From assembly GCA_036523395.1 (NCBI GenBank), contig DATDEH010000043.1, positions 1 to 33,317 of the forward strand: DNA of 33,317 nt, written 5' to 3'. This DNA is from Candidatus Limnocylindria bacterium. GTDB lineage: Bacteria > Chloroflexota > Limnocylindria > P2-11E. The translations under genes were made by a program, and so were the position numbers. The stretch's first letter is position 1, and every line of letters begins with the position of its first letter. Shown in pieces: positions 1-33,317 of this stretch. The notes beneath the pieces are model-generated. The model saw nothing but the letters and a program-made list of their open reading frames with translations. It searched no databases and had not been told where the DNA came from.

Positions 1-19
1 GAGCCAACACGCTAAGCAG

Positions 20-45
20 AACGAAGCAGCGAAAGCTGCTTCGTT
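20..45. terminator. Perfect stem-loop with GAAA loop at window start
   Basis: Positions 20-30 (AACGAAGCAGC) pair perfectly with 35-45 (GCTGCTTCGTT) around a GAAA tetraloop. No T-run follows on the plus strand. On the minus strand a mildly T-rich stretch follows. It may be the terminator of a gene lying left of the window, or a leader hairpin for the regulator that begins at 51-84. The hairpin is seen directly; the role is inferred. Confidence 0.5.
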
Positions 46-50
46 ACAGA

Positions 51-827
51 GTGGCACGGCAAATGCGATACAGGACCGTCACGATGATCGAGCAGCGTCC
101 CTCCGCCGCCTCGGCACCCGCACACACCGGCGCGCGCGTGATGATCGTTGAGGACGACCGGGACATCGCGATGCTCCTTTCGAGCATCCTCGCGGAAGAG
201 GGCTACGCGACTCACGTCGTGACCGACTCGCGACAGGCGGTCGAGACCTTCGAGCGCGTTCACCCGGACGTCATCACACTCGACGTGATGATGCCGAGCC
301 TTGACGGCATCAGCCTCTGTCTCGAACTCAGGCGGAACACCGATGTCCCGATCCTGTTCATCAGCGCCAAGAAAGAGCCGCCCGATCGGGTGGTCGGCCT
401 GCGCGTCGGCGCCGACGATTACATCGGCAAGCCGTTCGACAACGACGAGCTGCTCGCGCGCATCGAGGCGCTGCTCCGCCGGTCGCAGATGTCGCATGAC
501 GGCGCTGGCGCGAAGCAGATGCGCTTCGGTCGCTTCGTGATCGACAACGGCAGCGTCCAGGCCATCGCCGGCGACCGGCAGGTGCAGCTCACACCGACAG
601 AGTTCAAGCTCCTGCGCACACTGGCGGGGGAGCCCGGCCGCGTGTTCACCCGAGACGATCTCCTCACGGGCGTGTGGGGGTACGAGCCGGGCAGCGACAC
701 GCGCCTCGTCGACGTCCACGTCGGCCGCCTCCGCAAGAAGCTTGAAGACGCGACCGTGACCGAGGTCGCGATCGAGACCGCGCGAGGATTCGGCTACCGC
801 TTGGTGGACGCCTCCCGAGGACGCTGA
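51..827 (+). CDS. OmpR/PhoB-family DNA-binding response regulator
   Basis: This is a cytoplasmic transcription factor controlled by phosphorylation from a sensor kinase that is not in this window on its right side. From the GTG at 51 (258 aa), residues about 29-145 form a receiver domain: acidic pocket VEDDRD, phospho-acceptor Asp in TLDVMMP, and Lys in IGKPFD. Residues about 160-255 form a winged-helix output domain (LTPTEFKLLRTL, then VDVHVGRLRKKL and ARGFGYRL). The first 28 residues are not conserved in the family, so the true start may be ATG 63, ATG 84, or even GTG 138, which begins V-M-I-V-E-D-D. A strong hairpin (20-45) lies just upstream. The 3' end overlaps the convergent DAHP synthase gene by 34 bp. 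The family is certain; the signal and the partner kinase are unknown. Confidence 0.93.
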   Translation: MARQMRYRTVTMIEQRPSAASAPAHTGARVMIVEDDRDIAMLLSSILAEEGYATHVVTDSRQAVETFERVHPDVITLDVMMPSLDGISLCLELRRNTDVPILFISAKKEPPDRVVGLRVGADDYIGKPFDNDELLARIEALLRRSQMSHDGAGAKQMRFGRFVIDNGSVQAIAGDRQVQLTPTEFKLLRTLAGEPGRVFTRDDLLTGVWGYEPGSDTRLVDVHVGRLRKKLEDATVTEVAIETARGFGYRLVDASRGR

Positions 828-1885
828 CCCTCGCTCCGCGAGCGGCGTCCACGCGCCGCCGAAGCAAGACCCTGAAGCACCCTCACCGTGTCCTCCCACC
901 CGATGCACGCGTCGGTGATGCTCTGTCCGTAGACGAGTCGTGCTGGATCCGTGAGCTCCTGGCGTCCTTCCACGAGAAAGCTCTCGATCATCACGCCCGC
1001 GATGCCGCGCTCACCCGCGGCGACCTGCGCCGCGATCTCACCCACGACGGCGGGCTGCCGCAAGTGATCGCGCTCGCTGTTCCCGTGACTCGCATCGACG
1101 ATGAGCCGCTCGGGAAGGCCCGCGTCGCGCAGCGCATCGAGCGCGCCGCGCACGCTCGCCTTGTCGTAGTTCGGACCGCGGGCGCCGCCACGCAGGATCA
1201 CGTGTCCGTATGGATTCCCGCGCGTGCTGACGAACGCAGCAAGACCCTGCTCGGTGACCCCGATGAAGCTGTGCGGATGCGCCGTCGCGCGCACGGCGTC
1301 GATCGCGATCTGCACCGTGCCACCGGTCCCGTTCTTGAATCCGACCGGCATCGATAGACCCGAGGCGAGCTCGCGATGCACCTGACTTTCGGTCGTGCGC
1401 GCGCCGATCGCGCCCCAGCTCACGAGATCGGATGTGTACTGCGGCGAGACGGGGTCCAGGAACTCGCAGCCCGCGGGCACGCCAAGCTCCGCGAGATCGA
1501 GCAGCAAGCGGCGCGCGAGCCGCAGGCCGTCGTTGATGCGGAAGCTGCCGTCGAGGCCGGGGTCGTTGATGAGGCCCTTCCAACCGACGGTCGTCCGCGG
1601 CTTTTCGAAGTACACACGCATGACGACCCGAAGGTCCGCGGCAAGATCCCTCGCGAGCGTCACCAACCGGCCCGCGTACTCCATGGCAGCCTCGACGTCG
1701 TGCACCGAACACGGCCCGACAACGACGATGAGGCGGTCGTCCTCGCGATCGAGGATGCGCACGAGCTCCTCGCGCGCGCTCGCGACGGTCCGCGATCCCG
1801 CCTCGGTGAGCGGAAGCTCGTCGAGGAGGATCGCCGGCGGGATCAGTGGCCGGTAGCCTTCGACCCGGAGGTCGCGAGTCTTCAT
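794..1885 (-). CDS. aroG: 3-deoxy-7-phosphoheptulonate (DAHP) synthase, class I AroG-like
   Basis: Condenses phosphoenolpyruvate and erythrose 4-phosphate, the first step of the shikimate pathway, in the cytoplasm. The 363-aa product matches the AroF/G/H (type I-alpha) length. Metal and substrate motifs are visible: VVVGPCSVHD (metal Cys59), RVYFEKPRTTVGWKG (PEP/phosphate loop), GFKNGTGG, DASHGNSERDH (metal His), GVMIESFLVEG (metal Glu) and SITDACIGWEDT (metal Asp). ATG 1885 is preceded by AGGTGG (1890-1895) at 4-nt spacing. The last 20 or so residues are Arg/Ser-rich and run into the convergent regulator gene by 34 bp, so this tail may be dispensable. The gene lies head-to-head with the carbonic-anhydrase-like gene, 23 bp apart. 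Which end product inhibits it cannot be told from sequence; the aroG symbol denotes subtype only. Confidence 0.93.
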   Translation of the reverse strand: MKTRDLRVEGYRPLIPPAILLDELPLTEAGSRTVASAREELVRILDREDDRLIVVVGPCSVHDVEAAMEYAGRLVTLARDLAADLRVVMRVYFEKPRTTVGWKGLINDPGLDGSFRINDGLRLARRLLLDLAELGVPAGCEFLDPVSPQYTSDLVSWGAIGARTTESQVHRELASGLSMPVGFKNGTGGTVQIAIDAVRATAHPHSFIGVTEQGLAAFVSTRGNPYGHVILRGGARGPNYDKASVRGALDALRDAGLPERLIVDASHGNSERDHLRQPAVVGEIAAQVAAGERGIAGVMIESFLVEGRQELTDPARLVYGQSITDACIGWEDTVRVLQGLASAARGRRSRSEGQRPREASTKR

Positions 1886-1894
1886 CGCGCCACC

Positions 1895-1901
1895 TACTCT
1901 A
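1895..1901. promoter_or_regulatory. Shared -10-like element between divergent genes
   Basis: TACTCT (1895-1900, plus) ends 8 nt before GTG 1909, the geometry of a leaderless -10 box. Read on the minus strand, TAGAGT (1901-1896) also fits TAnnnT and ends 10 nt before ATG 1885. The 23-bp gap between the two genes leaves no room for separate promoters inside it, so both genes may fire from one bidirectional AT step. The sequence is seen; the function is inferred. Confidence 0.45.
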
Positions 1902-1908
1902 CGGAGCC

Positions 1909-2433
1909 GTGCCGCTCTACGGCTACCGCGGGAAACGACCGACGGTGGCGCCCGACGCGTTCATCGCGCCGACGGCCGTTCTCATCGGGGACGTGACGGT
2001 GCGGTCCGGAGCGTCGGTCTGGTTCGGCTCGGTGCTGCGCGCCGACATGGACCGCATCGAGATCGGCGAGCGCTCGAACGTGCAGGACAACTGCACCATC
2101 CACACCGACACCGGCGAGCCGACGATCATCGGGGCGGAGTGCACGATCGGTCATGGAGCGATCGTCCATTCCTCGATCGTCGAGCGGAACGTGCTCATCG
2201 GCTCCGCCGCGGTCCTCGTCGGCGCGAATACGGTCGGCGAGCGCACGATCGTCGGCGCGGGTGCTGTCCTTGCCGAGCGTTTCGCGGCCCCGGCCCGGTC
2301 GCTGGTGCTCGGCGTGCCCGCACGAGTGGTGCGCGAGGTCCGCCCGGAGGACGACCGCTGGACCGTCGGAGCGGCGCAGCACTACGCCGATCTCTCCGCG
2401 TGGTACCGGGAGAACCTGAAGGAGACCGAGTAG
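1909..2433 (+). CDS. Gamma-carbonic-anhydrase-like left-handed beta-helix protein
   Basis: A 174-aa member of the gamma-carbonic anhydrase/YrdA family, a trimeric left-handed beta-helix built from hexapeptide repeats (VAPDAFIAPTAVLIGDV, then IGERSNVQDN, IGAECTIGHG, IGSAAVLVGA). The three usual zinc histidines are in place: His65 (NCTIHTD), His82 and His87 (GHGAIVH). Whether it hydrates CO2 is unknown, because many family members have no measured activity. GTG 1909 is chosen because the family begins about 15 residues before PDAFIAPTA; a longer frame from 1846 would overlap the DAHP synthase start. It opens an operon: stop at 2433, hutH GTG at 2439. Confidence 0.9.
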   Translation: MPLYGYRGKRPTVAPDAFIAPTAVLIGDVTVRSGASVWFGSVLRADMDRIEIGERSNVQDNCTIHTDTGEPTIIGAECTIGHGAIVHSSIVERNVLIGSAAVLVGANTVGERTIVGAGAVLAERFAAPARSLVLGVPARVVREVRPEDDRWTVGAAQHYADLSAWYRENLKETE

Positions 2434-2438
2434 CTCCC

Positions 2439-3968
2439 GTGCCGACACTGCGCCTGACCGGAGCGGATCTCAGCATCGCCGACGTGCTCGCGGTCGCCCG
2501 CCGGCAGACGCCCGTGGCGCTCGACCGCACGGCGGAGCGCCGCATGTCGGAGTCCGCGAGGCTCGTCGCGGAGCTGGCAGCGGGGGACGCGCCCGTCTAC
2601 GGGGTCAACACCGGCTTCGGCGATCTCGCGACGGTCCGCATCCCGATCGGGGACCTCCGAACGCTCCAGCGCAATCTCATCCGAAGCCATGCCGCGGGCG
2701 TCGGCGATCCACTGCCGGCCGACGTGGTGCGCGCGGTGCTCCTCCTGCGTGCCAACACGCTCGCGGCCGGTCGCTCCGGCGTGCGCCCTGAGCTCGCCGA
2801 GATGCTGCTCGAGATGCTCGATCGCGGCGTTCATCCCGTGATCCCGATGCACGGCAGCGTCGGCGCCTCCGGCGATCTCGCGCCGCTCGCTCACGCGGCA
2901 CTGGTGCTGATGGGCGAGGGCGAGGCGTTCGTCGAGGACAAGCGAATGCCCGGTGCCGACGCGCTGAAGCGAGCTGGACTGAGGCCGCTCGAGCTCGGGC
3001 CGAAGGAAGGCGTCGCGCTCATCAACGGGACACAGGTCATGACCGCCATCGGCTGCCTGGCGCTCCACGACGCGGCGGTGCTCGCGGCGACCGCTGACAT
3101 CGTCGGCGCGATGTCCGCCGAGGCGCTGCGCGCGACCGACGCCGCGTGGAACGCCGACCTGCACGCCGCGCGGCCGCATCCAGGACAGCAGACCGTCGCC
3201 GCCAACCTGCGCTCGCTCATGGAGGGGAGCGCCAACGTCGCGTCGCACCGCCTCGGCGACGCGCGGGTCCAGGATCCGTACTCGATCCGCTGCATGCCCC
3301 AGGTACATGGCGCGTCACGCGACGCCCTCGACTACGCGCGGCGGGTCATCGAGATCGAGATCAATTCCGTGACCGACAACCCGCTCGTCTTTGCGGAGCA
3401 GCGGCGCGTGGTGAGCGGTGGCAACTTCCACGGGCAGCCCGTGGCGATCGCCCTCGACGTGGCAACGATCGCGGTCGCGGAGCTCGCCGACGTCAGCGAG
3501 GCACGCGTCGATCGGCTCACGAACGCGCACACCAGCGGCCTCCCGCCGTTCCTGAGTCCGATGGCCGGGACGAACTCGGGTTTCATGGTCGCGCAGTACA
3601 CGAGCGCCGCGCTCGTCACGGAGAACCGGCTTCGCGCGTTCCCCGCATCCGTCGAGTCGGTGCCGACCTCCGCGGGGATGGAGGATCACGTGAGCATGGG
3701 CGTCCACGCGGCGCTGAAGCTCGCGGCGGTCGTGCGGAACACGCGCGACGCGCTCGCGATCGAGGCACTCTGCGGCGCTCAGGGTCTCGATCTGCTCGGC
3801 GCTACGACGGCGCCCGGTGTCGAGGAAGCCCGCCGCGTCGTGCGCGAGCACGTCCCGAAGCTCGAGACGGACCGCGCGCTCGCTCCGGACATCGCCGCCG
3901 TCGCGGAGCTCATCGAGCGCGAGATCCTGCTGGCCGGCGTCAGGTCACGCATCCCCGATCTCGCGTGA
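2439..3968 (+). CDS. hutH: Histidine ammonia-lyase
   Basis: Deaminates L-histidine to trans-urocanate, the first step of histidine degradation. The 509-aa length from GTG 2439 is standard for HutH. The catalytic MIO cofactor would form from Ala143-Ser144-Gly145 in GSVGASGDLAPLAH. The active-site Tyr54 region (VYGVNTGFG) and SVTDNPLV, SGGNFHGQ and ESVPTSAGMEDHVSMG blocks are intact. An open frame extends upstream to 2139, but that part runs antisense-like through the previous gene and is not lyase sequence. AAGGAG at 2419-2424 lies 14 nt before the GTG, a long spacing, so coupling to the previous gene is likely. Its stop overlaps the GTG of the next gene (GTGA, 3965-3968). The urocanase partner is 13 kb away at 16871. 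Confidence 0.95.
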   Translation: MPTLRLTGADLSIADVLAVARRQTPVALDRTAERRMSESARLVAELAAGDAPVYGVNTGFGDLATVRIPIGDLRTLQRNLIRSHAAGVGDPLPADVVRAVLLLRANTLAAGRSGVRPELAEMLLEMLDRGVHPVIPMHGSVGASGDLAPLAHAALVLMGEGEAFVEDKRMPGADALKRAGLRPLELGPKEGVALINGTQVMTAIGCLALHDAAVLAATADIVGAMSAEALRATDAAWNADLHAARPHPGQQTVAANLRSLMEGSANVASHRLGDARVQDPYSIRCMPQVHGASRDALDYARRVIEIEINSVTDNPLVFAEQRRVVSGGNFHGQPVAIALDVATIAVAELADVSEARVDRLTNAHTSGLPPFLSPMAGTNSGFMVAQYTSAALVTENRLRAFPASVESVPTSAGMEDHVSMGVHAALKLAAVVRNTRDALAIEALCGAQGLDLLGATTAPGVEEARRVVREHVPKLETDRALAPDIAAVAELIEREILLAGVRSRIPDLA

Positions 3969-4699
3969 GTGCGCCGCGGGCGGTCGTGTTCGACCTCGGC
4001 GGCACGCTCGTGCACTGGGCCGATTGGGAGGGCGGCGCGGCGACGAAGTGGGGACTCGCCTTTGACGCGCTTCGCGCATCCGAGGCGATCAGCGCGTCGC
4101 GGGAGGATTTCGTCCTGGCGATGCGCGCCGCCGAGAAGGCGCACTGGGAACGGGTCGATCGCGACCACTGGAGCGGACCACCCACCGGCGTCGTCAGCGA
4201 CGGCTTCCGGCGGCTTGGGACGAGCTTCGGTGAAGCTGCGCTCCTGACCGTGCTCGACGGATACGCGCGCGCGGTCGCGGGCTGGTGCTCCGTCTTCTCC
4301 GACACGCGCGACACGCTGGTGACGCTGCGCGAGCGTGGCTACCTGTTGGGCCTCCTCTCGAACACGTGGTGGGCGGCCGAATGGCACAACGCGGATCTCG
4401 CGGCGCACGGGCTCGCCGATCTGCTCGACGAGCTCGTGTACACGTCCGACCTACCGTGCTCCAAGCCGCATCCGTCCGTGTTCCGCGAGGTGGCGTCGCG
4501 TCTCGGCGTCGCGCCGGACGCGTGCGTGATGATCGGCGACCGTCAGGTCGATGACGTGTCCGGCGCGCGGGCGATCGGCATGCGCGCGATCTGGCGGCGC
4601 AACGACTCGGGCTTCCCCACCTCCGACGTCGCGCCTGATGCGATCGTCGACACGCTCGCCGAGCTCCCCGACCTGCTTCGCTCATGGGGAGGCGCATGA
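3965..4699 (+). CDS. HAD-superfamily hydrolase (subfamily IA-like)
   Basis: A 244-aa cytoplasmic phosphatase-type protein of the haloacid dehalogenase superfamily. Motif I is VVFDLGGTL (nucleophile Asp10; the usual acid/base Asp two residues on is Gly here, as in many DxGGT members). Motif II is LLSNTWW, motif III the Lys in CSKPHPSVF, and motif IV MIGDRQVDDVSGAR. A helical cap lies between motifs I and II. The substrate cannot be told. GTG 3965 overlaps the hutH stop by 4 bp and its own stop overlaps the next ATG by 4 bp (ATGA), so translation is coupled both ways. The Gly in the second motif I position could reduce phosphatase activity and favour another hydrolase role. Confidence 0.88.
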   Translation: MSAPRAVVFDLGGTLVHWADWEGGAATKWGLAFDALRASEAISASREDFVLAMRAAEKAHWERVDRDHWSGPPTGVVSDGFRRLGTSFGEAALLTVLDGYARAVAGWCSVFSDTRDTLVTLRERGYLLGLLSNTWWAAEWHNADLAAHGLADLLDELVYTSDLPCSKPHPSVFREVASRLGVAPDACVMIGDRQVDDVSGARAIGMRAIWRRNDSGFPTSDVAPDAIVDTLAELPDLLRSWGGA

Positions 4700-5187
4700 A
4701 GCGCTGCTCCTGGGCGACACGCGAGCCGCTCATCAGCTACCACGACAAGGAGTGGGGCACGCCGCGCCACGACGAGCGCACGCTCTTCGAATTCCTCGTG
4801 CTCGAGGGCGCGCAGGCGGGGCTCTCGTGGGAGACGATCCTTCGAAAGCGCACGGCGTATCGCGCTGCGTTCGCACGGTTCGATCCGAAGAAGGTGGCGC
4901 GCTTCGGCGCCCGCGACGTAACGCGACTCATGCGCGACGAGGGCATCGTGCGCAATCGGCTCAAGATCGCGTCGGCCATCGCGAACGCGAAGGCCTTCCT
5001 CGCCGTCGCGCGCGAGTACGGCAGCTTTGATACCTATTTCTGGGGCTTCCGGGACCCGGCCGAGCTGTCGCGCGACCTTCGGAAACGTGGCTTCCGTTTC
5101 GTGGGACCCACGATCTGCGAGTCATTCATGGAGGCCACCGGCATGCTCGACCACCACGAACGCGGATGCTTCCGCAGGGCGGGCTAG
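4696..5187 (+). CDS. tag: DNA-3-methyladenine glycosylase I (Tag), short form
   Basis: Excises 3-methyladenine from alkylated DNA in base-excision repair. From ATG 4696 the product is 163 aa. Zinc ligands match the family: Cys4, His16, His154 and Cys158 (last pair in HHERGC). The catalytic Glu37 and Trp45 lie in LEGAQAGLSW. The usual family length is about 185-195 aa; the shortfall is a gap of about 20 residues after YGSFDTYFWGF, where relatives carry a longer loop before the SRDLRKRGFRFVG block. ATG 4696 is preferred over ATG 4684 because it gives the family N-terminus M-K-R-C-S-W and an ATGA overlap with the previous gene, with GGGGAGG at 4686-4692. Last gene of the four-gene operon. Confidence 0.93.
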   Translation: MKRCSWATREPLISYHDKEWGTPRHDERTLFEFLVLEGAQAGLSWETILRKRTAYRAAFARFDPKKVARFGARDVTRLMRDEGIVRNRLKIASAIANAKAFLAVAREYGSFDTYFWGFRDPAELSRDLRKRGFRFVGPTICESFMEATGMLDHHERGCFRRAG

Positions 5188-5198
5188 TACTGCAGTAC
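5187..5198. promoter_or_regulatory. 12-bp perfect palindrome GTACTGCAGTAC
   Basis: A perfect 12-bp dyad starts on the last base of the tag stop codon and lies about 50 bp upstream of the putative flp -35. It could be a regulator operator or part of a weak tag terminator. No T-run follows. The role is unknown. Confidence 0.35.
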
Positions 5199-5247
5199 CA
5201 GGTGACGTAGGAGTATCAATGACCATCGGGTCCCTGCCTTAGGGGGC

Positions 5248-5303
5248 TTGTGGAGCGCCTGGATGTACCTATTCTTCTCCACAGATGGGCGGGTTCGCCC
5301 GTC
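5248..5303 (+). promoter_or_regulatory. flp promoter and 5'-terminal hairpin
   Basis: TTGTGG (5248-5253) and TATTCT (5270-5275) are separated by 16 bp and would start RNA near 5282. The transcript would then begin almost directly with a hairpin, GATGGGCG (5284-5291) and CGCCCGTC (5296-5303) around GGTT, one G-T pair included. An overlapping dyad, TGTGGAG (5249-5255) with CTCCACA (5277-5283), covers the promoter itself. The hairpin core recurs at 31823-31840. The ribosome site AAAGGAGG follows at 5316-5323. Confidence 0.5.
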
Positions 5304-5328
5304 CAGATCGCAGGGAAAGGAGGTTCTC

Positions 5329-5481
5329 ATGATCGCTTTTTTCCGTGACGAAGAGGGTCAGGGCCTCGTCGAATATGCACTCATTATCGCCGTCATCGCG
5401 ATTGCCGTCATCGTCGCGATGGTCTTCCTTCGTGGCCAGATCCAGAACATCTTCAGCAACATCGGCAACAACCTGACCTAA
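5329..5481 (+). CDS. flp: Flp-family type IVb pilin
   Basis: A 50-aa pilin precursor of the Flp/Tad family. Residues 1-10 are the short hydrophilic leader ending in Gly10, then GQGLVEYAL with the conserved Glu and Tyr at +5/+6 after cleavage by a prepilin peptidase, followed by one hydrophobic helix (ALIIAVIAIAVIVAMVF) that anchors the subunit and packs in the pilus. It needs Tad assembly proteins, none of which are in this window, so it is an orphan pilin locus here. ATG 5329 has a perfect ribosome site (AAAGGAGG, 5-nt spacing), much stronger than its neighbours and fitting a highly made structural protein. It is monocistronic, with its own promoter and a strong terminator. Confidence 0.93.
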   Translation: MIAFFRDEEGQGLVEYALIIAVIAIAVIVAMVFLRGQIQNIFSNIGNNLT

Positions 5482-5502
5482 GCGTCTGCGATATCGCAGT
5501 CC

Positions 5503-5537
5503 ACGAGCGGCCCGGGAAACCGGGCCGCTCGTTTGTT
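5503..5537 (+). terminator. Rho-independent terminator of flp
   Basis: A perfect 13-bp stem (5503-5515 with 5520-5532) closes a GAAA tetraloop and is followed by TTTGTT. This is the best intrinsic terminator in the window. A separate 14-bp palindrome, CTGCGATATCGCAG (5486-5499), precedes it directly after the stop codon. Confidence 0.92.
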
Positions 5538-5570
5538 ATGCGGGGCTGCAGGCGTCTGCGGTCTTGCACC

Positions 5571-5593
5571 GCGCCCGCCACATGGGCGGGCGC
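5571..5593 (-). terminator. Hairpin downstream of the secreted repeat protein gene
   Basis: GCGCCCGCC (5571-5579) and GGCGGGCGC (5585-5593) form a perfect 9-bp stem with a 5-nt loop. It lies 33 bp past the stop codon of the minus-strand gene at 5627. There is no T-tract, so it is either a weak terminator or an mRNA 3'-end stabiliser. Confidence 0.45.
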
Positions 5594-5626
5594 AGCGCAA
5601 GGAGGGAGGGAGACGGGAAGGCTGAC

Positions 5627-6331
5627 TTAGGGGCGCCGACCCCTGCCCGGGCCACCGGGCACGCCGGCGGGACGAGCCTCGTCGACCTCGGCGGTGACGT
5701 GCGCGGTGAGCGAGGCCTTCCTCTCGGTGGCCTGCGCCGCGGTGATCGTGCCTGCCGCAAGGGCGGCATCGATCTTGGCGTTGCCGTCAGCCACCATCGC
5801 CGCGATCAGTCCGTCACGGGTCTTGCCCGCGGCGGTCGCGATCTGAGCGAGGGTCTGGCCTGCCTGGAGCTTTGCGTGCAGATCCGCCTCGGTCGTACCG
5901 ATGTACGTCGCTGCGGCTGCGATGTCATTCGTGATCATCGCGCGCGGGCCGCCCGGTCCACCGCGGCCACCGGGACCAAAGTTCGTGCCCGGCTGGTCGA
6001 CGGCGGTCGTGATCTGCCTGGTCGCCTCGGCCGATAGCGCGGCGATGAGACCGTCACGGGTCTTGCCATGTGCGACGGCGATCTGGGCGAGGGTCTGGCC
6101 GCTCTGGAGCTCGGTGCGCAGCGCAGCCTCGGTGATGCCGATGTACGCCGCGGCGGTCGCGAGCGTGTTCGGCGCGCCGAAGGGACTGTTGGAGGCGAAG
6201 ATGGCGACCTCGCCCGGCAGCTGTGTGATGACGGCGTCGGCGGTGCCCGGCGCGAGCGCAGCGGCCGCGACCCCACCCGTGAGGAGGAGCGTGACGCCGC
6301 TCGCGATGAGCATCTTGTCGATGTACTTCAT
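5627..6331 (-). CDS. Secreted protein with two internal repeats and Gly-rich linker
   Basis: I do not recognise a named family. The 234-aa product has a signal peptide (Lys-containing start, hydrophobic run to about residue 27, VAAAALA). Two clear repeats follow: residues about 59-110 and 138-190, each with A-x-YIG-x-TEA-x-L, then QxGQTLAQIA and GKTRDGLIAA. They are joined by a Gly-rich linker (NFGPGGRGGPGG), and the C-terminus is again Gly/Arg/Pro-rich. The repeats are predicted helical and resemble small helical domains seen in secreted proteins of high-GC bacteria. ATG 6331 has AAAGGA at 7-nt spacing. The gene diverges from the two-component system, and a regulator-type direct repeat (6391-6409) faces it, so it is likely a target of that system. 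Function unknown. Confidence 0.75.
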   Translation of the reverse strand: MKYIDKMLIASGVTLLLTGGVAAAALAPGTADAVITQLPGEVAIFASNSPFGAPNTLATAAAYIGITEAALRTELQSGQTLAQIAVAHGKTRDGLIAALSAEATRQITTAVDQPGTNFGPGGRGGPGGPRAMITNDIAAAATYIGTTEADLHAKLQAGQTLAQIATAAGKTRDGLIAAMVADGNAKIDAALAAGTITAAQATERKASLTAHVTAEVDEARPAGVPGGPGRGRRP

Positions 6332-6390
6332 GTCGTTGTCCTTTCCGCTGAGGTGACTGCGATCAGGACACCACCCGCGCCGCCGCGGTT

Positions 6391-6409
6391 CATGAAAGGG
6401 CTCTAAGAA
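6391..6409 (-). promoter_or_regulatory. Direct-repeat box for the adjacent response regulator (site 1)
   Basis: On the minus strand, TTCTTA (6409-6404), five bases, then CTTTCATG (6398-6391). The half-sites start 11 bp apart, one helical turn, as is usual for OmpR-family sites. It lies 60-78 bp upstream of the secreted repeat protein start. It closely matches the box at 8506-8524. Confidence 0.55.
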
Positions 6410-6427
6410 GGACCGGACGGCGCGGTT

Positions 6428-6445
6428 TTCTTACTCGGTTCTTAG
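6428..6445 (+). promoter_or_regulatory. Direct-repeat box for the adjacent response regulator (site 2)
   Basis: TTCTTA (6428-6433) and TTCTTAG (6439-6445) start 11 bp apart. They sit about 25-41 bp upstream of the likely RNA start at 6469, on the -35 region, the usual place for an OmpR-family activator. This suggests autoregulation of the two-component operon. Confidence 0.6.
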
Positions 6446-6456
6446 CGGGGCGCCCA

Positions 6457-6462
6457 TACACT
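6457..6462 (+). promoter_or_regulatory. -10 box TACACT for a leaderless regulator mRNA
   Basis: TACACT ends 6 nt before GTG 6469 and no ribosome site precedes that codon. RNA would start at or next to the GTG. Confidence 0.55.
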
Positions 6463-6468
6463 CGGCTC

Positions 6469-7137
6469 GTGAACGTCCTCCTCGTCGAGGACGATCCCGC
6501 AGTGCGGGGAGCCGTGGAGCGGGCGCTTCGCGGCGCCGGCCATCGGACCGAGACCGCCGCCAACGGCGTAAGAGCGCTGGAGGTGGCCACGGCCAACCCC
6601 TACGACGCGGTCGTCCTGGACATCGGCCTGCCCGGTCTCGACGGACTCGAGGTGTGCCGCCGCCTGCGCTCGACCGGCAACGCGGTGCCGGTGCTCATGC
6701 TCACCGCGCGCGCGGCGGTCACCGAGCGGGTCGAGGGCCTCGACGCCGGCGCCGACGACTACCTCGTGAAACCGTTCGCGCTCGACGAGCTCCTGGCGCG
6801 ACTGCGTGCCTTCGAGCGGCGCGCGCCGCAGAGCGGGCAGTCGCGCGGCACCCTTCGCTTCGAGGACGTGTCCCTCGACCGCGACGCGATGACCTGCCGC
6901 CGTGGAGATCGGACGATCCAGCTGTCGCGCACGGAATACCAGCTGCTCGAGCTCTTCCTCTCGAATCCGCGCCGCGTGCTCAGCCGCGATGTCATCTTCG
7001 ACAAGGTGTGGGGCTACGACTTCGGTCCGGACTCGAACTCGCTCGACGTGTACATCGGATACCTGCGCCGGAAGCTCGGCGAGCCACGGATCATCCACAC
7101 GATGCGCGGCGTCGGCTACGTGCTGAGGGAAGCATGA
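6469..7137 (+). CDS. OmpR-family response regulator of an envelope two-component system
   Basis: A 222-aa transcription factor. The receiver domain (residues 1-115) has the acidic pair in LLVEDDP, phospho-acceptor Asp51 (VVLDIGLPG), Thr79 (LMLTAR) and Lys101 (DYLVKPFA). The winged-helix domain (about 130-220) has LSRTEYQLLELF, VFDKVWGYDF-type wing entry, LDVYIGYLRRKL and MRGVGYVL. It resembles the MprA/TcrA/CseB style of regulators from high-GC bacteria. GTG 6469 gives the family N-terminus exactly and is probably translated from a leaderless mRNA (TACACT 6 nt upstream). It is followed with an ATGA overlap by its kinase. Direct repeats spaced 11 bp in its own promoter, and upstream of both flanking units, are the likely binding sites. 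Confidence 0.95.
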   Translation: MNVLLVEDDPAVRGAVERALRGAGHRTETAANGVRALEVATANPYDAVVLDIGLPGLDGLEVCRRLRSTGNAVPVLMLTARAAVTERVEGLDAGADDYLVKPFALDELLARLRAFERRAPQSGQSRGTLRFEDVSLDRDAMTCRRGDRTIQLSRTEYQLLELFLSNPRRVLSRDVIFDKVWGYDFGPDSNSLDVYIGYLRRKLGEPRIIHTMRGVGYVLREA

Positions 7138-8501
7138 CCTTTCGTGTTCGCGTCGCGCTCCTCGCGGCCGGCGCGGTCGCGCTCGCCGCCGTCAGCGCCG
7201 CCGCGATCATGTACGTCGTCGTCCAGCAGCAGCTGACGACGCAGCTCGATGAGACGCTGAAGGATGCCGCTGCCGTGTCGCGTCAACCGCAGGGCGGGGG
7301 CGGCGGGCGTGGCGGCGGCCCACCTCGCTTTCCCGGCTCCCTCGGATCTCCGCTGTCCGGCCGCCCCGACATCCTTGCTCAGGTGATCGACACATCCGGC
7401 AGCGTGGGCCGGGTCGAGAACCAGCCTCTCACGGCACTCGTGACCGCCGACGCGCGTGCGGTCGCCGCTGGGACGAAGGCCGCGTACTTCTTCAACACCG
7501 AGATCGAGGGCTCGCACCTGCGCGTGTACGTCGCTCAGTTCACGGCACCCACGCAGTTCACGCCGGGCACGGCCATCGAGCTCTGGCGGCCGCTTGATGA
7601 GATCAATGGCGTGCTCGACGAGACGCGCCTTCGCCTGGCGATCGTCGCGATCGGCGCGGTCCTCCTCGCGGCCGTGCTCGGTGTCATCGTCTCGCAAGGG
7701 ACGCTGATGCCGGTCCGCCGGCTCACCGACGTCGTCGAAGAGGTCGGGCGCACGCGCGACCTGTCCCGGCGCGTCGAAGGTGAGAGTCCCGACGAGCTCG
7801 GCCGGCTCGCGGCAAGCTTCAACAGCATGCTCAGCGCGCTCGACATCTCACTGCGACAGCAGCGTCAGCTCGTCGCCGACGCTTCGCACGAACTGCGGAC
7901 GCCGCTCACCAGCCTGCGAACCAACCTCGAGCTGCTCGCGCGCGGGCAACCGACCGATCCTGTGGAGCGCCAGCAGGTGCTCGTCGAGCTCGTCGGTCAG
8001 ATCGAGCGCCTCTCGACGCTCGTCGGGGATCTCATCGATCTGGCGCGCGACGAAGAGGCGACCCTCCCGATCGAAGATGTTCGGCTCGACGAGGTCGTCG
8101 GCGAAGCGATCACCGATATGCGTGGCCGTTACCCGCAAGTGCGCTTCGACGCGGTCCTGGAAGCGACGACCGTGCGCGGAGTTCGTCCGCGCATCGCGCG
8201 TGCTGTGACGAATCTCCTCGACAACGCCGGCAAGTGGAGTCCTGCGAAGGGTGTGGTCGAGGTCACTGTCCAAGATGGCGAGGTGAGCGTTCGCGACCAC
8301 GGCCCCGGCGTCGCGCCCGAGGACGCCGCGCGCGTCTTCGACCGTTTCTGGCGGGCGAGCAACGCACGGTCTCTTCCGGGCTCCGGCCTCGGCTTGTCGA
8401 TCGTGAAGGACGTCGCCGAGTCCCACGGGGGCTCTGTGACGCTCGAGCAAGCGACCGGCGGCGGAGCGCGCTTCCGCCTGCGGCTCGCGACCGACTCCTA
8501 A
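7134..8501 (+). CDS. Sensor histidine kinase with Gly-rich extracytoplasmic domain
   Basis: A 455-aa membrane kinase paired with the regulator just upstream. TM1 spans about residues 8-30, an extracytoplasmic domain about 31-167, TM2 about 168-188, and a HAMP linker about 190-243 (MPVRRLTDVVEEVG). The dimerisation/phospho-acceptor helix has His252 in ADASHELRTPLTSLR. The ATPase domain has the N box (TNLLDNAGKW), G1 (VRDHGPGV), F box (VFDRFWR) and G2 (GSGLGLSIVK). The sensor domain begins with a Gly-rich stretch (residues 54-62, mostly Gly with Arg) followed by PPRFPGS, similar in style to the Gly-rich linker of the divergent secreted protein. The first helix is near-continuous with a signal anchor. 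The signal is unknown; the position suggests an envelope or redox cue. Confidence 0.95.
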   Translation: MTFRVRVALLAAGAVALAAVSAAAIMYVVVQQQLTTQLDETLKDAAAVSRQPQGGGGGRGGGPPRFPGSLGSPLSGRPDILAQVIDTSGSVGRVENQPLTALVTADARAVAAGTKAAYFFNTEIEGSHLRVYVAQFTAPTQFTPGTAIELWRPLDEINGVLDETRLRLAIVAIGAVLLAAVLGVIVSQGTLMPVRRLTDVVEEVGRTRDLSRRVEGESPDELGRLAASFNSMLSALDISLRQQRQLVADASHELRTPLTSLRTNLELLARGQPTDPVERQQVLVELVGQIERLSTLVGDLIDLARDEEATLPIEDVRLDEVVGEAITDMRGRYPQVRFDAVLEATTVRGVRPRIARAVTNLLDNAGKWSPAKGVVEVTVQDGEVSVRDHGPGVAPEDAARVFDRFWRASNARSLPGSGLGLSIVKDVAESHGGSVTLEQATGGGARFRLRLATDS

Positions 8502-8505
8502 GCGC

Positions 8506-8524
8506 TTCTCAAGCGGCTTTCATG
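8506..8524 (+). promoter_or_regulatory. Direct-repeat box for the adjacent response regulator (site 3)
   Basis: TTCTCA (8506-8511), five bases, then CTTTCATG (8517-8524). The half-sites start 11 bp apart, and the second half is identical to that of the site at 6391-6409. It lies 34-52 bp upstream of ATG 8558. AAGCG also repeats at 11 bp (8500 and 8511). Confidence 0.55.
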
Positions 8525-8557
8525 CTCACGCAGCCCGCGGATGTTCCTCTTATCCGC

Positions 8558-8836
8558 ATGACAGACCGACCCCGCCGCGCCAGACCGCTCATCGGATCCA
8601 CTCTCATGCTCCGCACGCTCGCCGCCGCGATCACCCTTACCAGCTTCGGCGGCATGACGATCTTCGCGAGCGAGAACCTACACGCGGCGAACGCGCCGCT
8701 CCAGCCCGCGGCTGTCGCGACCGCGACACCGGTGCCGACGACCGCGCCGCGGACGGTGACGGCCGGACGCACGACGACGCGGCGCTCGGTCACGAGCACG
8801 AGCACCGCGCCACTCACACGCACCAAGCAGTCCTGA
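8558..8836 (+). CDS. Small exported or membrane-anchored Thr/Arg-rich protein
   Basis: No family recognised. From ATG 8558 the product is 92 aa: a basic N-terminus (TDRPRRARP), one hydrophobic helix about residues 12-36 ending near IFASENLHAA, then a Thr/Pro/Ala-rich tail rich in TRT and TST stretches. This is the profile of a single-span or cleaved exported protein with a disordered, possibly glycosylated tail. It follows the kinase by 56 bp, has a regulator-type repeat box upstream, and is 7 bp from the haem membrane protein gene, so it is probably co-transcribed with that gene. ATG 8522 is an alternative start, but it would lie inside the regulator box. Existence as a gene is likely but not certain. 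Confidence 0.6.
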   Translation: MTDRPRRARPLIGSTLMLRTLAAAITLTSFGGMTIFASENLHAANAPLQPAAVATATPVPTTAPRTVTAGRTTTRRSVTSTSTAPLTRTKQS

Positions 8837-8843
8837 CCGCCCA

Positions 8844-9383
8844 GTGAACCTCAGCACGGATCTCATCTGGATCGTTGCGCGCTCGACCGGCACGGCGTCG
8901 CTCGTCGCGCTCACGCTCTCGGTGCTGACCGGCATCGCGCTGCGCACCGGGACGTTCGCGTGGCTCTCGCATAACCGTGGCGTGCGCGTGGTGCACGGCT
9001 TCCTCACCGTTCTCTGGATCCCGCTCGGTCTCGCGCACGTCATCGCACTCCTGTTCGACCGTTATGCGCAGATCGGACTGGTCGATCTCGTGGTCCCATT
9101 CGGCGTCTCGTACGGGCGAGTCGCGATCGGACTCGGCACGATCTCCATGCAGCTCATCCTCGTCGTGCTCGTCTCCACCTGGCTGCGGTCGTCGCTGACC
9201 AACGGGCAGTGGCAGTGGTTCCACCGCCTCTCGTACGTCGCATTCTTGGCCGCATTCGCGCACGGCGTGATGTCCGGGACCGATCTCGCGAACCCGGTCG
9301 TCGCCGCGCTGGCCTGGATCGCGGCCGCCGCGGTCGCGCTCGTCGCGCTCCGTCGCGTGACACGCATCCGCAGCACGGCCTAA
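8844..9383 (+). CDS. Ferric-reductase-like transmembrane haem protein
   Basis: A 179-aa integral membrane protein with about five or six helices. It fits the ferric reductase-like/YedZ (MsrQ) superfamily: paired histidines His51 (RVVHGFLT) and His65 (GLAHVIAL) on one helix pair, and His127 (WFHRLSY) and His140 (FAHGVMSG) on another. These can hold one or two b haems and carry electrons across the membrane. There is no FAD or NAD(P)H domain, so it needs a partner. GTG 8844 lies 7 bp after the small exported protein. Downstream, 35 bp away, starts a molybdenum hydroxylase that also lacks a flavin subunit. The electron donor and acceptor are unknown. Confidence 0.82.
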   Translation: MNLSTDLIWIVARSTGTASLVALTLSVLTGIALRTGTFAWLSHNRGVRVVHGFLTVLWIPLGLAHVIALLFDRYAQIGLVDLVVPFGVSYGRVAIGLGTISMQLILVVLVSTWLRSSLTNGQWQWFHRLSYVAFLAAFAHGVMSGTDLANPVVAALAWIAAAAVALVALRRVTRIRSTA

Positions 9384-9404
9384 GCGCCGGCGCCACCGCG
9401 TGAG

Positions 9405-9410
9405 TACGCT
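9405..9410 (+). promoter_or_regulatory. -10 box TACGCT upstream of the Mo-hydroxylase operon
   Basis: TACGCT ends 8 nt before ATG 9419 (and 2 nt before GTG 9413), in the short gap after the haem protein gene. It fits a leaderless start for the small-subunit gene. Confidence 0.45.
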
Positions 9411-9418
9411 GGGTGGGC

Positions 9419-9913
9419 ATGCGGCTCGTTCTCAACATCAACGGCGCGACACACCAGGTGGACCCACCGCCGAGCGCTTCGCTCCTCAGCGTGCTGCGGG
9501 ATGACCTCGGACTGACCGGTACGCGCTTCGGGTGCGGGAGCGGCCAGTGCGGAGCGTGCTACGTGATCGCGGACGGCAGAGCCGTTGCGTCGTGCCTCAT
9601 GCCCGCTCGGCAGGCGGCCGAACGCGAGATCACCACGATCGAGGGACTTGCCCGGGGCGACGGGCTTCATCCGGTGCAGGAGGCCTTCATCGCCGAGGAC
9701 GCGATGCAGTGCGGCTACTGCACCAGCGGGATGATCATCTCGGCCGCGGCTCTCCTCGCGCGCGACGCAGCGCCCGACGAGGCCGCGATCCGCGACGCGC
9801 TTTCCGGCAACCTCTGCCGCTGCGGCGTGTACGGCCGCGCCATTAGAGCGGTCAAACGGGCAGCGGATAGCAGGGGGGTTGCAGGGGGTTCTCCCCCTGC
9901 GATGAACAAATGA
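9419..9913 (+). CDS. Molybdenum hydroxylase small subunit, two [2Fe-2S] clusters
   Basis: A 164-aa iron-sulfur subunit of the xanthine dehydrogenase/isoquinoline oxidoreductase family (IorA/CoxS type). The N-terminal plant-ferredoxin-like cluster is held by Cys39, Cys44, Cys47 and Cys59. The second, helical cluster is held by Cys98, Cys101, Cys133 and Cys135 (QCGYCTSG and LCRCGVYG). It passes electrons from the Mo cofactor in the large subunit. ATG 9419 gives the family N-terminus; GTG 9413 is possible. The family usually ends soon after the RAIRAVKRAA block. Here about 15 extra residues (from DSRGV to the end) are encoded by a GC-rich stretch containing a perfect 8-bp hairpin. The stop overlaps the large-subunit ATG by 4 bp. 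Confidence 0.94.
   Translation: MRLVLNINGATHQVDPPPSASLLSVLRDDLGLTGTRFGCGSGQCGACYVIADGRAVASCLMPARQAAEREITTIEGLARGDGLHPVQEAFIAEDAMQCGYCTSGMIISAAALLARDAAPDEAAIRDALSGNLCRCGVYGRAIRAVKRAADSRGVAGGSPPAMNK
9881..9900 (+). repeat. REP-like hairpin at the small/large subunit junction
   Basis: GCAGGGGG (9881-9888) and CCCCCTGC (9893-9900) form a perfect 8-bp stem with TTCT loop, inside the extra 3' codons of the small-subunit gene and 9 nt before the large-subunit ATG. No ribosome site is seen upstream of that ATG, so the hairpin could shape coupling or mRNA processing between the cistrons. Confidence 0.6.
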
Positions 9914-11886
9914 ACTTGGAGGAGCGCATCCGCGTCGAGCCCGACGGATCGCTGACCGCGTTCTCCGGCAAGATCGAGTTCGGCCAGGGGATCCGGACCG
10001 CGTTCGCGCAGCTCGTCGCGAACGAGCTCGACGTGCCGGTGGAGCGCGTGCGCGTCGTGCTCGGCGACACCGACGAGGTGCCGTTCGACTTCGGCACGTT
10101 CGGAAGCAACTCCATCGCACAGGAGGCGCCCGCGCTCCGCCGCGCTGCGGCCTTCGCGCGCAGGACGCTGATCGATCGCGCGGCGGCCCGCCTCGGCGTT
10201 CCCGCGAGGCAGCTCGACACGCAGGACGGCACGGTCGGAGATGGCGACGGCAAGCGGGTGAGCTACGCGGACCTCGTCCATGGTGCGCCGCTCACCGGCA
10301 CTATCCCCGACGACGAGCCGCTGCTGCCGCGAGATCGCTGGCGGCACATCGGCACGCCGCTCGCGCGCGTCGAGGCGCGCGACATCGTGACCGGACGCGC
10401 GCGATACACCGCCGATGTCCGGCCCCTTGGCCTCGCGCGTGGGGCGATCGCTCGACCTCCCGTGCGCGGAGCACGCGCGACCCGCGTCGACGATCGCGCC
10501 GCGAGAGCGATGCCAGGGGTGATTGCCGTGGTGCACGACGGCGACGTCGTCGGCGTCGTAGCGGAGCGGGAGGAACAGGCCCGTGCCGCGGCCGACGCGC
10601 TCGACATCGACTGGGACACGCCGAAGGTCGACGCATCGAGCACGCAGGTCGTCCCGCTGCGGGAGGACGCGGGCATCGACGCCGCGCTCGCGTCGGCCGC
10701 ACTGTCACGCTCCGCGACGTACACGCTGCCCTCGATCGCGAGCGCGTCGATCGGCCCGAGCGCCGCGCTCGTCGACGTCCGTGCAGACAGCGCGACGGTC
10801 TACGCGGGCACGCATCGTCCGTTCGGGCTGCGCGACACGGTCGCGGATCGCGTGGGCCTGCCGCGCGACCGCGTGCGCGTGCAGGCGCAGATGTCGAGCG
10901 GCACGTACGGCCGTAGCAGCGCGCCCGACGTATCGATCGAAGCGGCGGTCCTGTCGAAGCACAGCCGCCGTCCGGTGCTCGTGCAGTGGACGCGCGCCGA
11001 GGAGTTCGCGTACTCCCCCAACCGGCCCGAGGCGGTCCTCGAGGTCGCGGCCGGCCTCGACGCAGAGGGTCGGATCGCCGCGTGGCGATACGACGAGCAC
11101 ACCAACGTCCACACCGCCGCCGGGCCGGATCCGCGCGTCGCGGCGATGACCTCCGGCCGGAACGCCGTCCCGCCCTACCGCATCCCCCACGCGAACGTCG
11201 TGCTGCATGTCGAACCCACGCCACTCCGCACCGCGAACTTCCGATCCCTCGCCGCGGCGGAGAACGTCTTCGCGATCGAGTCGTTCGTCGACGAGCTCGC
11301 GCACGCGTCGGGCCAGGACTCGCTCGCATTCCGCCTTCGTCACATCGATGATCCCCGGCTACGACGAGTGATCGAGCGCGTCGCCGCGGTGAGCGACTTC
11401 GGCGAGAAGCTGCCCGAGCGTCGCGGGCGCGGTCTCGCGTGCACCGAGTACCACGGGACCTACGTCGCGCAGGTCGCCGAGGTCGAAGTGTCCACGAGCG
11501 GCGCGGTCCGCCTGCTGCGCGTCTGGTGCGTCATCGACCCCGGCCTGGTCGTGAACCCCGACGGCGTGCGCAATCAGACCGAGGGCGGGATCCAGCAATC
11601 CGCATCGTGGACGCTGATCGAGGAGCTCCGCCACAAAGGCGGCCGCGTCGCCACGACTTCGTGGGACACCTATCCGATCGCGACCTTCCGCGACGCACCA
11701 GAGGCGATCGAGGTGCTCGTCGAGGGCGACGCGAGCGCGCCATCGACCGGCGTCGGTGAGCCGGGCGCTGTGCCGACGGCCGCTGCGATCGCGAACGCCG
11801 TTTTCGCGGCGTGCGGCGCGCGGGTGCGCGACGTGCCACTCACGCGGGAGCGCGTGCGGAAGGCGACTGGGACCGAAGCGCGATGA
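9910..11886 (+). CDS. Molybdopterin-binding large subunit, isoquinoline oxidoreductase (IorB)-like
   Basis: A 658-aa catalytic subunit of the xanthine oxidase family. It opens directly with an Mo-binding segment (PDGSLTAFSGKIEFGQGIRT, with GQG near the cofactor), as in IorB-type proteins, where this block precedes the first aldehyde-oxidase-like domain (about 140-250, YTADVRPLGLARGA). More Mo-binding blocks follow (MSSGTYGRSSAPD, NFRSLAAAENVFAIESF). The catalytic base is Glu617 in GVGEPGAVP. No FAD subunit lies beside it, consistent with the two-subunit IorAB arrangement that hands electrons to another carrier. IorB relatives are usually over 700 aa and often begin with a Tat signal; this one is shorter and has none visible, so it is probably cytoplasmic. 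Substrate unknown: aldehydes and N-heterocycles are typical. Confidence 0.88.
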   Translation: MNLEERIRVEPDGSLTAFSGKIEFGQGIRTAFAQLVANELDVPVERVRVVLGDTDEVPFDFGTFGSNSIAQEAPALRRAAAFARRTLIDRAAARLGVPARQLDTQDGTVGDGDGKRVSYADLVHGAPLTGTIPDDEPLLPRDRWRHIGTPLARVEARDIVTGRARYTADVRPLGLARGAIARPPVRGARATRVDDRAARAMPGVIAVVHDGDVVGVVAEREEQARAAADALDIDWDTPKVDASSTQVVPLREDAGIDAALASAALSRSATYTLPSIASASIGPSAALVDVRADSATVYAGTHRPFGLRDTVADRVGLPRDRVRVQAQMSSGTYGRSSAPDVSIEAAVLSKHSRRPVLVQWTRAEEFAYSPNRPEAVLEVAAGLDAEGRIAAWRYDEHTNVHTAAGPDPRVAAMTSGRNAVPPYRIPHANVVLHVEPTPLRTANFRSLAAAENVFAIESFVDELAHASGQDSLAFRLRHIDDPRLRRVIERVAAVSDFGEKLPERRGRGLACTEYHGTYVAQVAEVEVSTSGAVRLLRVWCVIDPGLVVNPDGVRNQTEGGIQQSASWTLIEELRHKGGRVATTSWDTYPIATFRDAPEAIEVLVEGDASAPSTGVGEPGAVPTAAAIANAVFAACGARVRDVPLTRERVRKATGTEAR

Positions 11887-11911
11887 ACCGCCCGGGTGTA
11901 TTGGACCGGAG

Positions 11912-12133
11912 CTAGCTGATGCGACTCCGCACTTTGTGGCCTGCGAGGTAGAGGTTAGAGACGACGAGCGCGAGGACAAGCGCCAGCAGCAGCCATCCCG
12001 CATTCTGCTGCACCGCGTCGCCGCCGAATGATGCGACCAGCCAGGTGATCGCGAGCGCGGCGATGGCGCCGACTGCCAGCTGACCATCGTCGACGAGGAG
12101 TCCGTAGGCGCTCTCCCAGATCCCGCGAAGCAC
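11912..12133 (-). CDS. Small two-helix membrane protein
   Basis: No named family recognised. From GTG 12133 the product is 73 aa with a short amphipathic N-terminus (LRGIWESAYGLLVDDGQL), TM1 at about residues 19-36 and TM2 at about 46-63, ending in a basic KVRSR tail. The GTG begins one base after the stop of the COG4280-like gene upstream, so the two are surely co-translated, and the protein may be a subunit of that membrane protein. A frame open further upstream to 12316 overlaps the neighbour and is not used. Confidence 0.75.
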   Translation of the reverse strand: MLRGIWESAYGLLVDDGQLAVGAIAALAITWLVASFGGDAVQQNAGWLLLALVLALVVSNLYLAGHKVRSRIS

Positions 12134-12134
12134 G

Positions 12135-12902
12135 CTAGACGTTGCGTGCCTCGACACGGGCGCCGTCCGGGAGGAGCCCGCTGAGCATCCGCGCCGAGAG
12201 CCAGCTCGCCGCGAGGAAGGCCCCAAGCAGGAAGGGGATCGATGCGGCGTCGCCTGGCCAGTGGGCACCGACACCTTCACCGAACCAGAACACACCGAAG
12301 GCCGACAGCATGGCACCGACGCCGAACTTCATCCAGTTCTCGGGAACAGCGCTCAGCGGCCGTCGGAGTGCGGCGGCCAGAGCAGTAACGATGACCCCGG
12401 CAGCGATCGCTCCAACGATCGCGGCGTTCATCGCCGCAACGCCCTTCGCGCCGAAAGCGATGACGATGAACGCGACCTCGGTGCCCTCGAGGAGCACGGC
12501 CTTGTACGCGACGAGCGCGCCGACCCAGTCCCACTCCGTCTTCCGCAGACCCTGCGCTCGCAGCTCCGCGACCTCCCTGCGGTAGATCTCATCCTCGTCG
12601 TGGAGCGCCACGACGCCCGCAAAGCGGAGAACGGCCTTGCGCAGCCACCGCAGGCCAAAGAGCAGGAGCAGCGTGCCGACCAGACCAAGAAGCAGATGCT
12701 CCGGGACCACGGTGACCAGCGCCACGCCAAGCGTGATGACGATCAGCGCGAGCGTGAGCGCGGCGAGCAAGGTGCCGACGAGTGGAGCGCGCCAGCCGCG
12801 AGTGATGCCCACCGCAAGCACGATCGTCGTCGCCTCGACGAACTCGACCGCGCTCGCGATGAATGCCGGCGTTGCCGCGATGGTGAGCGTGACGAGATCC
12901 AC
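12135..12902 (-). CDS. COG4280-like multi-pass membrane protein with paired ExxE motifs
   Basis: A 255-aa integral membrane protein with about seven hydrophobic segments in two halves and a charged cytoplasmic loop (about residues 100-125, HDEDEIYRREVAELRAQG). Each half carries the same signature: Glu20-x-x-Glu23 in AVEFVEATTIVLAVG and Glu139-x-x-Glu142 in LLEGTEVAFIVIAFG. This inverted-repeat layout resembles the REGLE helices of FTR1 iron permeases and the acidic motifs of cation/H+ exchangers, so metal transport is a reasonable guess, but I know of no assigned function. GTG 12902 has AAGGGG with 8-nt spacing. It sits between gabT (31 bp upstream) and the small membrane protein (1 bp downstream), all on one strand. 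Confidence 0.8.
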   Translation of the reverse strand: MDLVTLTIAATPAFIASAVEFVEATTIVLAVGITRGWRAPLVGTLLAALTLALIVITLGVALVTVVPEHLLLGLVGTLLLLFGLRWLRKAVLRFAGVVALHDEDEIYRREVAELRAQGLRKTEWDWVGALVAYKAVLLEGTEVAFIVIAFGAKGVAAMNAAIVGAIAAGVIVTALAAALRRPLSAVPENWMKFGVGAMLSAFGVFWFGEGVGAHWPGDAASIPFLLGAFLAASWLSARMLSGLLPDGARVEARNV

Positions 12903-12933
12903 TATGGAAACCCCTTAGTAGAGCGGGCCGCGA

Positions 12934-14268
12934 TCAGCCAACAAGCGATCCCTCAAGGATGTCCAAACCTTCCTCGAGCTGTGCATCAGCGATCGTCAGC
13001 GGGACAAGCGTTCGAATGACGTTGCTGTAAAGACCCGCGCGCAGAAGAAGGAGGCCGCGTTCGCCCGCGCGCTTGATCGTCGACTCGACCAGCTCGGGTG
13101 CTGGCTTCTTGGTGTCGCGGTCGCGGACGAGCTCGATCGCCTGCATCGCGCCGATGCCGCGCACATCCCCGACGCTCGCGGCACGAGCCGCGATGGCGTC
13201 GAATCGCCGGCGCAGCGTGACGCCGATGGCCGCGGCACGTGCCGCGAGTCCGTCGCGCTCGATGATCTCGATGGTCTTCAGCGCCGCAGCACACGCGATG
13301 GGATGACCGCCGAAGGTGCTCCCGAACGAGGCAGACGGCATCGCGTCAAACAGCTCCGCTCGTCCGGTGACAGCGCCGATAGGGAAACCAGCGCCGAGCG
13401 ACTTGGACGTGACGACGAGGTCGGGGGTCACGCCGGCGTGCTCGATCGCGAACATGCGACCGGTCCGCGCCATACCGGTCTGGATCTCGTCGACGATGAA
13501 GACGATGTCGTGGCGTCGGCAGATCGCCGAGATCCGCTTGAGGAAGCGCGCCGGCGGCACGACGAAGCCTCCCTCGCCCTGGATCGGCTCGAGGATGACC
13601 GCGGCGACGTGCTCGGGCGAGAGGTTCGTCTCGAGAGCCTGCTCGAAGAGGCGGACGTGTAGCTCGGCCAGCTCCTCTTCGCCGACGTTCGCGATCGGGC
13701 GATATGGATACGGATACGGAAGGTGCGCGATGTTCGGCGACGTGGAACGCATGAATGGCATCCGTGAGCTCTTCGTTTTTCCCGTCGCTGTCATGGCCGT
13801 ATAGGTCCGGCCGTGGAACGAGTTCTGGAACGCGACGATCCACTCGCGGCCCGTGGCAACGCGCGCGATCTTGATCGCGTTCTCGACGGCCTCCGCTCCG
13901 CTGTTGGCGAAGATGCTCTTCGTCGCGACCGTCGAGCCTTCGGCGCGCGGATAGATGCGATCGAGCTCCTGAGCGAGGCGCACGTACGGCTCGTATGTGA
14001 CGACTTGGGCGGCCACATGGGCATACCGATCGAGCTGAGCGCGGACCGCCGCGACGATCTCGGGATGCTGGTGCCCCAGATTCAGCGCGCCGATCCCGGC
14101 GACGAAGTCGATGTACCGCTTGCCTTCTGGGTCGAAGACCTCCGCTCCCTGGGCCGATGCGACCACGACGGAGGTCCCGACGTGGAGGCCTCGCGGGACG
14201 AAGCGGTCACGAAGATCGCGGACCTCGGCGCTGCTGAGCTCGGCGCGCTGCCGGGTTACTGTGGCCAT
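12934..14268 (-). CDS. gabT: 4-aminobutyrate-type aminotransferase (class III, PLP)
   Basis: A 444-aa class III PLP aminotransferase, most like GabT, which moves the amino group of GABA or a similar omega-amino acid to 2-oxoglutarate. Visible: FVAGIGALNLGHQHP, the phosphate loop NSGAEAVENAIKIAR, FHGRTYTAMT, EPIQGEGGF, the ring-stacking Asp260 with Glu261 in FIVDEIQTG, and the PLP Lys289 in VVTSKSLGAGFPIG. Length is normal for the family. ATG 14268 is the only reasonable start; a longer open frame to 15012 runs through the divergent gene. The start codon is only 6 bp from that of the MFS transporter. Related enzymes use beta-alanine, putrescine or taurine, so the exact substrate is open. Confidence 0.9.
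   Translation of the reverse strand: MATVTRQRAELSSAEVRDLRDRFVPRGLHVGTSVVVASAQGAEVFDPEGKRYIDFVAGIGALNLGHQHPEIVAAVRAQLDRYAHVAAQVVTYEPYVRLAQELDRIYPRAEGSTVATKSIFANSGAEAVENAIKIARVATGREWIVAFQNSFHGRTYTAMTATGKTKSSRMPFMRSTSPNIAHLPYPYPYRPIANVGEEELAELHVRLFEQALETNLSPEHVAAVILEPIQGEGGFVVPPARFLKRISAICRRHDIVFIVDEIQTGMARTGRMFAIEHAGVTPDLVVTSKSLGAGFPIGAVTGRAELFDAMPSASFGSTFGGHPIACAAALKTIEIIERDGLAARAAAIGVTLRRRFDAIAARAASVGDVRGIGAMQAIELVRDRDTKKPAPELVESTIKRAGERGLLLLRAGLYSNVIRTLVPLTIADAQLEEGLDILEGSLVG
14257..14262 (+). promoter_or_regulatory. -10-like TACTGT for the MFS gene, inside the gabT coding start
   Basis: TACTGT ends 12 nt before ATG 14275, giving a leader of roughly 5 nt. It lies inside codons 3-4 of the divergent gabT, because only 6 bp separate the two start codons. 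Confidence 0.35.
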
Positions 14269-14274
14269 TCTTTC

Positions 14275-15504
14275 ATGCTGAACTGGTTGAGCGTCGACGG
14301 CAAGAAGCTGCTCGTCACGCGAGTCCTTCGAACGTTCGCATACGGGTACCTCACGGTCATTCTCGGCCTCTACCTCGATGCGCTGGGCATGGATCCGACG
14401 GAGATCGGCTTCATCCTCGCTGCCGCGATCGCCGGGTCGGCCCTCATGACGGTGTTCTGGTCGCTCGTCGCCGATCGGATCGGCCGCCGCCGGACCGTTG
14501 CGACGATGGCCGGGCTCATGGCGGTCGGAGGTCTGCTGTTTGCTTTTGGCGGCACCTTCGTGCCCCTCCTGATTGGCGCGTTCACCGGCACGATCAGCGC
14601 GACGAGCTCCGAGGTCGGGATCTTCCAGACGGTCGAGCAGGCGATCCTCCCGCAGACAGCGCCCGACGAGCGCCGCACGTGGCTGTTCGCGATCTACAAC
14701 ACCGTCGCGAACTTCGCTGCGGCCTTCGGCTCGTTTGCCGCGGTGACCGTGGGCCTCTTCGCCTCGCTCGGGCTCCAGGGTGCCGACGCGTACCGGCCGT
14801 TCTTCGTCGTTTATGCCCTCATCGGCCTCATCAACCTCGCGATCTTCGTGACGCTGTCCGACCGAGTCGAGCTCGCGAAGGTCGAGGGCGAGCGGCGCTT
14901 TCTTGGCATCCGCCGCTCGGGCGGGACCGTGGCCAAACTGTCGGCGCTGTTCGGCCTCGACGCGTTCGCCGGCGGCTTCGTCGTGCTTTCGCTCGTGGCG
15001 TTCTGGTTCCACCTGAAGTGGGGCCTATCGCCGGAAGCGCTCGCTTCCGTCTTCTTCTGGGTGAATGTCCTCTCGGGGCTGTCGCTCCTGGCGGCAGGCC
15101 GGCTCGCGCAGCGGATCGGACTGCTGAACACGATGGTCTTCACGCACATCCCATCGAGCGTCCTCCTCCTCCTGGTGCCGCTCATGCCTTCGGCCGGGCT
15201 TGCGGTCGCGGTCTTCCTCGCACGCATGAGCATCTCTCAGATGGACGTGCCGACGCGGCAGTCATACACGATGGCGATCGTCGATCCCGAGGAGCGCACC
15301 GCGACGGCCGGCATCACCAACGTCGCCCGAACGACCGCTGCGGCGATCTCGCCCGCGTTCGTGGGCATGGCGTTCTCTGCCGGGGCACTCGGTCTGCCCT
15401 TCTTCGTCGCCGCCGGGCTGAAGATCCTCTACGACGGCCTCATCTACGCGACGTTCCGTGGGGTTCACCCGCCCGAGGAGACGAGACTTCGTCGGTCGAC
15501 CTAA
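14275..15504 (+). CDS. Major facilitator superfamily transporter
   Basis: A 409-aa inner-membrane permease with about 12 helices. The MFS signature loop between helices 2 and 3 is visible as VADRIGRRRTVATM, after TEIGFILAAAIAGSALMTVFW. A shorter equivalent (AGRLAQRIGLLNTMVF) marks the second half. Substrate unknown. It faces gabT head-to-head with a 6-bp gap, so uptake or export of an amine or amino acid is possible but unproven. ATG 14275 is used; TTG 14284 would also leave helix 1 intact. The last base pairs overlap the stop of the convergent gene (CTAA at 15501-15504). Confidence 0.88.
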   Translation: MLNWLSVDGKKLLVTRVLRTFAYGYLTVILGLYLDALGMDPTEIGFILAAAIAGSALMTVFWSLVADRIGRRRTVATMAGLMAVGGLLFAFGGTFVPLLIGAFTGTISATSSEVGIFQTVEQAILPQTAPDERRTWLFAIYNTVANFAAAFGSFAAVTVGLFASLGLQGADAYRPFFVVYALIGLINLAIFVTLSDRVELAKVEGERRFLGIRRSGGTVAKLSALFGLDAFAGGFVVLSLVAFWFHLKWGLSPEALASVFFWVNVLSGLSLLAAGRLAQRIGLLNTMVFTHIPSSVLLLLVPLMPSAGLAVAVFLARMSISQMDVPTRQSYTMAIVDPEERTATAGITNVARTTAAAISPAFVGMAFSAGALGLPFFVAAGLKILYDGLIYATFRGVHPPEETRLRRST

Positions 15505-16010
15505 GGCTTCCAGGCCCTTCGCGAGACGTGCGCGCCAGTGCTCGTGTCAGGAGCGGCCGGGTACTGCTCCATGCGGTCGTAGAGCCATTCGAACCATTCG
15601 AAAGCCGTCGGAGTGACCGCACGGAACTGACCGATGTATCCGCCGCACTTCCGCCACGTGAGCCGGACCATCCCGCCGATGAGGTCGTCCGCCATGTGCA
15701 GCGGGATCGCGCGCGAGTACACGAGGTAGCCGAGGTTCTCGAACTTCACGAATGTCTCGATGAGCGCCTGCTCGAGCTCGGGCCCGAGCGCGTGGATCGC
15801 CTCCGCCGGCGCGGAATCCGGAAGCTCGAAGATCTTCCGGACCGAGCGAGAGAAGAGCTCAGGCGGCTGCGTGGTCTTCATGAGGGTCAGCGCCGTTTCC
15901 TGGCGCCGCTGACGCACGAAAGCGATGAACTGGTACGCGGCGAAGACGAATCCGCCGACCACCGTGCTCGTCGAGATCAACGCCAACGCGATCTGCAGCT
16001 CGACCGGCAT
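15501..16010 (-). CDS. Membrane-anchored DUF4760-like protein
   Basis: A 169-aa protein with one N-terminal transmembrane helix (about residues 6-29, IALALISTSTVVGGFVFAAYQF) and a helical cytoplasmic domain with conserved-looking aromatic stretches (FVKFENLGYLVYSR, then FEWFEWLYDRME). This is the layout of DUF4760 proteins, whose function is unknown. ATG 16010 is preceded by GGGAGGGA. It is divergent from the alpha/beta hydrolase (33-bp gap) and shares its stop region with the convergent MFS gene (TAA on plus and TAG on minus overlap by 2 bp). Confidence 0.7.
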   Translation of the reverse strand: MPVELQIALALISTSTVVGGFVFAAYQFIAFVRQRRQETALTLMKTTQPPELFSRSVRKIFELPDSAPAEAIHALGPELEQALIETFVKFENLGYLVYSRAIPLHMADDLIGGMVRLTWRKCGGYIGQFRAVTPTAFEWFEWLYDRMEQYPAAPDTSTGAHVSRRAWKP

Positions 16011-16028
16011 CCGTCCCTCCCGCGCTCA

Positions 16029-16034
16029 TAAGAT
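16029..16034 (+). promoter_or_regulatory. -10 box TAAGAT, leaderless start of hydrolase-hutU operon
   Basis: TAAGAT ends 9 nt before ATG 16044, with no ribosome site between them. Confidence 0.5.
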
Positions 16035-16043
16035 GATGCGCCG

Positions 16044-16874
16044 ATGCCGCGAGTCATGGCTGGGGACGTCGAGCTCTACTACGAGTCGCTCGGCGAGGGC
16101 ACGCCGCTGGTGCTTCAGGCCCACGACCACACGCCCTGGTTGTTCGGACAGGCGCCGGTCCTCTCGCAGCGCTATCGGGTCCTGGTCTACGACCGCCGCG
16201 GGACGGGGCGCTCGTCGAGCCCGGAAGGCGACTGGAGCGCCGCGGACCTCGCCGGCGACCTCGTGAGATTCCTGGATGCCCTCGCGATCGAGCGCGCGAT
16301 CGTCGGAGGTTCGTCGCTCGGCGGTGTGATCACCGCGCAGTTCGCCGTCGACCACCCGGAGCGGGCGCTCGCGCTCGTCATCGGTCACACAGTCCCCTAC
16401 CTCGACGACATCGGACGCGCCTGGCTCGAGCGACAGGTGACCGACGCGCGCGCCGGTCATCCGGTCATCGCGCGACAGCCCGCGGACACCGCGGGCGGCA
16501 GCGAGCCGCCAACGACCGATCCCGTCTTCGCCGCGTCGCCGCTCGGACGGATGATCGCGACGACCGGCACCGGCCTCGGCCGCACTCCCGATGACATCGC
16601 GCGAGCCATCGCGGTCCTGCGCGACTGGGATCAGCGGCCCCGAAAAGCCGACCTCGCGAAGATCAAAGTGCCGACGCTCGTCATCGTGGGCGAGCGCGAG
16701 CCGCGCTCGACGATCGAAGGATCGCGCGAATGGGCGTCGTGGATCCCCGGTGCGGAGTTCGTGATCCTGCCCGGCGCGCATCACGCCGCGCCGCGCGAGG
16801 CCGCGCCAGCCTGGAACGCCGCGGTGCAGGGATTCCTCGACCGGCACGGCTTGGGTGGACAATCGACGTCATGA
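16044..16874 (+). CDS. Alpha/beta-hydrolase fold protein
   Basis: A 276-aa cytoplasmic hydrolase. The nucleophile elbow is GGSSLGG, the oxyanion region follows [15 protein letters not shown], and YDRRGTGRS marks the early strand/helix turn. The catalytic His is in [15 protein letters not shown]. The acid position after strand 7 reads VIVGEREP, with Glu where Asp is usual. Substrate unknown; esters, lactones or C-C bonds are all possible. It begins from a likely leaderless promoter and overlaps the urocanase ATG by 4 bp, so it may act on a histidine-derived or urocanate-derived compound, but this is only positional evidence. No HutI-like imidazolonepropionase is present nearby. Confidence 0.88.
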
Positions 16875-18520
16875 CCGTTACGGCGCGCGCCGTCCGCGCC
16901 CCCCGCGGCACCGCGCTGACGTGCCGCGACTGGCCGCAAGAGGCCGCGTTCCGGATGATCCAGAACAACCTCGACCCCGAGGTCGCGGAGCATCCCGACG
17001 AGCTCATCGTGTACGGCGGCACCGGCCGCGCGGCGCGGTCGTGGGAGGCGTTCGACCGCATCCTCTCGACGCTGCGCCGCCTCAAGAACGACGAGACGCT
17101 GCTCGTGCAATCGGGCAAGCCCGTCGGTGTGTTCCGCACGCATGAGTGGGCGCCGCGCGTGCTCATCGCGAACGCGCTCCTCGTGCCGAAGTGGGCGACG
17201 TGGGAGAAGTTCCGCGAGCTCGAGGCAGCGGGCCTGACGATGTACGGGCAGATGACCGCAGGCTCCTGGATCTACATCGGTACACAGGGGATCCTGCAGG
17301 GAACGTACGAGACGTTCGCCGCGGTCGCGCGCAAGCACTTCGGCGGCACGCTCGCCGGCCGACTTGTCGTCACCGCCGGGCTCGGCGGCATGGGTGGCGC
17401 GCAGCCGCTCGCAATCACGATGAACGAAGGTGTCGGTCTCATCGTCGAGGTCGATCACGCGAACGCCGAACGGCGACGCCGGCAGGGCTTCCTCGACGAG
17501 ATCGCGCCGACGCTCGACGACGCGCTGCAGATCGCGCAACGATCGCTGCGCGACCGGACGCCACGCAGCATCGGGCTCGTCGCCAACGCAGCGGACGTGC
17601 TGCCCGAGCTCGCGCGCCGTGGCGTGCGCGTCGACGTCGTCACCGATCAGACCAGCGCACACGATCCGCTGGACGGCTACGTTCCCGCAGGCGTCGAGGA
17701 CCTTGCCGGTCTGCGCGCGCGCGAGCCGCAGAGCTACGTCCGCAGATCGCGCGAGTCGATGGCGCGGCACTGCGAGGCGATCGTTTCGCTGGCGAAGCGC
17801 GGCGCCGTCGCATTCGACTACGGGAACAACCTGCGCGGTGAGGCGAAGGAGGCGGGCTTCGCCGACGCGTTCAGCTATCCCGGCTTCGTCCCCGAGTACA
17901 TCCGTCCGCTGTTCGCGGAAGGCCGCGGGCCGTTCCGTTGGGTCGCGCTCTCGGGCGATACGGCCGACATTCACTGCACCGACCGCCTCGTACTCGAGCT
18001 CTTCCCAGAGAACGAGACGCTCGCGCGGTGGATCCGCCTCGCGCAGGACCGCGTGCCATTCCAGGGCCTCCCGGCGCGCGTGTGCTGGCTCGGGTATGGG
18101 GAGCGCGCGCTGTTCGGGGAGCGCATCGACGAGCTCGTCGCAAGCGGCGAGATCAAGGCGCCGATCGTCATCGGGCGCGACCACCTCGACTCGGGCTCGG
18201 TCGCATCGCCCTTCCGCGAGACCGAGGGAATGAAGGACGGCAGTGACGCGATCGCAGACTGGCCGATCCTGAACGCGCTCGTGAACACAGCGGCGGGTGC
18301 GACGTGGGTGTCGGTGCATCACGGTGGTGGTGTTGGCATCGGCAACTCGATCCACGCAGGGATGGTCGCCGTCGCGGATGGCACCGCGCTGGGCCGCGAG
18401 AAGCTTCGCCGTGTCCTCACGACCGACCCCGGCACGGGTGTGATGCGTCACGCCGACGCCGGGTACGACGAGGCGCTCGACTTCGCCAAGCGCAGCGGGA
18501 TCGACCTGCCGAGCGTCTGA
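16871..18520 (+). CDS. hutU: Urocanate hydratase
   Basis: Converts urocanate to 4-imidazolone-5-propionate, the second step of histidine degradation, using tightly bound NAD+. The 549-aa product has normal family length. Visible blocks: [29 protein letters not shown], the NAD-binding [34 protein letters not shown] and [13 protein letters not shown] with the conserved Cys, then [12 protein letters not shown] and [12 protein letters not shown] 16871 overlaps the hydrolase stop (ATGA). hutH lies 13 kb upstream in a different operon; the later steps are not in the window. The C-terminus ends GIDLPSV. Confidence 0.96.
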
Positions 18521-18930
18521 CATTGGCCAGGCAGGTCAACCGTGAAGAGTTCAAGGCGTACTTCAATGACGCGCTCAACGTCGCCACAGCCCACGCCGAG
18601 AAGCACTTCCGCGTCCGCGTCAACATCCCGAAGCACCAGTCCGTTGAACTACACGGGGCGGGACACGATGGAGGTCGAATCGCTCCCGACGTTGCCGCGG
18701 ACGCGCTCTATCTGGGGCCTGAGCGCTTCTACAAACTCATCGACGTGTTGATCAAGTGGATCGAGGGCGATACCGCGGTGCGTTCGCTGTGTTCACCGGC
18801 TTCGAGCCCTGCCCGTGGGAGGAGACACTCGACCCCGGTGGACTAGGTCCATTCAAGACACAGCTGTCGGCTGACATTCGAGAGCCGCTATGGCACCGAA
18901 TCATTCGTATGCCGAGACGTGGCTAGGTCG

Positions 18931-18999
18931 CGAGGCTCGGCAGTTCGCGGAGAAGTCCCCGATCGATCTGCCGAGCCTCGAGCGATCTGCCGAGCCTCG
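18931..18999. repeat. 13-bp inverted repeat, with one arm duplicated
   Basis: CGAGGCTCGGCAG (18931-18943) is the reverse complement of CTGCCGAGCCTCG at 18968-18980 and again at 18987-18999. It can form a 13-bp stem with a 24-nt or 43-nt loop between two convergent transcription units, so it might act as a bidirectional stop, although no T-run follows. Confidence 0.7.
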
Positions 19000-19001
19000 A
19001 G
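18964..19001. repeat. 19-bp perfect tandem duplication
   Basis: CGATCTGCCGAGCCTCGAG occurs twice with no spacer (18964-18982 and 18983-19001). Because 19 is not a multiple of 3, it breaks the reading frame that would otherwise end with CGA-TGA. Confidence 0.95.
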
Positions 19002-19011
19002 CGATGACGCG

Positions 19012-19500
19012 TTAGGCGATAAGGGTCGCGACGAGCTCCGAGAGGCGCTCGTAGGTCTCGCGTGCGCCGGACTCCATACCAGTCGCGATCACAGCGTCGC
19101 GCTCTTCCTTGGAGTTGAAGACACCGCGATCCCGAAGTTCGGTAACGCCGTCCTTCTCGACGAGCGTGATCTCCACGAACCCGTCTCCCTCCGGCATGTC
19201 CCCGAAGAGGAAGCTGTAGACGAGCTTTTCGGGGGCCACGACCTCGCGGTACGTGCCGTGGAAGTCGACGACTTCGCCGCCGGACGTCTGCGTGATGAAT
19301 TGCCACTTGCCGCCCTTGCGCACGTCCATCTTCTTGACCTCGGTCTTGTCCCGGGCGAAGCCCCACCACTTGGGGATGAGGTCCGGATCCGTGATCGCTT
19401 CCCACACGACCTCGCGCGGTGCTTCGAACTTCTTGGTCATGAGGATCTCTTTATCTGACGGCAGGGTGAGCGTGGTCTCGTACTTTGTCTTAGTGGCCAT
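19012..19500 (-). CDS. SRPBCC (AHSA1/START-like) domain protein
   Basis: A 162-aa protein of the SRPBCC helix-grip fold, AHSA1 branch: ILMTKKFEAPREVVWEAITDPDLIPKWWG, then HGTYREVVAPEKLVYSF and a C-terminal helix with GMESGARETYERLSELV, the usual ending in this group. Such proteins bind hydrophobic ligands in a deep cavity. The specific ligand is unknown. ATG 19500 lies within the end of the upstream arsR-like gene (11-bp overlap); this ArsR plus AHSA1 pair is a common two-gene arrangement in which the regulator controls both. Codon use is a little richer in Lys and AT than its neighbours, but not enough to claim transfer. Confidence 0.9.
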   Translation of the reverse strand: MATKTKYETTLTLPSDKEILMTKKFEAPREVVWEAITDPDLIPKWWGFARDKTEVKKMDVRKGGKWQFITQTSGGEVVDFHGTYREVVAPEKLVYSFLFGDMPEGDGFVEITLVEKDGVTELRDRGVFNSKEERDAVIATGMESGARETYERLSELVATLIA

Positions 19501-19828
19501 GATCTCTCTCCCGCTCTTTCTTAGCCTTCCGCTCGCTGACGAGCTCCTCCAACCGATCCATGCGGTCTGTCATCGAGCGCCTGAACGTCTCGAGCCACGT
19601 GTCGAGCTCATCGAACGGCTCGGACCGCAGCTCATAGATGCGCTGCTGCGCGACCGGGCGCACGTCGACCAGACCGGCGTCGCTGAGCACGCGGAGGTGC
19701 TTCGACACTTGCGGTTGACGTAGCCGGAGGCGCTTGGCGATCTCCCCCACCGGGCGCGGCCGGTCGCGAAGGAGCTCGACGATGCGCAGGCGATTCGGTT
19801 CTGCGAGGGCTGTCAGCGTGGCGTTCAC
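19490..19828 (-). CDS. ArsR-family winged-helix repressor
   Basis: A 112-aa DNA-binding protein. The winged helix spans residues about 5-75: LAEPNRLRIVELL, then recognition helix RLRQPQVSKHLRVLSDAGLV and wing VAQQRIYELR. No metal-binding Cys cluster (ELCVC-type) is present, so it is not a classical arsenic or metal sensor. It belongs with the metal-free ArsR proteins that pair with SRPBCC genes. The C-terminal helix (LDTWLETFRRSMTDRMDRLEEL) would dimerise. GTG 19828 is leaderless by promoter geometry, with TTGACA and TATGTT upstream and dyads overlapping them, which fits self-repression. It overlaps the SRPBCC gene by 11 bp. Confidence 0.92.
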   Translation of the reverse strand: MNATLTALAEPNRLRIVELLRDRPRPVGEIAKRLRLRQPQVSKHLRVLSDAGLVDVRPVAQQRIYELRSEPFDELDTWLETFRRSMTDRMDRLEELVSERKAKKERERDHGH

Positions 19829-19834
19829 ACGCCG

Positions 19835-19873
19835 AACATACCTCTAGAGGAATATACCTGTCAAGGCATATTC
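19835..19873 (-). promoter_or_regulatory. arsR-like promoter with overlapping dyad operators
   Basis: On the minus strand TTGACA (19864-19859) and TATGTT (19840-19835) are 18 bp apart, and TATGTT ends 6 nt before GTG 19828. A perfect palindrome CCTCTAGAGG (19841-19850) fills the spacer. A 24-bp imperfect dyad (19850-19873, arms GAATATACC and GGCATATTC) covers the -35. These are good candidate sites for the ArsR product itself. The promoter overlaps the end of the CDGSH gene. Confidence 0.7.
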
Positions 19874-20112
19874 AAGAACTGATACCTAGCGCTCGCTGGC
19901 GGGCTCGGGAGGAAGGATGGTCGCGACACGAAGTCGACTCGCCGGTGCGTGTCGTCGCAGTAGGGCTTGGTGCCCGAATGGCCGCAGCGGCAGAGTTTCA
20001 CCGTGCGTCCCTCGAGGACGTGGATCTCGTTGCCGTCGGCATCGGCGATCGTGATCGGGCCGGTCACGATGTAGGGACCGTTCGGCTCCATCCGGATGGA
20101 AGGACCGGGCAT
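19861..20112 (-). CDS. CDGSH-type iron-sulfur domain protein
   Basis: An 83-aa protein with one CDGSH zinc-finger-like motif that binds a labile [2Fe-2S] cluster through three Cys and one His: Cys41, Cys43, Cys52 and His56 in LCRCGHSGTKPYCDDTH. The usual C-D-G-S-H core reads C-D-D-T-H here, but the ligands are kept. The N-terminal part (PYIVTGPITIADADGNEI) matches the beta-rich lead-in of bacterial CDGSH proteins. The C-terminal 25 residues are low in conservation. ATG 20112 shares one base with the stop of the dUTPase-like gene (TGATG); GTG 20115 is possible. Probable redox or cluster-transfer role; partner unknown. Confidence 0.9.
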   Translation of the reverse strand: MPGPSIRMEPNGPYIVTGPITIADADGNEIHVLEGRTVKLCRCGHSGTKPYCDDTHRRVDFVSRPSFLPSPPASARYQFLNMP

Positions 20113-20615
20113 CACGCGTTCTCCCCGTGGTAGCGGCCCTTGTATCCCTCACCGGCCGGCGACGAGAGACGGAAGAACACGAGCTGCAGAACGCGCGCCC
20201 CACGCTGAAGCCGGTAGCCGCGCGCGTTCAGGACCGAGAGGAGACCCTCGCCGCGTCCGGAATACCCGGCGTCCCACACCGCGGCGTGGATCGCGACGCC
20301 GGATCGGAGGAGCGTCGAGCGCGGCCGCGCGAGAGCCATGATGTCGGTCGGCAGATTCACCTTCTCCTGATAGGTGATGACGTAGGCACCGCGGTGCAGG
20401 TCCCACCAGCCGTCCTTGTCGGCCTGCACGTCCTCCCGAGCGGCGGGCTCGCGCACGTTGTCGGCCTCGCCGAGGAGGCCCGGTGACGTCAGCCGCTGGA
20501 CGCGGTCCACGCGAAGATCGATGCCGTTGGGCTGCACCTGCAGATCGAGCCCCTCGACGAGCGGAGGATCCGCCGCGAGCGCCGCGCGCAGCTCTTCACG
20601 CGATAGGACGGACAC
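20112..20615 (-). CDS. dCTP deaminase/dUTPase-superfamily protein, dUTPase-like
   Basis: A 167-aa trimeric nucleotidohydrolase-type protein of the Dcd/Dut fold: LQVQPNGIDLRVDRV near the N-terminus, the phosphate-binding RPRSTLLRSGV block, AVWDAGYSGRGEGLL around the catalytic Asp, and RGARVLQLVFFRL. In true dCTP deaminases a Glu needed for deamination follows in V-L-E-F; here the matching place reads LLSVLN with no Glu. The protein most resembles archaeal-style dUTPases of this superfamily, so dUTP hydrolysis is more likely than deamination. GTG 20615 is leaderless by promoter geometry (TAAACT 6 nt upstream). It is co-transcribed with the CDGSH gene and divergent from the thioesterase. Confidence 0.85.
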   Translation of the reverse strand: MSVLSREELRAALAADPPLVEGLDLQVQPNGIDLRVDRVQRLTSPGLLGEADNVREPAAREDVQADKDGWWDLHRGAYVITYQEKVNLPTDIMALARPRSTLLRSGVAIHAAVWDAGYSGRGEGLLSVLNARGYRLQRGARVLQLVFFRLSSPAGEGYKGRYHGENA

Positions 20616-20621
20616 GCCTGG

Positions 20622-20627
20622 AGTTTA
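20622..20627 (-). promoter_or_regulatory. -10 box TAAACT for the dUTPase-like gene
   Basis: Minus-strand TAAACT (20627-20622) ends 6 nt before GTG 20615. No ribosome site is present, so the mRNA is probably leaderless. Confidence 0.55.
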
Positions 20628-20643
20628 GGTGCGCGCGACTCTC

Positions 20644-20649
20644 TAGGAT
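20644..20649 (+). promoter_or_regulatory. -10 box TAGGAT for the thioesterase gene
   Basis: TAGGAT ends 8 nt before ATG 20658 with no ribosome site, in the 42-bp divergent gap shared with the dUTPase-like promoter. Confidence 0.55.
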
Positions 20650-20657
20650 TCGCTCGC

Positions 20658-21131
20658 ATGCCTGAACCGAAGCCAGTCTCGGCCTCGAAGACGATCATGT
20701 CGCGCACGATGCTGCCGTCCGACGCGAACCCGTACGGGAACGTGCACGGCGGCGAGATCATGAAGCTGATCGACGCCTGCGCCGGCGCCGCGGCGACGCG
20801 GCATGCACGCGCGCGGGTCGTCACGGCGCGCATCGACGAGCTCTCATTCCTGGCGCCCGTGTATGTCGGTCATCTCGTCACGGCGTCGGCCTCCGTGAAC
20901 CACGTCGGCCGCTCGAGCATGGAGGTCGGCGTGCGCGTCGACTCCGAGGACCTGCTGACCGGGAAGGCCGCCCACGTCGCGTCCGCCTATCTCGTGTTCG
21001 TCTCCACCGACGAGCACGGCCGGCCGGTCGCGCTTCCTCCCCTGCTCGCCGAGACGGACGACGAGCGCCGGCGAATGAGGGCCGCCGAGGATCGCCGCGC
21101 GCGCCGGCTGCAGCGGCCGCGCACCTCCTAG
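20658..21131 (+). CDS. Hotdog-fold acyl-CoA thioesterase
   Basis: A 157-aa thioesterase of the YciA/BFIT hotdog family that hydrolyses acyl-CoA. The signature is MLPSDANPYGNVHGGEIMKLIDACAG, with the catalytic acidic residue in the N-P-x-G-N-x-H-G-G-x-I-M-x-x-I-D block, then FLAPVYVGHLVTASASVNHVGRSSMEVGV. The C-terminus is a charged Arg-rich helix. The chain length acted on cannot be told. ATG 20658 fits both the family start and a leaderless mRNA. The TAXI transporter gene follows 26 bp later with its own ribosome site and a possible -10 (TAGACT) on the thioesterase stop codon. Confidence 0.92.
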   Translation: MPEPKPVSASKTIMSRTMLPSDANPYGNVHGGEIMKLIDACAGAAATRHARARVVTARIDELSFLAPVYVGHLVTASASVNHVGRSSMEVGVRVDSEDLLTGKAAHVASAYLVFVSTDEHGRPVALPPLLAETDDERRRMRAAEDRRARRLQRPRTS

Positions 21132-21157
21132 ACTGCCGCGCACTGGGAGGCTGAGAG

Positions 21158-22189
21158 ATGGGACGTTCACCTGCACTTGCACCGCTTGGGGCGCTGCTTC
21201 TCGTCGCCGCGGCGTGCGCGGCGCCACGACAAGGCGCTCCAACGCAGACTGTACCGGGTACCGCGGCCGGGACGGCCGCGGCTTCGGCCACACCGGACTT
21301 CGCCGGCCGGACGCTGAACATCGTGACCGGCGGCACCGGCGGCGTGTACATCGTCTACGGCGCAGGTCTCGCCGACATGCTGACGAAGAAGATGAAGGTC
21401 GCGGCCAGCGCGCAATCGACGCCTGCGTCCGTCGACAACATGAAGCTCATCCGCGACGGGAAGGCGGACCTCGCCTTCACGCTCGCCGACACCGCATTCG
21501 ACGCGATCAATGGGAAGAATCGCTTCGCGCCGCCGGAGGCCAAGGTCGACGCGAAGGCGATCGCGGTCATGTACTCGAACTACATGCACCTCGTCGCAAA
21601 GGCGAGCGCCGGCATCAACACGGTCGTGGACCTCAAGGGCAAGCGGGTATCCATCGGCGCGGCGGGCTCGGGTACCGAGACCAAAGCGATCCGGATCCTC
21701 GAGGCGTATGGACTGAACGCGACGACGGACATCCAGCCACAGCGGCTTGCCGCGCAGGACTCCGCCGACGCGGTCCGCGATAACAAAGTAGACGCGTTCT
21801 TCTTCGACGGAGGTCTTCCGACGAGCGCGGTCGCCGACCTCGCCAACTCCACGCCGATCAAGCTGATCGACCAGTCCGACGCGATCGCGAAGATGAACGC
21901 CAAGTATGGCAACTTCTACTTCGCGGCGAAGATCCCAAAGGGGACGTACAAGAACGACGCGGACGTCGTGACCGCCGGTGTCGCGAACCTGCTGGTCGTG
22001 CCGTCGTCGTTCGACGCGGCGTTCGTGAAAGCGATCCTCACCGCGATGTTCGACAATCAGGCGGATCTCGTGCTCGTCCACCCCGAGGCGAAGAATCTGA
22101 AGCTCGAGACCGCGACGCAAGGCTCGTCGATCGACTTCCACGCCGGAGCCATCGACTTCTATAAGGCCAAAGGTGTGTGGAAGCCGTAG
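21158..22189 (+). CDS. TAXI-family TRAP transporter solute-binding lipoprotein
   Basis: A 343-aa extracytoplasmic binding protein for a TRAP transporter of the TAXI type. A signal peptide ends at LLLVAAAC with Cys20 as the likely lipid anchor, followed by an Ala/Thr-rich linker. The TAXI fold starts at FAGRTLNIVTGGTGGVYIVYGAGLADML, with STPASVDNMKLIRDGKADLAF, then VVDLKGKRVSIGAAGSGTETKAIRIL and DAFFFDGGLPTSAV. TAXI proteins bind dicarboxylates, amino acids or similar anions; the ligand here is unknown. ATG 21158 has GGGAGG with 7-nt spacing. It is first in a complete operon with a DUF1850 protein (4 bp later) and the fused permease. Confidence 0.95.
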   Translation: MGRSPALAPLGALLLVAAACAAPRQGAPTQTVPGTAAGTAAASATPDFAGRTLNIVTGGTGGVYIVYGAGLADMLTKKMKVAASAQSTPASVDNMKLIRDGKADLAFTLADTAFDAINGKNRFAPPEAKVDAKAIAVMYSNYMHLVAKASAGINTVVDLKGKRVSIGAAGSGTETKAIRILEAYGLNATTDIQPQRLAAQDSADAVRDNKVDAFFFDGGLPTSAVADLANSTPIKLIDQSDAIAKMNAKYGNFYFAAKIPKGTYKNDADVVTAGVANLLVVPSSFDAAFVKAILTAMFDNQADLVLVHPEAKNLKLETATQGSSIDFHAGAIDFYKAKGVWKP

Positions 22190-22193
22190 CCGG

Positions 22194-22658
22194 ATGAGGG
22201 CGATCGCCCTCGGCACCGTGATCGTCGCGCTGACGGGGGTGGTTTTGGCCACCCCCGTCGCCGTTCTCCGCGTCGACCCCGGTGGCCACGTCTACGCGCT
22301 CGCCGACGGCGAGCGTTACGAGTACTCCTATCAGCAGTCCATCTATCAGGTCCCGGTGATCGAGGAGCACGCTCGCGAAGGCGACACGTTACGCATCGTC
22401 CGCGTTCGGTCGCGTGACCTGCGGGCCGTGGAATACTTCCGCTGGGATGGCCCGATCCGGCGCGAAGGCGATGAGTTCGTGCAGGAAGCTCCGCCGAACC
22501 ACGTCACGGCCCTCACCATCCGGATCACGACGGAGGGAATGCAACGCCTTCGTGGCGCCGGCTTCGACATATCGCTCCGCTCCCGGTTCGGTGATGCGAT
22601 GGTGTCCGTGACACCGATACAGGTCGCGCGCGCGGCCGCGCTGATCGGGCGCTTGTGA
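22194..22658 (+). CDS. DUF1850 accessory protein of the TAXI-TRAP transporter
   Basis: A 154-aa protein with an N-terminal signal or anchor helix (residues about 3-24) and one small extracytoplasmic beta-rich domain. It includes the DUF1850 hallmark Y-E-Y-S-Y-x-x-S-I-Y-Q-V-P-V-I-E-E, after which the hormone-sized domain continues with REGDTLRIVRVRSRDLRAVEYF. DUF1850 genes are commonly found between TAXI binding proteins and fused permeases, and their role is not known. ATG 22194 follows the binding protein stop by 4 bp, and its own stop overlaps the permease GTG (GTGA). A strong 11-bp hairpin lies inside the codons for the anchor helix. Confidence 0.85.
   Translation: MRAIALGTVIVALTGVVLATPVAVLRVDPGGHVYALADGERYEYSYQQSIYQVPVIEEHAREGDTLRIVRVRSRDLRAVEYFRWDGPIRREGDEFVQEAPPNHVTALTIRITTEGMQRLRGAGFDISLRSRFGDAMVSVTPIQVARAAALIGRL
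22232..22259 (+). repeat. 11-bp GC-rich hairpin inside the DUF1850 signal-anchor codons
   Basis: GACGGGGGTGG (22232-22242) and CCACCCCCGTC (22249-22259) form a perfect 11-bp stem with a TTTTGG loop. It lies between the binding-protein and permease genes of one operon. It may lower expression of the downstream membrane proteins relative to the binding protein, or be a mobile-palindrome remnant in coding sequence. Confidence 0.7.
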
Positions 22659-24685
22659 GCGAGATCGTCGTCCGGCCGGACTTTGAGGCGGTCGTCAGCG
22701 ACGAGAAGAACCGCGAGATCATCGAGGAGTTCGAGAGCGAAGCAAAGACCCGCTCGCTGACCGGCTGGTGGGCGCGCGTCGCGACCGCGCTCTCCGTCGC
22801 GACGACCCTCTTCGCCCTCTATTACGCGGCGGCCGGCGTCGAGATCCCATTCACGAGCGTGGTCCTTGTGCCCACCATCAGCGTCTTCGGCGAGACGATC
22901 ACGACGAAGCAGATCTACGAGATGCTGTTTCTCGCCGCGGTCCTGACCCTCACCTTCATCCTTTACCCCGCCCACCATCGCTTCCGCGAGACCATCAACC
23001 TGATCCTCGATGTGATCCCGGCCATCGCATCGGTCGCGATCGCGTTGTACGTACTGCTCAACTTCGAGCAGGTGATCTACCGGGCGAACAGCCCGACGCC
23101 GACAGACTTCGCGTTCGGAGTCGTCGCGATCGCCGTGGTGCTCGAGGCGGCGCGTCGCACGATCGGATGGCACCTGCCGGTGCTTGGCCTTATTGCGATC
23201 GCGTACGCGTATTTCGCCGACTTCATGCCCGGTCCGTTCCGCGGCCCGCCAAAGAATCTCGACGACATCGTCGCCAACCAGTACCTCGGCACGGAAGGGA
23301 TGCTCGGGCAGCCGCTGCTCGTCGCGGCAACGTTCATCATCCTGTTCACGATCTACGGCGCGATCCTCGACTACACCGGCGCCGGCAAGTTCTACGTCGA
23401 TCTCGCGTTCGCGCTGACGGGCCGCAAGCCGACCGGCGCGGCGCGCACTGTGACCGTCGCGTCATTCCTCCTCGGCACCGTGTCGGGATCGGGCGTCGCG
23501 ACGACCGTCACGCTCGGGGCGATCGCGTACCCGATGCTGAAGAAGGCCGGGCACGACCGCGAGTCATCCGGAGCGATCCTGTCCGCCGGAGGCATCGGTG
23601 CGGTGATCTCGCCGCCGGTCCTCGGTCCGGCCGCGTTCATCATGGCCGAGCTCCTGCGCATCAGCTACCTCGACATCGTGATCATGGCCGTGATGCCGAC
23701 GATCCTCTTCTACCTCGGCATCCTGCTCATGATCGAGATCGATGCGCGGCGGCTGCGCGCGCAGCCCATCGTTCTCGATGCGCCCGGCTTCTGGTGGCTG
23801 ACGAAGCGCTACTGGTACCAGTACACGTCGCTCTTCGCGATCATCGTGTTCCTCCTCCTCGGATTCAGCACGATCACCGCGATCTTCTGGTCGATCCTCC
23901 TCGCGATCGTCGTGCCGTACCTCCGCAAGGAGACCTCGCTCACGCCGCGCAAGCTCGTCGCGGCGCTGTCCGCCGGCACCCGTCAGGTGCTGTCGGTCGC
24001 CGCGACGACGGCGGTCGCGGGCATCGCGGTCGGCGTCCTTCTTCAGACCGGGCTCGGCCTGAAGATCTCGAGCCTCATCCTCACGCTCGGCGCGGGGAAC
24101 CTCGTGCTCACGCTCGTGATCGCCGGCATCGTGCTGTGGGTGCTCGGCCTGTCGCTGCCGATCACGGCGACCTACCTCGTCGCGGTGCCGACCGTCATCC
24201 CCGCCCTGGTGACCCTCGGCGTGCCGCCGCCGGCCGCGCACATGTTCGTCTTCTATTACGCAGTCCTGAGCGAGGTGTCGCCGCCGGTCGCGCTGTCCCC
24301 ATTCGCGGCGGCCGCGATCACCGGCGGGAACCCGTACAAGACGATGATGCTGACCTGGAAGTACGCGCTCCCGTGCTTCCTCGTGCCGTTCATGTTCACG
24401 CAGCCGGACGGCCTCGCGCTCCTATGGCGCGGCGCGTCGGTGCCGGAGGCGGTCATCGCGTCGGTCTCCGCGATCATCGGCATCGTCGCCGTGGTGAGTG
24501 GCGTGGGCGGATACCTCTTCCGGCCGACGACGTGGCCGGAGCGCGGGCTGCTCGTCGGCGCCGGCCTTCTGCTCCTCGCGCCCGGCGCGCTGCAAGACGC
24601 CACAGGGCTTGCGCTTTTCGCGCTGGCCGTCGGCCTTCAGCTCGCGCGACGCGCGCGCGAGCGGACACGAGCCGCGCCGGCCTAG
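22655..24685 (+). CDS. TRAP transporter fused permease (DctQ-DctM type)
   Basis: A 676-aa inner-membrane permease joining the small DctQ-like part (about residues 35-200, four helices) and the large DctM-like part (about 210-610, GRKPTGAARTVTVASFLLGTVSGSGVATTVTLGAIAYPMLKK region). This is the standard 4TM-12TM fusion of TAXI systems. It imports the ligand delivered by the binding lipoprotein using an ion gradient. The LSAGGIGAVISPPVLGPAAF block and the second pseudo-symmetric P-I-T-A-T-Y segment are intact. The C-terminus adds one or two helices and an Arg-rich end. GTG 22655 overlaps the DUF1850 stop. Its TAG shares CTAG (24682-24685) with the stop of the convergent peptidase gene. Confidence 0.95.
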   Translation: MSEIVVRPDFEAVVSDEKNREIIEEFESEAKTRSLTGWWARVATALSVATTLFALYYAAAGVEIPFTSVVLVPTISVFGETITTKQIYEMLFLAAVLTLTFILYPAHHRFRETINLILDVIPAIASVAIALYVLLNFEQVIYRANSPTPTDFAFGVVAIAVVLEAARRTIGWHLPVLGLIAIAYAYFADFMPGPFRGPPKNLDDIVANQYLGTEGMLGQPLLVAATFIILFTIYGAILDYTGAGKFYVDLAFALTGRKPTGAARTVTVASFLLGTVSGSGVATTVTLGAIAYPMLKKAGHDRESSGAILSAGGIGAVISPPVLGPAAFIMAELLRISYLDIVIMAVMPTILFYLGILLMIEIDARRLRAQPIVLDAPGFWWLTKRYWYQYTSLFAIIVFLLLGFSTITAIFWSILLAIVVPYLRKETSLTPRKLVAALSAGTRQVLSVAATTAVAGIAVGVLLQTGLGLKISSLILTLGAGNLVLTLVIAGIVLWVLGLSLPITATYLVAVPTVIPALVTLGVPPPAAHMFVFYYAVLSEVSPPVALSPFAAAAITGGNPYKTMMLTWKYALPCFLVPFMFTQPDGLALLWRGASVPEAVIASVSAIIGIVAVVSGVGGYLFRPTTWPERGLLVGAGLLLLAPGALQDATGLALFALAVGLQLARRARERTRAAPA

Positions 24686-26535
24686 AGCACGCGCCCCAGG
24701 TAGTCGGCCAGGATGTTGAAGGTCCGGATCTTCTGAGCGATGTCCGTGCTGCCGTGACCCTCGTCGCTGAGCTCGACGTACTCGAAATCCTCGCCCTCTT
24801 TGCGGCCGAGCTCGAGCAGCCGGTCACGGAAGATGCGCGACTGGTCGACCGGGCAGCGCGGATCGTTGACGCCGTGGACCATCAACAGCTTGGCACGCAG
24901 CTTGTCGGCGAACTCGATCGCGCTGCGATCGCGCCACAGCGCACGATCCTTCTCGGGATCGCCCATCTGCTCGCGGAAGTAGTACTTGAAGTGCTCCATG
25001 CTCTTTTCGTAGAGCCGGTGCAGGTCGCTGACGCCGACCCACGCGACCGCGGCGCGCCAGACGTCCGGCTTCTTCGTCGCGGCGATGAAGGCCATGAACC
25101 CGCCGTAGCTCCCGCCGAAGACGACGAGGCGGTCGGGGTCGACGTACGGCAGCGTCTTCAGGTAGTCGGCGGCCGCCGCAACGTCTTCGAGGTCCGCGCC
25201 GCCCCAGTCCTTGATCGCGGCGTCGCGGTAGTCGACACCGTATCCCGTGCTCCCGCGGATGTTCGGTTCGATGACGACGAGCCCGCGGTCCGCGAGGAAC
25301 TGCGCGAACGGGTCGAAGCCGCGGAACCACTGTCCCGTCGGACCGCCATGCACGTGCACGATCGCCGGCAGGCGCTCGCCCGAGGCGATGTCGCGCGGCG
25401 CGTACAGGAGTGCCGGGATCTTTTTTCCGTCGAACGTCTTGTAGTAGACGTGCTTTGCCTCGACGAACACCGACCGGTCGATCGTCCCGTATTCCGCGGG
25501 GAGCAAGGTCTCGTACGTGTCGGTGGCGAGGTCGTACGACACGAGGCTGGCGCGCGTGACGTCGGAGCTGAAGGTCACGAGCAGCTTGCGGTCCGCGTCG
25601 AAGAACGACGCGCCGACCGCGAAGCCGTCGGGGAGCGTGAGCTCGTGCGCCGCGCCGGTCTCGACGTCGTAGACGATCGGACGCACCGACGACTCGAAGT
25701 TACGGATCGCGGCGAGAAGCCGGCCGTCCTTCGAGAAGCGGATCGCGTGCTCCTCGACATTGTCCTTCCCGAGCCAGCGGACCTGACCGGTCCCGATGTC
25801 GAGAATGCCCGCGCGGTTCTGGCCGGAGGCGTCGCTCGTCACCGCGAGACGCTTCCCGTCCGGATGCCAATCGGCGATCGTGTCCTTCGAGCCCTTCTTG
25901 ACGGAAAGGACCTTGCGTGCCCCGGTGCCGTCGGCGTTCACGACATATGAGTCGGCGTTCTTGAGATCGGCGACGTCCTCGTTCGTCGCGTACGCGATGA
26001 GCGTCCCGTCCGGGCTCCACTGGCCGCCGAATACCGGGAAGGCGTAGCTGGTCAGCGGTGCGTAGTCCGTTCCGTCGGCGCGCATCTTCCAGAGGTTGAG
26101 CTGACCGGGGCGATCGGGAGCGGACGGGTGTCGCTTGTTCGTGAGGACGGTGAGCCACTTGTCGTCCGGACTGAACTGTCCGGCGTACTCCTGGGCCGTC
26201 GGATCGTTCGTGAGCTGTGTCACCTGACCGGTCGCAACGTCGATGCGGTAGAGGTCGTGCTGCTCGGTCCCACCGGCGTCCTTCGCGAACACGATGCTGC
26301 GGTCGGCCCGGTCCCAGGCGAATCCGGCACGCAGCGCGCGCGGCACCTCACCGTGGCTGATCTGCCGCGTCTCCCGCGTCGCGAGATCCATGACGTGGAG
26401 CTCCATCTGGCCGGTCTTGTCCCAGTAGAAGGCGACGCGGTCGCCCTTCCACGACACGGCCGGTAGGTAGAACGACGGTAGTCGGCAGAGCTCGTCGAGC
26501 GGGATGCGCGGCTGTCGGCGTGTGGCGATGGCCAT
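24682..26535 (-). CDS. Prolyl oligopeptidase-family (S9) serine peptidase
   Basis: A 617-aa S9-type peptidase. Residues about 20-355 are a beta-propeller made of TolB/WD40-like blades (FSPDDKWLTV, WSPDGTLIAY, WHPDGKRLAV). Residues about 375-617 form the alpha/beta-hydrolase domain: HVHGGPTGQW (oxyanion loop), Ser476 in VVFGGSYGGFM, Asp558 in MVHGVNDPRCPV and His594 in DEGHGSTD. No signal peptide, so probably cytoplasmic. It resembles acylaminoacyl-peptidase and dipeptidyl-peptidase-like members; substrates are short peptides. ATG 26535 is used since GGGGAGG lies 6 nt upstream; a longer frame to 26814 is not family sequence. It follows the GNAT gene by 68 bp. Confidence 0.93.
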   Translation of the reverse strand: MAIATRRQPRIPLDELCRLPSFYLPAVSWKGDRVAFYWDKTGQMELHVMDLATRETRQISHGEVPRALRAGFAWDRADRSIVFAKDAGGTEQHDLYRIDVATGQVTQLTNDPTAQEYAGQFSPDDKWLTVLTNKRHPSAPDRPGQLNLWKMRADGTDYAPLTSYAFPVFGGQWSPDGTLIAYATNEDVADLKNADSYVVNADGTGARKVLSVKKGSKDTIADWHPDGKRLAVTSDASGQNRAGILDIGTGQVRWLGKDNVEEHAIRFSKDGRLLAAIRNFESSVRPIVYDVETGAAHELTLPDGFAVGASFFDADRKLLVTFSSDVTRASLVSYDLATDTYETLLPAEYGTIDRSVFVEAKHVYYKTFDGKKIPALLYAPRDIASGERLPAIVHVHGGPTGQWFRGFDPFAQFLADRGLVVIEPNIRGSTGYGVDYRDAAIKDWGGADLEDVAAAADYLKTLPYVDPDRLVVFGGSYGGFMAFIAATKKPDVWRAAVAWVGVSDLHRLYEKSMEHFKYYFREQMGDPEKDRALWRDRSAIEFADKLRAKLLMVHGVNDPRCPVDQSRIFRDRLLELGRKEGEDFEYVELSDEGHGSTDIAQKIRTFNILADYLGRVL

Positions 26536-26603
26536 GGCGTGCCTCCCCTGCGAACTCGTGGCGGTCAGAGCGAGTGTCGCACAGACCGCGGCGGGCTTCC
26601 TTG

Positions 26604-27668
26604 TTAGGTGGTCACTCCGGCGCGCACCCGACCGACGGCCTTGCGCGCGTCGGCGATGGAGATCTGCCACAGGCACGCGGACCACGCCTGCACGAAGCCG
26701 AGCTGGGTGTTGATCGAAAGCATCTGGGCGTTCGCATTCGCGTTCCCGGTGCGGATGAAGAGCGCCTTTGGACGCTCGTCGAGGATCCGTTTGAGCATCA
26801 CGGCCTTCATCCACATGCCAAGCCGGTGCCCGCGGTGAGCATCCAGCACAGCGGTGCCCTGCTGCCAGATGACGTGCGAGATCTTCGGGTCGTACGTGAC
26901 CTCGGTGAAGCCGGCCCCCTCGCCGGTCGTCTCATGCAGCGCGACGAGAAGCCACCACTCTGAACCGGTCTGCTTGAACCACGACTCGCGTTCGCGGATC
27001 TGCGACTCGGTCAGCTTCCAGTCGGCGATCTTCAGATCGCCGCGCGGCGCGTCATTCATGCCGCTCGAAGCCGCGATGTACGGCGCGACGAGCTCGGCGG
27101 GCACGGTGTTATCGATCCGCGCGAGCCGATAACCCTCTGGCGCGAGGGCTACCCACTCTTCGACCTTCGCGCGGTCGACCTTCGAAAGGTCGAGTTGATT
27201 CGTCTTCATCTCGAGACCTCGCTCGGCGCCGATCGCACGCGCGAAATCCGATCCAGACGGAACGCGGTCGGTCGTCTGCGTCATGAGCACCACGTCGTCG
27301 CCCTGATCGGCGACCGCATCGACGAGCGCGCGCAGCAGAGCCCGACCGACGCCCCTGCGCCGATGCTTCGCCAACACGACGAGCTCGGTCCACCGCAGGT
27401 GCGCGTTTTCCGGCTCGTTGAGCGAACGGCCGACGACCGCGTAGCCGACGAGCGCACCGTCGGCAGCACGAGCCACGAAGTACGCCTGCCAGCGCCCCGG
27501 GACGACTGCGCGCAGGCGCTGCTCGATCGCGACGAGCGGCGTCGGCGGATCTTCGGGTGTCCGCTCCCTCTGCTGCGCCTGATACAGCTCGGCCGCCTCA
27601 CGCACCTGCGCGGGCGAGGCGCTAACGGGATCGAGCGGCTCGATGCGGTACCCCTGAGGTTCCTTCAT
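26604..27668 (-). CDS. Tandem GNAT-domain acetyltransferase
   Basis: A 354-aa protein with two GNAT folds. The N-terminal one (about residues 10-165) has a full acetyl-CoA loop, VVLAKHRRRGVGRALLRALVD. The C-terminal one (about 180-345) has AVLDAHRGHRLGMWMKAVMLKRI, a good but less canonical loop, and ends in NTQLGFVQAWSACLWQISI. This two-domain layout is common in high-GC bacteria, where one half is often catalytic and the other regulatory; the acceptor substrate is unknown. ATG 27668 fits a leaderless mRNA with TAGTCT 9 nt upstream. Confidence 0.88.
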   Translation of the reverse strand: MKEPQGYRIEPLDPVSASPAQVREAAELYQAQQRERTPEDPPTPLVAIEQRLRAVVPGRWQAYFVARAADGALVGYAVVGRSLNEPENAHLRWTELVVLAKHRRRGVGRALLRALVDAVADQGDDVVLMTQTTDRVPSGSDFARAIGAERGLEMKTNQLDLSKVDRAKVEEWVALAPEGYRLARIDNTVPAELVAPYIAASSGMNDAPRGDLKIADWKLTESQIRERESWFKQTGSEWWLLVALHETTGEGAGFTEVTYDPKISHVIWQQGTAVLDAHRGHRLGMWMKAVMLKRILDERPKALFIRTGNANANAQMLSINTQLGFVQAWSACLWQISIADARKAVGRVRAGVTT

Positions 27669-27677
27669 GACCCGGAA

Positions 27678-27683
27678 AGACTA
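27678..27683 (-). promoter_or_regulatory. -10 box TAGTCT for the GNAT gene
   Basis: Minus-strand TAGTCT (27683-27678) ends 9 nt before ATG 27668 with no clear ribosome site. Confidence 0.45.
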
Positions 27684-27725
27684 CCGATGCGGGACGTCCG
27701 CACCATCACACGCGATACGTTCGCG

Positions 27726-27977
27726 CTACGCCCCGGCCATCAAAGGCTGGAACACGAGCACCGTGCGGCCCGAAGACTTCTGCCGCAGGACCTTGATCGT
27801 CTCGCCGAAGCGCTGCAGGAATGCCACCTCGAGCTGGCGATCGTCCCAGGTCGAGGCATCCCAGGACATCCCTTCGCTGGACATGAAGCGAAGCACGAAT
27901 TCTCGGAGGGCAGCGTCTGATACGCCGATACCCAGGTACCGGAACTCGGTCCCGTCGGGCATTTCCCAGGTGACCAT
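27726..27977 (-). CDS. Small hypothetical protein
   Basis: Not recognised. An 83-aa acidic, soluble-looking protein (TWEMPDGTEFRYLGIGVSD, then two amphipathic helices around REFVLRFMSSEG and RQLEVAFLQRFGETIKVL, and a final hydrophobic strand TVLVFQPLMAGA). Residue composition and third-position GC are those of a real gene. ATG 27977 has CAGGGA at 6-nt spacing, and a TACGTT -10 lies 16 nt upstream of the start. It precedes the GNAT gene on the same strand by 57 bp. Function unknown. Confidence 0.6.
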   Translation of the reverse strand: MVTWEMPDGTEFRYLGIGVSDAALREFVLRFMSSEGMSWDASTWDDRQLEVAFLQRFGETIKVLRQKSSGRTVLVFQPLMAGA

Positions 27978-27993
27978 CTATTTCCCTGAGGAA

Positions 27994-27999
27994 AACGTA
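27994..27999 (-). promoter_or_regulatory. -10 box TACGTT for the small hypothetical gene
   Basis: Minus-strand TACGTT (27999-27994) lies 16 nt upstream of ATG 27977, leaving a leader of about 9 nt that includes the CAGGGA ribosome site. A small TTTCC/GGAAA dyad (27980-27993) overlaps it. The remaining gap to 28096 holds a short CCCC/GGGG hairpin near 28023-28036 and nothing else I can name. Confidence 0.4.
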
Positions 28000-28096
28000 G
28001 GCCCGCCTCCCCCGATCGGCATCCCCCGTACAGGGGAGCGAGGTCTGCCCAACTTGAGGTTTCACCCGGACAGGTGATGCTTTGGCTGTGCGCGGT

Positions 28097-28558
28097 ATGA
28101 GCGGGTGGCTACCGGGGGTCATCCTGATCGTCGTCGGCGTGACGCTCTTCGCTGCTGGGCTCCTTCACCTCGACGCCGACGTGATCGTCCTCGTGATCGG
28201 GCTCGTGTTCGCCACAGCGTTCGCGGGCACCCGCCGCTACGGGCTGCTGATCCCGGCGGGGATCCTGACCGGCCTTGGCCTTGGCATCCTGCTCGAGGAT
28301 CTGAGTGTCCAGGGAGAACCGGTCGTGCTCGGCCTCGGCCTCGGGTTCCTCGCGATCTACGGCGCCGACTTTCTCAGCACGGGCGCGCGCGCGCCGGGTC
28401 GCTGGTGGCCACTCATCCCCGGCGCGATCCTGACCGTCATCGCCGGCGCTGAGAGCACGTTCGGCGCCGAAGGCGCGCGCGTGATCCAGCAGGCCTGGCC
28501 GATCCTGTTGATCGCGGCCGGTGCGTGGTTCCTGCTGCGCGGTCGGACCTCGAGCTGA
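28097..28558 (+). CDS. Small polytopic membrane protein (LiaF-TM/DUF5668-like)
   Basis: From ATG 28097 the product is 153 aa with about five hydrophobic helices separated by short turns: GVILIVVGVTLFAAGLL, then VIVLVIGLVFATAFA, GLLIPAGILTGLGLGILL, VVLGLGLGFLAIYGADFL, and WPLIPGAILTVIAG, with a last helix WPILLIAAGAWFLLRG. The repeated W-P-L-I-P-G/G-L-L-I-P-A-G turns resemble the membrane part of LiaF-type or DUF5668 proteins. Function unknown; related families respond to envelope stress. GTG 28088 and TTG 28082 are alternative starts. No ribosome site is clear. Its end overlaps the next gene by 34 bp. Confidence 0.7.
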   Translation: MSGWLPGVILIVVGVTLFAAGLLHLDADVIVLVIGLVFATAFAGTRRYGLLIPAGILTGLGLGILLEDLSVQGEPVVLGLGLGFLAIYGADFLSTGARAPGRWWPLIPGAILTVIAGAESTFGAEGARVIQQAWPILLIAAGAWFLLRGRTSS

Positions 28559-30165
28559 CCGAGCTCACGGTCGCGCGCCTGATCGGTGAGCGACTCCGCG
28601 CGGCGGGCGTGCGCTACGTCGCCGGCCATCCTGGCGGCGAGGTCGTCGATCTCATCGAGGGCTTCCGCGAGGCGGGCCTCGAGTTCGTCCTGACGCGACA
28701 CGAAACGGCCGCGGCATGCATGGCCGAGGCGATGGCGAGCCTGAGCGGTACTCCCGGCGTCTGCGTCGCGACGCTCGGACCGGGCGCGACGAATCTCGTC
28801 ACCGGCGTTGCGCAGGCCTACCTCGATCGCGCACCGCTCATCGCGCTCACCGGTCAGCTTCCGGCCGACCGGTTCGAGATCACGACGCATCAGAAGCTCG
28901 ACCTCAGAGCGCTCTTCGCGCCGATCACGAAATGGCAAGCGCGCCTCACGGCCGGAAACGCCGAGGACGTGATCGATCGGGCGCTGCGCGAGACGGTCCG
29001 ACCGCGACGCGGCCCGGTGTACTTAGAGGTGCCGAGCGACGTGCCGCATGTGGTCACGCAGCACCGGAGCGACCCGGAGCTTCGGCACGTACCGCCGAGC
29101 ACACCCCAGACGAGCGCCATCGTCGACCGCGATCACGCGCAGCGCGCCGCGAATCTACTTTCCCGCGCCAAGCGTCCGGTGATGCTCGTCGGGATGGACG
29201 CGAACGATGAGTCGACCGCTCCCGCGCTGCGCCACTTCGCAGAAGAGTGGAAGATCCCGGTCATCGTCAGCCCGAAGGCCAAGGGCGCGTTCCGGGAGGA
29301 CCACCGGCTCTTCCTGGGAACGATCGAGATGCTCGGCACCGCCAAGCTGTATGAGTACATTGACGGCTCCGACCTCGTGCTCATGATCGGTTTCGATCCG
29401 GTCGAATTCGACCGCGATTGGACGGCGAAGGCAGATGTCATCCACGTCGCGCCGCTCCCCAACGACGACCGCTACTACACCAGCGCGGCCGAGCTCGTCG
29501 GTCCGGTGAGCGAGAGCATCGCGGCGCTTCGCTCACTGGCCGGCGGTCCCGAGGCGACGCGCCCGGAGGACGAAGTGCGTTCCTTCCGCGAGTCGTTCCG
29601 CGCGTTCGTCTCGCCGACGAGCGACCGGCTCACCCCGCAGCAAGTGCTCGCCGAACTGCGCGCCGCGTTGCCCGAGGACGCGCTGGTGACCTGCGACGTT
29701 GGCTACAACAAAGCGGTCACCGGGCAGTGCCTGCCGATGTACCAGCCGAAGACGTTCTTCATGTCGAACGGCCTGTCGTCGATGGGTTACGGCCTCGCTG
29801 CCGCGCTCGGCTTGAAGCTCGCACACCGCGATCGCCAGGTCGCGTGCGTCCTCGGCGACGGCGGGTTCGCAATGCTGATGGCCGAGCTCGAGACCGCGGT
29901 GCGCCAGAAGCTCGGCGTGACGGTCATCGTTCTCGCAGACGATGCGCTCTCGCAGATCAAGGCCGCCCAGGAGCGCAAGGGCTACCCCGTGACGGGCACG
30001 ACGTTCGGAGCGCTCGACTACGGGGCCATCGCGAGAGGCTTCGGGATCGTCGGACACGTCGTCCGCACGGTCGAAGAGTGTCGCGAGGCATTGCTGGATA
30101 AGCCGCAGTTGTCGCCCGTGCTCATCGCTGCGGAGATCGCTCCATCCGCCTATCAGCTGGGCTGA
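28525..30165 (+). CDS. TPP-dependent enzyme, acetolactate-synthase large-subunit-like
   Basis: A 546-aa thiamine-diphosphate enzyme with the three-domain layout of acetolactate synthase relatives: Pyr domain (residues about 13-180, with the cofactor-activating Glu60 in LTRHETAAACMAEA), central domain (about 195-330), and PP domain (about 370-545, GDGGFAMLMAELETAV). The Mg/TPP motif usually reads GDG-x(25-30)-N-N; here Asp445 is kept, but the second ligand position is Asp472-Asp473 (VLADDALSQIK). It therefore differs from housekeeping acetolactate synthase and likely handles another 2-oxo acid. No small regulatory subunit gene is adjacent. GTG 28525 is the only usable start; it overlaps the upstream membrane-protein gene by 34 bp. 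Confidence 0.88.
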   Translation: MVPAARSDLELTELTVARLIGERLRAAGVRYVAGHPGGEVVDLIEGFREAGLEFVLTRHETAAACMAEAMASLSGTPGVCVATLGPGATNLVTGVAQAYLDRAPLIALTGQLPADRFEITTHQKLDLRALFAPITKWQARLTAGNAEDVIDRALRETVRPRRGPVYLEVPSDVPHVVTQHRSDPELRHVPPSTPQTSAIVDRDHAQRAANLLSRAKRPVMLVGMDANDESTAPALRHFAEEWKIPVIVSPKAKGAFREDHRLFLGTIEMLGTAKLYEYIDGSDLVLMIGFDPVEFDRDWTAKADVIHVAPLPNDDRYYTSAAELVGPVSESIAALRSLAGGPEATRPEDEVRSFRESFRAFVSPTSDRLTPQQVLAELRAALPEDALVTCDVGYNKAVTGQCLPMYQPKTFFMSNGLSSMGYGLAAALGLKLAHRDRQVACVLGDGGFAMLMAELETAVRQKLGVTVIVLADDALSQIKAAQERKGYPVTGTTFGALDYGAIARGFGIVGHVVRTVEECREALLDKPQLSPVLIAAEIAPSAYQLG

Positions 30166-30197
30166 GCCTCGCTACGCCTGCCTCAGCCTCCCTGCAC

Positions 30198-31070
30198 TTA
30201 GAAGGCGGCCACGGCCGGAATGATCTCGCGGGCCATGATCTCGAGCGGAGTGATCTTGTCGACGTCCCTCACCCCGCCTATCGCGGTCGTGAAACCCAGT
30301 CGAGCGAGGCCGCGCAGCCGCTCGACGATCGCCCCCACGTTCTCGCCACGCTCGCCGACGTCGAAGCCGAACATCGTCGTCTTCTCGATGTCGTCGTAAT
30401 CCCGTTTCTCGCGCTCGCAATGACGCTTCAGCACGTCGAGCTTGTGCGCCACCTGAGGCGTCGGGAACAGGTTGCAGGCGTCGGCGTACCTCGCGACCAG
30501 ACGAAGCGTCTTCTGCTCACCCATGCCACCGATCATGATCGGCGGGTGCGGCCGGGTCAGGCTCTGCGGCGAGTTGAGCGGGCGCTCGAACACGAAGCTC
30601 TTGCCCTCGAGACGTGACTCGTCGCCGTTCCACATCGCCAGACATACGCGGAGGGTGTCCTCGAGCCAATCGAATCGCTTGGCGACCGGCGGGAACGGTA
30701 TGCCGAGGCTCTTGGCTTCGTATTCGTTCCAGCCCGCGCCGATCCCGAGCATTCCGCGTCCGCCGGACAGGACGTCGAGTGTTGTCACGATCTTCGCGGT
30801 CACACCCGGGTACCGGTAGGGCGCACCCGTCACGACCGTGATGAGCCGCGCGCGCGACGTGTTCGCGGCAAGGTAGCCGAGCGTCGTATAGGCCTCGAGC
30901 ATCTCGAGCTCGGGTGGGCCGAGCGATCCGATCTGGAAGAAATGGTCCATCACACCGATGAGGTCGAAACCGCTCTCGTCGGCGGTACGCGCGACGTTCG
31001 CGAGGGTGGGACCGACCTCGTTGGCGCCGCCGGGCCAGCTGAATGAGGGGATCTGAAGTCCGATCTTCAT
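30198..31070 (-). CDS. LLM-class (luciferase-like) flavin/F420-dependent oxidoreductase
   Basis: A 290-aa TIM-barrel oxidoreductase of the bacterial luciferase-like superfamily. Typical blocks: GLQIPSFSWPGG at the start, ARTADESGFDLIGVMDHFFQ, then TVVTGAPYRYPGVTAKIVTTLDVLSGGRGMLGIGAGWNEYEAKSLG, and PPIMIGGMGEQKTLRLVARYADACNLF. The sequence style is of the F420-dependent group common in Actinobacteria and Chloroflexi, although FMN use is not excluded. Substrate unknown. It lies 15 bp downstream of msrA on the same strand and is probably co-transcribed with it, and it converges on the TPP gene with a 32-bp gap that holds no clear terminator. Confidence 0.93.
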   Translation of the reverse strand: MKIGLQIPSFSWPGGANEVGPTLANVARTADESGFDLIGVMDHFFQIGSLGPPELEMLEAYTTLGYLAANTSRARLITVVTGAPYRYPGVTAKIVTTLDVLSGGRGMLGIGAGWNEYEAKSLGIPFPPVAKRFDWLEDTLRVCLAMWNGDESRLEGKSFVFERPLNSPQSLTRPHPPIMIGGMGEQKTLRLVARYADACNLFPTPQVAHKLDVLKRHCEREKRDYDDIEKTTMFGFDVGERGENVGAIVERLRGLARLGFTTAIGGVRDVDKITPLEIMAREIIPAVAAF

Positions 31071-31085
31071 CGAGACGTCGGTGTG

Positions 31086-31682
31086 CTAGCCGACCTTTAG
31101 CCGATCCGCGAAGTACTTGCGGACCTTCTGCACCTTCGGGCGCGCATTGAAGAGGATGTACGGGCTCAGCGGATTCCGCTCGGCGTAATCCTGGTGATAG
31201 GCCTCGGCCGCGTAGAAGCGCTCGAGGGGCAGGACCTCGGTGACGATGGGCCGATCGAAGACGTGCGCGGCGTCGAGCTGCTTGATGTACTCCTCGGCGA
31301 CGCGACGCTGCTCGTCATCGGCGTAGAAGATCACGGAGCGGTACTGCCGCCCGACATCCGGACCCTGCCGATCCCGCGTCGTCGGATCGTGCGCGATCGA
31401 GAAGAAGACCTTGAGGATCTGTCCGAAGCTCATCTTCCCGGGATCGAAGCGCACCTCGACGGCCTCCGCGTGATCGGTCCGGCCGCTCGAGACCGTCTCG
31501 TAGTCCGCTGAATCGGAAGAGCCACCGGCGTATCCGGACGTGACCGCGGATACGCCATCGAGCTGTTTGTAGACCGCCTCGACGCACCAGAAGCATCCGC
31601 CAGCGAGGACGGCAACGCCCTCAGCACCCGCGCCGCGCGCGATGTCTGTAGCCGGATCGGGGAACTTCTCAGGCGAGACCAT
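31086..31682 (-). CDS. msrA: Peptide methionine-(S)-sulfoxide reductase
   Basis: Reduces methionine-S-sulfoxide in proteins. A 198-aa MsrA: catalytic Cys30 in GGCFWCVEA, with Cys33 close by, then SGYAGGSS, HAEAVEVRFDP, FFSIAHDPTTRDRQGPDVGRQYRS, and FYAAEAYHQDYAERNP. The resolving Cys usually found near the C-terminus is not visible (end is VRKYFADRLKVG), so Cys33 may serve instead. The first 20 residues are variable and lack a signal peptide, so it is probably cytoplasmic. ATG 31682 has no clear ribosome site. It leads a two-gene unit with the LLM oxidoreductase. Confidence 0.96.
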   Translation of the reverse strand: MVSPEKFPDPATDIARGAGAEGVAVLAGGCFWCVEAVYKQLDGVSAVTSGYAGGSSDSADYETVSSGRTDHAEAVEVRFDPGKMSFGQILKVFFSIAHDPTTRDRQGPDVGRQYRSVIFYADDEQRRVAEEYIKQLDAAHVFDRPIVTEVLPLERFYAAEAYHQDYAERNPLSPYILFNARPKVQKVRKYFADRLKVG

Positions 31683-31761
31683 CGGTCAATCCATGATGCA
31701 CCCCTGCCGCAGGACGGGCCGGGGGGTGTGGCGCATCACTTGGCCGCACCGCGTGGCGACC

Positions 31762-31778
31762 GATCCGTGTAACGGATC
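31762..31778. promoter_or_regulatory. 7-bp dyad GATCCGT/ACGGATC in the msrA-lipoprotein gap
   Basis: GATCCGT (31762-31768) and ACGGATC (31772-31778) are separated by GTA. It lies in the 181-bp divergent gap between msrA (minus) and the lipoprotein gene (plus), so an operator is more likely than a terminator. Unproven. Confidence 0.4.
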
Positions 31779-31820
31779 ACGGCGATAGGCCTACGACGAT
31801 TCGCGGACATTACCCCTCTG

Positions 31821-31840
31821 CAGATGGGTGTTCGCCCGTC
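31821..31840 (+). promoter_or_regulatory. Leader hairpin motif shared with the flp promoter region
   Basis: CAGATGGG (31821-31828), TG, then TTCGCCCGTC (31831-31840) repeats the flp leader element at 5282-5303, differing only in the loop length and one stem base. It can form a 6-bp stem and ends 23 bp before ATG 31864; in flp it ends 25 bp before the ATG. Confidence 0.5.
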
Positions 31841-31863
31841 GCTCCAAGAGTCACGCTGCGTCC

Positions 31864-33317
31864 ATGCAGACACCTCAAGCGCACACAACACGCGATGCGC
31901 GAGCGCGTTCCGCCAGTGTGAGGACGGGATGGGCGTGCTTCGTGATGGGCACTGCGGTCTTCGTGGCTATCGCCTCGATCGCCTGCGGATCGCCGGTCCC
32001 GACGCCGTCAAGCGAGGCCTCGAATGTTCTCCCACCAGACGACCGAGCGTGGATGTCGATCCCCGAGCCGTCCGATCCGCTCGATTGCACGGGTCATGTG
32101 GCGACCGCGCAACTCGATCGGGTCGTCGTCGCGAAGTGGTCGGCTGACTCGACCAGGCTCGCCGTCGCGCGCGTGATCATCATCCCCTCGCGGTTCACGA
32201 ACACCGGCTACGAAGAGGACCCGGTGCTCAGCGTTCTCGATGTGGCCACCAACGAGGTGCGCGAGATCGGTCAGGGGAACAAACCGGAGTGGTCAGGCAC
32301 AGGCACGTTCCTCTCGTTCTGGAAGAACGACGGGTACCTTCACATCCTCCAGGGCGACAAGAACGTGGGGACCCTCGAGGTATCGCACCCCGATGCGCGG
32401 TGGGTCGGCGACGTCCTCTACTACTGGTACGCCGAAGAGATCCGCACCTGGGACCGGGGCGTGACGCAGACCGTCTCGCGTGTCGCGAATGAGCTCGTGC
32501 CGCGCTATCCGCGGGACGACGCGTACTTCAGCGCCGACGGCGAGCGCTTCTCGATCACGCGCTACGCGACGGACGGAACGACGGAGCGCTACATCGGCGT
32601 GACCGCCACGGGCGCGATGGCTCCGCTCGACCAGCCCGACATCACCTACACCGAATGGTCGCCGCGCGGCCAGACGCTGCTCATGCGCTCGCAGGACCGC
32701 GTGGCGCTTCGCGATCGCGACGGGACCGTGAGGAGCGAGCTGCTCGCGAACCTGCCAGGCCCCGTGCACGGCTGGTCGTCCGATGGACGGCTGCTGCTGG
32801 GCATCCTGTCGCCGACCATGCCGGCCGGCAACAGCTGGGACCGCTTCTGGGTCTGGGACGGCGCTGCGGACGGCGGCTTCGCGACCTTGCCGAACGTCTT
32901 CGGCGCGCGCACGTTCAGTCCTGACGGCCGGTGGTTCACCGGCGTGAGCCGCACCGGGCCCGAGACGACACAGCTCGAGCTCTACCGCTGCGGCATCACC
33001 ATCCACCCAGCCGCCGCGATGCCGCGCGGGGACACCGCGTCACGGTCGCGCCTGCAGCGCATCGCTTCGGACGGACACAGGTTCGTGCGTCCGGTGGCGG
33101 GGATGATCGTCCAGTTCCTGCAAGGGCGGCATACCGGCGTCGATGTCGCCGCGCCATATGGCTCGCTGCTCTTCGCGGTGGAGGACGGCGTCGTCGACGC
33201 GGTGGGTTGGGTGCCTGTAGGTGGACGCCGCGTCTGCGTCGTGCACGAGGACGGCCTCGAGAGCTGCGCGTACCACACGTCGCTATCGCTTGTCGCTGTG
33301 GGGGATCGCGTCGTACA
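31864..33317 (+). CDS. Lipoprotein: propeller-like domain plus M23/LytM-like domain (3' truncated)
   Basis: The reading frame from ATG 31864 runs 484 codons to the window edge without a stop, so the C-terminus is missing. Residues 1-41: basic start, hydrophobic helix and a probable lipid-anchor Cys41 (VAIASIACGSP, a loose lipobox). Residues about 80-380 carry WD40/TolB-like blades (VVAKWSADSTRLAV, YFSADGERFSITR, EWSPRGQTLLM, GWSSDGRLLLG, TFSPDGRWFTG). Residues about 415-484 look like an M23/LytM domain: GRHTGVDVAAPYGS with the zinc-type His423 and Asp427, AVEDGVVDAVG, VCVVHEDGLESCAYH and VAVGDRVV. Only one His (471) is seen in the second motif, so it may be a non-catalytic cell-wall-binding version. 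GTG 31918 is an alternative start. Confidence 0.82.
   Translation, partial: MQTPQAHTTRDARARSASVRTGWACFVMGTAVFVAIASIACGSPVPTPSSEASNVLPPDDRAWMSIPEPSDPLDCTGHVATAQLDRVVVAKWSADSTRLAVARVIIIPSRFTNTGYEEDPVLSVLDVATNEVREIGQGNKPEWSGTGTFLSFWKNDGYLHILQGDKNVGTLEVSHPDARWVGDVLYYWYAEEIRTWDRGVTQTVSRVANELVPRYPRDDAYFSADGERFSITRYATDGTTERYIGVTATGAMAPLDQPDITYTEWSPRGQTLLMRSQDRVALRDRDGTVRSELLANLPGPVHGWSSDGRLLLGILSPTMPAGNSWDRFWVWDGAADGGFATLPNVFGARTFSPDGRWFTGVSRTGPETTQLELYRCGITIHPAAAMPRGDTASRSRLQRIASDGHRFVRPVAGMIVQFLQGRHTGVDVAAPYGSLLFAVEDGVVDAVGWVPVGGRRVCVVHEDGLESCAYHTSLSLVAVGDRVV

Follow-up and report, generated by a model that had tools for sequence, protein, structure and literature searches.

The window (the whole stretch of DNA analysed, 33,317 nucleotides) very probably comes from an uncultured member of Chloroflexota. 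The urocanase gene hutU lies at 16730-18520 on the plus strand and matches Pfam Urocanase_N, Urocanase and Urocanase_C with E-values of 8.6e-61 to 7.8e-91. It is an open frame carrying all three domains and what is taken here to be the newer of two types of 3' end (18467-18520, plus strand; 17 residues and a stop), and 16730 may be upstream of its true start. hutU was found at a single place in the genome, with GC contents of 0.71, 0.49 and 0.88 at codon positions 1, 2 and 3. Convergent to it is an SRPBCC/AHSA1-like gene (19012-19500, minus strand; Pfam AHSA1, E 6e-26), which is 84% identical in the congeners G002 and G004 and is the right-hand neighbour of the locus in all three genomes. An ArsR-type regulator (19490-19828, minus strand; NCBIfam HTH_metalloreg, E 1e-23) adjoins it. 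Antisense to nearly all of hutU runs a 580-aa open frame starting with ATG (16781-18523, minus strand), and a 1060-aa open frame at 22768-25950 (plus strand) matches nothing in Pfam at E 1e-6; both are probably shadow ORFs of high-GC DNA.

The DNA between hutU and the SRPBCC gene had been described in the original prediction as one gene broken many times. It was found to be composite, made up of an apparently frame-broken orphan gene, here called X (18523 to about 18926, plus strand), and a second hutU 3' end that is cut off from its gene and stands just before the SRPBCC gene (18931-19007, plus strand; EARQFAEKSPIDLPSLER up to a stop at 19005-19007). The two hutU ends are separated by some 410 bp for which the relatives searched offer no counterpart. 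Over 18300-19200, no sigma-70-like promoter was found, and the single terminator-like site (19084-19101) lies within the SRPBCC gene.

Two hutU 3' ends of different type

The loci downstream of hutU were compared across relatives, as the original prediction had proposed. A hutU match (E <= 1e-50) was present in 22 of 28 family genomes, and the 3' ends of 20 of these were compared; G005 and G023 were left out because their matches stop short of the gene end. In G004, hutU terminates in YDEARQFADKSAIDLPSLER and a stop, the convergent SRPBCC match starts 8 bases later, and the extra DNA seen in the window is absent. The real end of hutU in G004 corresponds to the detached end of the window. Alignment of the window with the G004 contig gave blocks that include 15500-18517 and 18931-19886, and a 49-base stretch at the end of the G004 hutU is covered by both of these; the window therefore contains two such ends.

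The two ends are of different types. The stretch 18931-19007 is identical to the G004 hutU end at 52 of 56 aligned bases, a match that none of 1000 shuffles equalled. Over 14 codons, the detached end is closest to G004 among the 20 hutU ends (38/42 bases; the next best has 28/42), and at the protein level it shares 12 of 14 residues with the G004 C-terminus, against at most 9 of 14 with any of the other 19 ends. As a background control, the best unrelated 14-mer among 66,546 six-frame window positions reached 8 against any of the 20 ends. The attached end, compared over the same 14 codons with 19 relatives, is closest to G002 (38/42 bases), followed by G022 (35/42), while G004 has 28/42. The detached end is also similar to the window's own attached end (2 of 1000 shuffles were as good), with 27 of 42 bases shared. 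A fresh local duplication of the hutU end within this genome was discarded, since the two ends share so few bases and each suits a different relative better.

Three of the four differences between the detached end and G004 fall at third codon positions. The third positions of hutU agree with those of G004 at only 71%, and so few differences would be expected at that rate with P ~5e-5, while four differences in 56 bases at the overall hutU rate have P 0.19. Given that third-position rate, the small number of differences suggests that the detached end was probably coding until recently. It would be the older of the two hutU ends in this genome; the attached type resembles the rest of the family more and, judged by that resemblance, could be the older one.

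The 19-bp tandem duplication is perfect, as had been claimed: 18964-18982 equals 18983-19001 exactly, on the plus strand. It had the highest score of the 31 Tandem Repeats Finder (TRF) rows for the window (85; the next was 61), and G004 has one copy. The original prediction regarded it as disrupting a clean L-E-R-stop ending of the broken gene. The duplication does lie within that ending, but the ending is the other C-terminus of hutU.

The orphan gene X

The frame of 18523 is open to 18846, and the frame of 18756 is open to a stop at 18924-18926. Codon scores were computed in 60-base windows after training on ten ORFs of the window (eight with Pfam matches, the SRPBCC gene and the ArsR gene; hutU was excluded). 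A separate scoring, with a training set that contained hutU as well as a probable shadow ORF of the MFS gene, gave the same picture. The frame of 18523 scored +8.6 to +15.6 over 18520-18639 and +12.1 to +14.9 over 18700-18789. Between these, at 18640-18699, the third (next) frame scored +5.1 and the frame of 18523 scored -7.5. The frame of 18756 reached only -3.0 to +0.8 over 18760-18909, and the frame of 18935, in the region of the detached hutU end, scored +5.9 and +5.6 over 18910-18999. The first part of X has GC contents of 0.67/0.36/0.79 at codon positions 1/2/3, and the second part 0.65/0.54/0.63.

These scores agree with the earlier description of protein-like stretches in successive frames, but the stretches do not all belong to one gene. 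The last apparent change of frame is the border between X and the detached hutU end and not a frameshift. The frame changes proper would then belong to X. By its codon scores, X seems to change frame at least once, near 18780, if its two parts are one gene, the second part scoring weakly; a brief excursion to the third frame by a pair of changes near 18640-18700 is possible. A programmed frameshift was set aside, as no A- or T-rich slippery run was seen by eye near 18775-18790. X is likely a pseudogene in decay. The earlier suggestion of a recent pseudogene or a sequence-quality problem thus holds as far as a likely pseudogene X is concerned and not for the whole stretch taken as one gene; a sequence-quality problem may lie behind the frame change in X or the 19-bp duplication.

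Homologues of X were sought with several parts of it. No convincing match was obtained in Pfam, NCBIfam, PHROGs or PADLOC, and no orthologue of the 107-aa frame (18523-18846) came up in the searches made. An 84-aa piece found only itself in 61 genomes and nothing in the collections of genome contigs, plasmids, viral contigs and phages. Among 400 genomes of the phylum, 46 gave a match to this piece at E <= 0.1, including itself, with a next best E-value of 0.002. Nineteen loci from other genomes were fetched. Tblastn produced alignments for all but L009 and L018, and those at the 17 inspected loci were short and scattered and were taken as chance; the most X-like, L006, has a 353-aa ORF facing it on the opposite strand. 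A 118-aa read-through version of X had one plasmid match (E 0.08), which was rejected as it lies opposite a 982-aa ORF. In 177 genomes of the class, the read-through version matched two, its own and G003 (4.6e-4); the latter match was rejected for an internal stop and a position opposite a 343-aa ORF. It matched none of 6, 396 and 396 genomes of other groups, and a blank result of this kind, with no known match, shows nothing. Against the PDB by sequence, the 84-aa piece had a best E-value of 0.042 and the read-through version had no match. Single-sequence structure prediction for the 107-aa frame gave a mean pLDDT of 52.8 and a pTM of 0.36, too poor for a fold search.

The same slot in related genomes

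An SRPBCC match within 1.5 kb downstream of hutU was present in 4 of the 20 loci (the window genome, referred to as G000, and G002, G004 and G006). The adjacency of the two genes is patchy, since the other 16 loci have no SRPBCC match within about 1.5 kb. In G006, from another genus of the family, the match begins 33 bases after the hutU stop (locus L075).

In G002, which belongs to the same genus as the window genome, hutU and the SRPBCC gene are separated by another insert, a SET-domain gene of 188 aa (L074:516-1082; Pfam E 1.8e-13). X has no similarity to this insert (990 of 1000 shuffles were as good), and no displaced hutU end was found between the SET gene and the SRPBCC gene of G002, where the score obtained was reached by 282 of 1000 shuffles. 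Relatives of the SET-domain gene occur in 8 of 60 other genomes searched. Seven of the eight are on a different contig from the hutU of their genome, and the eighth genome showed no hutU. The relatives in G003 (L166, G003:C105:4106-4630) and G016 have two and one TGA stops, respectively, inside the matched stretch, so these two may be pseudogenes.

Over 20115-21150, G002 and G004 are 94.2% identical to each other and 84.5 and 85.4% identical to the window genome, and quartet sites there (40 v 10 v 3) place G002 and G004 as sisters with G000 outside. The closeness of G002 and G004 vanishes in seven comparison windows covering 17500-20033, with a mean excess of 0.4 points compared with 7.1 in the other 27 (P 0.0007), for a tract that was picked after seeing the data and with 23284-24283 also lacking the G002-G004 signal. 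This loss of closeness is suggestive and would fit an exchange of the hutU segment.

Proposed history and alternatives

Taken together, the arrangement is probably a recombination scar at the 3' end of hutU, where a new end and X were gained and the old end was displaced downstream. The ancestor would have had a hutU with the G004-type ending directly before the convergent SRPBCC gene. Incoming DNA from a relative, consisting of another hutU 3' end followed by X, would have recombined into hutU so that the new end was fused to the body of the gene and the urocanase was kept whole. Downstream of X, the old end (roughly 18 terminal codons plus the stop) would have been left behind. The right-hand join, within or after X, would have been non-homologous; a circular intermediate, as proposed for rhs genes, is a possible alternative route. 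Later events would have been one or more frame changes in X and the 19-bp duplication in the old end. A crossover point within hutU could not be located; the new end resembles the hutU end of G002. Neither a donor nor a working X was found in the collections searched. Against this history as proposed, the informative arrangements come from three genomes only, and G002 showed no sign of a displaced end. With G002 and G004 as sisters and G000 outside, the G004-type and G002-type ends must also have moved or been lost at least one more time.

The species order, ((G002,G004),G000), speaks for an alternative in which the ancestor of all three genomes already had hutU, X and the detached end, G004 then lost the middle part, fusing its hutU to the downstream end, and G002 swapped that same part for the SET gene. 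The family-like appearance of the attached end points the same way. Removal of 18475-18936 from the window would also give the G004 arrangement except for the 19-bp duplication, with CGAGGC at both places. We regard such a deletion as unlikely, though not negligible: an earlier displacement is still required to create the detached end, and the 4 differences in 56 bases from G004, mostly at third positions, fit poorly with long decay as non-coding DNA. An artefact is considerably less likely again. The genome is a 3.0-Mb draft in 128 contigs, of which the window is contig 43, and two strain variants merged in metagenome assembly could look like two alleles of a gene end side by side. The hutU copies, however, share only that 6-base exact stretch (CGAGGC) where the detached copy starts, which we judge too short for a usual assembler, and no counterpart of X was seen at the locus of either G004 or G002. 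Local base errors would not account for two different hutU ends. The reading with the least to recommend it, which we consider very improbable, is a single short gene that several frame changes and a duplication have recently disrupted. Coding-like stretches in consecutive frames and the perfect duplication are what it would predict, but the final part is a 3' end of hutU and not of X, G004 contradicts it, and the open frame over 18760-18909 has scores around zero or negative.

Relation to known displacement systems

The recombination scar proposed here has parallels in known systems. In rhs genes, as described by Jackson et al. (2009, PMC2935791), the body of the gene is kept, insertion of outside DNA supplies a new 3' end, and the old 3' end is shunted downstream, silent and undeleted; a circular intermediate is proposed there. 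The hutU locus is alike in having the same gene body with different 3' ends in related genomes (G000 and G002 versus G004), and in the presence of a second end, detached and downstream of the attached one (18931-19007, 52/56 bases shared with G004). The process is alike and the gene family is not, the gene here being a urocanase by Pfam. The rhs loci, in that account, have large exchangeable tips and often strings of displaced ones, whereas at the hutU locus the C-terminus is short and a single detached end is present.

Homology-facilitated illegitimate recombination, as set out in PMC3240628, has one homologous and one non-homologous side, generally with a deletion of similar size and mostly with 3-10 bp of microhomology. 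The hutU locus would share the one homologous side (hutU) and the non-homologous other side; unlike in that account, no recipient DNA seems to have been lost: the G004-type end is still in place, and so is the SRPBCC border. At Vibrio type VI secretion system (T6SS) effector loci, according to PMC5361080, effector displacement leaves orphan immunity genes behind, with homology-facilitated illegitimate recombination as one suggested mechanism and a shift back of the effector gene 3' end as one proposed step. There, as would be the case at hutU, the arriving module is anchored in conserved sequence and pushes old parts downstream. The products of such modules are effectors and immunity proteins, a role not seen at the hutU locus. 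The type of event is thus known, and the case of a urocanase gene in this group is, as far as we know, a new example; the literature search could not show that hutU scars are unreported.

A broader idea, which we consider unlikely, is that small cassettes repeatedly dock at the hutU 3' end in this Chloroflexota group, bringing their own hutU ending and a cargo, which would be X in the window and the SET-domain gene in G002. Such cassettes would mend the gene on entry while swapping the urocanase C-terminus, the old end could stay behind, and they would resemble miniature islands without an integrase. For the recombination scar itself, the locus indicates that displacement of 3' ends, as in rhs genes and T6SS effector loci, can scar a catabolic housekeeping gene in a readable way, here in an uncultured bacterium. 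What looks like a much-broken gene next to an intact one may be the cast-off end of the latter, and ORF calling in single genomes is likely to miss such cases.
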